Positions 1 to 64,000 of a DNA stretch of 64,000 bases are shown in pieces. Below the pieces are notes generated by a model that was given only the letters and a program-made list of their open reading frames with translations, did not search any database and was not told the DNA's origin. Origin of the DNA: Diacronema lutheri (Eukaryota; Haptophyta; Pavlovophyceae; Pavlovales; Pavlovaceae). Location: the NCBI GenBank assembly GCA_019448385.1, contig JAGTXO010000030.1, positions 1 through 64,000 of the forward strand. The letters run 5' to 3'. Made by a program: the position numbers and the translations under genes. Positions within the stretch are counted from its first letter, which is position 1. Every line of letters begins with the position of its first letter.

Positions 1-440
<440 letters not shown>

Positions 441-700
441 TGCTAGACTTCCCGATCAACTTGTCGACGCAGTAGCTCACTCCGACTCCCTGTCCCCGAT
501 GGGCGGACCAGGCGAGTCGAGCGCCACCTAGTGCTCGGCCTGGCCGAGCGCGGTCTTCGTTTCTTTCCGTCTTCGTTCAGACACCGAATCGCCCAAAAGG
601 CGCGAGCGAAACGTTTCGCTGGCCACCAGTGGGATCCGTCGTGTGTGTCACACGGACATGCTGTCACACTCACACATGCAGCACAGACACAATGCCAACA
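441..700 (-). repeat. 3' LTR of copia copy 1
   Basis: 260-bp direct repeat of 6186-6445. Read on the minus strand it starts TGTTGGCATTGTG and ends AAGTCTAGCA. It is downstream of the coding region, so it is the 3' LTR. It matches the second copy at every base I compared. Confidence 0.95.
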
Positions 701-709
701 CCCCCCCTC
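701..709 (-). other. Polypurine tract of copia copy 1
   Basis: On the minus strand the bases just upstream of the 3' LTR read GAGGGGGGG, a typical plus-strand primer site for LTR retrotransposons. The same tract adjoins the 3' LTR of copy 2 (15894-15902). Confidence 0.8.
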
Positions 710-751
710 GACGCGCACCGTGCGTGCGGCGCGCGCGCGCGCAGAACGCAC

Positions 752-3700
752 TCAGCGGCGGGCAACCATGAAGCTCGTAACGTGGCGAGCGAACGTGGCG
801 TTGTCTGTGGCCTTCGTCATGATGTCGGCGTGGTTGAGCGAGGTGTGCACCTTGCTCACAACGATCCGACCCTTCTCCTGCGCGTCGCGCACGTAGTGGT
901 ACTTGACCTCGACGTGCTTCGTGCGCCGGTGGTGCACCGGGTTGTTGACGAGATCGATCGTCCCCTGGTTGTCTTCAAAGATCTCCGTCGGCGACTCCGA
1001 CGGCTGGTGGAGGAAGTCGATGATGCTCCGGAGGTAGTCGACCTCTCGGCAGCACTCGCTCAATGCGACATACTCCGCCTCGCAGCTGCTGAGCGAGATC
1101 GTGCTCTGCAAGCCGCTGTGCCACGAGATCGGCGCACCGTTGAAAAACACGATGTAGCCGGTCGTGGACTTGCGCTGCACGGGGTCGTTGGCCCAGTCCG
1201 CGTCGGCGAACGCGCGCAGCGTCGCGCACATCGGCGTCCTCGTCGTACTTGAAGAGCAAGCCGAGCTGCTCGGTGCCGCGCAGGTACTGCAGCACGCGAC
1301 GTGCGGCGCGCAGGTCGACGGCCCTCGGCCTCGACATCCGCCGCGCCAGCATGTTCACCGCGTGCGCAAGATCGGGCCGGCACGTCACCATCGCGAACAT
1401 CAGCCCTCCCGTGATGGACTGGTACATGAGCTTGTCCTCCGTCGAGAGCAGCTCGTCGTCGTCGTCGTCTGACGACACGAGCGATCGCGCCTCGACCTCC
1501 GGCGTCGGCGCCGGTTGTCCTGTCGTCGCTCCGAAGCGCTCGAGCAGCCCGGTGACGTACGGTCCGAGGTGCATGTAAATGCCGTCCGACCACGTCTCAA
1601 AGATGGCGCCGAGGAACTTGTCGAGCCTCGCCGACAGCTTGATCTCGTAGTGCGGCCGCAGGCTCGCGGCCAGCTCCTCGATCGCGCGCGCCGAGCGCGT
1701 CAGGTTGAGGAAGATGAGGTCGTCCACGAACCCTCCTGCGATGAGGTACTCGCCCGGTGCCGTCTCCTTGACGTAGATGCACGGGGCAGACGGCGCCTCG
1801 GCGAAGCCGAGCGCCAGCAGCGACGATCGGTGCAGCCGATGCCACGCGCGCCCTGACTGCCGAAGGCCTGGGTGCGCCTTGAGACTCCGCCCGACCACCT
1901 TGTAGCCGGACGGCGCGACCGTCTTGGTCACGTATCCTTGGGGCAAACTGTGCAGCGGCCGCTCGTCCTCGTTGAGCGACGAGTTGAGGTACGCGTCCTT
2001 GACATCGCCCTTGGTGATGACGGAGAACGAGCCGATGGTCGCGTCCTCGATGCGCTGCGCCTTGTCCTTTTGCATCTTGGCCCCGAGCGCGATGAGCAGA
2101 CGAACTTGCTCGGGCCGGATCGTCGGCGAGAAGACCTCCTGGAAGTCCACGCCGGGCCTCTGGAAGTTTCCCATCAGGACCGAGCGCGCCTTGAAGCGCT
2201 CGACCTTGCCGTCCGAGCCGACCTTGAGGGAAAAGACCCACTGGCTCGGGAGCGCCCACGTGCCGAGCGGCACGAGCTCTTCCTCAAAGGTGCCGAGCTG
2301 CTCATGCCCGGCGAGGTGCTCCTGGACGGCGGCTTGCCACTGCTCCGCCTGCTGCGAGCGCATCGCCTGCTTGTAGTTCTTCGGGATGACGACTTCTTGC
2401 GCCTTCCAGACAGCGAGGCAGGTCGCAGCCAGGACGCGAGGGAACAGCTGCGGGTTGGACCGAGAAGTGCGATCACGGCGGTCCACGTCGTGCGACAGGT
2501 CGAGCAGCTGCTGCGACTCGTCCAGCACGTCATAGTTGGCGCCCGACTCGTCGCCCGACACGTCCTCGTGCGGCTTCGCGATCGGACTGAGCACGGGGTA
2601 AGCAACGCCCGCCTCGTCGCGCGGCAGCGCGCGACCACTTTGGGGTGAGGTCACGTCCGCGCCCTGCGCGTGACCATCAGGTGAGGTCACGCCGTCGTCG
2701 TCATCCGCGCCGATCAGGCCGGAAGGCGACTCGTACGGCAGCTCGCGCGTCGGCGAAGTCCCGTACCACGGCAGCTCGCGCGTCGGCGCAGCCGCACTCT
2801 CGGGCAGCTCGCGCGTCTGCGCAGCCGCACTCTCGGGCAGCTCGCGCGTCTGCGCAGCCGCTCTCTCGGGCACCCCGCGCCTCGGCAAGGCCCCGAACCA
2901 CGGCAGCCCGAGCATCGGCGCAGCCGCAATCCCCGGTGGCTCGCGCGTCGGCGCAGCTCCGGTGCTCAGCGATGGCCTCTCGGAAGCGTCGAAGTCGACG
3001 TCCTCATCCCCGCTCGCACTGTCGGGCGTGTCGGCCCTGTCGTGCTCCTCGTGCGATGGCCTCTCGGAAGCGTCGAAGTCGACGTCCTCATCCTCGCGCG
3101 CACTGTCGGGCGTGTCGGCCCAGTCGTGCTCCTCGTCGGCAGGCAGCCGCCCATCGGGCGCCTCCTCCGGCAGCGAATCGTGCTGGCGCGTGCGGCGCGC
3201 AGCATCGCTCGTCCCCACGCCAGCCCGCTGCGGTGCGGCGCCAAGCGATGAGAACCCCCCCTCGACGATGTCCGTCTCGTCGACCCACACATCGCGTGAG
3301 TACAAAAGGGTACCGTCGTCGCAGCGGACGACATAGCCGAGGACGTAACGAAACACGCCTCGGACCTGCAGGCCGTGCCCACCCCAGAGGTAGACGCGCC
3401 CGAGCACGGCGCGCTGTCGGAGCGTGCCCAGCGCCTGCGCGCGAGCCCCGACCAACAGCACCCGGCACCTGGCCCCGAAGGCCACGTGGTGCTTGAACGT
3501 AGCCGGCACGCCGAAGAAGAGCTCCTCCGGCGACCGCCACTCGGCGCGCTCACCCGCCTGCGCGATACGTTGCGAGGCGAGCCTGTTGCGCGATGCCACC
3601 GCATGCCACGCCGCAAAGTGCCAGTCGTGCATGGGTATGCCGCCCGCGCGCGTCATGAGCGCGCGCAGACGGACCTTGAGCGAACGAATCGCGCGCTCCG

Positions 3701-4245
3701 CCACCCCATTCGAACTCGGCGAGTCGGGTGCGGAGGTAACCGTCGAAGAGAAGCCGAGCTGCGCCAGCGCGCGCTCGACCGATGCGGCCATCAACGAAGT
3801 GCCGCCATCCGTGTGGATGCTGCGTCGCCCGAACGACGACCCGAGGATCCAGTGGGAGATGTGCATCGCCCCCGTCCCCAACAGCTGCGCGTACCACTGC
3901 AGCGCGAGCGCGATCTCGCTCTCCGCCAGCGTGCGCAGCGCGTACACTTGCCACCGACGCGAGTAGCCGTCGACCAGGATCATCCCGTAGCGGAAGCCGA
4001 GGCGACGGCCCTCCACGCTGAACGGAAGAACACCTCGAGAGATCTCGAAGCGCCCGTCGGCATCGCGTCCTTGAAGGACTTGCGGACCATCGACGCCGCC
4101 GACTGCTCGTCGAGCGCGTCATGCTTGCGTTCCGCCATCCCGCCGACGCGCGCCATCGTACGCGTCAGGAGGTCCTTGTCCGTTGTGCCCGCTCTGATCG
4201 ACCATAATCGAAGCTCCTCCTCGCTTGGACCGGCCGGCGGGCGAC
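752..4245 (-). pseudogene. copia copy 1 pol: integrase, reverse transcriptase, RNase H (broken)
   Basis: Pol polyprotein of the copia type. In order: a pre-integrase stretch (EEELRLWSIRAGTTDKDLL), an integrase core with HTDGGTS and the downstream glutamate in SSNGVAERAI, a long acidic/Pro-Ala hinge with internal repeats, RT with KGDVKDAYLNS and the FVDD catalytic box, and RNase H (DADWA, ending near 752). Compared with copy 2, bases near 4051-4056 replace 37 bases, a net loss of 31. This shifts the frame and removes the HVDIFE segment, which probably carries the first catalytic Asp. An extra A at about 1230 shifts the frame again at the start of RNase H. Pol lies in a different frame from gag, so the element normally needs frameshifting or an equivalent mechanism. 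Confidence 0.9.
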
Positions 4246-6225
4246 TTAGTTTCCCGGTGGCTGCGCGACGGCGGCGACGAGCGCCGGGTTGGACTTGAGC
4301 GCGGTCGAAGCCGTCCGCGCGAGCCACACCTTCATCTTGGCCTGCTCGTCCAGGCGCACGAGCGGGCCCCCGACGGCGCGGAAGTCCGCGTAGTGGCCGT
4401 CGCGCGAGAACGTGATGGGAACGCCGGCGTTGGCGAGGCAGCCCGCGGAGAGGATCGGCATCACCACCAAGTCGGACGCCCAGGCTTTGACCGCGACAAA
4501 CGGCTCTCCGCCGGACTCGGCGGCGCTGGCCTCGTCGAGGTTGAGCAGCAGCTCTCCGGAGACCTTGACGATCTCCTGCGTGCCGTTGCCGAAGACGAGC
4601 GTCTGCGGCTTGTCCAGCTTCTTGCAGTTGACGAGCAGCGCGGTTGGCACGATGTTCTTCTCCGAGCCTGAGTCGATGAGCACGTCGCACGCGTAGTCGG
4701 CGCGCGGCTTCGAGCGGTACAGGCCGGTCGCAGCTGCCGTCGCCGCGAGGAGCGCGCCTCCGTCTGGCGCCGTTGCCGAGAGCGAGAAGACCGCGCCCAG
4801 CCGGGTTGCGCCGGACGTCGCCGCGCTGCTGTTGTCGACGACGAGCGACTTTTTGCCCGCGTCCGACTTCGTGTTCGCGCCCGGCTGCTTGCCACCGACC
4901 TTCTTCTCCTTCGTGCAGTTCTTCGCAATGTGGCCAGACTCGCCGCAGTTGTAGCACTTGAAGCCACGCGGCTGCGAGTCAGTCGTGCGCGACGCGTCGC
5001 GCGAGGTCGTGCCCGCTGAGCCCTTCGCCGCGGGTTGGCCGACGGCCACCGCGGCGAGCTGCGCGCGCGTCGAGCGCGTGTCGGGCTTGAGCCTGACCGC
5101 TTTGTCCGAGCGGCGCATCGCGTCGGCGAGCTCCTTGACGTCCTTCTCGGTGACGCGCATGTAGTCAAGGAGCAAGTAGGGCCTGGCGAAAAAGAACGCC
5201 GGCTCGTCGACGTCGAGGCACCCCAAGAGCGCCGCGAGCGCTTTCGCCTCGTCGGGCGCCTTCGAGATGACCATCTGGTCGCGCCGGAAGTTGTCCACGG
5301 CGTTGAGGTACGCCGACATGGACATGCCGCCGTTCGAGCCCGCCTTGAAGCGCTCCGTGATCATCCTGGAGAGGCGCAGGTACTCGTACATGTCGTCCGG
5401 GCGCCGGTACTTCTCGAGGACGGTCCAAAAAAGGAAGAATGCGGTCGGGTCGTTGCCCTCGGCGTCGTCGTCGACGATGCCCTCCTGGGTCGCTGCCTCA
5501 CGCTCCAGCATGTTGAGAACCTGCGGTGCGATGAGCGACTTCGTCGCCGAGAGCATCAGCTCGCTCACATCGTTGAGCTGCTTCGCGAGGTACACTTCGT
5601 GCGTGGAACTGCCGAAGACGAGCGGGATAGAGTCGAGGGTGTTGCACAAACGCACCTCGGCCATGTGGATCTTGCGGTCGAGGCGTTTGATCTCGGACTC
5701 GCACTCCTCCCTCTGCGCCATCTGCTCCGCGGTTAGCGCGATCGTGGTCGGGACGGGCGGCACGATCGGGCCGCCGGCGCCGGCGGTCGTAGTGGCCGCG
5801 GGCGTAGTCGTCGCGATGACGAGCGCGTCGAGGGCCGCGAGCTGGAGCTGCAGCCGCTCCTTCGTCTCCTGGTGCTCGGCGATAATCTCGTGCGCGAGCT
5901 CCGTCTCATACTGCCTGCGCCGGCCGTCCTTTTCGAACTGCTTCATGTCATCCTTCTGCTTCGCGTCGTTCGCGAGGTTGTCGCGGTACTGGTTGGGGTT
6001 CGCGGCCTGGGGGAAGCTCGACTCCGTCGGCTTGCCGACGAACAGCGCGTTCGGCAGCCTCACACTCTTCAGGATGTTGCCCACTTGGTTGACGGCCTGC
6101 TGCTTGAGGAGGGTCAGGTTCTCCGGGTTCTTCATGTCGCCGGCTTGCTTGATGACCAGGTTGTCGCCGCTGCGGCTTGACGTCATGCTAGACTTCCCGA
6201 TCAACTTGTCGACGCAGTAGCTCAC
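4246..6225 (-). CDS. copia copy 1 Gag with retropepsin
   Basis: 659-residue ORF. The N-terminal half is a helical capsid-like region. It is followed by a zinc knuckle of CX2CX4HX4C form ([14 protein letters not shown], around 4940) and an aspartic protease with the active-site triplet in [10 protein letters not shown] (around 4680). In copia elements Gag packages the RNA and the protease cuts the polyprotein. The longest frame begins inside the 5' LTR ([10 protein letters not shown]). An alternative ATG straddles the LTR/internal junction at 6186. I give the longest frame because the transcript start in the LTR is unknown. It ends in a stop just before pol, which continues in another frame. 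The ORF looks intact. Confidence 0.88.
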
Positions 6226-6445
6226 TCCGACTCCCTGTCCCCGATGGGCGGACCAGGCGAGTCGAGCGCCACCTAGTGCTCGGCCTGGCCGAGCGCGGTC
6301 TTCGTTTCTTTCCGTCTTCGTTCAGACACCGAATCGCCCAAAAGGCGCGAGCGAAACGTTTCGCTGGCCACCAGTGGGATCCGTCGTGTGTGTCACACGG
6401 ACATGCTGTCACACTCACACATGCAGCACAGACACAATGCCAACA
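6186..6445 (-). repeat. 5' LTR of copia copy 1
   Basis: Direct repeat of 441-700, 260 bp, TG...CA on the minus strand. It should carry the element promoter. The internal sequence begins TGACGTCAAGC immediately after it, with no TGG-type tRNA primer-binding site. Confidence 0.95.
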
Positions 6446-7355
<910 letters not shown>

Positions 7356-7534
7356 AAGTCCTGCTCGCGGGGGCGGGAAGCGCGCCGCACGGCTCTCGCC
7401 TTCGCCTAGCGTCTCGCGATTGTCCCCGTTTGTCGGCTCGCAGGGACCGGGCAAGTGTTTTTTGTACCGGAGCGCGGGAGTGCACGCGCCACAACCAAGA
7501 CGGGCTTCGTCGGGACCTTTGGCTTTGAGGCACC

Positions 7535-8332
7535 TCAGCGCGCGGGCGTCGGCGCGTGCGCCGCGATCGACATGTAGGCATCCCAAAAGAAGGAGACAAA
7601 CGACATGAAGTACACGCGCAGGTGGAGGGGCACGAGGCCCTGGTTGACCAGCTGCACGGGCAGCCACACAACCGTGCAGCCGCGCCACGTCGAGAGCAGC
7701 TTCGCGCGCACCTTGCGCGCGGCGAACGCTACGTCATGCCCCTCGGCGAGCGCGGAGAGGAAGAAGATGCAGCTGATCATGAACGGCACCTCGAGCAGCT
7801 GGTCGGCGAGCGTGCGCAAAAGCACCGCGCCACCGCCCGCGCCCGGGAACACGCGCGCGAGCCACTCAAACCACACCGTGAGCAGTGGGCCCACCCAGAG
7901 GAGGCCGATCAGGCCGAGGCCGGCGTTGCGCCGCACACGCGCCTCGAGCGTCAGCCGCTCTTCCGGGTTGGTCAGGCGAGAGAAGAGCTGCGCGGACAGG
8001 TCGGCGAGCGAGTAAGTCACGCCCATGGACGTTGCTTTCAGCACGATGGGGTGGCGCTCTATCCAGCCGCGCGCCGCCCCGAACGCGTCGTCGTCGCGCC
8101 CGCCGCGCCCACCGCCTCGGCCGCCCCCGCCAGGCCCGCCGCCGCCGCCGCCGAGCCCGCCGCTGCCGCCGCCCGGTGGGGCGTTCCCACCGCCACTCAG
8201 GCGCACACACGCGCGCGGCGGAGCTACACCGCGCCGTTGCCGCCCGAGCGCCGCGCGCGGCAGCAGCAGCGCCCGGCCGCCGCCGGCGAGAGCGGACAAC
8301 AGCACGAGCGCAACGTGATGTCTGCTCGGCAT
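7535..8332 (-). CDS. Mpv17/PMP22-family membrane protein
   Basis: 265 residues. The N-terminus has a hydrophobic leader (VALVLLSALAGG), then an Arg-rich stretch and a glycine-rich linker to about residue 82, as in organelle-targeted algal proteins. The rest is the Mpv17/PMP22 fold, which normally has about four membrane segments. It opens with WIERHPIVLKATSMG and ends in the family signature WLPVQLVNQGLVPLHLR...FFWDAYMS. Members sit in mitochondrial, peroxisomal or plastid membranes, and some form channels. The substrate here is unknown. The ORF has no intron. Its stop lies about 180 bp from the end of the telomere-like array, and its start faces the stop of the SET fragment at 8402. Confidence 0.88.
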   Translation of the reverse strand: MPSRHHVALVLLSALAGGGRALLLPRAALGRQRRGVAPPRACVRLSGGGNAPPGGGSGGLGGGGGGPGGGGRGGGRGGRDDDAFGAARGWIERHPIVLKATSMGVTYSLADLSAQLFSRLTNPEERLTLEARVRRNAGLGLIGLLWVGPLLTVWFEWLARVFPGAGGGAVLLRTLADQLLEVPFMISCIFFLSALAEGHDVAFAARKVRAKLLSTWRGCTVVWLPVQLVNQGLVPLHLRVYFMSFVSFFWDAYMSIAAHAPTPAR

Positions 8333-8401
8333 GGCGACGGAAGAGACGGTTACTTCAGAATATGAATATGTGGTTAAAATTGGCGAAACATCCGACTAGT
8401 G

Positions 8402-9130
8402 CTACTCAACGCATGGCACACCCGACGACGCACAACCGACGACGCCCTCGCCGCGCTCGCGCTCGCGCTCGCGCTTGGCCCCGCGGCGCGGGCGGGCGGC
8501 GATCGGCGCGACCGGCGCCTCGGCGAGCGCGTCGAGGCGCGCGAGCGCCTCCGCTCGATACGCGCGCAGCAGCCAGAGCAGCGCCTCACGCCACACGCCG
8601 AGCATCCGCGCCGCGTTGCCGCCGGCCGGCGCGTCAGGCCGCGCGGGCACAAGCGCGTCGGCCGCGCCGGCGAGGCGCAGCACGCGCGCGCACTGCTCGC
8701 CGAGCCAGCGCAGCGCGCGCCGCTCGTTTGCCGCCGAGAGCGCATCGCCGCTCAGCACATGCCAGTGCGCGCGCAACTCGCCCTCGTCCATCACCGCGAC
8801 GCGCGCAAACGTGAGCACGCGCCAGGGCAGCTCGAAGCGCGCGGGTGCACCGCCGCCGCCCGCCTCGAGCGGCTCGGCCGCCGTGAGCACGCAGCTCGCC
8901 GCGCCGAGCCCGCACGCGAGCAGCGCCTGCCGCCGCGCGCGCTCGAGCGCGTGCGCGTCTGTGCCTGCCGTCGGCGGGTAAGGGTTGGACCGCGGCTCGG
9001 CTGTGCCTGCCGTCGCTGTCACCGTCGGCGGTGGCGGCGTCGGCGGCAGCGGCAGCGTGAACGCGTCGTGGGGGTTGGGCTGCATCGCGAAGCCGTAGAG
9101 CAGGAGCAGCTGCTCGTTGGGATGGCGGCC
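8402..9130 (-). pseudogene. SET-domain methyltransferase, C-terminal piece
   Basis: This reading frame starts abruptly with GRHPNEQLLLLYGFAMQPNP. That matches the last SET strand and post-SET segment of Rubisco-LSMT/SETD3-type lysine methyltransferases (usual pattern: YG...N.ELLL.YGF....NP.D). It continues into a helical region like the substrate-binding domain and stops at 8402. Upstream of about 9130 the minus frame loses any resemblance and the plus strand looks coding instead. The missing N-terminal part is present 6.4 and 11.3 kb away (15552-15622 and 20424-21118). Either this is one gene broken by insertions or a giant intron separates the parts. A head-to-tail rearrangement is also possible. 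Confidence 0.75.
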
Positions 9131-9880
9131 AACGACGGCGACGCGTCCGCCACGCTGCGTGCGCTCGGCTCGGCCGGCGCGGATGGCGCATGCGGGCTCG
9201 GCGCCGCAGCGCGCTCGGCCGCGCAGCTCCTCCTCTCCCTCTCCGCCGCGGAGCGCACGCAACGCGTGCAGGCGCTCGCGACACACACGCGCCAACTCGT
9301 CGGTGCCGGTGACGATGCCGGCATGGACGGCGCGCCAGTCGGCGCCGCGGTGAGCGCGAGCGTCGCCGCGCGCGCCGCGCGCGAGGCGCTGCGCCAGTGC
9401 GCGGCGAGCGACGTGGCGCGCTCGGCCGCGACGCTCGACGCCGCCGCCGACGCTCCGTCCGCAGACGAGCAGCGCGAACGCCTGGCCGGCGGCGGCGGCG
9501 GCGGTGGCGGCGAAGCTGCGCTTGCGCTCCGTCTCCTATAGCGCGGCGAGCACGCCGAGGCGGCGGAGCGGCTGCGCGGCGCGATCACGCACGCCGTCGT
9601 CGCGCTCGCGCGCGGCCACGACGCGCGTGCGCTCGGGCCAGAAGGTGCATCCGACGAGTCAAATGCCGCTCGGCCCGCCAACGTGCGCACGAAGGCAGAG
9701 CTGGACGCGGACGCAAATGTGGCGCGCGGTTGGCGGCAGGTGGCGACCTTGCAGCGCGCGCTCGTGCTGCTCCGCGACGGCGAAACGCGCGGCGCGGCGG
9801 ATGCGCTCGCGGCGATCGTCGGCGCGCCGACGTGCGCGTCCCGGCGCGCGCGCGGCTGCGCGCCGCGACGTTCGCCGTGA
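9122..9880 (+). pseudogene. Unidentified helical protein remnant with an in-frame stop
   Basis: The plus frame from the ATG at 9122 reads as a credible Ala-rich helical protein (SAAQLLLSLSAAERTQRVQA). It is interrupted by TAG at 9539-9541 and continues in the same frame as GEHAEAAERLRGAITHAVVA and then ELDADANVARGWRQVATLQR to 9880. A further credible segment (LRAATFAVTGAHALWRES) follows in another frame to about 9940. The helix pairs look somewhat TPR-like, but I do not recognise a family. It starts exactly where the SET fragment on the other strand ends, so it probably belongs to sequence inserted there. Confidence 0.4.
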
Positions 9881-10029
9881 CAGGCGCGCACGCGCTGTGG
9901 CGCGAGAGCGCACGCGCCGCGCTCGCCGCCGCCGGTCGCGCTGCGCGACGGGTGCGAGCGCGCGGCGCCGACGGGTGCGAGCGCGCGGCGCCGACGCGAT
10001 CGAGAGCGCGGCGCAGCTCGCACCAGCGC

Positions 10030-10493
10030 GCGGACCGGCAGGAACGAGTTAAGGCGCGCCTGCGTTGGGCCCACCTGGCCCGGCTGCAAGTCGAAGGGCA
10101 CCCCGTCGATCTGGGCGCACGCGCGCCGCCGCTCGCCGCCGACGGCCGCCGCCCGCCGCCGACGGCCGCCGCCCGCCGCTCAGCGGCCTGTGGCCGCAGC
10201 GCGTAGGGCAGTATGCAGTCGACTTGAGTTCGCACGGCGTCTGCGCGAGCTGGGGCGCCAAGCCCATGCCATTGAGCACGACGACAAGATCGACGGGGAA
10301 CACGCGCCGATGCCGCAGAGCCGCGCGCCCGGCCTGTGGCACGCCGGCGAGCACGGAGCCAAAGATTTCCGCGACCTCGCGCCGCGCGAACGTCCCAACG
10401 TAATTGCGAGCGAGCGAGGCGAGCAGGTTGAGAGCGGGTTCATGGCGAAGCTCCGCGACGTGGTCGTGGGCGATGCCAGTAGCCGCCGCGAGT
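10030..10493 (-). mobile_element. Fragment of the RT/endonuclease element (copy 2)
   Basis: The minus-strand translation contains LAGVPQAGRAALRHRR, DLVVVLNGMG, CELKSTAYCPTR and LQPGQVGPTQARLNSF. These match the C-terminal endonuclease-like region of the full element at about 40880-41350 (LAGVPPAGRAALRRRR, DLVVVLNGAG, CELKSISYCPTR, MQPGQVGPMQARLNSF). The copy includes an extra 22-bp repeat near 10140-10180 and frameshifts, and is cut off by the 42-base G tract. It is a dead remnant. Confidence 0.85.

Positions 10494-10535
<42 letters not shown>
10494..10535. repeat. Poly-G tract, 42 bases
   Basis: An uninterrupted run of G on the plus strand that joins the RT-element fragment to the MULE remnant. 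Its position at a junction between unrelated mobile sequences may mark a breakpoint or an assembly join. The exact length is unlikely to be reliable. Confidence 0.95.
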
Positions 10536-11048
10536 CGTCGCCCCGGGAAGACGCCTACGGCGACGCGCTCGCGTTTACTGGCGACATAGCTGTTGGAAGT
10601 GTGCCGGACACTTTAAAACGGTCCAGCTGCAGGCACGCAGTTTTCGGCTGCGCGCGCGTTTCCCGAGACCACATTGGTGCGCGCGACGCGTGGCCGACGC
10701 GCGCGAAGCGGGACGGGAGCGGGAAGGGGGTTGCATCGTTAACAAGCCCGCGTTTGACATCTGCGCGCCGTGCAAAGCTGCACGTTTTTGGCTGCCCGCC
10801 GCCTATCGGCGCGCGCTGCGCCGAGCAAAACGGCTAGACCAGAGGCGCGCGCCGTGCTTAACGTGTGAGGGGCTGGGCGGGGCTTGGCAAGCGGGGCTGG
10901 GTGAGTACGGGCCTGCCGCCGTCGCCATTCCCCGTTTTCTTCTGCCTGCCTTGCCCTGTTCGGCGCACCGCACGCCTTTGGCTGCCCGCCTCCCATCGGC
11001 GCGCGGCCCCGCATCCCATCGGCGCGCGGCGCGCGCAAACGGCCGCGA

Positions 11049-11575
11049 TGTGCACTGAGGTGCTGGCAAAGCTTGGCTGGGTGGATCTTATTGCCGTTGC
11101 ACTGCGCCTGGGAAGGAAGATCACGGTTTTGCAGCCTTTGGCAGGCAATCAATTGTGTGTTCGAGGCAAGTCGAGCGTTCGTGCGGCAACGAATCTCGCA
11201 TGGGACGCGGCCTGGAGCCGCATGCCTGACGCCGCCAAGCGTCTTTTCCCAGAGACCGAGTGGCGTAAGTACTTCCGCATCAAGTGTGAGCAGGAGCTGC
11301 ATGGATGGTACACCTCATCGGCCGCAGAGTCGGAGAACAATGCCCTTGCCGACGTTCGCGCCCTGGATCCATTCTCTGCCCTTGCTATTCTTGTCGAGCG
11401 CTGCGCGGAGAGGATGGCAACGCAGCAGCTTTGCGCCATCGAGCACTCCCAGGCGCGCGACCAGGTGATGCCCGGGGTTCCGCCAGATGTGGTCAAGCGT
11501 TTGAAGGACACGCGCGCGCGCGCGACCAAGATGAGCAGTACGCGGGCGCGGGCTCTGGGTGACGGTGTTTGGTAG
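11049..11575 (+). pseudogene. MULE transposase, C-terminal segment
   Basis: About 175 residues from an ATG at 11049. The stretch YFRIKCEQELHGWYTSSAAE followed by SENNALADVRALDPFSALAI has the look of the conserved MULE segment (W.......T.N.AES.N.....R......), after the DDE catalytic core. The DDE core itself is not visible upstream, so the copy is truncated. The frame stops at 11575. The next conserved part, with a SWIM-like Cys/His cluster, continues in another frame at 11600-11700. Confidence 0.65.
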
Positions 11576-11890
11576 GTGGGCAGGCTGGGCCATTCGACGG
11601 AGACATGGAAGGTAAGCCTGGCCGACCACACCTGCTGCCCGGCTTTGCAGCTCTCGCGGTATCCGTGCGTTCACATTTGCCACGTGTGCTCTGTCGCCAA
11701 GGTCAACCTAAGCGACTTCACATTTGCCACGTGCGCGGATGGCGTGCGCAGCTTGGGCTACCAATCGCTGGAGCATCTTCACAGGGCCTGGTCGAGTCAA
11801 CCCGATCCCGCACATAGGCACGCTGATTGCAGAGCAGCCCGATGGTATTGATTTGCGGCTTGTCATTGCCGTGCGATCTGGTACGAGAGC

Positions 11891-11990
11891 GTGCGCCAGC
11901 TTCGCGCGCGCCAGCTTCGCGCGCGCCAGCTTCGCGCGCGCCAGCTTCGCGCGCGCCAGCTTCGCGTGGTCAGCTTCGCGCGCGCCAGCT
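11891..11990. repeat. 15-bp tandem repeat within the MULE remnant
   Basis: About six copies of GCGCGCCAGCTTCGC in tandem, one with a GTGGT variant. It lies between the SWIM-like part and the zinc-knuckle part of the MULE and breaks the coding sequence. Confidence 0.9.
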
Positions 11991-12292
11991 CGCGCACCGA
12001 GCCCAGCGATTCGCGCGTCTTAGAGCTTTTGGTACGCGCGTATCCTACCCTGCGTCTCGTGCCCACTACGAGCAGCAGGTCGACTGAGCGCTCGTGAGGA
12101 TGCACGCTTCAGGAGAGCTTTTGAGCCGTGCCGTGGCGCGTCGATGATGGCGCGACAGACCGGACATTGCCCGCCGATTCGAAATGGTGCTGCGCCTGCT
12201 ATATTGGTCCGTACAGCAGGGTGCGAAACGACTCGGAGGAGACCAAGGCTACGATGCGGCTGTCCTACGGCCAGTGGCCAGGTGCATGACGT

Positions 12293-12595
12293 GTGCGACA
12301 GGGCGACGAGGATGGGCACCTTTTCTGCGGGCACTGCTTCGAACTCAAGGAGCTTGGCGCTGGCGCGCCAGATCCGCTGCCGCCTGCGCCGCCGCCACCT
12401 CCGCCTGGTGGCAATGTCGGACACGACGATGACCGCCATCCGGGCGACGTGGATGACGATGCGCATCTCGGCGACGACGACGAGGAAAACCTGGAAAGCG
12501 CGCGTGCGCAGCCGCCCGCCAAACGCCAACGCTGCAAGGTCTGTCAGCAGCCAGGGCACAACGCGCGATCCTGTGGCCGCAGGAGGGCGGCTTGA
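12293..12595 (+). pseudogene. MULE C-terminal zinc knuckle exon
   Basis: The plus frame reads GHLFCGHCFELKELGAG, then a Pro-rich and Asp-rich linker, then KRQRCKVCQQPGHNARSC before the stop at 12593-12595. A CX2CX4HX4C knuckle close to the C-terminus is common in MULE transposases. It is read as part of the same degraded element as 11049-11575. Confidence 0.6.
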
Positions 12596-12662
12596 CCCTT
12601 CAGCGTCCAACTAGCAGTCCTTCAGCGATTTCAGCGGCTTGACCCTGCAGCACTTTTCGGCG

Positions 12663-12709
12663 GACCGCCCAAAAGCGATTTTGAGTTTGTTGAGCACTTT
12701 TGGGCGGTC
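12663..12709. repeat. Hairpin with 13-bp arms
   Basis: GACCGCCCAAAAG at 12663-12675 is repeated in inverted orientation as CTTTTGGGCGGTC at 12697-12709, with a 21-base loop. It lies in the short spacer between the MULE end and the next RT-element fragment and could be the tip of a small inverted-repeat element. Confidence 0.8.
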
Positions 12710-13170
12710 AGCTCCGCCTGCATGCGACTCCACGCCGCCTCGAGCTCGCCGCCTAGGCGCGAGCCCGAGGCGAAGAACTGGCGCCAGCCCAGCGTGGTCA
12801 TGGCGTCGAACGCGCCGCGACCGACGCGGGCTGCGATGGCCGGACGGTCGAGGATGCCCTGCATGAGCACCGTGCCGTCCGGCGCGAGCGTGTCGAGCAA
12901 GTGCGGCACGACCCGCCACGCTGCGCCCCAGACTTCCGCGAGCGCAGAGTCGGCCTGCCGGCGCAGGCCGCCGCCGTGCTGCGCGACCGGCAGGAACAGC
13001 CGGCGGCAGGCGTGAGCATCCGTGGACACCGAGACGCCAAGGGCGACGGTGGCGGCCCGAAGGACGGCAGCGTCGAAGGTCGCCGCCGCGCCGGCCGCGT
13101 CGGAAGGGTAGGAGTGGGCGAAGAAGTACGTGAGGCGGTGCTGGAACGAGCACGGTCTCTTATACCCATA
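12700..13170 (-). mobile_element. Fragment of the RT/endonuclease element (copy 3)
   Basis: The minus translation contains STDAHACRRLFLPVAQHGG, VPHLLDTLAPDGTVL, ILDRPAIAARVG and FFASGSRLGGELEAAWSRMQ. These align with STDAIASRRLPLPIAMHG, LPHLLDTRAADGSVL, VLDRPAIAARVG and FLASGSRLGRDLASAWHAMQ of the full element near 41740-42100. It covers only the region between the RT and the endonuclease domain. It is degraded and truncated on both sides. Confidence 0.85.
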
Positions 13171-13224
13171 AGAACGGTCTCACCAGTTTTTTTGGTGCCA
13201 GTGTGCCAGAGCTTCGGGCGCCTG

Positions 13225-13760
13225 GCGGCGCCCATCCAGTATACTGCGAGGCCCCGTGGTCCCCATCGGCGCGGCGCGCGCCCGCGCGGCCGCGCCGGCC
13301 GGAGGCTTCGGAATGCCGGCCGCCTCGACGATGTTTGCCTTAATCGTCTCGGCTGCGTTTTCGCGTTCTGCCGTCGCGTTCTGCCGGCCGCGCTCCGCGC
13401 GCCCCGCCGCCCCTGCCCATCGACTGCGCCGGCACCACGAACAACGTACTTTTCGCCCCGGTCGGTGGGTTTGGGGGCGGCGAGGCACGCGCGCGCGGCT
13501 GCGCGGACGACGGTGACGTGGCCTGTTCTCCGACGATTGCTCTGCTTGCGACGGCTGCGCCCTCGCGCTCTGGTGGCCGCGCTCCGCGCGCCCCGCCGCC
13601 CCTGCCCATCGACTGCGCCGGCACCACGAACAACGTACTTTTCGCCCCGGTCGGTGGGTTTGGGGGCGGCGAGGCGCGCGTGCGCGGCCACGCGGGCGGC
13701 ATCGCGGCGCTTACCACGCTGGCGGCGGGCGGCGGTGCGCTTTGCAGCGGCGGCAGAGAT
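13225..13760 (+). repeat. 189-bp tandem repeat family, locus B (about 2 units)
   Basis: The landmark CGGTCGGTGGGTTTGGGGGC occurs at about 13460 and again 189 bp later. The sequence from 13240 onward is the reverse complement of the right part of the repeat locus at 26.8-28.0 kb, including the text before the first unit. It is therefore a second copy of the same non-autonomous element in opposite orientation. The unit length is divisible by three and free of stops in several frames. I do not consider it a gene. Confidence 0.85.
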
Positions 13761-13822
13761 GGGTCAGTACCTGATCTCTGTCAATCCAGCACGACAGCAG
13801 CAGAAGCAGCCGCCGGAGCCGA

Positions 13823-14030
13823 TCACTCGGCCTCTGCACTCGGACTCTCGGGCGGCGCATCAGCTGCGGGCACATCGTCCTCGTCATCCGCCCACAGGTT
13901 CTCGATCTCCAGCAGCAACTTGCGGCGCGCGCCCTGCGAGAGCGCGGGGATCTTCTTGCAGAGCTCGTCGTCCTTGGTGAACTCGCGCAGGCGCTTCGCA
14001 TAGAGCTCGTACAGCGGCCTGGCGTGGGCG
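13823..14030 (-). pseudogene. hAT-type transposase fragment, minus orientation
   Basis: The minus frame ARPLYELYAKRLREFTKDDE, LCKKIPALSQGARRKLLLEI and ENLWADDEDD, ending at the stop at 13823, is charged and helical. It looks like genuine coding sequence compared with the other frames. It directly abuts a plus-strand hAT core, so the two pieces are inverted relative to each other. Assignment to the same transposase is an inference from adjacency and character. Confidence 0.45.
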
Positions 14031-14033
14031 CAC

Positions 14034-14480
14034 GCGACGACGGACATGTGGACCGCGCGCCACTCCGGCGACGCATACAGTTCGTTGGCGCTGCGCTTTG
14101 CCGATCCGCAGACTGGCGAGCTCGAGACGCTCAAGCTGGGTGTCGTCAAGTTTTTCGGCGCGCACACAGCTGTCGGGATCAAGGAGCACCTCGAGTCTCG
14201 CTTCCAAGAGTTTGGCCTCACTAACTCGGACATCGCGTCTATCGCGACCGACTCGGGCGCGAACGTGCGCAAGTGCTGCATCGACCTCGCCAAGGAGAAG
14301 GGCATCGATTGGGTGCCGTGCATCAACCATGGCCTGCACAACTCCTCAAGGTATGCCTTGGGCCTCGTCGACGAGGACATCGAGGTCAATGAGGAGGAGG
14401 ACCCCATCTTCGACAATGGGTGCGACGAGTTCCAGCTTGATGAGGAGCCGGACGAGGAGGGAGCACCGGCGAGCGCGTGA
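14034..14480 (+). pseudogene. hAT-type transposase core fragment
   Basis: The plus frame begins TTDMWTARHSGDAYSSLALR, which fits the hAT pattern around the first catalytic Asp (T.D.WTS....Y..LT). It continues through GAHTAVGIKEHLESRFQEFG and SDIASIATDSGANVRKC (the second Asp block, usually VTDNA.N). WVPCINHGLHNSS follows, like the hAT C..H.L.L block. It then runs into an acidic tail and stops at 14480. The N-terminal BED finger and the C-terminal dimerisation region are missing. Confidence 0.65.
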
Positions 14481-14569
14481 GCAGCTTGAGGGCGCAGGTT
14501 GCCTGCGCGGACGCGCGCGCAGCCCGGCGCACCGCGCCCACTCCCGGACTCTGGCCGGACTGCTGCACG

Positions 14570-14700
14570 GTCTCTTGTACGGACTCGACCCGTGTACGGT
14601 ACGGACTCGCGCCACGACAGCCGCTGTACGGACTCGGCTATACGGACAGCCGGCGCCAGGGGGCTGTGTACTGTACGGACTCGAAAAGTGTAGCCACAGG
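14570..14700. repeat. Imperfect TGTACGGACTCG repeats
   Basis: About five imperfect copies of TGTACGGACTCG with variable spacers. They lie next to the 45-bp tandem repeat. No gene is seen in this stretch. Confidence 0.75.
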
Positions 14701-14721
14701 AGGGTTTGCCAATCTTGCTCA

Positions 14722-14828
14722 ACCAAGATTGAGTGGCCAATCTTGGCTGGCCGGACGGAACACTCCACCAAGATTGAGTGGCCAATCTTGGCTGGCCGGA
14801 CGGAACACGCATCCAAGATTGAGTGGCC
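14722..14828. repeat. 45-bp tandem repeat with an internal hairpin
   Basis: CAAGATTG starts at 14724, 14769 and 14814, giving two full units of 45 bp and part of a third. Each unit carries CAAGATTG followed six bases later by its reverse complement CAATCTTG, so every unit can form a short hairpin. Confidence 0.9.
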
Positions 14829-14879
14829 GCCCGACTCTCGCTCGAACGACCAGCACGCCTCGGCTCCGGCCGAGACGGC

Positions 14880-15340
14880 GCCGCTCAAGATCCCTTCGAC
14901 CTCTCCATTCGCCACGCTGCTGGTCCTCGCGTACAGTGTGGGCGCGTTTGCTCTCTGGTCCTTCTTCGCGTCGATCCTCCTCGCGTGCAAGGCCGCGCCC
15001 ACACTGTACGCGTGCAGATACCGCTGGCCCTTCTCCGGCGACATCCCGCCCACACTGTACGCGTGCAAGGCCGCGCTCTGCCTGCTGCAGCGCCAGCTTC
15101 GTCCGGCATCGGCGCTCAGATCGCGCGAGAGCTCGCGTGCCGCGGCTTCGACCTGATCCTCGTCGCGCGCCGCGGCGACAGGCTCGCGGCGCTGCAGCAG
15201 GAGCTGCAGGCCTTGTCGCTCGTCCACGCCAAGCGCAAGGCGGACGTGCGCATGTTCCCGTACGACCTCTCCAAGCCCGACGACGTGGCGTCTCTCTGCT
15301 CTGAGCTCGCCAGCCTGCCCGTCGCCATCCTCGTCGGCGT
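14880..15340 (+). pseudogene. Short-chain dehydrogenase/reductase, N-terminal fragment
   Basis: A plus-strand exon from about 15100 reads ASSGIGAQIARELACRGFDL, then ILVARRGDRLAALQQEL, and ends DDVASLCSELASLPVAILV. This is the NAD(P)-binding start of an SDR (TGASSGIG pattern, Arg-Arg after strand 2). The preceding Gly would come from an upstream exon. A hydrophobic stretch (FATLLVLAYSVGAFALWSFF, about 14905-14965) in another frame could be the N-terminal anchor seen in microsomal 3-ketoacyl-CoA reductases. Between them are three short repeats containing CACACTGTACGCGTGCA. The catalytic Tyr-x3-Lys part is absent, because the fragment ends at 15340. Confidence 0.6.
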
Positions 15341-15416
15341 GACGCGCGCGCTGCGCGCGCGCGGCCGGCGCTGGCGGACGCTGTCGCGCGACCCGACCTG
15401 AGCGCGACGCCGCGCA

Positions 15417-15556
15417 GGCAAGAGCGCGAGGCCGACTCGATCTTCGAGCGTATCGACGGGCACCCGCATCCGAATAGCGCGTACACCGCCGGGCACAAGC
15501 CTGAGCCCAAGTGCGCGCTGCTGATGGCTTTCGATGAGCCGTCGTCGGATACGGGC
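15417..15556 (+). pseudogene. Unidentified coding-like segment
   Basis: The plus frame after the AG at 15415-15416 reads QEREADSIFERIDGHPHPNS, AYTAGHKPEPKCALLMAFDE and PSSDTGKP. The composition is that of real protein, unlike the flanks. It stops resembling protein exactly where the SET fragment of the other strand begins. I do not recognise a family. It may belong to whatever was inserted into the SET gene. Confidence 0.35.
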
Positions 15557-15622
15557 AAACCGTATATACCACCAAGACCTCCTCGCCCTCACTCAGCGCA
15601 TACGCCGCGCGGTACTCGTACG
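15552..15622 (-). pseudogene. SET-domain methyltransferase, middle piece
   Basis: The minus frame next to the copia 5'-to-3' exit reads YEYRAAYALSEGEEVLVVY, the segment that in SETD3/Rubisco-LSMT proteins precedes the YG...N.ELLL motif. It continues in frame from the piece at 20424-21118 once one copy of the 4-bp target duplication is discounted. Beyond about 15552 the homology ends, and the next expected residues are found at 9130. Confidence 0.8.
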
Positions 15623-15893
15623 TGCTAGACATCTCGATCAACTTGTCGACGCAGTAGCTCACTCCGACTCCCTGTCCCCGATGGGCGGACCAGGCGAGTC
15701 GAGCGCCACCTCGTGCTCGGCCTGGCCGAGCGCGGTCTTCGTCTCTTCTTCTTCGTTAAGACACCGAACCCCCAAGTAAGCCCGGCGAATCGTTTCGCCG
15801 CCCACCAATGGGATCCGCCGACGGACATCCGCCATGCGTGTCACACGGACATGCAGTCACACTCACACATGCAGCACAGACACAATGCCAACA
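15623..15893 (-). repeat. 3' LTR of copia copy 2
   Basis: 271 bp, TG...CA on the minus strand. It is related to the 260-bp LTR of copy 1 but differs in the central part (TCTTCTTCTTCG on the plus strand and an added ACGGACATCCGCC block). A polypurine tract (GAGGGGGGG on the minus strand) follows at 15894-15902. Confidence 0.95.
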
Positions 15894-15957
15894 CCCCCCC
15901 TCGACGCGCACCGTGCGTGCGGCGCGCGCGCGCGCAGAACGCACTCAGCGGCGGGCG

Positions 15958-18900
15958 ACCATGAAGCTCGTAACGTGGCGAGCGAACGTGGCGTTGTCTG
16001 TGGCCTTCGTCATGATGTCGGCGTGGTTGAGCGAGGTGTGCACCTTGCTCACAACGATCCGACCCTTCTCCTGCGCGTCGCGCACGTAGTGGTACTTGAC
16101 CTCGACGTGCTTCGTGCGCCGGTGGTGCACCGGGTTGTTGACGAGATCGATCGTCCCCTGGTTGTCTTCAAAGATCTCCGTCGGCGACTCCGACGGATGG
16201 TGGAGGAAGTCGATGATGCTCCGGAGGTAATCGACTCGCGGCAGCACTCGCTCAATGCGACATACTCCGCCTCGCAGCTGCTGAGCGAGATCGTGCTCTG
16301 CAAGCCGCTGTGCCACGAGATCGGCGCGCCGTTGAAAAACACGATGTACCCGGTCGTGGACTTGCGCTGCACGGGGTCGTTGGCCCAGTCCGCGTCGGCG
16401 AACGCGCGCAGCGTCGCGCACTCGGCGTCCTCGTCGTACTTGAAGAGCAAGCCGAGCTGCTCGGTGCCGCGCAGGTACTGCAGCACGCGACGTGCGGCGC
16501 GCAGGTCGACGGCCCGCGGCCTCGACATCCGCCGCGCCAGCATGTTCACCGCGTGCGCAAGATCGGGCCGGCACGTCACCATCGCGAACATCAGCCCTCC
16601 CGTGATGGACTGGTACTTGAGCTTGTCCTCCGTCGAGAGCAGCTCGTCGTCGTCGTCGTCTGACGACACGAGCGATCGCGCCTCGACCTCCGGCGTCGGA
16701 GCCGGTTGTCCCGTCGTCGCCTCGAAGCGCTCGAGCAGCCCGGTGACGTACGGTCCGATGTGCATGTAAATGCCGTCCGACCACGTCTCAAAGATGGCGC
16801 CGAGGAACTTGTCGAGCCTCTCCGAAAGCTTGATCTCGTAGTGCGGCCGCAAGCTCGCGGCCAGCTCCTCGATCGCGCGCGCCGAGCGCGTCAGGTTGAG
16901 GAAGATGAGATCGTCCACGAACCCTCCTGCGATGAGGTACTCGCCCGGTGCCGTCTCCTTGACGTAGATGCACGGAGCGGACGGCGCCTCGGCGAAGCCG
17001 AGCGCAAGCAGCGACGATCGGTGCAGCCGATGCCACGCGCGCCCCGACTGCCGAAGGCCTGGGTGCGCCTTGAGACTCCGCCCGACCACCTTGAAGCCGG
17101 ACGGCGCGACCGTCTTGGTCACGTAGCCTTGGGGCAAACTGTGCAGCGGCCGCTCGTCCTCGTTGAGCGACGAGTTGAGGTACGCGTCCTTGACGTCGTC
17201 CTTGGTGACGACGACGAACGAGCCGATGGTCGCGTCCTCGAAGCGCTGCGCCTTGCCCGTCTGCATCTTGGCCCCGAGCGCGATGAGCAGACGAACTTGC
17301 TCGGGCCGGATCGTCGGCGAGAAGACCTCCTGGAAGTCCACGCCGGGCCTCTGGTAGTTGCCCAACAGGACCGAGCGCGCCTTGAAGCGCTCGACCTTGC
17401 CGTCCGAGCCGACCTTGATGGAAAAGACCCACTGGCTCGGGAGCGCCCACGTGCCGAGCGGCACGAGCACCTCCTCGAAGGTGCCGAGCTGCTCATGCCC
17501 GGCGAGGTGCTCCTGGACGGCGGCTTGCCACTGCTCGGCCTGCTGCGAGCGCATCGCCTGCTTGCAGTTCTTCGGGATGACGACGTCCTGCGCCTTCCAG
17601 ACAGCGAGGCAGGTCGCAGCCAGAACGCGAGGGAACAGCTGCGGGTTGGACCGAGAAGTGCGATCACGGCGGTCCACGTCGTGCGACAGGTCGAGCTGCT
17701 GCTGCGACTCGTCCAGCACGTCATAGTTGGCGCCCGACTCGTCGCCCGACACGTCCTCGTGCGGCTTCGCGATCGGACTGAGCACGGGGTATGCAACGCC
17801 CGCCTCGTCGCGCGGCATCGCGTGACCACGTTGGGGTGAGGTCACGTCCGCGCCCTGCGCGTGACCATCAGGTGAGGCCACGCCCTCGTCGTCGTCCGCG
17901 CCGATCAGGCCGGAAGGCGACTCGCACGGCAGCTCGCGCGTCGGCGAAGCCCCGTACCACGGCAGCTCGCGCGTCAGCGCAGCCGCACTCTCGGGCAGCG
18001 CGCACGTCGGCGCAGCCGCTCTCTCGGGCACCCCGCGCCTCGGCAAGGCCCCGAACCACGGCAGCCCGAGCATCGGCGCAGCCGCAATCCCCGGTAGCTC
18101 GCGCGTCGGCGCAGCTCCGGTGCTCAGCGACGGCCTCTCGGACGCGGCGAAGCCGACGTCCTCACCCTCGCTCGCACTGTCGGGCGTGTCAGCCCTGTCG
18201 TGCTCCTCGTGCGATGGCCTCTCGGAAGCGTGGAAGTCGACGTCCTCATCCTCGCTCGCACTGTCGGGCGTGTCGGCCCAGTCGTGCTCCTCGTCGGCAG
18301 GCAGCCGCCCATCGGGCGCGTCCTCCGACAGCGAATCGTGCTCGCGCGTGCGGCGCGCAGCATCACTCGTCCCCACGCCAGCCCGCTGCGGTGCGGCGCC
18401 AAGCGATGAGAACCCCCCCTCGACGATGTCCGTCTCGTCGACCCACACATCGCGTGAGTACAAAAGGGTACCGTCGTCGCAGCGGACGACATGGCCGAGG
18501 ACGTAACGAAACACGCCCCGGACCTGCAGGCCGTGCCCACCCCAGAGGTAGACGCGCCCGAGCACGGCGCGCTGGCGGAGCGTGCCCAGCGCCTGCGCGC
18601 GAGCCCCGACCAGCAGCACCCGGCACCTGGCCCCGAAGGCCACGTGGTGCTTGAACGTAGCCGGCACGCCGAAGAAGAGCTCCTCCGGCGACCGCCACTC
18701 GTCGCGCTCACCCGCCTGCGCGATACGTTGCGAAGCGAGCCTGTTGCGCGATGCCACCGCATGCCACGCCGCAAAGTGCCAGTCGTGCATGGGTATGCCT
18801 CCCGCGCGCGTCATGAGCGCGCGCAGACGGACCTTGAGCGTACGAATCGCGCGCTCCGCCACCCCGTTCGAACTCGGCGAGTCGGGTGCGGAGGTAACCG

Positions 18901-19440
18901 TCGAAGAGAAGCCGAGCTGCGCCAGCGCGCGCTCGACCGATGCGGCCATCAACGAAGTGCCGCCATCCGTGTGGATGCTGCGTCGCCCGAACGACGAGCC
19001 GAGGATCCAGTGGGAGATGTGCATCGCCCCCGTCCCCAACAGCTGCGCGTACCACTGCAGCGCGAGCGCGATCTCGCTTTCCGCCAGCGTGCGCAGCGCG
19101 TACACTTGCCACCGACGCGAGTAGCCGTCGATCAGGATCATCCCGTAGCGGAAGCCGAGGCGACGGCCCTCCACGCTGAACGGAAGAACACCTCGAGAGA
19201 TCTCGAAGATGTCGACATGAGTGACGCCGCCCGGGTAGCTGCCCTTCGGCATCGCGTCCTTGAACGACTTGCGGACCATCGACGCCGCCGACTGCTCGTC
19301 GAGCGCGTCAATCTTGCGTCCCGTCATTCCGCCGGTGCGCTCCATCGTACGCAGCAGGAGGTTCTTGTCCGTTGTGCCCGCTCTGATCGACCATATCCGA
19401 AGCTCCTCCTCGCTTGGACCGGCCGGCGGGCGACTTAGTT
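15958..19440 (-). pseudogene. copia copy 2 pol (integrase, RT, RNase H; one frameshift)
   Basis: The open frame 16049-19345 carries, in order, the pre-integrase stretch, integrase (VTHVDIFEISRG, HTDGGTS, SSNGVAERAI), the acidic hinge with repeated EEHDWADTPDSAS units, RT (KDDVKDAYLNS, FVDD) and the start of RNase H (DADWANDPVQRKSTTGY). After SECCRE the frame is lost by a single missing base near 16236. The correct frame (VDYLRSIIDFLHH...) runs on to the stop at 15958. Otherwise the polyprotein is complete, and this copy preserves the integrase Asp missing from copy 1. Confidence 0.9.
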
Positions 19441-20192
19441 TCCCGTGGCTGCGCGACGGCGGCGACGAGCGCCGGGTTGGACTTGAGCGCGGTCGAAGCC
19501 GTCCGCGCGAGCCACACCTTCATCTTGGACTGCTCGTCCAGGCGCACGCGCGGGCCACCGACGGTGCGGAAGTCCGCGTAGTAGCCGTCGCGCGAGAACG
19601 TGATGAGAACGCCGGCGCCGGCGAGGCAGGCCGCGGAGAAGATCGGCATCACCACCTTGTCGGACGCCCAGGCTTTGAGCACGAGGAACGGCACTCCGCC
19701 GAACTTGGCGGCGCTGGCCTCGTCGAGGTGGAGCAGCAGATCTCCGGCGACCTTGACGATCTCCTGCGTGCCGTTACCGAAGACGAGCGTCTGCGGCTTG
19801 TCCAGCTTCTTGCAGTTGACGAGCAGCTCGGCCGGCACGATGTTCTTCTCCGAGCCTGAGTCGATGAGCGCGTCGCACGCGCCGCCGATGCGCGGCTTCG
19901 GGCGGTCCAGGCCGGTCGCAGCTGTCGTCGCCGCGAGGAGCGCGCCTCCGTCTGGCGCCGTCGCCGAGAGCGAGAAGATCGCGCCCAGCCGGGTCGCGCC
20001 GGACGTCGCCGCGCTGCTGTTGTCGACGACGATCGACTTCTTGCCCGCGTCCGACTTCGCGTTCGCGCCCGGCTGCTTGCCGCCGACCTTCTTCTCCTTC
20101 GAGTCGTCGATGTTCTTGATGATCAGGTTGTCGCCGCTGCGGCTTGACGTCATGCTAGACATCCCGATCAACTTGTCGACGCAGTAGCTCAC
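19308..20192 (-). CDS. copia copy 2 truncated Gag with retropepsin
   Basis: 294-residue frame beginning [13 protein letters not shown] in the LTR. After about 24 residues it jumps to [14 protein letters not shown], which in copy 1 lies just after the zinc knuckle, so about 1.2 kb coding for capsid and knuckle is deleted. The protease triplet ([10 protein letters not shown]) remains. The C-terminus differs from copy 1 because of an indel near 19440, which removes the gag stop and lets the frame run on. It cannot form a capsid alone. Confidence 0.8.
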   Translation of the reverse strand: MSYCVDKLIGMSSMTSSRSGDNLIIKNIDDSKEKKVGGKQPGANAKSDAGKKSIVVDNSSAATSGATRLGAIFSLSATAPDGGALLAATTAATGLDRPKPRIGGACDALIDSGSEKNIVPAELLVNCKKLDKPQTLVFGNGTQEIVKVAGDLLLHLDEASAAKFGGVPFLVLKAWASDKVVMPIFSAACLAGAGVLITFSRDGYYADFRTVGGPRVRLDEQSKMKVWLARTASTALKSNPALVAAVAQPRETKSPAGRSKRGGASDMVDQSGHNGQEPPAAYDGAHRRNDGTQD

Positions 20193-20423
20193 TCCGACTC
20201 CCTGTCCCCGATGGGCGGACCAGGCGAGTCGAGCGCCACCTAGTGCTCGGCCTGGCCGAGCGCGGTCTTCGTCTCTTCTTCTTCGTTAAGACACCGAACC
20301 CCCAAGTAAGCCCGGCGAATCGTTTCGCCGCCCACCAATGGGATCCGCCGACGGACATCCGCCATGCGTGTCACACGGACATGCAGTCACACTCACACAT
20401 GCAGCACAGACACAATGCCAACA
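20153..20423 (-). repeat. 5' LTR of copia copy 2
   Basis: Direct repeat of 15623-15893. I noticed two mismatches by eye (ATCCCG against ATCTCG near the CA end on the minus strand, and CCTAG against CCTCG). Confidence 0.95.
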
Positions 20424-21118
20424 TACGCGCACCCGCACTCACTGCGCACATAGCTCGCGCTCGTCGGCGCGCCGGGGCGGTGGTTGAAGAGATCGCCCAT
20501 CGGCACGAGCGCGAGGCCGCTCGCCTTGCCCGCGCCGCGGCCGATCGACGCGGCGCGCGAGTGCACCGCGCACCACGCGCTGACGAATGCGCGCCAGCAG
20601 AGGCCGTCCGCGAGCAGCGCGCACGCCGCCGCGCCGTCGCCGTGCGTGGCGTGCAGCGCGGCGCGCAGCGCAACGTGGCGCTCGCGCAGCGCCGCCTGCT
20701 CGGCGCGCACGCGCGCGCGCAGCGGCGTGCCGAGCGCGTCCGCACCGAGCAGCTCGAGCTCGGACGTGCCCCACGCGGGGGCCGACTCGTACTCGGTGGG
20801 CACGGTGCGCAGCCACGCCGCCCACGCCGATGCGTCACCGAGCTGCCGCTCATGCACGAGCGCGGCGCACACGAGCTCGGCGGGCGTCGCCGACGGCAGC
20901 GCCGCGCGCAGAGCGCGCCCGAGCGGCGAGCGCGACGCGCTCTCGTCGGTCAGGATGAGCGCGGCGGGCACGCGTAGCAGCAGCTCGCCGACGCGCACCG
21001 CACGCGTCGTGACGAGGCCATGGCCCCGCGCCGCGCGCGCGCGCGCGCGCACCGGCCCGACCGTGCCACCGTTCGCGCGCACCCACGCCTCGAGCGCGGC
21101 GAGCTCGTTCTCCGACAT
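20424..21118 (-). pseudogene. SET-domain methyltransferase, N-terminal piece
   Basis: About 230 residues from ATG 21118. Features of the SETD3/SETD6/Rubisco-LSMT group: HGLVTTRAVRVGELLLRVPA (SET motif I), a helical insert, and GLALVPMGDLFNHRPGAP (usually ...P..D..NH). The frame is cut after ECGCA at the copia insertion. The following residues are recovered at 15622 and the last SET strands possibly at 9130. Such enzymes methylate lysine or histidine on Rubisco, actin or other proteins. The target here is unknown. It is divergent from the gene at 21165 with 46 bp between start codons. Confidence 0.85.
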
Positions 21119-21164
21119 CCTTCAAATCCTTTGACACACAGGTCCCGCCCACCAAGGAAAGGGC

Positions 21165-21635
21165 ATGGCGGGGCACGGCAAGCCGCCCGAGGGGCTCGAG
21201 TGTATGGTGACGTACGACGAGATCGACGAGAGCAACTACGTCGAGTACCAAACGGCGCCGTCCGGAAAGTGGCACGCGGCCAAGATCTCCGAGGACGTCG
21301 TGCGCCGCTTCCTCGACACGCAGATGGGCGAGTACGAGGAGCACCTGCGCACATCCGACTGCGCCGCGACGACGCGCCGCCTCCTCGCGGCCGGGCCGCC
21401 GATCTGGATGCAGGAGAAGTCGGGCAAAGCGATGGCCATCCCGGAGGACGACACGCACATCGCAGCGCTCTGGTTCGCCTCGGATGGCGCCGAAAGGCCG
21501 GCCAAGGTGAAGGGCTGCGTCGAGGGCGAGGCGCGCGCCGAGCTGATGGCGCGCAACGCCGCGCTATTTGGTGCCGCTCTGTCCGACAATCCGGCGGATG
21601 ACGGCCAGCCGAAAGCGGATGGCGTGTCCGAATAG
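21165..21635 (+). CDS. Conserved-looking protein of unknown function
   Basis: 156 residues, acidic, no membrane segment and no signal peptide. It starts at an ATG 46 bp from the divergent SET start and ends 48 bp before the convergent myosin stop, so it fills the space between two real genes. The composition (ECMVTYDEIDESNYVEYQTA, KWHAAKISEDVVRRFLDTQM) is clearly that of a real protein. I do not recognise a family. Most of its promoter must lie in or near the SET coding region, now next to a copia insertion. Confidence 0.75.
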   Translation: MAGHGKPPEGLECMVTYDEIDESNYVEYQTAPSGKWHAAKISEDVVRRFLDTQMGEYEEHLRTSDCAATTRRLLAAGPPIWMQEKSGKAMAIPEDDTHIAALWFASDGAERPAKVKGCVEGEARAELMARNAALFGAALSDNPADDGQPKADGVSE

Positions 21636-21683
21636 GCCGCCCGCTGGGGGGGGCGACGCTCCGTGTACAGGCGCCGCTCAGTC

Positions 21684-24600
21684 TCACGTTGTCCTGTGCA
21701 GGAGCTTGTCTTTGAGCGAGAGCGCGGTGCGGAGGATGGGCGGCGCGGGGCTGCAAAGCAGCTTGTCGTCGAATACGGCGACCGCGATGGCAAACGCCTG
21801 CAGCGCCGAGTAGGGCCGCTTGTAGTCCACGTTGAAGCGGTCGGCGCCAACCTTGCCTGTCGCCGCATGGCGCGCCGGCACGTGAGCGCGTCGCGCGCGC
21901 GGGCGCGGGCGGGCGCGCGGGCGCTGCGCGCGGCGGGCACCGAGCTGAAACTTGATGTCGGGCGAATTCTGGCTCTCGACGAGCTGGATGTTCTTGACGG
22001 ACGGCTCGGTCGCACGCCCGTTGTACTCGAGCGTGTACGACTGCAGCTGCTCGTTCCACACGGGCAGCTGCGCGCGCGCGCGCCGCGACGCGCGCGCGTG
22101 AGATGCCCGCGAGCGCGGCGTGCGGCGCGCAGCGCGCGGCGCGCGCGCGCTCGGCGCGTGGCGCGCCTTGTTGCTCATCACGACGAGGCCCGCCTTGCGC
22201 CCCGCCTTGAGCCGCTCGGAAAGCGTCTCCTCCTTGACGCGCGGCCGCACGACGATGCGCCCGCCCTCCTCGCGCTCGGCGGGCAGCGCGGCGACGAGCT
22301 GCGTTGGCCCGCCCGAGCCGAAGATCGAGCGCTCGAACGCGATGGACAGCAGCTCGGCGCGCAGCTCGTCGCCGTCGTCGTCGTCGTCGTCCCTGTCGCG
22401 TCCCTCGCCGCCGCCGCCGCCCTCGCCACCGGCGGCGGCGGCGGCGGCGGCGGCGGCCGCCGCCGCTTCCGACGTGCTCCGGCGCGCCCTGCGCCCCGCG
22501 CCTGCCGCCTTTGCGCGCTCCACCTTGTCCGCCTTCTTGGGCGAGAGGCCCGGCGTGTACAGCGTCCACGACAGCCCGCCCACGTCGGTCGCCTTCAGCT
22601 TTCCCAAATAGCCCGCGGAGCCCACGTCGGCCGCGCCCTTGTCGGTCGAGATGCGGAAGAGCGACGTACGCGCCGCCTTCATCTTCTTCGCCGACAGGCA
22701 GTAGAGCGCGTGGTAGGGCGGCAGCTCGAGGTACAGGTCGTACCGCACGCCCAGCCGGTCGTGCGCGCGCTCGACGTAGCACTGCACCATCGCGAAGCGG
22801 CCGGCGGGCTCGCACAGCACGCGCGCGAGCGGCGCCGATCCAAAGGGCGACATGGGCAGCGGCAGCTGCGACCCGCGCACCGCGCCGCCGCCGTCGCGAG
22901 CGTGCTGCGCGTGTGCGGGCATCGTCGGGTCGACGACGAGCCGCGCCTGCAGCTGCGGCGGCAGCGGCGTTGGCCCACCGCGCGCGTCCGCGCCACCACC
23001 GCCGCCGCCGCCGGGCACGGCGGGCAAGTTGTCGAGCGCAAAGGCCTCGGCCATCTCCTCGGTGGTCTGGTAGTAGCCCGCCTGCGTGTAGTAATCAAAC
23101 TCGGTGCGCTTCCGGCTCGGACCGTCGACGCGCCCGGACGCGGCCGCGCCGGGCGTCCAGTGGGCCTTGCCCCCCTGGCCGCGGTGCTGCACGAGCATCT
23201 GCCGGTAGTACTCGTCGAGCGGGTGCTCGCGCAGCGTCTGGCCCGTCACGTCGTTGACGTAGTAGAGGCGGCCGCGCATGTCGACGCTCTCGGCCCACGG
23301 CTCCGGCACGGCGGCGAAGAGCGCCTCCTTGGCGATCCACAGCAAGCCCGCGTCCACCTTGTCCTCGGGGTCCATCCCCAGGTAGCGCGCGTAGTCGAGC
23401 ACGCCGGGGTCGAGCTCGTCCTCCGTCGAGCGCTGCGGCGTGCCGAGCTGTGGCGGCGCGCTCGGCCGTGGCAGCGAGACGCCGTCGGTGCCGACGCCGC
23501 CATCGTCGTCGCCCACGTCCACGTCGTCCGCGCGGATCACGTGCTGCGCGGCGGGCGGCCGGACTGGCGCGCGCGTGTCGAGGACGCCGTACGTCTTCGA
23601 GTGGCCGACGCCGCGCCGCGCCGCGGCGGCCGCGCCGCCGTCGGCGTCGGCGCCGGCCGCGCCGGGCGCGGCGGCGCCCTGCCGCAGGCCGGGCGCCTTG
23701 CGCAGCTTGGCGCGCGCGGCCGCCAGCTCCGACGTCGGGTTGCGCAGCTGGTCAAGCTCGTCGTACTTGGACTGGCGCGCCGCGGCGGCCGCCGCCTCGG
23801 CGGTCGCGTCGGCGTCGGCACCGAGCGGCGCCGCGTCGACGGCGGCCGACGCGGCCTCGGCCGCGGCGCGCTCGGCGAGCGCGCGCGCCTCCGCCTCGCC
23901 GCGCGCCGCCACCTTGCGCGCGTGCTGCGCCTCGGCCGCCACCGCCGCCGCCGTGCGCGCGAGGGACTGGCGATGGCGGACCGCGAGCATCCGCCGACCG
24001 GCCGCCTGCAGCGCGGTCGCGTACGCGAGGGTCTTGCGCCGGCGCGCCTCGCGCAGGAGGCCAAAGGCACCGGCTTTGAAAAAGGCCTTGCGATGGCCGA
24101 GCTCGTAGTGCGTGCCGCGCGCGAGCCCCGCCGCCGCGAAGACGCGCGTGCACACGGCGCGCGCGGCCGCGTCGTCGGCGGCGAGGTTGTCCGGCAGCGG
24201 CTGCGGCGGGATGAGCATAGCGAACTGCGGCGCGAGCTCGGCGCAGAGGAGGCGGTCGGGATAGCCTGAGCGCGTGATCGAGATCGCCTCGAGCACGCCG
24301 CACGCGGCGAGCTGCTCGAGCACGTGCGCGCGCGCGATCTCGCCCGGTCGCATCGCCGGGTTGGGCTTGAGACAGCGCACGAACGTGCACTTGGACGTGC
24401 ACAGCTGGCGGACGAGCGCGTCGAGCTGGAGGTAAAACTTGGAGAGCACGCCCTTAAACCCCTTCCCGCCCTTCTCGCCGCTCGCCGAAAGCAGCGCGGC
24501 GACGAGCGGCCGCTTCGACTCGGCGAGCGCGACGGCGAGGTCCTCGTGCAGCGGGTCCTTGTTCTTGTGCAAGAAGCCGCCCACCTCGTACGTCACGTCG

Positions 24601-26183
24601 CCGGCGTAGTGGCGCAGCGTGAACGCGCGCTTCGCCGTCGCGCCCTTGCCGCCGCGCTGCTTGCCCAGTGCGGGCGAGGCGTGCAGCTTCTCCTCGACCG
24701 CGTCGGCGAAGGTGTCGTCGGTGGCCTTTGCGAAGGAGCACGTGTCCTGCAGCAGCCACACCAGGCCGGCGGGGCGCGCCTCGATCGCCTCGATCACCGC
24801 CTGGTTGTCAGTGAACGGCAGGTCCGCCGGCACGTGCACGCCCTCCCTCTCGTAGTCCTGCAGCGCCGCCTTGAAGACGACGGCGTTGAAGTGCGCCTGC
24901 AGCTTCTCATTTGCAAAGTTGATGCACAGCTGCTCGAGGGAGTTGGTGCCAAAGTTCTCGAAGCCAAAGATGTCGAGCACGCCGAAGAAGGCGGACGACG
25001 CGCCCACCCGCTCCTCCTCCTTCGTCTTCTTCCCGCCGCCGAGCGACGAGTTGACGCGCTTGACGAGCGCGTCGAAGAGGCCGGCGTACAGGCCCTTGGC
25101 GAGCGCGTCGCGCGCCGACTCCGCCTCGCCGACGGACAAGCGCTTGGTCACAAACTCGGCGCCCGCGCGCAGCCGGCGCGTGCACATGCCCGCCTCGATG
25201 TCCGCCGCGTTGCACGCCAGCGCGCCCGCCGCCGCGTCGAGCGCCTGCCGTGCGCGCTCGCCGTCGACGACGGCGCCGGGCTGCGCGTCCGCGCCCGTGG
25301 GCTCGGCGTGCACGAACCGTACGTTGCCCAGCAGGAGGAGCGCGCAGAGGAGCTCGAGGACGAGCGCAACGTCCGCCTCGCCTAGACCCACCGCCTTGAG
25401 CGCGCCGCGCGTCTCATCGAACGCCGCGCGGTCGTCGACGCCGTCGATCGCGTGGACGGCGCCGGGCGCACTCAAAAACCCAAACGCGCCCGGCGCGGGC
25501 GCTGGCCCGCCGAGCGCGCGCTGCAGCTCGGCGCGGACGGAGGCGGCGCCGCCGGCGAGAAGCTGGTAGAAGACGTGGAAGTTGCGCTCGCCCGGCCCCG
25601 GTGCGGCCACGCGGCTCTTCTCGAGCAGGTACGTGTCGAGCGTGCAGCCGGTGATCGCGCCCGCGCCCGAGCACTGCAGCCGCACAAACTTGCCGAAGCG
25701 GCTCGAGTTGTCGTTGCGCAGCGTGCGGCAGTTGCCCAACGCCTCGAGGATCGGGTTGGTCGCGAGCAGCTTCGCCTCGAGGGCCGCACCCACGCCCGCG
25801 CCGCCCGCGTCGCCCTTGCCGAGCGCGTGCGCCGACGCCCACGAGACCATCCGCACAATGTGTTTGGTCGTCTCCGTCTTGCCCGCGCCCGACTCGCCCG
25901 AGACGACGATGGATTGGTTCATGCGCTCGTCGACCATCTCGGTATACGCCTCGTGCGCCACGCGGTACACGTGCGGCGGCACGTCCGTGCGCGCGCGCGC
26001 CTCGCGGTACCGCGCCGCGTGCGCCTCGCCGTAAATGGGCAGCGGCTTGAGCGGGTTGAGCGCGATGAGGATTGGGCCAATGTACGTGTACACGGCGTCC
26101 GCGGCGAAGCGCTCGGAGAGGATGCCGAGCAGCGCCTCCGCGTCCAGCCGGTCCACCGCCGTCAGGTCCGGCACGTCCGCCAT
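21684..26183 (-). CDS. Unconventional myosin heavy chain with WW-like and C-terminal Tubby domains
   Basis: Actin-based ATPase motor. The head has the P-loop GESGAGKT, switch I NDNSSRFGKF, switch II DIFGFENFGTNSLEQLCINF, a relay and converter region (FVRCLKPNPAMRPGE), and a short lever with one or two weak IQ-like helices (ATALQAAGRRMLAVRHRQSL). After an Ala-rich linker comes a WW-like segment (RGRLYYVNDVTGQTLREHP) and then a Tubby domain: ALYCLSAKKMKAARTSLFRI, YLGKLKATDVGGLSWTLYTP, VWNEQLQSYTLEYNGRATEP, RPYSALQAFAIAVAVFDDKL. I chose MADVPDLTAVDRL (26183) over an upstream ATG at 26237 because the extra 18 residues look like leader noise. Two stop-free inserts in the Tubby domain are probably introns (22068-22166 and 21857-21940). 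Tubby domains bind phosphoinositides, so it may move membranes or ciliary cargo. Confidence 0.93.
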   Translation of the reverse strand: MADVPDLTAVDRLDAEALLGILSERFAADAVYTYIGPILIALNPLKPLPIYGEAHAARYREARARTDVPPHVYRVAHEAYTEMVDERMNQSIVVSGESGAGKTETTKHIVRMVSWASAHALGKGDAGGAGVGAALEAKLLATNPILEALGNCRTLRNDNSSRFGKFVRLQCSGAGAITGCTLDTYLLEKSRVAAPGPGERNFHVFYQLLAGGAASVRAELQRALGGPAPAPGAFGFLSAPGAVHAIDGVDDRAAFDETRGALKAVGLGEADVALVLELLCALLLLGNVRFVHAEPTGADAQPGAVVDGERARQALDAAAGALACNAADIEAGMCTRRLRAGAEFVTKRLSVGEAESARDALAKGLYAGLFDALVKRVNSSLGGGKKTKEEERVGASSAFFGVLDIFGFENFGTNSLEQLCINFANEKLQAHFNAVVFKAALQDYEREGVHVPADLPFTDNQAVIEAIEARPAGLVWLLQDTCSFAKATDDTFADAVEEKLHASPALGKQRGGKGATAKRAFTLRHYAGDVTYEVGGFLHKNKDPLHEDLAVALAESKRPLVAALLSASGEKGGKGFKGVLSKFYLQLDALVRQLCTSKCTFVRCLKPNPAMRPGEIARAHVLEQLAACGVLEAISITRSGYPDRLLCAELAPQFAMLIPPQPLPDNLAADDAAARAVCTRVFAAAGLARGTHYELGHRKAFFKAGAFGLLREARRRKTLAYATALQAAGRRMLAVRHRQSLARTAAAVAAEAQHARKVAARGEAEARALAERAAAEAASAAVDAAPLGADADATAEAAAAAARQSKYDELDQLRNPTSELAAARAKLRKAPGLRQGAAAPGAAGADADGGAAAAARRGVGHSKTYGVLDTRAPVRPPAAQHVIRADDVDVGDDDGGVGTDGVSLPRPSAPPQLGTPQRSTEDELDPGVLDYARYLGMDPEDKVDAGLLWIAKEALFAAVPEPWAESVDMRGRLYYVNDVTGQTLREHPLDEYYRQMLVQHRGQGGKAHWTPGAAASGRVDGPSRKRTEFDYYTQAGYYQTTEEMAEAFALDNLPAVPGGGGGGGADARGGPTPLPPQLQARLVVDPTMPAHAQHARDGGGAVRGSQLPLPMSPFGSAPLARVLCEPAGRFAMVQCYVERAHDRLGVRYDLYLELPPYHALYCLSAKKMKAARTSLFRISTDKGAADVGSAGYLGKLKATDVGGLSWTLYTPGLSPKKADKVERAKAAGAGRRARRSTSEAAAAAAAAAAAAGGEGGGGGEGRDRDDDDDDGDELRAELLSIAFERSIFGSGGPTQLVAALPAEREEGGRIVVRPRVKEETLSERLKAGRKAGLVVMSNKARHAPSARAPRAARRTPRSRASHARASRRARAQLPVWNEQLQSYTLEYNGRATEPSVKNIQLVESQNSPDIKFQLGARRAQRPRARPRPRARRAHVPARHAATGKVGADRFNVDYKRPYSALQAFAIAVAVFDDKLLCSPAPPILRTALSLKDKLLHRTT
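21857..21940 (-). other. Probable intron in the myosin Tubby domain (84 bp)
   Basis: Between QLG and KVGADRF the ORF contains 28 Arg/Ala/Pro-rich residues not expected in a Tubby fold. On the minus strand the insert starts GTGCCC, contains GCTCACG as a branch-like site and ends GACAG. Removing it keeps the frame (84 = 3 x 28) and restores QLGKVG, as in other Tubby proteins. Confidence 0.7.
22068..22166 (-). other. Probable GC-AG intron in the myosin Tubby domain (99 bp)
   Basis: 33 low-complexity residues separate VVMSNK from LPVWNEQ, which are adjacent in Tubby proteins. The insert runs AAG|GCGCGC...GCGCAG|CTG on the minus strand, a GC-AG intron, with CTCACG inside. Its length is a multiple of three without a stop, so it is invisible to ORF calling. 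Confidence 0.6.
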
Positions 26184-26239
26184 AGCGAGCCGCCGCGCGG
26201 CCCACCGCGGCAGAGCTGCTGGCGGCTTAAATCGCAACA

Positions 26240-26800
26240 GCTAGTAAGAATGTGTAGGGGCAACGGCTGCAGGTACCCGTCGGCGCGCGTGTGCGGCAGC
26301 GAAATGCGCACGGACGGCTCGTTCTACCGCTCGGCCATCCCGCATGATGCGCTCGACGCCATGAGCGCGCGCGCCGGCACGGCACGGCATTCACGCGTCC
26401 CAGTGTTGAACATCACAGACATCACAGACATCACGCTCCGGCACGATCACAGACATCACGCCTCACGCGTGCGGGCACCGCGAATGCGAAAAATCGCGGC
26501 CTGCTGCTCCGCGCAGCACGCAGCGCGCATCGCTGCACGCGCGCGCGCGACATCTTCTCCGTCCGCTCGCTCGAGGTGGCGCTCGTAGACAGGGCGGCGA
26601 AACCGCGAGCGAAACGGCCGGCGGGGCAGAAACTCGAGAGGAGTCAGAGGACCCACGCCGCCAAACCGCGCGCCCCTGGTCGCGTGCCGCCGCCCGCGTG
26701 TACGTACCGTACGTGCGCGAAGGCTGCCGCCTTGACTTCTGCGGAAACGCACTTGGCTCGCCGAGCGGCGAGCGCGGAGCTCGCGCGATCCAATATGAAC
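26240..26800. other. Myosin upstream region, no gene seen
   Basis: This stretch holds the myosin 5' flank. At 26405-26470 there are four imperfect copies of ATCACAGACATCACG. I see no convincing reading frame on either strand. Confidence 0.5.
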
Positions 26801-26802
26801 GC

Positions 26803-28035
26803 GTAAGCGCCGTTAGTATATACTAACGACGCTTCCGACGGGTCAGGAAGTGCGGGGTCAGGAAGTGCGCAGCGCCAGGCGAAGCAGGCCCAAAGGCCCA
26901 CACGCGCCTAGCCACCGCGCGCCGCCGCCCGCGCGCCGCCGCACCGGTGGCCGCCGTCAACCACACCACCGGCCGACCCGCACGCGCACGCCGAGGCCCG
27001 AAGATCGTCGACGACGACCGCCACCCCCGAGCCGCCGCCTGCCACGTCGCCAAGCCGCCCGCCGCCGCTGCAGAGCGCGACGCCCGCCGCCAGCGAGCCG
27101 CCGCCCTCCCCGCCGCGTCGCAGCCCCCTGCCACCGCCGCGAAGCGCACCGCCACCCGCCGCCAGCGTGGCAAGCGCCGCGATGCTGGCCGCGTGGCCGC
27201 GCACGCGCGCCCCGCCGCCCCCAAACCCACCGACCGGGGCGAAATGTGTGTGTTTCGTGGTGCCGGCGCAGTCGATGGGCAGGGGCGGCGGGGCGCGCGG
27301 AGCGCGGCCATCAGAGCGCGAGGGCGCAGCCGTCGCAAGCGAAGGTTTCGTCGTAGAGAAGGTCACGCCGCCGTCGCTCGTGCGGCCGTGCGCGCGCGCC
27401 CCGCCACCCCCAAACCCACCGACCGGGGCGAAGAGTACGTTGTTCGCGGTGCCGGCGCAGTCGATGGGCAGGGGCGGCGGGGCGCGCGGAGCGCGGCCAG
27501 CAGAGCGCGAGGGCGCAGCCGTCGCAAGCGAAGGTTTCGTCGTAGAGAAGGCCACGCCGCCGTCGCTCGTGCGGCCGTGCGCGCGCGCCCCGCCACCTCC
27601 AAACCCACCGACCGGGGCGAAAAGTACGTTGTTCGCGGTGCCGGCGCAGTCGATGGGCAGGGGCGGCGGGGCGCGCGGAGCGCGGCCAGCAGAGCGCGAG
27701 GGCGCAGCCGTCGCAAGCAAAGGTTTCGTCGTAGAGAAGGCCACGCCGCCGTCGCTCGTGCGGCCGTGCGCGCGCGCCCCGCCACCCCCAAACCCACCGA
27801 CCGGGGCGAAGAGTACGTTGTTCGCGGTGCCGGCGCAGTCGATGGGCAGGGGCGGCGGGGCGCGCGGAGCGCGGCCAGCAGAGCGCGAGGGCGCAGCCTG
27901 GATGGCAAAGGCAGGCGTCGTCAAGGCAGCCGGCGTTTCGAAGCTGCCGGCCGGCACGGCCGCGCCGGCGCGCGCCGCGCCGACGGGGACCACGGCGCCT
28001 CGCAGCTGTTCAAAAATGCGTTAGTATATGAACAG
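26803..28035 (-). mobile_element. Non-autonomous element related to the RT element, with 189-bp repeats
   Basis: The left end is a palindrome (26803-26836: GTAAGCGCCGTTAGTATATA, then its complement) also found at the 3' end of the RT element at 40315. The text after it (CACGCGCCTAGCCACC) matches the RT element too (CACACGCCTAGCCACC, about 40523). The right end carries GCGTTAGTATATG (28019), like the GGTTAGTATATATT at the 5' end of the RT element (44789). Between them are four 189-bp tandem units and no RT. I read it as a short, passively moved relative. Confidence 0.65.
27180..27930. repeat. 189-bp tandem repeat, locus A (about 4 units)
   Basis: CCAAACCCACCGACCGGGGC starts at 27221, 27410, 27599 and 27788, exactly 189 bp apart. 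The units are nearly identical, with changes such as TTGTTCGCGG against TGTTTCGTGG. Related units in the opposite orientation occur at 13.4-13.75 kb. Confidence 0.95.
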
Positions 28036-28142
28036 CAGCTGTTACAGTACCCATACGGGGATACGGGTTCACGGCCCCTCGAAATTTCAAAATTTAAAAA
28101 GAGACTAGCCTTTTCCAACGGCGCCTTTTTTCCGGCTCCGCA

Positions 28143-30371
28143 ATGCCGTTCCTGCGCGGCCCGCGGCCCACGCCGGCGAGGCCGGCGCGGACGGCGGGCG
28201 GGCTGTCAATCCTCGAGATCTTCAGCTCGGCCGGCGCGGGGGCGCAGACTGCGCCGCCGCTGACTGAGGAGATGGCGGCCGTGATGATCCAGCGCTCGTT
28301 CCGCGGCATGGTCGCGCGCAAGGAGGTGAACCAGACGAGCCGCCGCTCGGCGATCACGGGGCTCGCCAAACAGCTTGCGTCGGGCGTCGGCACGGTGGTC
28401 GGGCGGATTGTTGACAATGTCATCCTTGCGCCGGTCAACATGGCGTCCGAGAGCCTCATCCACGCCGCGCTCGGCAAGCTGCTCGCGGTGCTCGTGAAGG
28501 GGTACGACAAGCGGCACACGCTGCGCATGACGTCGGCGGGCATCGTGATCGGCGGCAAGGCGGGTCTGCACCTGGACGACGAGGCGCTCGCCGCGCTGCT
28601 CGGTGGCATGTCCGCCTACACGGACGTCTGGCTCTCGTCGATCACCATCAAGCTGCCCGTCGTGCTGACCGTGTGGCCGGTCGAGGTCTCGGTCGCAAAG
28701 GTCACGTTCACGATGCCGCCCGTCGCGCTCGTGCTCTCGCCCGGGCGAATGGCAGAGCTGAGCAGCGCGATCAACGGGGACAAGCCTAAGGAGCCCGTCA
28801 AGCGCGCGCCCACGCGCCTCCGCTCGACCGCCGACCTCGACGCGCGCATCTTGGCGGCCAAGTATGGCGGCGTGCCGCACGCCGACGCGTCGCCGATCGC
28901 GCGCTCGGCGACGCGCGGCCGCGCGCGCGACGGCGAGGATGGCGGGGAGGAGGAGGGCGGCGAGGGTGAAGGCGGGTACGGCCAGTTTGAGCGCGCCATC
29001 GACGGCGTCGTCGTCAGCTTCGGCCTCGTCGAGATCACGATGACCGCCTTCGACGCGCTCGCGCCGCCCAACCCGGCCGCGGCCGCGCTCGCCGGCGGCG
29101 CGGCCGACGGCGGCGCGGCGGGCACGGGGCTGGCGGCGGCCAAGGCGGCGGCGCAGACCGCGGCGCTCCGCCGCGCAGCCGAGCGGCGCCATGCTGACGT
29201 GCGCCTCCTCTCCGTCGGCTGCCTCGTGTGCGGCGTGCGCGCGCCGTCGACGCGCCGCGGCGGTCCGCTCGCGTGGATGGCGCGCCAGCTCGCGCGGCTG
29301 CGCGGCCGGGCGGCCGACGCGGCGGATCACGGCGGGCTTGCGCCCCTGCCCGCGGGCGCGACGATCTTCCGCCTCGAGCAGCTGCGCCTCGCCAACTGTA
29401 CCGCCGAATTCATCGAGGCGCCGCGGCTCGTCGCGACGACGCACCACCCCGCCGGCGGTGGCCGCGGCGTCCTCGGCGCGGTCGGGTCGGGCATCGGCTC
29501 GCTCTTTGGTCGCGGGCACCACGCGCCCTCCGCACACGCCAACCAGCCGCGCGGCGCTGAGGGGGCGGAGCTGCTTATCCACAAGCGCCTCTCGACAAGA
29601 GCCTTCTCAGCAATGTCCACCAATGCGCATGGCATGCACGTGCCGCTGCTGCAGGGCTTCGAGCTCGCGGTGCACGTGCGGATGCGCCGCGCCAAGCGCA
29701 GCGGCAAGCTCGTCAGCCTCGAGCTTGACCTCGTCTTCCCACACGAGCCCATCGGCTGGCTCGTCGACGCGGCGCAGCGCACGCACGGCCACCTGCGCGT
29801 GCGCACGGAGCGCACGCCGGCGCACCCGAGCGCGCGCGACGATACGGGCGCGGCGGCCGCGCGTGGCGGCGGCGGCGCGTTGAATGCACTGCTCGGCGCC
29901 TTCCCGGCCGGCGGCCCGAGCTCGGCCGACGCGCAGGCGGCGGCCGCCGCCGCCGCCGACGAGCTGGCCATGTGGCGGCGCGGTGCCGACCGCTCGCTCA
30001 ACATCGCCGCCTCCTTCGACGCGCTCGACTTGCACATCCGCGCGTGCCTCGAACGGCCCGTCTCGCACGCCACGCGGCGCGAGCTCGTGCGCGCGCGCGA
30101 GAAGGTCGGGCTGGGCAAGGCGGCCGCCGAGACGGCGGGCGACTTCCTGTGGACGTCGCCCGAGCATCAGACGCGCCTCCAGCTGCCGACGGCGGAGTTC
30201 CGCGCGCTGCTCTCGCGGCACGAGGTGCTGCTCTCCGACGAGACCTTTAAGATGCTCCTGGGCAAGCTCGACGCGCACCTCTCGGCGCAGGTCGACCTCC
30301 ATCGCTTTCTGACCACCTACATGCCCGACAGGGCGGCAAGCGGCGTCGGTGCGGGTGGCGCGTCCACGTGA
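28143..30371 (+). CDS. IQ-motif protein with a chorein-like N-terminal region
   Basis: 742 residues, single exon. An IQ motif near residue 50 (MIQRSFRGMVARKEV) suggests calmodulin binding. Residues 90-210 (LAVLVKGYDKRHTLRMTSAG, TIKLPVVLTVWPVEVSVAKV) have the alternating beta pattern of a chorein/VPS13 N-terminus, but this is only a resemblance. A low-complexity Glu/Gly stretch sits at about residue 270, and a helical end (TAEFRALLSRHEVLLSDETF, KMLLGKLDAHLSAQVDLHRF) could be an EF-hand-like pair. The start lies just after a short A/T-rich stretch (28078-28110) that may be the promoter or 5' UTR. It converges with the RCC1/BTB gene, with 79 bp between stops. Confidence 0.8.
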   Translation: MPFLRGPRPTPARPARTAGGLSILEIFSSAGAGAQTAPPLTEEMAAVMIQRSFRGMVARKEVNQTSRRSAITGLAKQLASGVGTVVGRIVDNVILAPVNMASESLIHAALGKLLAVLVKGYDKRHTLRMTSAGIVIGGKAGLHLDDEALAALLGGMSAYTDVWLSSITIKLPVVLTVWPVEVSVAKVTFTMPPVALVLSPGRMAELSSAINGDKPKEPVKRAPTRLRSTADLDARILAAKYGGVPHADASPIARSATRGRARDGEDGGEEEGGEGEGGYGQFERAIDGVVVSFGLVEITMTAFDALAPPNPAAAALAGGAADGGAAGTGLAAAKAAAQTAALRRAAERRHADVRLLSVGCLVCGVRAPSTRRGGPLAWMARQLARLRGRAADAADHGGLAPLPAGATIFRLEQLRLANCTAEFIEAPRLVATTHHPAGGGRGVLGAVGSGIGSLFGRGHHAPSAHANQPRGAEGAELLIHKRLSTRAFSAMSTNAHGMHVPLLQGFELAVHVRMRRAKRSGKLVSLELDLVFPHEPIGWLVDAAQRTHGHLRVRTERTPAHPSARDDTGAAAARGGGGALNALLGAFPAGGPSSADAQAAAAAAADELAMWRRGADRSLNIAASFDALDLHIRACLERPVSHATRRELVRAREKVGLGKAAAETAGDFLWTSPEHQTRLQLPTAEFRALLSRHEVLLSDETFKMLLGKLDAHLSAQVDLHRFLTTYMPDRAASGVGAGGAST

Positions 30372-30450
30372 GGCGCCTTGGCCCCGTGCGCAGCTGATGG
30401 TCGGACGTGAAAAAAGAGGCGCGCACCGCGCGCACTCCATGACGCACGCC

Positions 30451-33400
30451 TCAGTGAGCGCCACGCGCTCCATCGCCACAGCCTCCGCCATCGCTTGCCA
30501 CTTGGGCAGCAGGGGAAGCGGCGGTGAGCGGCGGCGGTGGCGGCTCGGCCAGTCGCGCGAGAAGCGCAGCGCACGCGGCGCTCAGCCTCGGCGCGTCGTG
30601 CCCGTCGGCGAGCTTGCCCAGCGAGCGCAGCCACTCGCGCACGGCGGCGCACGTTGGCGCGGCGGCCGCTCCGCCCTCGCACGCGTCGGCGAGCGGCGCA
30701 CGCGGCGGTGCACCGGGCGCCGGCTCGGCGTGCGCGCCGGCCTCCGCGGCGCGCGCTGCCTCGGCGGCGTGCCGCACGAGCGTCGCCTCTGCAAGCTGCT
30801 TGAGGCCGTCGAGGCAGAAGGCGGACGAGGCGCGCAGCACCTCGGCCGCAAACGGCGGCTCCACGTCGCTGCCGTCCGGCGCGCGCAGCCCGCCGGTCGA
30901 GCCGTCGGGGCAGTAGGCGAAGCGGAGCGCGAAGCGCGCGGGGCCCTCCTCGAGGCCGTAGTGTGACAGGTCGATCCGACCGCGCACGCTGTCTGCAAAG
31001 TGGCCAGCGAGCAGCAACTTGAAGTAGTCGGAGCCGGCGGCGAGCAGCGCACGGTGCGCGTGCAGCACCACCTCCCCGCGCGCACTGTCGGTGCCGTCGT
31101 CGGAGCGCGATATGAGCAGCTCGAGGTCAGCGTGCTCGCCCTCGTCGAAGACGGCCGCACATTCGAGCAGCCAGCCGTCTTCCGGACAGCCATCGTCCGG
31201 ATCGGCGCCCTCGCCCGCGCCGCACGCGCCCGCGCCATCGCGCGCTGCGGAGAGCGCGCCGTCGCCGTCGCCATCGCGCGGGTGGGGCCAGCCGCCGCCG
31301 TGCGCGCGCGCGTCAATGGCGTCCGCGCGCCCCTGCAGGTGGCGCGCACGCCAGCGCTCGGCGTAGGCACGCAGCCCGTGCAGCCGGAGCGCGCGGTCGA
31401 TGGCGAGAAGCGGCGCAAGAAGCGGCAGGCGTAGCTTCGCAATCCCGCCAGTGTACGCAAACTCGAGCGCCTTGCCAAATGCGCCCGCGTGCACGCCACC
31501 CAGCTGCAGCGGCTGGCCGGCCGCGCGGCCGCAGAAGCGCTGCGAGAGGGCGAGCGCGGCAGCGAGGTGCGGCCACGCGCGCTGCAGCACCGCAACGTGC
31601 GCGCGGAAGAGGCGCACGCCGCTGCGCGCACCCTCGACTCCGGGCGAGCAACTCATACCCATGCTCTGGACGCCGTCCGGCTCGCGCAGCGCAAAGGCGC
31701 AATCGGCGAGCAGCCCGGTTGCGAGCAACTGCCGGCGCGCGCACTGCGCCCGCGCGCGTCGGCAGTGCGAGCCGCTCGGCGCGACGAGCAGCGCGGCCGC
31801 GTGCCGCGCGCCCATCACGATGGCGCGCACGTGCCCGCCGCTGAGCGCGTCGACGCGCGTGGGCGCAAGGACGTAACGGCTGTTGCCGTGCCCGAGCATC
31901 GCCGCCGTGCCCCAGCCAAACGTGGCGACGCCACCGTCCGCGAGGAGCAGCGCCGTCTGCAAATGGCCGCACGCGATCCCGACCACGCGCGCGCCCGCCT
32001 CAGCCGCCGCGCCCGCCGCCGCGTCGCCCGGCGGCGCGGCGGCGCGGCTCACGCGCGGCACCTTGGTCGGGAGCGGGAAGACGCGCCGCGACTCGCCGCG
32101 CGATCCGTCGTCACCCGCCGCCGTCTGTGCGTACTCCGCGTGGCCCTGCACGCGCGCGCGGTGCGAGCGCGCGGCCGGTGCGCGCGGTCATCGCATTGTG
32201 TCGGTGCGCGCGGCGATCCAAGAGCAAGAAGTGGGCGCGCCGGGCCGTGCGTGGGGCGCGGCTGGGCCGAAGCCACGCGGCGGGGCGCAGCGGAGCGCCT
32301 CACCCACGCGAGGACCTCACCGCAGCGCGTGAGCGCGACCGAATGGTTCGAGCCGCACGCGATCGCGCTGCACGGCATCGATGCACTCAGCAGCGCTGCA
32401 CCTCCGCCGTCGCCGAGTGCGAGCGCAGCGTCGCGCTGTGCGCCCGTTGCGACGACGACGGGCGCAGGCAGCGGCCGGTCGCGCAGGTCGCCGCTGCCCA
32501 GTGCACCAAAGACGCCCAGGCCCCACGAGAAGACGCGCCCGTCCTCGGCGAGCGCGAGCGAGTGCTGCTGGCCGCATGCCACCGCGCGCACGGCCGCGCG
32601 TGCGCAGGCGAACGCCTCGACCCGCCGCGGCCTGTCGACCGCGTGCCTGCGAGCGCAAGGCGCGCACCGAGCGGAGGCGCGCGCATCTCAAGGGCGCGCG
32701 CAAGAGAGAGAGAGGGAGAGGGAGAGAGAGAGAGACGCGCGCGTATGCGACGCGCGGACGTGGGGCGCCGCTTCTCGCCCGCGGCCGGACCTGTCGCCAT
32801 GACCGCACTGGAAGCGATCGTTGAGCCCAAACGTCCAAACGCTCCCACCAGCGCACACGACGGCGCAAAAGTTGTACCCGCCCGACACGCTCAGCGCGAC
32901 GGGCCCCGCCGGCATGCCAAAGGGCGGCACGCGAAGCGCGCGGCCATGCAACTCAAGGCTCTCCGGACGCGGCGACGCCTCGCCGCTGCCGCCGCCTCCG
33001 CCGGGCATCTCCGCGTCCGAGGACGAGGCGGACGCTTCGGCGTCCGCCGTCGGCGCGCGGCGCGGAGGCGGCGGCGCAGGCGGCGGGGAAACGGGCCCGC
33101 GTTCATCCGCCTCGCCTTGTGCATTCGCGCCGTGCAGCATGTCGCGCAGCTCGTCGTCGACGGCAGGGTCGCCGGCACCGTCGCTCTGGCGCGCGCCGCC
33201 GGCGTCGGCGCGCCCGTTGCCGTCGGCCGAGCGCATGTAAAGGGAGACGGAGTGGGCGATCATCGAGCGGGAGCGTGTCGAGGGCTTGAAGATGCCGTTG
33301 CCCATGTCGACGCGCCTCGGCTTGGTCGCGAGGCTACGCCACAGCCCGCCCCATGCGTAGAGCTCGCCCGCGCCGCTCAGCGCGTACGACGAGGACCAGC

Positions 33401-33722
33401 CCGCGCCGATCGCGGTCACAAAGACGCCGCGGAGCGACGTGACGAGGACGGGCTCGTCGATAAGGTGCGCGCCAAAGCGCGCGCCGCACTGCCGCTCGCG
33501 ATTGCGCCCGAACCCGTAGGCGTTGCCGAGGTCGTCGAGTAGGATGGTGTGCGCCTCGCCGCACGCGAGCGCTCGAATGTTGCCGATGATCGCAGCGCGT
33601 GAAGTCTCGGGCAGCTCGCGCGGTAACAGCACGAGATCGGCGTGCGGGTCGGCGGCGGAGCAGGCAAATCGCGCGTCGCCCCAGGTCGCGAGCATGCTCG
33701 CGGCGAACTGTGCGCCGTCCAA
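30451..33722 (-). CDS. RCC1-repeat protein with two BTB domains (three exons)
   Basis: Exon 1 33722-32791, exon 2 32646-32304, exon 3 32145-30451. RCC1 blades: ALACGEAHTILLDDLGNAYG, VTAIGAGWSSSYALSGAGEL, LSVSGGYNFCAVVCAGGSVW, VACGQQHSLALAEDGRVFSW, IACGSNHSVALTRCGEVLAW, IACGHLQTALLLADGGVATF. Two BTB/POZ modules follow (LLADCAFALREPDGVQ...FRAHVAVLQRAWP, and DLELLISRS...VVLHAHRALLAAGSDYFKLLL). Intron 1 (32647-32790) starts GTCCGG and intron 2 (32146-32303) starts GTGAGG. Both end in CAG, and joining gives continuous RCC1 blades (CGHGDR/HAVDRPRR and EVLAW/GHAEYAQ). BTB domains usually recruit cullin-3 ligases and RCC1 propellers act as scaffolds or exchange factors. The true role is unknown. Confidence 0.88.
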
Positions 33723-33804
33723 GCGCGTGAATGGAGGAGAATGAAAGGACTTTCACGTGAAGAGAAAAGGCTCAGTCTCTTTTTCAACACTGTCTCAGAC
33801 CGTT

Positions 33805-34953
33805 CTACTCCTCCTCGAGCCCGAAGCCGCCGCCCGCAAACTCGAAGCCGAGCCCATCGCTTGCCGCCTCGAGCGCCGCGAGCTCGCCGCCGTCGAGCCG
33901 CCAGCCGAGCGCGCCCGCGTTCTCGGCGGCCATCTGCGCGTTGCGGCAGCCGGGGATGGGGAGCACGCCCTTGCTCATCGCGTAGTTGAGCGCGACCTGC
34001 GCGACTGTCCGCCCGCGGCTCTGCGCGACCGCACGCATCTCGGCGAGCAGCGGCGCGACGCCGCCCGGCTTGAACGTGACGCCGCGCTCGACGACGCCGC
34101 CCACGACGTATTTGCGCATCGACATGCCCTTGAGCCCTGACGGCAGGTTGGACGCCGAGTACTTGCCCGCGAGCAACCCGTTCGCGAGCGGGAAGTAGCC
34201 AAGCGCGGCGATGCCGTGGTCACGGCACCAGTCGACCGTCGCCTGTGCGCCCTGCTTGCGGTACAGCAGGCTGAAGTTGATCTGGTTGCTCGCGAGCGGC
34301 ACGCCCTGCCCGTCGAAGAAGGCCTTGGCGCGTTTGAGCAGCGCCGGACCATAGTTCGACACGCCGACGTTTGCGACGAGCCCGCGCTTGTACGCCTCGG
34401 CGAGGCCCGCCCAGTAGAGCTCGTCCTTGCGCTGCTGCACGCCGAGCGCGGCGAGCGGCTGCAGCACGTCGGGGAAATGGATCTGGTACAGGTCGATCGT
34501 CTCCACGCCCAGACGCACGGCCGACGCCGCGCACGCGTCGACGAGTGACGAGGCCGTCATCCGCCACGGGACGGGCGCAAACTTGGTCGCGACCGCGACG
34601 CGCCGCGCTCCGGGCGGCAGCCGCTTCACACAGTTGGCCACGAGCTCCTCGGAGCGACCAAAACCGTAGGCCTCGGCCGTGTCCACAAAGTCGACGCCAG
34701 AGCGCACACACACGGCGAGCGCCTGCGCCGTCTGCTCGTCGTCTGCCTTGTCGAGCGGCCAGTTGAGCGCACCGACGCCGAGCGCCGAAAGCTCGAGCGT
34801 GCCCACGCGCACGCGGTCGGCGAGTGCTTCTGGCGAGGCGGTCACCTGTACGGGCGCCGACGCGCTCATCGTGACGCGCGCGGCTCGCGGCGCCACGCGC
34901 CCAGCGCCAGCCGACGCCACGCCGTGCAGAAGTGCAAGCAGCGGGCCGCGCAT
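33805..34953 (-). CDS. Aldo-keto reductase, probably plastid-targeted
   Basis: 382 residues. The first 45 residues look like a transit peptide (basic, Ser/Ala-rich, no acid until the PEALADRV start). The barrel carries the AKR catalytic tetrad: Asp91 (VDFVDTAEAYG), Tyr96, Lys124 (VATKFAP) and His159 (LYQIHFPD). The NADPH loop IPGCRNAQMAAEN is near the C-terminus. It reduces aldehydes or ketones with NADPH. The substrate cannot be read from sequence. The architecture resembles chloroplast AKRs of plants and algae. Its stop is 82 bp beyond the RCC1/BTB start, on the same strand. Confidence 0.92.
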   Translation of the reverse strand: MRGPLLALLHGVASAGAGRVAPRAARVTMSASAPVQVTASPEALADRVRVGTLELSALGVGALNWPLDKADDEQTAQALAVCVRSGVDFVDTAEAYGFGRSEELVANCVKRLPPGARRVAVATKFAPVPWRMTASSLVDACAASAVRLGVETIDLYQIHFPDVLQPLAALGVQQRKDELYWAGLAEAYKRGLVANVGVSNYGPALLKRAKAFFDGQGVPLASNQINFSLLYRKQGAQATVDWCRDHGIAALGYFPLANGLLAGKYSASNLPSGLKGMSMRKYVVGGVVERGVTFKPGGVAPLLAEMRAVAQSRGRTVAQVALNYAMSKGVLPIPGCRNAQMAAENAGALGWRLDGGELAALEAASDGLGFEFAGGGFGLEEE

Positions 34954-35086
34954 TTTTCTTGAAAGACGTCAATTTTGTCGGAGGCGGTCGGAGGGCGGCG
35001 GCCAAACGGTTACAACACAGCCCCCAAAACTCGACTGCAACGGCGCTGCTGCTCGCCTGCGCTGCTCCACGCCCAAAGCGCGCACG

Positions 35087-36982
35087 TCAGCGCCGCGCGC
35101 CATCGCCGCACGCCGGCCCGCAGAGCGCGTCGGTGAGCGCGAGCGCAAGCGCGTCGGGCAGCGGCAGCTCGTCGCCGCGGAATGCGCGGCAGTCAACGTC
35201 GTGGCAGCGCTGGCTAAGGCAGCCGACCGCGCGACCGCATGATGCGCCCGCCACGCCGCCCGGCGGCCGGTGCACGCGCACGTGCAGGTACACGCCATTT
35301 GACCTGTGCTCTCGGCCAATGCGGCCGCACCATCGATTTTGCAGCACGCCGACGCACAGGCACAGGCACGCACTGCCATCGCCCGCGGCCGGCGCGCGCG
35401 TGGCCACGAGCCTCGCCGGCCCGATCGCACAGGGCAAGCCGCTCTTGAGATGCCACGCTCGAGCAGCGAACGCGCGCAGGGCACCGAGCGCCTCGCCACC
35501 GCCCGACGGAGGGCAAGGCGCCTCGCCACCGCCGTCGGGCAGTCGCACCGCCGCGCCCCCCACGCCACGCGCCCACGCACCGGCCGCGAGCGCGCAGCCG
35601 TCTGCCGAGCACGCGGCCGCGTGTCGCGCGGCCGCGCAGCCGCCCGCCTCGCCGCCCGACTGCACGGGCTCGACGCCGCCGCGTTCGATCGCGGTTGGCA
35701 GCACGCGGCCGCCGCCCGCCGCCGCGCCGTCGGGCGGGCAGACGAGCGAGCGCGAGAAGAGGCGCTCTTCGACGCTGAGCGGCAGGAGCAGCGCATCGTT
35801 GCCGCTCAGCCCGAGCGGGAGGAGCGGCGTGCCCTTTCCCGCCTTGCTGCTGCCGTACAGCCGAAAGCAGCGGTGCCGTGAGTAGACACTCGCATCTATC
35901 AGGCACGCCGCGGACAGCGCGCCGTCCGGCGGTGACGCGCTCGCGCCGTGCGCAAAGAGGAGGCGCGCGTCCGCGCAGCTGCGCGCGCGCTCGCGCAGCC
36001 GCGCGAGCCAGCCGCGCACCCACGCGCCAACATGCGCGTTACCCTCGAAGAGGACCTCGCCGCCGCCGTCGCCCATCCCGCCGCCCGCCTTTGCCGCCGC
36101 AGGCGACGCTGCGCCACCAAACTCGCCGACCGCGCATGGCGAGCGCGCGTCGGGCGGAGCCGCGCGCAACGCGACCGTCACGTGCCGCGAGAACTTTGCG
36201 GCACTGCTCGAGTCGAGCTCGATGGACGCAGCTCGGTCGATCGTCACGCCAAGCGTCTCGCGCAGCTCGGCGTCAAGCAGCCGCCAGAATGCCGCCATCG
36301 CTGCCTCGCACCGCGCGTCGCTAGGACGCGCAGGCGCGGACGCTGGCGCGGCCGGCTCCGACGATGGACCGGGCGCGAGCTCGCCCTCGCCCTCGCCCTC
36401 GTGCGCCGGCCACCGGGCGCCGGGCGGCGACTGAGCGGCCACGCCGGGCAAACGCGGCGCGCACTCGGCGAGCGACGAGCGGCGCGCGCATCCGGACGCC
36501 GCACACGGCGACGCGCGCAGCGAGGCCGCGCGATTGTTGCGCGTGCGCTGCTCCTCGACGGCGTCCTGCTCAGCGCACGGCGCGCCGACGGGCGTTGGCG
36601 CGCTTGCCGCGGGCGCGGGCCCGGCGCCAAACTCGAGGTCAAAGTAGAGGCGGCAGGCGCGGCCCGGCTCGATCAGCTCGTAGTGGCGGCGCTCGACGGG
36701 GCGCAGCGTGCGGTACACCGCCCAAAAGTCGCGCGGGCTCGCGACCACGTAGCTCCGCGCGCCCGTGCTCGCGAGCTCGTGTGCCCACACGCGGAGGTCG
36801 CCGCCCTTGGCGTGCGCGCACGCGAGCGCATCCTCCTGCCGCGGCAGCGCGGACCAGCGCGAGAGCGCGTCCTCGCGCGCGCGCTTCTTGCGCGCCGCGG
36901 GCGGCGCAGGGGCCGGCGCCGGCGTTCGCGCCGCCTTGGCGTAGAAGGCGCTCGGCGGCACCGCGCGCACTTTTCCCGCCAT
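35087..36982 (-). CDS. PRIMPOL: PrimPol (archaeo-eukaryotic primase-polymerase)
   Basis: 631 residues from MAGKVRAVPPSAFYA (36982). An upstream in-frame ATG at 37126 would overlap the divergent gene and adds a low-quality leader. AEP motifs: I CRLYFDLEF (Asp115, Glu117), II AKFSRHV (Ser-x-His type), III CLIDASVYSRHRCFRLYGSS. These line up with eukaryotic PrimPol, including the FWAVYRTL/HYELI segment before motif I. The C-terminal zinc finger is present: CGRIGREHRSNGVYLHVRV followed by QRCHDVDCRAFRGDELPLP. PrimPol re-primes stalled forks in nucleus and mitochondria. The linker between motifs I and II is unusually long, with low-complexity inserts around residues 120-190. Confidence 0.92.
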   Translation of the reverse strand: MAGKVRAVPPSAFYAKAARTPAPAPAPPAARKKRAREDALSRWSALPRQEDALACAHAKGGDLRVWAHELASTGARSYVVASPRDFWAVYRTLRPVERRHYELIEPGRACRLYFDLEFGAGPAPAASAPTPVGAPCAEQDAVEEQRTRNNRAASLRASPCAASGCARRSSLAECAPRLPGVAAQSPPGARWPAHEGEGEGELAPGPSSEPAAPASAPARPSDARCEAAMAAFWRLLDAELRETLGVTIDRAASIELDSSSAAKFSRHVTVALRAAPPDARSPCAVGEFGGAASPAAAKAGGGMGDGGGEVLFEGNAHVGAWVRGWLARLRERARSCADARLLFAHGASASPPDGALSAACLIDASVYSRHRCFRLYGSSKAGKGTPLLPLGLSGNDALLLPLSVEERLFSRSLVCPPDGAAAGGGRVLPTAIERGGVEPVQSGGEAGGCAAARHAAACSADGCALAAGAWARGVGGAAVRLPDGGGEAPCPPSGGGEALGALRAFAARAWHLKSGLPCAIGPARLVATRAPAAGDGSACLCLCVGVLQNRWCGRIGREHRSNGVYLHVRVHRPPGGVAGASCGRAVGCLSQRCHDVDCRAFRGDELPLPDALALALTDALCGPACGDGARR

Positions 36983-37006
36983 TTCTCGGTAGCAAGGGCG
37001 ATCGAG
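36983..37006. promoter_or_regulatory. 24-bp shared divergent promoter gap
   Basis: The start codons of PrimPol (minus, 36982) and the next gene (plus, 37007) are separated by only 24 bases. Each promoter and 5' UTR must therefore overlap the other gene. No TATA-like element is visible. Confidence 0.5.
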
Positions 37007-37824
37007 ATGAGGCCGAGCGCGTGCGTGGGGCTTGGCGCCGTGCTCCTCTCGGCGCTCCTCTTCCCGCTGCTCACGCCGCTTGCACCGCCAGGCTCTCTCG
37101 ACGACATCCGTTCGTGGGCGCTGCAAGGGCCCGGCCGCGACATCCCCGTCCCGCTCATGGGCGTGTACGTCTTCCGGTGCGAGCCGAGCTCGCGCCGCTC
37201 GGGCGCCCTTTGGGCCGTGCGGCGCGCGGCCTCACGCGCGCGCGCCACGCACGGTGTGCGCGCGCCATCGCCAGGGGTCTCAACCCGTTCCTTCTCGCCG
37301 ACCTGTCGCACGCGCGCGGCTGGGATGCGCGCTCGCGCTCGTTCGTCTACGACATGGCCGGACCGGGCACGGTCGTCGTGCCGGGCGCCACGACGGGCGA
37401 CTTCTCGGGCGAGCACGCGACCACGTCGCCCGCGCTGCACAGCGCGCTCACGGGCGCGGCATTCCTTCGCCTCTTCCGCGTGCTGCGCTACACCAACACG
37501 TTCGAATTCAACGCGGATTTCACGGCCGCGACGATCCGGCCGCAGTTTTTCGGCGGCTGGCTGCCGCTCGGCTCGGCGCTCGCGCGGCTACTGCGCGAGG
37601 AGATGGTGCTCGACAGGCGGAGCGGCGTGTGGAAGCGCATCAATTTTGCCCCGCCGCGCAACGCCACGCCAACCGCCGCGCACTACTTCCTCAATCCCGT
37701 CTTGTCTCTTCCCCCTGCCCAGCATGGCGCGCGGCGCGCGCGCTTGCACGCGGACGGGCTCGCGCTTGCCAAGCGCAAGCTCGCGATGGCGCGCGACCCC
37801 GCGCTTGCACGCGTCGCCAGCTGA
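37007..37824 (+). CDS. Signal-anchored protein of unknown function (two exons)
   Basis: Exon 1 37007-37176, intron 37177-37274 (GTGCGAGCC...GCCAG, with CTCACG inside), exon 2 37275-37824. This gives 239 residues. The N-terminus has a signal peptide or membrane anchor (VGLGAVLLSALLFPLLTPLA). The mature part reads GLNPFLLADLSHARGWDARS, DMAGPGTVVVPGATTGDFSG, LRYTNTFEFNADFTAATIRP and EEMVLDRRSGVWKRINFAPP, a beta-rich character that hints at a secreted or plastid protein. I do not recognise the family. Without the intron the two exons lie in different frames. Confidence 0.72.
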
Positions 37825-38363
37825 CGCGCGCCGGACGCGCACAGCCGCGGCGCGTGGCCTTCCTGGCAGGGGGAGGTGGTCAGGTGGAGGAGAGGAAGGG
37901 GGGGGAGGGGGGGGGGGGGGGGCTGCGCGGGTGTGCATCTCGCGGCGCGGCGGCCCGGTAGGTTATGGCGGCGGCGAGGTGCGCGGCGATGCGCTGGGCG
38001 GTGTTGCGCGCAATCAGGGTGGCTACCCTCGCCGGCCGCCGCCCAACGCCACCGGCCACCGCTCAAGCTCGAGGCCGGGCAGCCAGGCTTGAGCTTGGCC
38101 GGGCAGTCAAGCCCGCGCCTGCGCTGAGCTCAAGCTCAGCGCAGACGTGGGCTCGCCCGCTCCGAGCCGGATCGCGCCTCGGCGTGGACGCGTGGTTGAC
38201 TGCGTGTGTGCGTCGCTTGACAGTGAATTCAAGTCACACAGTCCATGATCCTCGTTCGTGCGCCTGCCAGGAAAGTACCTGGGCCGACGAGAGGTAAAAG
38301 GTGGTGCAGTGCGCACGAGGTGCGCAGACGGCGAGCGAGGTGCGCCGTGCCACCTTCGGCCCA
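37825..38363. other. Intergenic region with G tract and perfect hairpin
   Basis: No gene is seen. It contains interrupted G runs at 37898-37922 and a perfect inverted repeat at 38119-38144 with arms CTGCGCTGAGCT and AGCTCAGCGCAG and a two-base loop. It may carry the terminator of one gene and the promoter of the next. Confidence 0.6.
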
Positions 38364-39308
38364 ATGCCGAAGACGCCCAAATCGCCGCGCTACGCGTTCG
38401 AACGGTCGCCGCGGCTCGCGTTGCCGGGGAGGGTCAGGCGCGCCCCCACGCTGCTGTTCGAGGCCACCACGAGCGAGACGCCGACGGTCATGGTCACGTG
38501 CCCGTCATGGGCGTCGACGCTCTCGCAGGTCACCGACGGCTCGTTCGCGGGCCGCTCGACAGAAGACGAGGTGAGCGACGACGATCGCGGCTCGAACGTG
38601 TCGCTCGAGGAGCCGACGAGCCTCGACGTCGACATTGAGGAGCTCGATCTGCAGCCGCACGTGCGCACGCGCGCGCGGCACGCCAACCGGCACTCCGAGC
38701 TGTCCGACGCGGACACACAGCACGACCACGAGCACGACGACGCGCCGGCGGCTGACTCGCGGCAGCGCAACCCGTTCTCGCGGCAGCCGAGCAGAGAACT
38801 GCCCTTTTTGAACGGCATGGGCGCCAGCTCGCCACGCGCCGGCCTTGGGCAGCCCGCACCCGAGCGGCTCGCGCGCCGCCGGTCTGTCGAGCTCTCGCCG
38901 CGCGGCAAGGCGTTTGCGCGCGCCCTCACCGCCGCCGCCGCGGACACCGCGCCGCCGGCACCGGCGTCAATGCCGGCTTTCGAGCCCGCCACGCAGCCTC
39001 GTGGCCGGCTGAAGAGCGTCGGCGACCGCTCGGCGCACCGCCGCCACTTCATCGCCGCGCCGCTCGCCGACGACGAGCCGGCGCCAGCGCCAACGCAGCT
39101 GTCGAGCATCCTCGGCAACGACATCGCCGCGGAGCTCGAGCACGGGATGGAGATGATGGGCGTTTCGCCGCGCGCCGTGCACCCGCTCGAGGACCTGACC
39201 TTCAAACGGCTCTTCGCGCTGCGTGGTGACGGCTCGCTCAACGAGGCCGAATTTGAAAAGGTCCGCACCGCCTACGTTGCCTACCAGCACCCGCATCTGC
39301 TCAGCTGA
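38364..39308 (+). CDS. Low-complexity Ser/Asp-rich protein of unknown function
   Basis: 314 residues from MPKTPKSPRYAF. An upstream ATG at 38301 adds 21 residues of poor quality. The first 60 residues are basic with several Ser-Pro sites. An acidic stretch (RSTEDEVSDDDRGS) and a His/Asp run (ADTQHDHEHDD) follow. The C-terminal 70 residues look folded and helical: SSILGNDIAAELEHGMEMMG, LEDLTFKRLFALRGDGSLNE, AEFEKVRTAYVAYQHPHLLS. The segment RGDGSLNEAEFEKV resembles half of an EF-hand loop, though I would not call calcium binding. It is likely phosphorylated or regulatory, but the function is unknown. Confidence 0.7.
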   Translation: MPKTPKSPRYAFERSPRLALPGRVRRAPTLLFEATTSETPTVMVTCPSWASTLSQVTDGSFAGRSTEDEVSDDDRGSNVSLEEPTSLDVDIEELDLQPHVRTRARHANRHSELSDADTQHDHEHDDAPAADSRQRNPFSRQPSRELPFLNGMGASSPRAGLGQPAPERLARRRSVELSPRGKAFARALTAAAADTAPPAPASMPAFEPATQPRGRLKSVGDRSAHRRHFIAAPLADDEPAPAPTQLSSILGNDIAAELEHGMEMMGVSPRAVHPLEDLTFKRLFALRGDGSLNEAEFEKVRTAYVAYQHPHLLS

Positions 39309-39431
39309 CCAAAATCCCCGCAACGACCGCGAGCAACGTGCGCGAGCGCATGGCGGCGATGCTCGCCGGATGGCAGCGGCGATGGCGGCGTTTGTGCCGC
39401 ATGTGCGCCGCGGCGATGTCCCGCCCATTGT

Positions 39432-39555
39432 GGCAGCCATCGCGTGGGCAATTGTCGCATGCGGCAGCCATCGCGTGGGCAAGTGTCGCATGCGGCAGCC
39501 ATCGCGTGGGCAAGTGTCGCATGCGGCAGCCATCGCGTGGGCAATTGTCGCATAC
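39432..39555. repeat. 31-bp tandem repeat, 4 units
   Basis: CATCGCGTGGGCAA starts at 39438, 39469, 39500 and 39531, exactly 31 bp apart. The units differ only at AATTG/AAGTG. They lie downstream of the gene ending at 39308. Confidence 0.95.
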
Positions 39556-39586
39556 GCGGAACGCCTCGTGCTGCCCGGCGCATGCT

Positions 39587-39588
<2 letters not shown>

Positions 39589-39623
<35 letters not shown>
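39589..39623. repeat. Poly-C tract, 35 bases
   Basis: An unbroken C run on the plus strand, followed by TT and seven more C. From here to 40187 I see no convincing gene, only a short interrupted G run at 40111-40131. Confidence 0.95.
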
Positions 39624-40187
39624 TTCCCCCCCGTGCGCTGCGGTCGCGCGATGGGAGTAGGGCGGGCGGACGGCACGCGCGTGCGCTGGTGCGGTTGTGC
39701 TCATCCCTGCTGCTCACCGCCATCGACGGCTGCACCCGCGTGCTCGAGCTCAGACCGTGGCACGTCACCCGGCGCATGCCTGACGGCCGACGCGCGCGAG
39801 GCTGCGTGGGTCTGCCGGCGCGGCGCAGCTCCTTCGCCCTTGGCGTGTGCGCACATACCTTTTCACGGCCGCCGTCAGCGCCAAACTGCTCGCGCTCAGT
39901 TCGACGTTGCTCGTGCGGCACGCGCTGCTCCCGCGCGTCACGCACCTCGCTCCACATGGCGGCTGCTTCGCTGCGATTTCAGCATGGCTGCGCTGCTTTG
40001 CGAGCCTCTGCGCCCCGAGTCACGGGCACACACTCGCCATGGCAACATATGGGACACTGTTCGACAAGGCGTGAGTGCAGCCGTGTCGAGCGTGAGTGCA
40101 GCGCCCCACAGGGGGGGAGGGGGGGGGGGGGCGGGCTGATCCGCTGATGCCATGGCGGGCGTGTCGAGCAGCGTGAGTGCAGGCAAT

Positions 40188-40279
40188 GCAGCCGTGGACC
40201 AAGCATGCGCAAACCAGCGCATGGGCGGCAGTTGCAGCCGTGGACCAAGCATGCGCAAACCAGCGCATGGGCGGCAGTT
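40188..40279. repeat. 46-bp direct repeat, 2 units
   Basis: GCAGCCGTGGACCAAGCATG starts at 40188 and again at 40234. The two 46-bp units are identical by eye. They sit just outside the 3' end of the RT element. Confidence 0.9.
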
Positions 40280-40314
40280 CGCCCCCTAAAAAAAGTATAC
40301 CCCGCTGTCCTGAC

Positions 40315-40350
40315 GTAAGCGCCGTTAGTATATATACTAACGACGCTTAC
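40315..40350. repeat. 36-bp near-perfect palindrome at the RT-element 3' end
   Basis: The sequence reads GTAAGCGCCGTTAGTATA followed by TATACTAACGACGCTTAC. The arms match except for one C/T pair. The same palindrome occurs at 26803-26836 at the end of the non-autonomous relative. Confidence 0.9.
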
Positions 40351-40527
40351 AGGCGGGTCAGCAGGAGGGGCGCGCACGGGGCCGAGGCTGGACAAACGGA
40401 GCGAGCGAAAGGGCGCACGCAACATCAGGCCGAAATCAGGGCGTCGACCCTGTGCACGCCGGCAGCGGGAACGGCCGGGACGGCAAGGACGTGGCAGGAC
40501 GCGTCATGGGCGGACACCCACACACGC

Positions 40528-43500
40528 CTAGCCACCCCTCGCCGGCCCCCGCCGGCCGCCGCCGCCGTCGCCGCGCCGGAAGCAGAGGCCGTCCACACCG
40601 CCGCAGGCGTCCACATCCGCCTGGACGCCGTGAGCCGCGTGGCGGTGCGGCGGCGCCTGTCCGCGCGCCATCTGCGCGCGCGCGAGCAGGAGCTGCGCGT
40701 GCCCACGCACGACGCACGCGGCGAGCTGGAGGCGCATGTGGCGCTCGAGGGCCGCGCGGGCGACGTCGCGCGAGGGCGCGCCCATGCGCGCCATCCACGC
40801 GTCCGCGCCCATGTGCGAGAAGGTGACGAGCAGGTCGGCGAGGCCGGCCGACCACTCGCCGAACGAGCCGATGACCAGCGCGCGGATCGGCGGGAACGAG
40901 TTGAGGCGCGCCTGCATCGGGCCCACCTGGCCCGGCTGCATGCCGAAGAGCTCCTCGTCGAGTTGAGCGCACGCACGCCGCCGCTCGCCGCCGACGGCCG
41001 CCGCCCGCCGCTCAGCGGCCTGGCAGCGGCGCGTGTCCGACTGGCCGTAGCGCGTGGGGCAGTACGAGATCGACTTGAGCTCGCACAGTGTCTGCACGAG
41101 CTGAGGGGCCGAGCCCGCACCGTTGAGCACTACGACGAGATCGACGGTGGGCACGCGCCGACGACGCAGGGCCGCGCGCCCGGCCGGCGGCACGCCGGCG
41201 AGCACGGAGCCAAAGATGTCCGCGTCCTCGCGCCGCGCGTAGGTCCCGGCGTATCCGCGAGCCAGCGAGGCGAGCAGGTTGAGAGCGGGGTCGTGGCGAA
41301 GCTTCGCGACGTGGTCGTGGGCGACGCCCGGTGCCGCCGCGAGCGCGTCGCCGAACGCATCGACCGGGATCGGGCGCTGGCTGCCGCTGCGCGCGAGGCG
41401 CGCGCCCGCCGCCGCGAGCTGCGCGCACACGGGGCTCGGCAGACCCAAGTAGCGCGCAACCGCCTCGGCCCACTCCGCCGGCGAGAAAGCGGCATAGGCT
41501 CGCGACAGGGCCTCGAGGAAGAGGCCGCTCTCTTTGCCGAGGCCAAACCAGAGGCCGCGTGGGCGCGAGCCCGGCGGCATGGCGGCGTGCTCAGCGTTGA
41601 GCATGTCGAAGCGGCAGCGCTCGCGGTCGCCAGTGATGTCGGCCAAGAGGCTAGGCCGGCGTCCGGCGGCGGGAGCGGCGGGCGCGACGGAGCCGGGCGG
41701 CAGGCGGAGGACGCGCACTTCCGTGTCGCCCTGGCCGCCGCCGAGCTCGGCCTGCATGGCGTGCCAGGCGGAGGCGAGATCGCGCCCCAGGCGCGAGCCC
41801 GAGGCGAGGAACGAGCGCCACCCGTGCGCGTCCATGTCGGCGAAGGCGTCGTGCCCGACGCGCGCCGCGATGGCAGGCCGGTCGAGGACGCCCGCCTCCA
41901 GGACCGAGCCGTCCGCGGCGCGCGTGTCGAGCAGGTGCGGCAGGGCGAGGCTGGCGGCGCTCCAGATCAGGGCGGGAGCGAGGTCGACCTGCTTGCGCAG
42001 GCCGGTGCCATGCATCGCAATCGGGAGCGGCAGCCGGCGGCTCGCGATGGCATCCGTCGAGACGGAGACGCCGAGAGCGACGGTAGCCTGCCGGGCGAGG
42101 ATGTCGTCGAAGGCAGCCGCGGCCTGCAGGGAGTCTGACAGGTACGAGTGGGAGATCAAGTAGGAGAAGCGGAAGATGGTGGAGCGGCGGGTGAGGACCC
42201 ACAGCGACTGTTTGGCCGACGAGCCGAGCGTTGTGATCAGCTTGTTCGAGATGCCAGCGATCTCGTCGGTCTTGGTCGCGAGTGTCCTGCCCACGTAGCC
42301 AGGTGAGCCCACCGGCACGCCGTAGATGTTGAGGCCGTAGTGGAGAGCGCCAGTGGCCGGGTCCGCCACCGAGCCGAGGGAACGGCCCCCCGGCAGCCCT
42401 CGAGCGCATCAGCGCTGCGCGGATCGATCCAGCACGCCGACTTGGCCAGATTGGCGTGAAGGCCGAGGCCGGCGAGCGCAGCCTCGAAGCGCGAGAGCGC
42501 AGCGGCGACGAGAGCGGGCGGGCCGACGGCGTAGACGTCGTCATGACCTGCGCGCGCGGCCCCACCGACCGCGGCGAGCTCGGCGTCGAGGGCCACGAGC
42601 GCGGGCTGGATGGCGACCGCGAAGAAGTAGCTGCCCTCCACCGAGCCCTGCTGCACGCCTTCCGAGCTTCGGAAGGGAAGCTGCGTGAGGGGCGCGCCGC
42701 CGCTACCGCCGCCGGCAAAGACGGGCGCCTGCGGGCCGAGAGTCGCGTGCGCAAGGCGAGCGAGCGCGCGGATCTCGCCGGGGACGCTGCCGTCGGACAG
42801 CTGGCGGAGGACGGCTGCGCGAGAGACGGAGTTGAAGGCGTTGGAGATGTCGAGGGTGAAGATGCCAAAGCTCAGCTCAGCGTCCAGCAGCTCGCGCAGG
42901 CCGATGATGAGTTTGGTGGCGCCCGCCGCGACCGCCACCCCAAGCTGCTGCGGCGCGAGGTGGCCCGCGAAGGTCTCCTTCAAAGACGCGTTCGCGAAGA
43001 TCGCCTTCGTCACCGCCCGGCGGAGCGCGCAGGAAATGCCCACCGGCCTGGCATCCTCCGCCTCGTCAGCAGACGGGGCGCGCTTGCGCAGGGCGAGCAG
43101 CCGCACGGACGAGAAGACAAAGTTGAACCAAGCTGGCAGCGCGCCGTTCGCAAAGCGCGTCGCGAAGTACGCACCGGCGGCCGCCGCATCGGCCGCGACG
43201 AGAGAGGGGAAGGGCACGGTCGGCACCAGCGCCGTGAGGTACTCGTAGCGCCAAGCCGACGCGCCAGCAGCCTTGTCGGTGTCGAGGTGGCGAAAAGCAG
43301 TCTCGATGTCGGCGGGCAGGACCCGAAGGTGCGGAGCGTCATCCACACCGTCGAGGACAGCGTCGACGCTCTCAACACGCACCGGGTGCTTGGCCACCAT
43401 CTGCGCGAGCACCTCCGGGCGCGCGATGTCAGCGATGCCGTGGCTGTCAAGCAGGCGAGACGCATCAGAGATCTTGCCCTTGGCAATGAGAGCGAGCGCC

Positions 43501-44765
43501 CTGCGGAGAGCGCGGTCCGCGGCATCCTCACGCGCGGGCCAGCGCCGCGTGGCGTGCACCGCGCAATCACGCTCCCAGCCCGCGACCAGCTCGGCGTAGG
43601 CGCGCGTCTCCCACAGCGTAAAACGCTGCGCGAGCGCGGCGCCCATGCGGCGTGGGTCAGAGCGGGGGGTGCGGCGCAGGAGCAGCGCCGGGAGGACGAG
43701 CAGCATCTTCAGCGCGCGTTCCGTCTCCGGCTGACGCACCCCCACCGCGCCGACGCCCTCGAGTGCCTCAGCGTCACGGAGGGCGTGGAGCACCTCAACG
43801 AAGGCCGTCGCGAAGCGCTCCGCAAAGCCGGGCGGCAAGGCGGCGAGCATGGGCACCGCCGACTCGTGGAGGCCAGCGACCTGCATGACGGTGAGATGGT
43901 CGATCGCCGCGTAGCTCCCGTCAGCCGGTGCCCGGGCCGAACTGGGCACCGGCATGGGCGGGTCGGCCGAGGGAGCGGCCGGGCGCGCTCCTGCGCGCGC
44001 GCGCTGGCAGCGGCCATGCTCGTCGGAGCCGTCGGGCGCGTCGTCGTCATCGTCGCCAGGGAAGGGCCGGCGCAGCGGCTGCGGCCGCTCGGGCTGCGGT
44101 GGCGGCGGCGGCGGCGGCGGGTGCGGCGGCGGCGGGGGGCCCGGCGGCGGCGCTTGCTGCTGGGGCGGGCAGCGCGCGGAGCGCGGACCGGGGCGTCCCG
44201 ACGAAGGCGGGCGGCCCGGCGGCGGTGGAGGCGCGGGCCGGGTCCCCGCACCGGCGGCCGAGCGCGTCCGCTGCGAGGGGGGGCTGGACGGACCCCCCGC
44301 CCGTGCCGCGCGGCGAGCGCTCGGCGTGGCCGGCGGATAGACGGGCGTCGGCGAGGACAAGCTGTCGGCCTCCGGCAGGAGGCGCTCCGCCTCAAGGAGC
44401 GCGCGATCCCGCGTGCCGCGCGGAATCAGCGGCTGCCCGCGGCCCGCCGCGCGCAGCCGAGCGCACGCCTCGGAGCCGTAGCGGCAGGCGAGGTGCTCGA
44501 TAACGGAGGGCGCCACCGCGGGTGTCGCGTAGCCAGGTGGCGGCCCCAAATCGCCCCAGCCTGTCGCGACCGGACGTGGGAGGTCGAGAGCGGCGCCGGA
44601 CGACAGGGGCCGGCCGCAAAGGACGTCAAGCGCACGCTCCGCCAGTTCGCGGATCCGCATGGCCATGTACTCGTGCACGAGGGTCGCACCAGGGTGATCC
44701 CAGAGCTTGTCGGGGTGCATGCCGCGAGCCAGGGAGGCAAGCCAGGCCCGCCTGCCCGCTTGCAA
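40528..44765 (-). pseudogene. RT element polyprotein: Pro-rich N-terminus, reverse transcriptase, PD-(D/E)XK-like endonuclease (one frameshift)
   Basis: Two overlapping frames, 44765-42237 and 42369-40528, join across a run of six C at 42386-42391. The N-terminus is helical, then Pro-rich (about residues 150-260). RT motif A is FTLDISNAFNS (about residue 640), motif B EGVQQGSVEGSYFFAVAIQP, motif C GHDDVYAVG (His in place of the usual Tyr-Ala before Asp-Asp) and motif D GLHANLAKSACW. The continuation has YGVPVGSPGYVG and LPIAMHGTGLRKQVDL, as in LINE connector regions. It ends with DLVVVLNG...LCELKSIS plus an AERRAAAVGGERRRA helix, a pattern like restriction-like endonucleases of R2-type elements. 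It should be able to copy its RNA at a nicked target if the frame were intact. Confidence 0.8.
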
Positions 44766-44874
44766 GCGGCGTGCCTCAGAAGCGTCGGTTAGTATATATT
44801 AAAGTATACGGGTGCGGCGGAAAGTCCTCTTCCCCCCTCCCCCCCCAACCCCTCATCCCCTTCCCCTAAAGACT

Positions 44875-45322
44875 CTAGCCCGCCGGCTGTTCGGCGGGCG
44901 CGTCCGCATCGCCAGGCCTCGGCGGCCCTTTGCGCAACTGGTCGTACACACTGAACCAGATCGCACCACCGAGCGACGCCATCAGCGCGCGCTCGCCCAG
45001 CCCGGCGAAGAGCGCGGCAGGCCCGTCCGTGCGGAGCAGCCGCGCGACGCAGTCGATGACGCCCGTGTACGCGCCCGGCGTTCCCGCGCGCTGCGTCATC
45101 AGCCGCGTGCGCGCCACATCGAGTGGCGTCGTGAGCAAAGCGGCGCAGAGCGCGGACAGCGCGCCGCACGTGGCCGACTCGGCGCGGTGCTCGTCAGTGG
45201 CGCCGTGCGTGCGTCGCTGTGCGTGCGGCCTACGAACGCGCGCGAGCAACGAGCGCGAGGCCTCGTAGAAGCCAAACTGAGGGGGGATGGGGGATAAGGG
45301 GGAAGGGGGGGGGGGGGGGAAA

Positions 45323-45376
<54 letters not shown>

Positions 45377-46138
45377 CGCTCGTCATGTGCGTGCGATCGA
45401 AAGCTCAGCGGCCATGCGGCCCGAACGCCTTACCGCGGGTGCGGCCCGAACGCCTTACCGCGGCCGCGCGCGCCGCACCTCGAGCGCGTCGTACGGCACG
45501 TCGCGCCAGAGCACGGTTTGCCAGCCGGTGTACAGGACGGCCGGCCGGTAGTTGCCTTCGGAAAGCAGCCTGCGCACGGCGGAGAGCGTCGACCGGTCCT
45601 GCAGCGCCTGCACACGCAGCCGGCCCGTCTCAGCCGGAAAGCGCAGCGCCCAATAGACCACATCCGCGCACGCCGAGGCGAGCATGGTCACGCCCGCGCC
45701 ATGCGCACCGGTGCGCAGTGCGCTACGCGCGAGCATCTCCATGCAGTACTTGGTCGAGACGAACGAGGCGCCTGCGGGCAGCGCCGAGAGGAAGGCCGGC
45801 ACGATGCCACGCACGGGGCTGCCGAGCGCGAGCAGGTCGCGCATGGTGGGCGGGCGCGTGGTGTGCAGGCAGTGGCGGTGGAACGATTGTCGTCGTGCCT
45901 TGAGCGTGTCGATCGGGAAGAGCACCGCGTCCATCGACGCCTCGGCGATGCCGCCCGCCGCAAACTCGCGCGCGAAGCGAACGAGGCCAGCGCGCCTCCG
46001 CCGCGCGGCCGCGTCGCGTTCAGCGGTCGCGGGGCGGGAGGGGCGGGAGGCAGCGCGCGTGTCGCACGCCGCCGGCGCGGCGCGCATCACCGCGAGCGCG
46101 AGCGCAAGCGCGAGCGCGGCCCACGAGCCGGTGCGCAT
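44875..46138 (-). CDS. Mitochondrial carrier family protein, SAM-carrier-like (two exons)
   Basis: Exon 1 46138-45479, intron 45277-45478, exon 2 45276-44875, giving 353 residues. The hydrophobic start (SWAALALALALAVMRAAPA) may be a targeting signal. Three carrier repeats are visible through their P-x-(D/E) signatures: LFPIDTLKARRQ, LRFPAETGRLRVQA and TTPLDVARTRLMTQ. The segment LWRDVPYDALE/FGFYEASR crosses the splice junction exactly as in S-adenosylmethionine carriers (RD.PFDA...F..YE). It moves a metabolite across the inner mitochondrial or plastid membrane, and SAM is the best guess. The intron begins GTGCGG, ends CTCAG and holds a C-only tract on the coding strand. Divergent from the ankyrin gene, with 27 bp between starts. 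Confidence 0.88.
45305..45376. repeat. Poly-G tracts (15 and 54 bases) in the carrier intron
   Basis: Two G runs, 45305-45319 and 45323-45376, on the plus strand. On the coding strand they are C runs lying upstream of the 3' splice site. The 54-base run is the longest homopolymer in the window. Confidence 0.95.
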
Positions 46139-46165
46139 GCCCACGGTCACTGCTGCGGATGCCTC

Positions 46166-49100
46166 ATGAACCGGGGGGGGTTCGGCCCCGAAAGTTGGGA
46201 ATGGATGGCGTCGCGAGAGAATGCGGACCTTCTCGTCGTAGAGGCGGCGCGATCGGGCTCTCTCGTCGAGGCCAAGCGTGCGCACGCGGCGGGCGCGTCG
46301 CCAGCCGGCCTCGCGCGCGCACTCTGCGCGTGCGCTCGAAAGGGCCACGTGCGGCTCGTGCGCTGGCTCCTCGCGGACGCCGGCGTCGACGAGGCGTGCG
46401 CGCCTGACGGCGTGCCGCCGCTCGTGCTCGCCGCTGGCGCGGGGCACGTGGCGGTCGTCGGCGCCCTCGCCGACCACGCGCGTGCGCAGGGTGGTGCCGC
46501 TCGCCTTCGCCGTCTCCTATCCGGCGCGGACGCATCGACCGGCGCCTGCGCGCTGCACCGCGCCGTCGGCTGCGAGAGCGTCGAGGTCGTCGCGCGCCTC
46601 CTCGCGCTCGGCGCGGAGCCAGACGCGCCCGACCGCGCCGAGTGCACGCCGCTGCACCACGCACTGCGGCGCGGCGCAGTCGCCTGCGCGCGCACGCTGC
46701 TGCGCGCCGGGGCCGCCATGTCGGCGCGCGCACACGACGGCAGGAGCGTGCTGCAGCTCGCCGAGTTGAGCGGCCACGCGCACCTCGCGCGCGCGCTGCA
46801 ACGCGAGCTGCGCACCCCTACGCTCGATGAAAAGGGCCGCGCGCATTCGGCGCCTGCCGATGCCGCCGAGCTCGCCTCCGCCGCCGCCACCGCCGCGTCG
46901 GGCGTGCCAGGCTGCGCGCGCGCCGCGTCGGCGGGCGACGGCGGCGGAGGCGGCGGCGGCGGCGGCGCGTCGCCGCCGCCGCCGCTAGCGCGACATGCGC
47001 GCGTTGATCGGCAGCGCGGCTTCTCCCTGGGCGCCGTGCCTGGCGCGCGCGCGCTGCGCGCCGCGGCCATCGCCGCCGCGCCGCCGCGCGTCGCGCGCGC
47101 GGGCGGCGGCGACGGCGTCGCGCCGCCCGGCGCGGCCGGCGAGGCGGCGGTGGAGGCGGCGGTGGAGGCGGCGGTGGAGGCGGCGGTGGAGGCGGGCGTG
47201 GGTGTGGACGGACCGCGCGCTGCTGCGCACAGCGCTCGAGAGGCCGCTTCGCCGCTCGCCGCGCGCCTTGCCCGCCGCCGCGCGAGCGCGCCCGCGCCGG
47301 CCAACGGTTGTCACGCCCCGGACGGAGGCGGCGGCTGGCCGGACGGAGGTGGCTGTTGGCCGGACGGAGGCGGCGGCTGGCCGGACGGAGGCGGCGGCTG
47401 TGCCGTGGCGCGGCGCGCGCGCGCCGCGCCTGCAAACGGCGCGCCCGCGCTGCCCTATGCCGCCGCTCGCGCCGGCGCGCGCGCGCACGCGAGCCAACCC
47501 GACGCGCGGCCTCGGAGCCAACCCGACGCGCGGCGCGGCACGGGCGCGGCCGTGCCCAACGCGTGCGGCGGCGGCGAGGTTGCGGACGCGGACGCGGCGG
47601 AGCGCCGGCTGCTCGCGCGCGCACAAAGCGCGGCCGAGCGCGCGCGCGGCGAGGCGGCAGCGGGCGAGGGCGTGGCGGAGGCGGCGCTCGCGGCGGTCGA
47701 GGTCGGCTCTATCGGCGCTGCCTTTCTCGACGCGAGCGGCGAGTGCGAGCCGCGCCAGCTTCGCTCAAAGTGCACGCCGCCACTCCGCAGCGCACCGGCG
47801 GGGCGCGAGGCCGAACTGGCGCACAGCCTGCGCGCGTGCATCGCCGAGCGCGACGCCGCGCACGAGGTCGCTGCGGCCGCAGCGGCCGAATGCGCGGAGC
47901 AGGAGGCGGCGAGGTTGCGCGCGCACGCGCACATGCAGGCGCTCAGCGACGAGCTGCGCGTTGCGCGCGCCGCGCTCGCGCACGAACGCGCTGCGACGCG
48001 CGAGCCGACGCCGGACGGCGCGCGGATGGCCGCACAGCTCGCCGCGGCCGAGCATCTGCTGCGTACCGCTGTCACCGAGTGCGGCGAGCAGGAGGCGGCG
48101 CGGATCGCCGCCGAGGCGAGCGCGGCGCAGGCGCGCGCCGACGCTGAGGCGCTGCGGCGCGCGCTGCGCGACGCGAGCGCGCGCGCGCGGCAGCTCGAGC
48201 TGCCGCCGGTCGAGATGTGCGACGGCGCCCTCGCGCCGCACAGCGCAGGCGCGCAGGCGGCGGACGGGGCGTTGGACGCGGCGGAGGGGGCGTTGGACGC
48301 GGCGCGCGCCGAGTTGGCCGCAGCCCGAGCGCAGGCGGCGGCTGCCGCCGAGGACGCGCGCGCTGCGCGCAGCGCGGCGGAGCGGGCGGCCGTAGCCGGC
48401 GCAGCGCACGCGGCAGGGCTGCTGCGCGCTGCCGCGGCGGATGCGCGCCGCGCGCTCGACGAGCAGGCGGGCGGCGCGCGAGCGGAAGCAGCGATGGCGG
48501 CAGCGATGGCGGCGCGCTTCTTAGCCGACGCGTGCGCCGAGCGCGACGCGGCGGTTGAGGCGATCAAGCAGGCGACCGCTCACTTTGAGGCGCGCGTCGC
48601 TGAGCACGCGCGCGACCCGGCCGCGACGCACGCGCGCACGCGTGCGCAGGCGGAGGCGGAGGCGGAGGCGGAGGCGGGCGCTTTGCGTGCGACGGCCGCG
48701 CGCGCGCTAGCGGAGGCGGAGGCGGAGGCGGAGGCGGACGCTTTGCGTGCGACGGCCGCGCGCGCGCTAGCGGAGGCGGAGGCGGAGGCGGAGGCGGACG
48801 CTTTGCGTGCGACGGCCGCGCGCGCGCTAGCGGAGGCGGAGGCGGACGCGGACGGCGCGCGTGCCGACGCGGACGCCGCACGCGCGGAGGCGGACGCCCT
48901 GCGCGCGCAGCTGCGAGAGAATGCCGCCGAGCTCGCCAAGCGCGCCGCCGAGGCGGAGCGGATGCGCGCGACGCTCGCCGCCGCGCACCTCGAGGCCGCC
49001 GCCGCCGCCGCCGCGCTGCGCGGCCCGATCGACTCCGCGCGCGCGGCCGCGGCCGCGGCGGGCGATCGCTCGGCCATTTCCGCACTTGGCGCCCACTCGC

Positions 49101-51040
49101 CGCTTGGCGCCCTCTCGCCGCTTGGCGCCGTCGAGCAGTCGCCCGTCGCATCTCCGCTCTCGCCGTGGCCTGCCCACTCGCCACCGCCCTCGCCAGGCGC
49201 GCCGTGCGCGCTCGACGCGCCGCCGCGTGCCGTGCAGCTGCCGATCTCTGCCGTGCAGCGGCCGATCTCTGCCGTGCAGCTGCCGATCTCTGCCGTGCAG
49301 CTGCCGATCTCTGCCGTGCAGCTGCCGATCTCTGCCGTGCAGCTGCCGATCTCTGCCGTGCAGCGGCCGATCTCGCCCACCGCGGCCGCGCCATACAACG
49401 GCGAGTGCGCAAGCGGCGCGCGGCCGCAGTGCGTACCGGGCTGCGCGGTGGCGCAGCTCGAGGCGCAGCTTGAGGCGGCGCGCAACGACGCCGCGGAGCG
49501 CGAGCGCGCGCGCGTCGAGCTGTCGGCGCGGCTGAGCAACGCGATGGGCGCGGCGACCGCCGCTGTCTCGCTCGCCGAGGCGAAGGCGCGCGCTCGCGCG
49601 GCGTCGGTGGCGCGCCGCGCTGGCGGCGGCGGGAAGGCGCAGCGCCACGCGCAGCCGGCGCTGAGGGTGGCCCACGGCGGCGGCCGCGAGCAGCGGCGTG
49701 CGTGGGGTCCGATTGCCGAGGAGGACGAGGAGAGGGGAGGAACAGACAAAGACAAAGACAAGGAGGCTCAGCCGCAGGAGGACGAGGAGAGGGGAACAGA
49801 CAAAGACAAGGTGGCTCAGCCGCAGCCGTGCGCTGTGCAGTCAGCTGCGCTGGTGGCGCACACGGACGCGGCGTGGATGGGCGCGAGGCGGCCGCCGCCT
49901 CCGCCGCCTCGCCCAGCGACGCCGGCCGCCTCGTCGCGAGCGGACGGCGGCGCTGCGCCAGCCACTGCGGGAGTCGACGGCGGGACAGCTGGAGCCACTG
50001 CGCCAGCCACTGCGCCAGCCACTGCGGACGGCACCATCATCGACGAGCGCACGAGCGGGCACGAGCCGCGCGCATGTGCCCAGCGCGAACGCTTCGTCCC
50101 GCTGCCGGACATGTCCGTCCCGCTGCCGGACATGTCCGTCCCGCTGCCGGACATGTCCGTCCCGCTGCCGGACATGCCGCTTGCCGTCTCGAGCGCGTCG
50201 GCACTCGGCGCGGCGCTCGGCCGCGGAGTGTGCGGCCTCTCCGCCGCCGGTGCCTTCCGCGCGGCATGCGCGGCGCACGGCGAGGCGCGCGCGGCGCTGC
50301 AGTGCACGCGCGGCGGCGAGCCGCGCGCGGCCTCGACGCCGAGCATGCCGCACCACCTCCATCGTCTCGCGAGCGCAGCGCGCAACGCACCGCGCGGCGA
50401 GTGTGGCGCGCAGCCGCCGTCGCCGGCGCCAACACTCACATCACTCACATCACTCACAACACTCACAACACTCACGCGCCGCCCGTCGTACTCGAAGCCC
50501 GGCGCGCTCGTGCTCGCACCACGGCCCCACTCGCCGACGCCATCGCCCGCCGAGCCGAGCGCGCATCGACCGCCGCCGCTTGACGAGGGCCAGCACGCGC
50601 ACGCGCCGCGTCAAACCGCGCCCCGCACGGTCGACGCGGCGCGCGCGTCGAGCGGGGGCGCGGCTCACGCCGACGCCATTGAGGCGAAAGCGGCCGTCGA
50701 GGTGCGAGCGCGAACGCTCGTACCGCTCGGCCGCTTCCGGCGCGCGCTCAGCACAGCGCGTGCGCTCGGCGTGAGCTCAGCGCCGAGCCGGTACGTGTGG
50801 CTTGCGCCCGCGGAGCCGGAGGCTGTGGTGCGCGCGCGCGCGGAGATCGCGACCTTCCAGCTCTACGCCGTGCTCGCCGAGAGGTGCGTCGGCCAACCCT
50901 TCCACGAAGTGCGCGTCATGTGGGCGGCGCCCGACGGTGAGCGCGCGAGCACATGGGAGCTCGCATCCCACGTGCGGCTGCACGCCGAGTTTGGTACGCG
51001 GCTCGCGGACTACAGGCGCGGACGGCAGGCAGAATCCTGA
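46166..51040 (+). CDS. Giant ankyrin-repeat / coiled-coil protein with chromodomain-like C-terminus
   Basis: 1624 residues from MNRGGFGPESWEW (46166). The open frame extends further upstream, but only through the poly-G tract and antisense of the carrier gene. Residues 20-230 hold ankyrin repeats (LLVVEAARSGSLVEAKRAHA, LVLAAGAGHVAVVGALADHA, TPLHHALRRGAVACARTLLR). The middle is an Ala/Glu/Arg coiled coil with three 60-bp repeats coding AEAEAEADALRATAARALAE (48655-48850). Short tandem repeats follow: QLPISAV (49230-49378), an acidic GTDKDK unit (49735-49830) and LPDMSVP (50100-50180). The C-terminal 60 residues (FHEVRVMWAAPDGERASTWE) have a chromodomain-like R..W........TWE pattern. It is likely a scaffold. 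Hidden stop-free introns cannot be excluded. Confidence 0.78.
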   Translation: MNRGGFGPESWEWMASRENADLLVVEAARSGSLVEAKRAHAAGASPAGLARALCACARKGHVRLVRWLLADAGVDEACAPDGVPPLVLAAGAGHVAVVGALADHARAQGGAARLRRLLSGADASTGACALHRAVGCESVEVVARLLALGAEPDAPDRAECTPLHHALRRGAVACARTLLRAGAAMSARAHDGRSVLQLAELSGHAHLARALQRELRTPTLDEKGRAHSAPADAAELASAAATAASGVPGCARAASAGDGGGGGGGGGASPPPPLARHARVDRQRGFSLGAVPGARALRAAAIAAAPPRVARAGGGDGVAPPGAAGEAAVEAAVEAAVEAAVEAGVGVDGPRAAAHSAREAASPLAARLARRRASAPAPANGCHAPDGGGGWPDGGGCWPDGGGGWPDGGGGCAVARRARAAPANGAPALPYAAARAGARAHASQPDARPRSQPDARRGTGAAVPNACGGGEVADADAAERRLLARAQSAAERARGEAAAGEGVAEAALAAVEVGSIGAAFLDASGECEPRQLRSKCTPPLRSAPAGREAELAHSLRACIAERDAAHEVAAAAAAECAEQEAARLRAHAHMQALSDELRVARAALAHERAATREPTPDGARMAAQLAAAEHLLRTAVTECGEQEAARIAAEASAAQARADAEALRRALRDASARARQLELPPVEMCDGALAPHSAGAQAADGALDAAEGALDAARAELAAARAQAAAAAEDARAARSAAERAAVAGAAHAAGLLRAAAADARRALDEQAGGARAEAAMAAAMAARFLADACAERDAAVEAIKQATAHFEARVAEHARDPAATHARTRAQAEAEAEAEAGALRATAARALAEAEAEAEADALRATAARALAEAEAEAEADALRATAARALAEAEADADGARADADAARAEADALRAQLRENAAELAKRAAEAERMRATLAAAHLEAAAAAAALRGPIDSARAAAAAAGDRSAISALGAHSPLGALSPLGAVEQSPVASPLSPWPAHSPPPSPGAPCALDAPPRAVQLPISAVQRPISAVQLPISAVQLPISAVQLPISAVQLPISAVQRPISPTAAAPYNGECASGARPQCVPGCAVAQLEAQLEAARNDAAERERARVELSARLSNAMGAATAAVSLAEAKARARAASVARRAGGGGKAQRHAQPALRVAHGGGREQRRAWGPIAEEDEERGGTDKDKDKEAQPQEDEERGTDKDKVAQPQPCAVQSAALVAHTDAAWMGARRPPPPPPRPATPAASSRADGGAAPATAGVDGGTAGATAPATAPATADGTIIDERTSGHEPRACAQRERFVPLPDMSVPLPDMSVPLPDMSVPLPDMPLAVSSASALGAALGRGVCGLSAAGAFRAACAAHGEARAALQCTRGGEPRAASTPSMPHHLHRLASAARNAPRGECGAQPPSPAPTLTSLTSLTTLTTLTRRPSYSKPGALVLAPRPHSPTPSPAEPSAHRPPPLDEGQHAHAPRQTAPRTVDAARASSGGAAHADAIEAKAAVEVRARTLVPLGRFRRALSTARALGVSSAPSRYVWLAPAEPEAVVRARAEIATFQLYAVLAERCVGQPFHEVRVMWAAPDGERASTWELASHVRLHAEFGTRLADYRRGRQAES

Positions 51041-51166
51041 AACTTTGAAACTTGGCACTCAGGAAGGGAGGCAACGGCCAGACGCACGGGCATGCATTTT
51101 CCTCACGCCTGCTCGGCTACAGCCGCACGAGCGGCTGCCTGCACTGCCCACAGTGCGACCGCATCT

Positions 51167-52092
51167 CTACTCCCGCCCGCCATCGTTGAGGTACTGCAGG
51201 ATGCGCAGCAGCTCGAGGAAAAGGTTGACCACGTCGAGGTAGAGCGCGATCGTCGCCTGCACGTACTGGTCGGGTCCGAGCCTCTGCGAGATGAGCCACG
51301 TGTCGTACACACTGCGCGTGCGGACGCGACGGCGGGGGAGGGAGGGGGGGGGGGGGGGGGAAATGCCAGTTCATCAGAGGGCGGGGGTCTGGCGCGCGCG
51401 CGTGGCGTGCTGGGGTCGTGCGCGCGCGGCTCGCACATGAAGGCCGAGAAGATGACGGCGCCGAGCAGGCCAAGGACGAACGAGAAGGCGCCGTGGAAGA
51501 GCGCGCCGCCCGTCAGCCAGCCGACGAGAATGTTGAGCAGGCCGCCGACGATGAGCACACCGAGCGCGCCGTGCAACCCTGCCCCAAGGAAGGAGAAGTC
51601 GCGGCTCGACTTGAGGGTGTAAACGGACAGGCCGACGGTGATGGCAGCGGTGAGCAAGAAGGCCTGCAGCACGAGCTGACCCATCCCGTTTGCCTGGAAG
51701 GCCGCGCACGTGTACGCGACCGAATAGCCGATCGAGAGCGTGAAGCCTCCGAGCAGCGCAAGGTTGCTCGGGTGCGAGTCCTTGTACGCGTGGCACGCGA
51801 AGAGAAAGCCGAAAGAGGCGACGAGCGAGACGAGGAGCAGCGACGGAGTGCCGAGAACCAGCTGCCGGCTCGGCGCGTGGAACATGAAGGCGCACGACAG
51901 AGCGGCCGTCGCAAGCAGCTGAGACGTGAGCAGCCCGTACACCTTGCGCAGGAAGCCGTTGCGGATGGCGGGGCTGCAGTGCGCTACGGATGCGCCGTAC
52001 ATGAAGTCATCGGGCGCGAACGCGTCGTCCTCCTTCATCCGCACCTTCTCGTCCGCGGGCGGCACCCCCTGGGCGTAAGCGCCGGCCTTCAT
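51167..52092 (-). CDS. Bax-inhibitor-1 / LFG (TMBIM) family membrane protein (two exons)
   Basis: Exon 1 52092-51437, intron 51312-51436 (GTGCGAGCC...GCGCAG), exon 2 51311-51167, giving 266 residues. Start MKAGAYAQGVPPADEKVRMK. Seven membrane segments are visible, beginning RKVYGLLTSQLLATAALSCA and including SLLLVSLVASFGFLFACHAY, ALLGGFTLSIGYSVAYTCAA, LVLQAFLLTAAITVGLSVYT and FVLGLLGAVIFSAF. Exon 2 gives VYDTWLISQRLGPDQYVQAT and YLDVVNLFLELLRIL, the family C-terminus with the Asp residues of the pH-sensitive calcium leak. Located in ER, Golgi or plasma membrane, these proteins limit calcium stores and cell death. Exon 1 alone reads on into junk, so the intron is needed. Confidence 0.93.
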
Positions 52093-52211
52093 GGTTTTAC
52101 CAGTGTCCTGACTGTCCTCCAGGAAGCGCAGCGCCAGCGCGCGAATATTTTCGGGGTTGTAATAAAAACGGTGTGGGCCAACGACCGGTGCGCCGGAGGT
52201 GCGGCGGAGCG
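52093..52211. promoter_or_regulatory. Divergent promoter between TMBIM and LRR-IQ genes
   Basis: 119 bp between the two start codons. It includes the only A/T-rich stretch nearby (GCGAATATTTTCGGGGTTGT followed by AATAAAAACGG, 52141-52171). This could hold a TATA-like element for one or both genes, but no consensus is certain. Confidence 0.45.
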
Positions 52212-54690
52212 ATGAGCGCGAGCGGCTCGTGCGGGCCGAGCGCGCTGGCGTCGCCGATCGCGATGCCACGCTCGGACGAGGAGCGTCTGGACCTTTCGGG
52301 CATGCGCATCGGCGAGCTGAGGCCGTCGCAGCTCGGCGGGCTGCGCGCGCTGCGCACTCTCGTGCTGCGGCACAATGCACTGCGCGCGCTCCCGCCGCTC
52401 GGCGGCTTCCCGCTGCTCGAGTCGCTCGACCTCTCGCATAACGAGCTGTCCGAGCTTGGTCCCGACGTGCTTGCCGGCTGCGCGCGCCTGCGCTGGCTCG
52501 ACGTTGCGCACAACGGCTTGCGCGAGCTGCCGGCCGCGGGCGGTTGCTGGCAGCTCGAGGCGCTCCGCCTTGATCGCAACCGGATCGAGCAGCTGCACGG
52601 CGTGCCGCACGCGCTGCCTCTTTCGCTCGCGCAGCTCTCGCTCCGCGAGAACGCCATCGCCTCGCCGCAGCAGCTCCGCTTCCTCGCGAGCCTCGCGCAG
52701 CTGCGCGCCCTCGAGCTGGCGCCGAGCCCGCTCGGCTCGGCAGCGGCGGAGCAGCGCACACCGCTGCAGCCGCTCCTCGCCTTTTTGCTCCCATCGCTCG
52801 TCGCGCTCGACCGACAGCTCATCGGCAACATTGATCGCAGCGCCGCCGCGCGCCTCTTCGCCGACCTGCGCCCAGCCGACGGCTGCGCGCACGCGCACGC
52901 GCCGATCCGGCCCCCGACCGGTGCGCCCGCCATCGTTGCGCTCGACCCGGCGCTGCTCCGCTTGCTCCGCCCGCCGTGCACCGACGATGCGCTCTGGGCG
53001 CACTTGCGTGCGCACGCGCACGCCGCCGCCGCCGCCGCCTCCGCCGCCGCTGCGGGCGGCTGCGCGCCGTGCGCTGCGCCGTGCCCGTTGCCGCCCGCGC
53101 AGTGGGGCCGCGCCGCCGACGCGCAGGGCGGCCGCGCCGCCGTCTCGGGCGACGGCAGCGGCGCGTCATGCCGCGCCGAAATCACCGCGAGCCGGCAGGC
53201 GGCCGCGGACGTGGCCGCAGACCGTGTAGCGCCGCTCGCGGGAGGCGCGTGGCCGCATGGCGACTACCTGCCGCCCGACGCGTGCGCGCCATGGGCGGCG
53301 GACGGCGGACGGGGCGCGGCCACCAGCCCGGCCGGGCCGCGCGGTGGCGCGGGCGCGTGCGCGCGCGCGTGCGCGGTGGACGCGCACGCGCACAGCCCCG
53401 CGCTGCTCGCGGGCGGCTACGGCGCCGCCCAGCCGGCGCACGCCGCGGCCGTCGGCGAATGCGCGTCCGGTGTCCGGATGGGCGATGCGCGCCGTTACGC
53501 GGGCGATGTGCCGAGCGCAGAGCGCGCGCCGCCAGGGCGGCCCGGCGAGCGCATCGACACGCAGCAGCCGGCCGACGCTTCGAGCTGGGCGTTCGACGCG
53601 CTGCAGCAAGAGGTGCGCACACGTTTCCGCCGCAGATCCCCCCTCGCGCCGACTGCGCGGCTGTCCGGCCGACTGCGCGGCTGTCCGGCGCCCCGCCGAT
53701 TTGAAAAAGGGGCGCTCGACATGCGCCGCGCGCCCCGCTCAGCGCGCGCCGCCACGCTCGCACTCACCGGCGCCGCCATCGTGTGGCCCCCCGTGCGCCT
53801 GCCCGCAGGTGCGTGAATTGCGCGAGGCCGTGCGCCAGATCGCGCCACCGCGCACGCTGCGCGCGCTCGGGGCGCGCGCCAGCGCACGGCGGCAGGCGGC
53901 GGCCGGCGAGCGCAACGCCGCGTGCGTTGGCGGCGTGCACAGCAGTTGTGCGATTCGCTGCGTCGCGGCGCCGCGCTCGCCCTGGGCGCCAGGCGGCGGG
54001 TCGTTGGACGGCTCGGATTCGTCGACGGTTGGCTCAGCGCAGCGGGAGCTGCCGACGGTTGACGCCGTCGCCCTGCGCTTCGCGCCCGCGCTGCTCCGCG
54101 CCGACGGCGCGCCGCGCGGCCCCGCCGCGGGCGTGGCCTCGCGGGGCGAACAGCCCGCGCCCCTCGACGGCCACGGCGCGCGGCAACGCGCGGCCGCGTG
54201 CGCGCTGCAGGCAGCAGCGCGCGGCCGGCTCGTCCGGCGCCAACTGACCGTTGCGCTGCGATGGCGGCGCGCAACCATTGCGCTGCAGGCGGCGTGGCGC
54301 GGTCGGCGCGTGCGCGCGGCCGCGGCCGCCGCGCAGTGCGCACCTGCGCTGCTCCGCCGTCGGCTCGAAGCGGCGGACGGGGCGATCGCGCAGCTGCGTA
54401 CCGAGCTCGAGCACGAGCGGCTGATGCGCGCCGTGCAGCACGACGCGCTGCGCGTGCTCTGGGCGCAGCTCGTCGCGCTGCTCCCGCCCGGCCAAGCGCC
54501 GCTCGGCGGCGCCGCGGCTGGCACGGGCTCGGGCGGGCGCAGCCCCGAGGCGGACGCGCGCGAGGGCGCAAGCGCGAGTTCCGACGGAGGTTCGGACGAG
54601 GTGAGCCCGAGGCCCTCAGAGTTGGGCAGCGCGGTCGAGACAGCGGCTGACGCAGACTGGGAGTCGGTGCCCAGCACGCAGCGGGGATGA
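52212..54690 (+). CDS. Leucine-rich-repeat and IQ-motif protein (two exons)
   Basis: Exon 1 52212-53612, intron 53613-53808 (GTGCGC...CGCAG), exon 2 53809-54690, giving 760 residues. The start MSASGSCGPS is chosen because residues before it are Arg/Gly noise. The LRR block covers residues 20-190 (LRTLVLRHNALRALPPLGGF, LESLDLSHNELSELG, LRWLDVAHNGLRELPAAGGC, LEALRLDRNRIEQLHGVP) and ends in an LRR cap with LLPSLVALDRQLI. After a disordered linker, exon 2 carries two IQ motifs (ACALQAAARGRLVRRQL, TIALQAAWRGRRVRAAA) and a coiled coil (LRRRLEAADGAIAQLRTELE). The layout is like centrosomal or ciliary LRR-IQ proteins such as CEP97, though that is only a similarity of plan. Confidence 0.85.
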
Positions 54691-54735
54691 ATCGGGCACA
54701 CTCTCACGTCACGTGCTGTGCGACTGACATTCGGC

Positions 54736-55899
54736 TCAGCACGGCGGCCGCTGGTGCACGCACTCTCCCAGCCCGTCTCCGTCCGCATCCACACCCGTGC
54801 AGACGCGCGCCAGGGCGACCGGGGACGCCGTCGTGTGCAAGAGCGATGCGACACCTTTTGCGAGTTGGCGCACGCAATTATGGTCCACGCGACGCACAGC
54901 GTCAGCGATCAGGCGCGACTCGTGTGGCCACTGCTCGAGCAGGCGCTTGGCGCGCTCCTCGTCGTTGGCGCGCTTGCCGAGAGCCGCGGCGACGATGTCG
55001 TAGTGCACGCACGCCTGCACCTCGTCGGAGAAGGCGCCGATGAAGAGCGACTGGCCGTGGAATATCACGACGGCCTTGAACTTGCCGTCCTGCCTCGACG
55101 ACACGCCGACGAACTGAGACTTAGGCGCGCGCGCTGTCCTGATCTTGAGCGCACCGCTGTGCGCGCCCTGCCCGCCGTCTACGCGGCCGACGCTGTGCGC
55201 GCCCTGCCCGCCGTCAACGCGGCCGACGCTGTGCGCGCCCTGCTCGCCGCGCAGCAGCGCGCGCGCGCCGCCGTCCGCGCGGCCGAGCCGGCGCGCGCCG
55301 CCGAGCGCGTGCGCGCCAAATGCGACACCGACGCCCGGGACGGCGTGCGCGCTCCGAGGCGGGAGCGCCGTGCGCGCTTGCGGCTCGGCGGGCGGAGCGT
55401 ACGCACCATGGCCGCCATGGCCGATGGGTTCCATCAGGCCGAGGCGTTGGCTGCGCGGCAAATCGAGCAGCAGCTGCAAGCACACGGCGTGCACGGGCGA
55501 GCGATGCGCCGACGCCGCCACCGGCGCGTTCAGCGCCGCGCCGCGCGCCTGCCACGCGCGCTGCGAATGCGCGTCCGCCGGCACTGGCGGCTGCGGCGCT
55601 GCACTGTGCGGCGCGGCGGCGAACAGCATGCACGGATCGAGCGGCGTGCTGCTGACATGGCAAGCCGACGGCACCAGCCTCGCCGCCGTGGCCGCCGCGT
55701 CGCCGTCCGCCGGCGAGCAGCCGCCAATGGGCACCGCCGCGCTCGCCGGCCGCGCGCCGCTGCGCTCGTCGTCCGCGGGCGAGCGGAAAGATGGCGAGCA
55801 AGCGCGCTTGGCAGCGCGCGCAACCTCAAACGCGCTCGCCGCCTTGGCCGAACTTGATGCGGTCTCCGCCAAGATCTTCAGCCCTTCCGGCGCGCTCAT
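54736..55899 (-). CDS. AP2/ERF-domain DNA-binding protein
   Basis: 387 residues. The AP2 domain is at about residues 260-315: SQFVGVSSRQDGKFKAVVIF, then LFIGAFSDEVQACVHYDIVA and AALGKRAN. The central YIG-like tract and the acidic/hydrophobic helix are kept. The N-terminal half is Ala/Pro-rich and disordered. Just before the domain a 12-residue unit GGQGAHSVGRVD is repeated two to three times (36-bp tandem repeat at 55165-55250). AP2 proteins are transcription regulators or, in some protists, parts of mobile elements. The intact host-like gene context favours a regulator. It converges with the LRR-IQ gene, 45 bp apart. A Tc1-like element lies 55 bp upstream of its ATG. Confidence 0.82.
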   Translation of the reverse strand: MSAPEGLKILAETASSSAKAASAFEVARAAKRACSPSFRSPADDERSGARPASAAVPIGGCSPADGDAAATAARLVPSACHVSSTPLDPCMLFAAAPHSAAPQPPVPADAHSQRAWQARGAALNAPVAASAHRSPVHAVCLQLLLDLPRSQRLGLMEPIGHGGHGAYAPPAEPQARTALPPRSAHAVPGVGVAFGAHALGGARRLGRADGGARALLRGEQGAHSVGRVDGGQGAHSVGRVDGGQGAHSGALKIRTARAPKSQFVGVSSRQDGKFKAVVIFHGQSLFIGAFSDEVQACVHYDIVAAALGKRANDEERAKRLLEQWPHESRLIADAVRRVDHNCVRQLAKGVASLLHTTASPVALARVCTGVDADGDGLGECVHQRPPC

Positions 55900-55955
55900 C
55901 CTCGTGGGAACTGGCTGGAGGTCCAGGTCCCAAGGGTCGCAAAATGACGATGATA

Positions 55956-56393
55956 CTGCCCGTTGGGTCTGAGTTCGCGGACGAAGGAATAGGAGAGACC
56001 CGCGCGCGAAAAAGCGAAAATGGCCGCGAGAGGTGCGCGCGCGCGTCGCGTCGGCCCCGCGGGAGGTGGCGCGGTGCGTGTCGCGCTATGCGTGTCGCCG
56101 CTGCGCGTGGGGGTTCCTGACATACCCGGGAACCCCGCTCTCATAACCGCGACACGTGCAGGCGGCGCGGCCGCAGCGCCGCGAGCGGCGTCATCATCGG
56201 CGTCGGTCGCGGGCACCGGCTCTCGGTCGAGGTCATGAAGATCATCCTGCGGCGGCTATTTTCTCGGCAGGAGCGCGGTGAGGATTGCGGATGACCTCCA
56301 CACATCCACCGACACGCTCACGGAGTCGATCGTCCGCGCCACCATCGAGCGGTACGAGGCCACCGGCATCGTCGATTCCCAGCCGAACAAGCC
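55956..56393 (+). repeat. Left terminal inverted repeat (438 bp)
   Basis: Exact inverted counterpart of 58260-58697. Its inner part, on the plus strand, encodes a truncated copy of the transposase N-terminus (RIADDLHTSTDTLTESIV). Confidence 0.93.
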
Positions 56394-57979
56394 ACACGCT
56401 CGGTGAGCCGGCAGCGGACGGCGGCGTCGCGGACGGTGTCGCCGTGCCGGCCCCGGGTTCCCAAAATGGCCAGGACCCCGCCGCCGCAGCTGCGACATCC
56501 GCCGCGCCCGGCCCGCCGGCCGGCGCAGGCGCGCTCGCGGCCCTCCGCTTGGACGCGGACGCCGGCGCGCGCGCTGGCCTTGGTCGCGTCAAGGTCGCGC
56601 ACGCCGGTCCGTTGGACAAGGCGATAGCCGACAAGATGACGCGAGCGAAGCGCAAGGCCGACCAAGACGAGGCCGATCGCGCGCGCGAGACCTCGGCGCC
56701 GGCTGGCGCGCGACCCCGCGTGCCGAGGGTTACCATGTACTCGCCTACAACAATTGGCGCGCTGCCGCAGCGCTCGTCTCGCAAGCCCAGCGCTGGCGCA
56801 ACGAAGCCGCCCGAGAAAGCGGCTCCAGTGCGCGCCCTCGCCGGCGGCGGGGCCGGCGCGAAGGCCGGTAGCTCGAGCGCGCTGCCACGAGCACGAGCCG
56901 GACGAGCACGAGCCGGCGCGTGGGCTTGCGGCGGTGCCCGCGCAGGATTCGCTCAAGTCGTGGCGGACGACTCCGAGGAGGAGGGGAAGGCTTTGGAGAC
57001 GCTGCGCGTGTACCTCGTGTCCTTTGACGCGTACGTTGATGCCCTCTACGTTGATGCCCTCAAGCCGGGCGAGCCATTGTGCGTCAAGCTGGGCGCCAAC
57101 TCGGGGGACAACGATGCGATCACTCGCGTGCAAGCTTTAAAAAGGGCCAAGCTCCTCTTCAGTATAGCGCGGAGGCCGCGGAGCTCGCCAAGTCGGAGGC
57201 CGCGCGCACGCAGAGGAGAACAAGGTGCACTTTGCGCCTGCGCTCGGGGAGAAGGCGCAAGCGCAGGCCCGGTCGGCTGAGACGCGCGCCAACAAGGACG
57301 AGGCGGCCGCAAAGGCGGCGGAGATCAAAGCCGCGCAGCTTGAGGAGCGCACGGCGGAGACGAGCGATGTGTCGGCGCGCCGGCCCGGCGCGCGAGACGC
57401 GTCGCGCCGCTAATCGCGCTCGACCGGCGAAGACGGTGAGGATGACGAAGCAAGCGCTTCCGCGCCGCTACGCGCTCTCGTTGGTCTACAAGCAGCCGAC
57501 GGCTTTTACGCGCTGGTCGAGAGCCGCGACGTGCTCACCACGCTCCTACGCTCGACGCACGACTCGGCTCACGGCAACCTGCCGCAGCCGCCTCACTCCC
57601 TTCGGCTCTACCGGATCGGCATCAGCGAGAGGTCGGCGCGCCCGCAGTGTTCGTCCGCCTGACGCTAATCACCGACGATGCCGACGTGGCGCGCAGGTTT
57701 TACGCGCCGAGCGGCGCGCAGCAGGACTTGGACATCTGCATTCTTTACCTTGTCGTCGAGGTGACGCCCCCGCCCAAGCACCCTGGCAAGGTCGGTGGCG
57801 GCGGCCTCGTGGCGTCGGGCGGCTGGGCCGGCGCGTTCGGTGCCTGCTCCGCGCCTGTGCCGGCGCCGCAGTCCATTGCTCCCACTATGCCGGCCGCTCA
57901 GAGCGTGGCGCTCGCGCAGCAGGTCGCGCAGGCGCTCGAGTTGTGCAAAGTTGGCTGGGATGCGACCGCGCAGGCGTGA
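56394..57979 (+). pseudogene. Captured plus-strand coding-like sequence inside the Tc1-like element
   Basis: Several plus-strand segments read like protein but lie in different frames: EEEGKALETLRVYLVSFDAY and VKLGANSGDNDAITRVQALK (56970-57170), a coiled coil AQARSAETRANKDEAAAKAA (57250-57350), ALVGLQAADGFYALVESRDV and SLRLYRIGISERSA (57465-57640), and FVRLTLITDDADVARRFYAP with LDICILYLVVEVTPPPKHPG (57647-57790), ending at the stop 57977-57979. They could be exons of one captured gene. I do not recognise a family, and there is no catalytic motif I can name. Confidence 0.4.
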
Positions 57980-58400
57980 ATCAAGGCTGCTGAGCACATC
58001 AACAGCAGCGTCGAGCGCGCGCAGCTGTTCCTCAGCATGCCCGAGGTGTTCTTCTTCGTCGCGGGCCGCTTGGACGCGCTGCATCTTCTTGAGCGAGAGG
58101 CCGGCGGCGCAGAGGTTGTAGTGAATGTACTCGCGCGTGAACGCCTTGAGCGTGACGGCCTGCAGCTCGGCCGCAATCTCGCTTAAGTAAAGTCACGGTT
58201 GCTCCCCCATGATCGCGAGCATCAGCTCCTGGTCGAGCTCGCTCATGAGCTTCGCGCACGGCTTGTTCGGCTGGGAATCGACGATGCCGGTGGCCTCGTA
58301 CCGCTCGATGGTGGCGCGGACGATCGACTCCGTGAGCGTGTCGGTGGATGTGTGGAGGTCATCCGCAATCCTCACCGCGCTCCTGCCGAGAAAATAGCCG
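57980..58400 (-). pseudogene. Tc1/IS630-like transposase N-terminal remnant
   Basis: Two minus-strand pieces. The first, mostly inside the right inverted repeat, reads GRSAVRIADDLHTSTDTLTE, SIVRATIERYEATGIVDSQP and LMSELDQELMLAIM, like the first helix-turn-helix of Tc1 transposases. The second, in another frame, reads SEIAAELQAVTLKAF and CAAGLSLKKMQRVQAARDEE, the second helix-turn-helix (usual text GLS.KK...A.ERDE). The DDE catalytic part is missing. The inverted-repeat part is duplicated at 56270-56393 on the plus strand. Confidence 0.65.
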
Positions 58401-58697
58401 CCGCAGGATGATCTTCATGACCTCGACCGAGAGCCGGTGCCCGCGACCGACGCCGATGATGACGCCGCTCGCGGCGCTGCGGCCGCGCCGCCTGCACGTG
58501 TCGCGGTTATGAGAGCGGGGTTCCCGGGTATGTCAGGAACCCCCACGCGCAGCGGCGACACGCATAGCGCGACACGCACCGCGCCACCTCCCGCGGGGCC
58601 GACGCGACGCGCGCGCGCACCTCTCGCGGCCATTTTCGCTTTTTCGCGCGCGGGTCTCTCCTATTCCTTCGTCCGCGAACTCAGACCCAACGGGCAG
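58260..58697 (-). repeat. Right terminal inverted repeat (438 bp)
   Basis: Inverted copy of 55956-56393, ending in CAG next to the TA target duplication. Its inner boundary is at AACAAGCC, after which the two sides diverge. Confidence 0.93.
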
Positions 58698-58699
58698 TA

Positions 58700-59110
58700 A
58701 CAGCTAGGAGCACCCCCGGATCCAATAAGGGGGCGCTGCCCTGGGGCTGGAGACCCCGCCGGGGGGCGGGGGGCCGTTTTTCCTTAATGCCGGACTAAAG
58801 AATGCACTGAGTCGAGGCTTATGAGCGACCGAGGCTTGAAGGCCCGCCGGCCGGGTTTGAGGCTGCGACACGTTTGGCCGTCTCGGCGTGTGGCAGTGAC
58901 GACGGCCGGCGGCCGGTGGAGGACCACGTCGAAGTGGCGGACCGGGTGTGAGGCGAGGGCGGGCGGTTGGTGCAGGGGAAGGCGCGTGGAGGCGGATATG
59001 CGTAGCGTCGAGGCAGTGGCGGTGTGAGGGGCGGCGCGCGCATGGCGGCCGCGCCGCGGTCGGTCCGAACGGCGCGAGCTGCGGCGTGATCGCGGACGGT
59101 GGTGGCGCGC
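58700..59110. other. Region beyond the Tc1-like element, no gene seen
   Basis: This should contain the original upstream flank of the AP2 gene before insertion. It has a G/C-rich block (GGGGCTGGAGACCCCGCCGG, about 58743-58762) but no credible reading frame. Confidence 0.4.
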
Positions 59111-59115
59111 ATCGG

Positions 59116-60497
59116 CTAGCATCCCTCGGGCAGCGCGAGTTGGCCGGCAAGCGGGCCGGCGGCGGCGGCGGCGTTCGCGACGTTGGCGGCGACGGGCTCG
59201 TCGTGGCCGAGGACGCGATACACGCGCTTGGAGTTGTTGAAGTAAGCGAGGGCCTGGTCGCCGTTGGTGTAGCTCCAGCGCTTAAGAACGGGGATCCAGC
59301 GTGGGTTGCACGTTGCGGCGAGGTCGATCTTGGCCTTCTGCAGCGCGTGGTAGCCGCCGACGGAGCTCACCTCGATGCGGTTGTCGGAGTATTTGGTGTA
59401 CGTGAGTGCGCGTTGTGCAAGCGGCTAACGTACGGTCGCAGCGCAGGCAAGCCGCCCATGCCCTCGCCGTGCGCGAGGCGCAAGTCCAGCAAGTGCAGGC
59501 GAATGGCGGTCTGGTTGTGCGAATGGCGCAGGCTGGAGAGGCATGCGCGCAGAGTCGCGTACTGCGCTTGGCCGAGGGCACGCTCGAATCGACCGGTGGC
59601 GTCGGCGGCGGGAGCACGTCCTGCGGTGAGGGAGGTGCTCGCGCCGGCGTGCGTGGTGCCAGGTGCGGCGCTGCCGGTCGTGTCTGTCGCGTCGTCTGCC
59701 GTGCCCAGAGCGCGCGCGCCGCCGCCGCGCGCAGCCACGTGCGCACCGGTCGGTGCCAGGCGTTGGCGCACGGCACGGCCACCCGTGCCGGCGGACGCGG
59801 CGAAAGCGTCCGCCGCGGAGCGGCTGATGCCGGTCGCGGCGACGGTTGCGTTAAGCATTGTGCCGTCCGTCGTGCGGTGGGCGCCGCCGAGCGCGAGCAG
59901 GCCACCGCCGGCGTGCGCGTTGAGAATCGGGTGGCTCGCCGGACGAACAGCACGCACGAGTCCGGGAGAAGCAGCGAGGCCGGCGGCGGCCAATGCTCCT
60001 TTTAGCGCAGCGCCGTAAATCGTGTCGCGTGCGGCGCCGAGCGGGCGGACGCCGCCGCATGCGTGCGCGTGCGCGGCAGTCGACGCGAGGCGCGGGCGCA
60101 CGTCACGGCGACCGGTGCCTCCGGAGGGCGAGTGCGTGCGCGGATTGCGACCGCCACCGCGCGGCGGCTCGGTCTTGGCGGCGCGCGCCAGCTCTGGCTG
60201 GGCGGCGGCGCGCGGCGGCGACGGCAGCGACGGCGACGGCGGTGGCGAAACGCAGGGGTCGTCCGCGGAAGCGGGCTTGGATAGCACGCAGCACTCGGTG
60301 GCAGGGAATGCCGCAAATGCTTCGCGCGCCATCTCGGAAGAGCGCGGCCGCCCAGCGGGCTGAGGAAGAGAGGCTCCCACCCAGCGTGCTGAGGAGGAAA
60401 GGCTCTCGCTTGGTTGAGGCTGGTCATCTACCAAAAAGTGCGCCATCTCCGACCGTTTTTCTGTTGGCCGGTTCAAAATGACAAACGCGTGGGACAA
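59116..60497 (-). pseudogene. Unidentified ORF, probably from a mobile element (one frameshift)
   Basis: A minus frame from 60497 runs as a Ser/Ala/Gly-rich region to LHLLDLRLAHGEGMGGLPAL and RPYVSRL, then is lost near 59415. Another frame resumes with LTYTKYSDNRIEVSSVGGYH, ALQKAKIDLAATCNPRWIPV and LKRWSYTNGDQALAYFNNSK before the stop at 59116. A one-base indel would join them. The conserved-looking second half has K, N and Y residues rare in random frames here, so it is real or was recently. No family is recognised. The location among remnants suggests a transposon gene. Confidence 0.5.
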
Positions 60498-60499
60498 AA

Positions 60500-60637
60500 G
60501 TTTCGATTGGCCAATTCAATTCGATTGGCGAATTCAACACTCACAAATCCGTCGGCCAAACCTCCGATAGGCCAGGCTAATTCGATTGGCTGGTCATATA
60601 CCAAAATGACGAACCCGTCTGAGCAAAATCGTTTGGA
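60500..60637. repeat. Short AATTCGATTGGC repeats
   Basis: Four imperfect copies of (AATTC)GATTGGC(CA) in a comparatively A/T-rich stretch. There is no coding content. Confidence 0.5.
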
Positions 60638-60868
60638 TTATAGCATCCCAGGGCTCGGTGTCCACCTCAGCTCTGTTTTAAAAAGCTGAGGGGTCTCCAG
60701 GATTTTCGTGATTCTCATCGTCGCGGGGCTGCCACTGCCGGCGGCCTTGTCGTCCACAACCTTGGCCTGCTTTTCGTCGCAGAGGCCGATGGCGGCCTTG
60801 AACAAGTTGTACAGGCCGTGAAGGATGCAGGGCATCCAGCCAATTGGAAGCGAGGCGGCCTTCTGCAT
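60638..60868 (-). pseudogene. hAT-like transposase fragment
   Basis: The minus frame SLPIGWMPCILHGLYNLFKA followed by AIGLCDEKQAKVVDD and MRITKILETPQLFKTEL resembles the block WVPCINHGLHN of the fragment at 14034-14480, so it appears to be a second, divergent hAT remnant. It stops at 60638. Upstream frames are broken. Confidence 0.5.
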
Positions 60869-60869
60869 T

Positions 60870-61601
60870 TCGCGCCCGAGTAAGGGAGGAAGAGAGGGGT
60901 GCGCACCACCTCTGCATTGTGTACATCGCGACGTGCATGTCCTGGATGTTCGCCTCGCTGAACTGGTGGTGCTTCGGATTGCGGCCCTCCTCTTCCTTCG
61001 GGTTGCGGCGACGCGCGCTGTCTGCGGAGCACGCTTGTGCTATGGTGTACATGGCGCCTCGCGGCCTCCATTACTAAGCCGCACCGCGCGTCGGCGTGCA
61101 CCAGCGCCACGAACTCGAGCGGCGCGGGCCAGGGCAGCGTGCCGCGCGGCCGCTCCTCGAACGGCAAGTAGATCGCGACGAGCCAGCCGGGCCTCGAACA
61201 GGGGCAGCGGACAAGAACTGCAATGATGGGCCCAAAGATATCCTCGTCGCCAGCGATGGCACCAAGATGCTACAGTCGATCAACGTCGTCGGCGCGCAGC
61301 ACGCTTGGCGTGCTCGTTCAAGTGCGGCGTGGAGTTCGGCTCGATCAGGCGCAACTTGTGCACGAGCTGTCCAAACGCGACGGGCGCGGAGGATGCCCAA
61401 GCACCTACTCATGCACTTCAACACGCCCGGCGACGTGCAGCGCTGCTTCGATGACATCCTGATCCTGATGCTGGTCGAGCGGCTCTTCGCGTTCCCGGGG
61501 GGAGCAGAGGCACTCGAGGCCGCGGAGCGCGAGCGCTCGGAAGAGCGCGAGGCCAAGGCCATGAAGAATAAGAGCCTCGGCGCTCTGATTCTTCATGGAC
61601 T

Positions 61602-61633
<32 letters not shown>

Positions 61634-61990
61634 CGGAGGCGGCGGCGACGGCGGTGGCGATGACGGCGGGCGCGGCGGCGGCGCTCGCGCCCGCACCCCC
61701 GCCCGCAGCGCTGCCGGCGCCAGTGTTGGCGACGGCAGCGCGCGTGGGCTGAAGCGCGGCCGGCGTTGACGCACGGCCGAGCCACGCAGCGGTCGACGCT
61801 TTGCGGGCTCTGCCCGGGTCGCGCGGTGGCGACGCGTGCCGCGCGCGGCACGCCTGTGCACGCCGCCGCCCATGGCCGAGCGTGCCGCGCCAGCCGGCCC
61901 GGTCCAACCGCCGTTCGGATCGCGGAGCCCCGCTACAGCTCGTCGGCGCGTGTCAGATGCGCCAGAGGGCATGACGCCGTCCGCTCGAGC
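60870..61990. other. Mixed remnants without a definable gene
   Basis: Isolated coding-like pieces occur. Minus LVAIYLPFEERPRGTLPWPA at 61120-61200. Plus LLMHFNTPGDVQRCFDDILI with LMLVERLFAFPGGAEALEAA at 61395-61520. Plus CSFKCGVEFGSIRRNLCTSC at about 61305-61370, which faintly resembles a zinc finger. They lie in different frames and strands and cannot be joined. A 30-base C tract (61603-61632) follows, and the remaining stretch to 61990 shows nothing. Confidence 0.35.
61603..61632. repeat. Poly-C tract, 30 bases
   Basis: Unbroken C run on the plus strand among remnants. Confidence 0.95.
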
Positions 61991-61991
61991 C

Positions 61992-64000
61992 TCATCTCGA
62001 GCAGGCCGCCCGCGCTTGACAAGGCGATTGCAACGCGCCGCCGCGCGAGAAGATGTCGTACCGGTGACCGCGCCCCCACAGGCAGCCGTCCGGCACGCGG
62101 TAGTCGGTCCACACGCCCTCGATGAAGCCCTCGCCCTGCGGCGCCGTGCGCTGCGCGCGCTCGCTCCCGCCCGCGCCGTCGCCGCGCTCGCGCACGCCGA
62201 CCACGGCGGCGCGCAGCGGCGCATCCGCGCCGCCGTCGGCGCCGCGCGGCCGCGTGCCGCACGCGCGCTGGCCGAGCAGGCCGTGCACGCAGCCACGCGG
62301 CGCGCACGCGCACGCCTCTACCGACGGCGCGAAGTGCGCGTCGAGGTAGGAGAAGCTCGCGTTCGCGCCCGCGCTGCCGCTGCGTACCAGCACCGCCGCG
62401 CCCGCCGCGCGCGCGCACGCGCCCGACTCGGCGCGCGCGGCGGCACCGCCCGCCGCGCCGGCACGCAGCGCGAGCGCAGCGCACCGCTCGAGCTGCGCGT
62501 GCAGCTCCGGTGGCAAAGCGCTCAGCACCTGCTGCCGCGTGAGCACGAGCGTGAAAACGCGCCGCCCATCGGCCCAGCCCGTGATGGTCAGCCGGCGCAA
62601 CCGGCTGTCCACCGTCCGCAGCTTGCGGCTACCCACCGACGCGCCGGCGCTCAGCGCGCGGCGCGCGCGCACACGAGCGCCGTCGCGCACACGAGCGCCG
62701 TCGCGCGCCGCGCCGCACGCGCGCACGCGCTCGATGCGCACCTCGCCGCCGCCGCCGCCGTCCGGCCCGTGTCGCGCGTCGTCGTGCTCGCCCGCGTCGT
62801 CGGTCCACGCGCACGATGGCGGCGCGCTCCCGCCGCCATGCTCGCAGCGCAGCCACTCGACGAGCAGCTCGACCGCGCCCGGCAGCACCGGCGCATCGCC
62901 GTCGCCGTCGCCGTCGACGGCGGCTGGCGCCACATCGTGCGCGGCGAACGCGAGCGCGCCGCTCTGATTTGCGTCGGCGCGCGCGCCAGACGCCCCGCCA
63001 TCCTCCCCGCCCGTCCCGCCCGCGCGCGTGGCCGGCGCAGCGCCGCGCTCGCCCTCAGCGCGCAGCCACGTGCGCCCCGCGCGCAGCGGCGTGCCGTTGA
63101 GCTCGAGCGCCGACGCGGAGCAGCCGTGCGCCTCGGAGTGCGCGCGCTGCTCGTGCACCGAGCGCAGCAGCAGCCGGTGCTCGTGCGGCGGCGTGGCGCG
63201 CGCTGCCCCTCCACCGTCCGCTGGCCCACCGTCTGCGCGCGCGCCGCGCGCTCTGCCGCCGCGCCTCAGCCGCAGCGTCACGCCCGCCAATTCGAGGACG
63301 GTCGACGTCAGGTCGTGCACGGCGAAACCGGCGGGCACGGCGGCGAAGCGCGCGTGGAGCTGCATGGCGGCCATGCTGATCAGGCTAAACGTTGCGTTCG
63401 CCTCGCCCGTCACCTCGTAGCGCACGCCGTCTGCGCCGGCGAAAAGCGGGTCGTCGCCCGCGCTGACGGGCGGCGACAGCGGCGGCTGCTCGCTCGCGGA
63501 TGCGAGCATCGTCGGTGCGGTGGAGGTGCCACGCGCGCCAGCGCCGTGGGCGATCTCGGCCAGCCGGCGCCCCGCCGCCATCTCCTCCGGGACGAAGCCC
63601 GCCGCGTCCGCCCGCCGCTGCGCGCGCTGCGACGGCCGTCGGCGCACGGCCGCGGCTGCCGCGGCGGACGGCGGCACGGCGGTGCACAGCGCGGCGATGC
63701 GCGGCGAGATGGGCTGGGCAAAGGCGTTGGTGACGCGCTGCGTGGACGTGTCCGTCAGCTCGCACGCGTCCAGCTGCGTGAGCGCCGCCAGCTCAGTCGG
63801 CAGCGCGCCGCGCAGCCGATTGCGCGGCAGCTGCAGCAGCGTGAGCGCTGAGAGGGCACCGAGCTCGGTCGGGACCGCGCCGCTCAACTGGTTGGAGGCA
63901 AGGCCGAGACGCTCGAGCGCGCGCAGCCTGCCGAGCTCGGTCGGGATACGCCCGCCCACCCCGCTCGCCTCGATGCGCAGCTCGCGCAAGCGCGCGAGGC
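61992..64000 (-). CDS. LRR extracellular-type protein, 3' part (runs off the window)
   Basis: 665 or more residues to the stop at 61992. The frame is open to the window edge, so the start is outside. The visible N-terminal part has plant-type LRRs: GGRIPTELGRLRALERLGLA, SNQLSGAVPTELGALSALTL, RNRLRGALPTELAALTQLDA. The LRRs end at about residue 80 and are followed by an Ala/Arg-rich linker, then a beta-rich region (YEVTGEANATFSLISMAAMQ, FAVHDLTSTVLELAGVTLRL, LRRLTITGWADGRRVFTLVL) and a Cys-rich segment (ACACAPRGCVHGLLGQRACG). It is probably secreted or on the cell surface. The last 14 residues may be non-native, because the sequence changes character near 62035 at the border with the remnant region. 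The function is unknown. Confidence 0.65.
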   Translation of the reverse strand, partial: LARLRELRIEASGVGGRIPTELGRLRALERLGLASNQLSGAVPTELGALSALTLLQLPRNRLRGALPTELAALTQLDACELTDTSTQRVTNAFAQPISPRIAALCTAVPPSAAAAAAVRRRPSQRAQRRADAAGFVPEEMAAGRRLAEIAHGAGARGTSTAPTMLASASEQPPLSPPVSAGDDPLFAGADGVRYEVTGEANATFSLISMAAMQLHARFAAVPAGFAVHDLTSTVLELAGVTLRLRRGGRARGARADGGPADGGGAARATPPHEHRLLLRSVHEQRAHSEAHGCSASALELNGTPLRAGRTWLRAEGERGAAPATRAGGTGGEDGGASGARADANQSGALAFAAHDVAPAAVDGDGDGDAPVLPGAVELLVEWLRCEHGGGSAPPSCAWTDDAGEHDDARHGPDGGGGGEVRIERVRACGAARDGARVRDGARVRARRALSAGASVGSRKLRTVDSRLRRLTITGWADGRRVFTLVLTRQQVLSALPPELHAQLERCAALALRAGAAGGAAARAESGACARAAGAAVLVRSGSAGANASFSYLDAHFAPSVEACACAPRGCVHGLLGQRACGTRPRGADGGADAPLRAAVVGVRERGDGAGGSERAQRTAPQGEGFIEGVWTDYRVPDGCLWGRGHRYDIFSRGGALQSPCQARAACSR

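Follow-up and report, generated by a model that had tools for sequence, protein, structure and literature searches.

Myosin XXI of heterokonts and haptophytes carries diverse tails, which include IQ, WW, PX and Tub domains (Sebe-Pedros et al. 2014, PMC3942036). A motor with a WW and Tub tail is, in outline, already in print. The passage on this class names the WW domain only as PF00397, without kinship to CEP164, and lists no tail that ends in WD40, PDZ, EF-hand or SH3. Myosin IV, in the same source, is another myosin with a WW domain. Odronitz and Kollmar (2007, PMC2375034) use the name XXI for another class, one of arthropods, and neither "Tub domain" nor "tubby" occurs in the accessible text of their paper. 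A motor-Tub fusion is likewise absent from the accessible part of PMC4501334. In the classification of Kollmar and Muhlhausen (2017, PMC5583752), 287 myosins, including those of Emiliania and Prymnesium, were left as orphans.

The two tail modules are known from other proteins. The WW domain of CEP164 sits in a three-helix bundle and needs this bundle to fold; its residues Y73 and W84 form the lining of the TTBK2 groove, and when they were mutated the binding of this kinase, which CEP164 recruits at the distal appendages, fell strongly (PMC8752127). In tubby, the substitution R332H lowers the affinity for PI(4,5)P2 and the double substitution K330A/R332A lowers it further (PMC10445746).

The window, that is the whole stretch of 64,000 nucleotides of Diacronema lutheri DNA that was analysed, contains a minus-strand open frame of 1517 codons (26237..21684 in its ORF listing). 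The TTG start of this frame is mechanical; a plausible ATG comes first at 26183, which is also the boundary given in the sequence-only reading. That reading had placed a myosin motor, a WW-like segment and a Tubby domain in this one frame. The arrangement was confirmed with Pfam, which matched the head at 599.1 bits (E 1.3e-179, profile positions 2-679 of 679) and Tub at 133.2 bits (E 1.7e-38, positions 2-255 of 256), scores far above chance, and the head motifs GESGAGKT, NDNSSRFGK and DIFGFE are present. The Tubby blocks quoted in the same reading do share the frame, but two introns, both inside the Tubby domain, put them on exons 2 and 3. Removal of the introns yields SNKLPVWNEQLQSYTLEYNGR and KFQLGKVGADRFNVDYKRP, and the alignment of both to tubby is then uninterrupted. 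Both intron lengths are multiples of three, which is why the frame had appeared unbroken; if intron 1 stayed unspliced, it would add 33 residues in frame. GC simple-repeat tracts overlap both introns. The non-standard donor of intron 1, GCGCGC, is one base off GTGCGC, which is frequent among the better-scoring GT donors at candidate junctions of the genome's myosin heads. In 27 such junctions GT was preferred in 14 and GC in 8, with 5 ties, a noisy count in that some of the pairs need not be real introns.

Features of the myosin gene in the window and of two further myosins
Feature	Position	Strand	Basis or remark
Myosin gene, ATG to stop	21684..26183	minus	1438 residues once two introns are removed
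Myosin motor head	24075..26171	minus	Pfam PF00063; P-loop, switch I, switch II; Glu at TEDS site
Neck and low-complexity linker	23397..24044	minus	degenerate IQ-like stretch LQAAGRRMLAVR, by eye
CEP164-type unit, helices flanking WW	23175..23396	minus	CEP164 7nwj match, AlphaFold2, Foldseek
Linker, WW to Tubby	22815..23174	minus	position by difference
Tubby domain, two introns within	21768..22814	minus	Pfam PF01167, mouse tubby 1c8z
Intron 1, 99 bp, GC-AG	22166-22068	minus	Tubby part read against mouse tubby
Intron 2, 84 bp, GT-AG	21940-21857	minus	Tubby part read against mouse tubby
Motor, CEP164-type WW, Tub and WD40 in two further myosins (contigs 85, 36)	L035 4318-7275; L034 3080-7181		

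Several other elements flank the gene. A Copia-type retrotransposon on the minus strand (16049-20192, RVT_2 98.5 bits) lies about 1.5 kb off its 3' end, and the frame upstream of RVT_2 has a gag-like look without a Pfam match. A 156-codon frame on the plus strand (21165-21635), also without a Pfam match, is convergent with the myosin gene and ends 49 bp from the myosin stop. Upstream of the gene, a 189-bp tandem repeat of 3.7 copies with 96% matches (27195-27898) is open on both strands.

The window is about 72% GC and has many long open frames on either strand, and openness of the frame alone is for that reason little proof of a single protein. The stronger evidence is the domain content together with a 986-codon frame of a sister gene on contig 36, which runs from the head end through WW and Tub into the first WD40 repeats (Tub 55.0, WW 31.3 and WD40 36.2 bits). 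This frame aligns with that of a further myosin on contig 85 as one frame over 672 columns with 51% identity, a piece that spans the head end, neck, WW and Tub; a second piece runs from the Tub end into WD40. The other 18 of the 20 aligned pieces were listed as weaker and lie mostly between wrong frames. Differences in the main piece number 217, 200 and 264 at the three codon positions, a modest excess at the third. Nothing speaks more strongly for head, WW and Tub as parts of one protein than this conservation of the two paralogues in one frame. Chance long frames in such GC-rich DNA could still have joined two adjacent genes, one for a myosin and one for a WW-Tub protein, but this is highly improbable: the frame has no stop from 24.0 to 22.8 kb, the unit containing the WW domain stands behind a head in eight genes of the genome, in seven of them within one open frame, and the order head-WW-Tub recurs on contigs 85 and 36. 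The two-gene arrangement was rejected on this paralogue order and the one-frame conservation. Head, WW and Tubby at 26183..21684 are most likely one gene, which had been correctly located.

The head has the features of the myosin superfamily, being complete with intact P-loop, switch I and switch II, and Dictyostelium myosin II (E 4e-128) is its closest PDB match among the best 60 of 150. The P-loop appears as GESGAGAT on contigs 85 and 36, where it is split by an intron and the exon joins are approximate; the next exon on contig 85 reads AGKT at this place. The TEDS site, which we take to be the residue 16 before DALAK, is Glu within [ATV]G[AR]E in all eight myosins of the genome that carry the CEP164-type WW. 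This pattern occupies the same columns in none of the 16 other heads, one of which has GAE a column later. No IQ motif was matched in the window myosin by Pfam at E<=1 or by a pattern scan. By eye, the neck stretch LQAAGRRMLAVR is one residue off the IQ consensus. Because no IQ motif passes Pfam, the light chains and the lever arm of this myosin are uncertain. MyTH4 is also absent by Pfam, which sets the protein apart from myosin IV, where WW and MyTH4 occur together. The tail, with WW and Tub, agrees with that of myosin XXI (WW and/or Tub), and so does the haptophyte host, a likeness drawn from tails, heads having been compared only within the genome.

The segment called "WW-like" in the sequence-only reading does contain a WW domain, but by its PDB and Foldseek matches it is a complete CEP164-type unit of helical bundle and WW. 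Pfam gives the WW domain 23.5 bits, below the cut-off of 26.9. A query of 74 residues matched, over its residues 1-73, the N-terminal domain of CEP164 in the PDB (7nwj) at E 2.3e-14; the best other WW protein reached 2.9e-7, with the WW part only covered in the alignments shown. The AlphaFold2 model of the unit, built from 11 sequences of this genome, has a mean pLDDT of 82.8 and places helices 17-25, 39-47 and 81-96 around the WW strands. All five Foldseek matches of this model at E<=0.001 are CEP164 N-terminal domains, with query TM of 0.55-0.67, and the next best match stands at 0.017. Four of the five superpose with a whole-length rmsd of 6 to 17 A and one with 1.3 A over 76 columns, a spread that speaks against a fixed hinge between bundle and WW. 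A generic WW domain was rejected on these PDB and Foldseek matches, and the window WW is, on sequence and predicted structure, a CEP164-type unit with the WW inserted in a three-helix bundle. In a search of viral contigs for the unit, 35 pattern matches yielded no relatives.

The window unit resembles the CEP164 N-terminal domain (7nwj, 7o06, 7o0s, 7o3b) in this architecture and in the equivalents of W62, H86 and P87, three fold residues that are kept in all eight myosin units. It differs in being internal to a myosin and not N-terminal, and in having Arg, Val and Asp in place of CEP164 W84, F75 and F77. The W84 column reads R, R, R, P, R, L, L and L in the eight myosins, with no Trp; two of three non-myosin copies (contigs 4 and 89) have Trp and the third, on contig 93, has Tyr. 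The myosin units have kept the scaffold and lost the known ligand site, and with Arg at the W84 place the window unit belongs to the CEP164 fold family and is not the functional equivalent of CEP164. A genome search gave 20 matches to the unit, including nine weaker ones at E 8e-4 to 0.5, and some lie in non-myosin proteins, for example on contigs 89 and 93. On contig 4 (L044 1495-1701, minus strand) the unit stands at the N-terminus of a non-myosin protein and the ligand Trp is kept; judged by eye, this protein is likely the true CEP164. No published statement of CEP164 kinship for a myosin WW domain was found in a literature search that ran mostly over text outside subscription journals, figures and supplements.

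The Tubby domain of the window matches mouse tubby 1c8z at E 1.5e-38 and has the barrel with C-terminal helix of the Tubby family by Pfam and Foldseek; all seven Foldseek matches at E<=0.001 are tubby or TULP1, obtained with a model that includes both introns and has a mean pLDDT of only 59.5. Positions K330 and R332 were placed by 1c8z numbering, tubby being taken as a protein of 505 residues. The tubby stretch GKLRSN corresponds to GKLKAT in the window, GRLRTN on contig 85 and GRMRTN on contig 36, so that the two positions are K/K in the window and R/R in both sister genes. The place of N310, which presumably has a role in the pocket, is taken by Leu in the window. Lys for R332 and Leu at the N310 place could make the lipid affinity weaker or altered. 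The charge of the PI(4,5)P2 pocket is kept, and binding of the lipid may be expected from it. A direct link from phosphoinositide to actin, as suggested in the sequence-only reading, is plausible with both basic pocket positions occupied by Lys. In its fold, C-terminal helix and basic pocket residues the domain is like those of Tubby and TULP1-3, from which it differs in the fusion to a motor, in Lys for R332, in a low-complexity insert and in an extension of 22 residues past the usual end. The Tub domains on contigs 85 and 36 are without the PxWN...GR segment, and their Pfam matches stop at profile position 178 of 256. The genome also has Tub in other contexts (L002, L004, L005), with the partners judged by eye: after a RING-like cysteine segment on contig 18, after a PH/F-box-like stretch on contig 82, and after ankyrin-like repeats on contig 36.

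A genome search with Myosin_head gave at least 57 pieces, which were grouped as 24 genes. Eight of these have the CEP164-type unit downstream of the head on the same strand: those on contigs 76 (the window), 85, 36, 25, 86, 98, 48 and 6. The gene on contig 98 is the one in which the link of head and unit consists of their order and about 1.9 kb across introns. The WW domain is above the Pfam cut-off in three of the eight (contigs 36, 85 and 86). What follows the unit varies. The gene in the window ends in Tub. On contig 85 Tub (53.8 bits) is followed by WD40 (91.5 bits) in another frame; past the head this gene has an Arg/Glu-rich stretch that looks, by eye, like a long helix. The ending is PDZ_6 on contig 25 (54.7 bits, in a frame that differs from that of WW), an EF-hand pair on contig 86 (23.8 bits, which misses the cut-off of 30) and SH3 on contig 48 (42.5 bits).

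Pfam matched nothing past the WW in the genes on contigs 6 and 98. Their tail alignment, compared with the alignment of the genome's Tub domains, scored 40.2 (hhalign probability 76%, P 2.3e-5), with 30 of 30 column shuffles at or below 21.7 and the reversed profile at 10.4. Against smaller Tub sets the scores were weaker, 31.5 (34%) and 28.8 (14%), and of the four rounds of an iterated search just one recovered each tail (E 0.0019 and 0.0036). On this weaker evidence the two tails (L049 minus strand, L042) seem to be a strongly diverged Tub-like domain. The joining of motor and Tubby in one protein is real, but behind the CEP164-type unit other endings occur besides Tub. As for the lineage-specific class that had been proposed, a related group of myosins is indicated in the genome, but a new myosin class is unsupported, WW and Tub tails having been published in the class XXI passage of PMC3942036. 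What goes beyond that passage is the CEP164-type unit, the loss of the ligand Trp in eight motors and the varied end modules.

A tree of the 24 heads (651 columns, this genome only, exon joins approximate) groups the eight WW myosins with the one on contig 69, which has a short tail and no unit, at 90/93. The eight alone form one side of a branch with 55/71, present in 60% of bootstrap trees. A single gain of the unit among myosins would be the simplest reading, which is not secured; the unit was not detected in 16 myosins, of which the tail read is that of contig 69. The Tub tree, which has 9 rows with exon joins again approximate and omits the Tub-like tails (contigs 6 and 98) as well as contig 93, gives no resolution, with the three myosin Tubs grouped in 14% of bootstrap trees. 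Two nearly identical heads in the head tree (contig 77, 103092-105114, and contig 78, 25060-27081; L027, L029, L012), with a branch of 0.001, may be a recent duplicate or an uncollapsed allele.

Based on the domain content, the protein is probably, as the likeliest of the readings considered, an actin motor that is active and has its Tubby domain as the anchor on PI(4,5)P2 membrane. Actin genes are present in the genome, the search being informative on presence only. With Glu at the TEDS site, the head would be an active motor that needs no TEDS phosphorylation. The Tubby domain would bind PI(4,5)P2 of the plasma or flagellar membrane via its basic pocket, and the combination would let the motor tether or drag PI(4,5)P2-rich membrane along actin. 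Having lost the ligand Trp, the CEP164-type unit might be a rigid connector or bind a different partner. In the set of eight genes the motor and the unit would be the constant part and the end module the one that differs; this module (Tub, Tub-WD40, Tub-like, PDZ, EF-hand or SH3) presumably sets the cargo or the site.

It is unlikely that Tubby and WW are purely protein scaffolds, with Tubby devoid of phosphoinositide binding. The Tub domains of the sister myosins are indeed strongly altered, two of them to the point of being missed by Pfam, but the window Tubby keeps two basic pocket residues and matches mouse tubby at E 1.5e-38. Possible, if doubtful, is a motor of the flagellar base, in which the unit would dock at sites on the basal body or the distal appendages while Tubby would handle ciliary membrane cargo in trafficking or docking. 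It is from ciliary proteins that the two tail modules are best known, TULP3 being a ciliary trafficking protein, and the likely CEP164 of contig 4 keeps its ligand Trp. Pavlova cells, which also have a short haptonema, swim with two flagella, as the accessible text of PMC8379373 describes. Against a place at the flagellar base stand the absence of the W84-equivalent Trp from all eight myosin copies, by which the docking mode of CEP164 has probably been lost, and the occurrence of the unit in other proteins, as on contigs 89 and 93. A ciliary location, to which the kinship of the domains points, would be an attractive extension of the membrane-anchored motor.

A wider proposal, distinctly doubtful at present, is that in haptophytes, and perhaps also in stramenopiles, a whole myosin class arose by capture of a CEP164-type unit, yielding flagellar-base actin motors whose end modules select the membrane or the partner. 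If true, it would give a direct link of an actin motor to basal-body and ciliary-membrane biology. For the family, a one-line entry in the myosin census becomes a structured group whose core can be tested. A Tubby end that binds lipid could let such a motor tie PI(4,5)P2 directly to actin force, and the eight motor units that have no ligand Trp raise the question of whether a part of the ciliary base was reused for actin transport.
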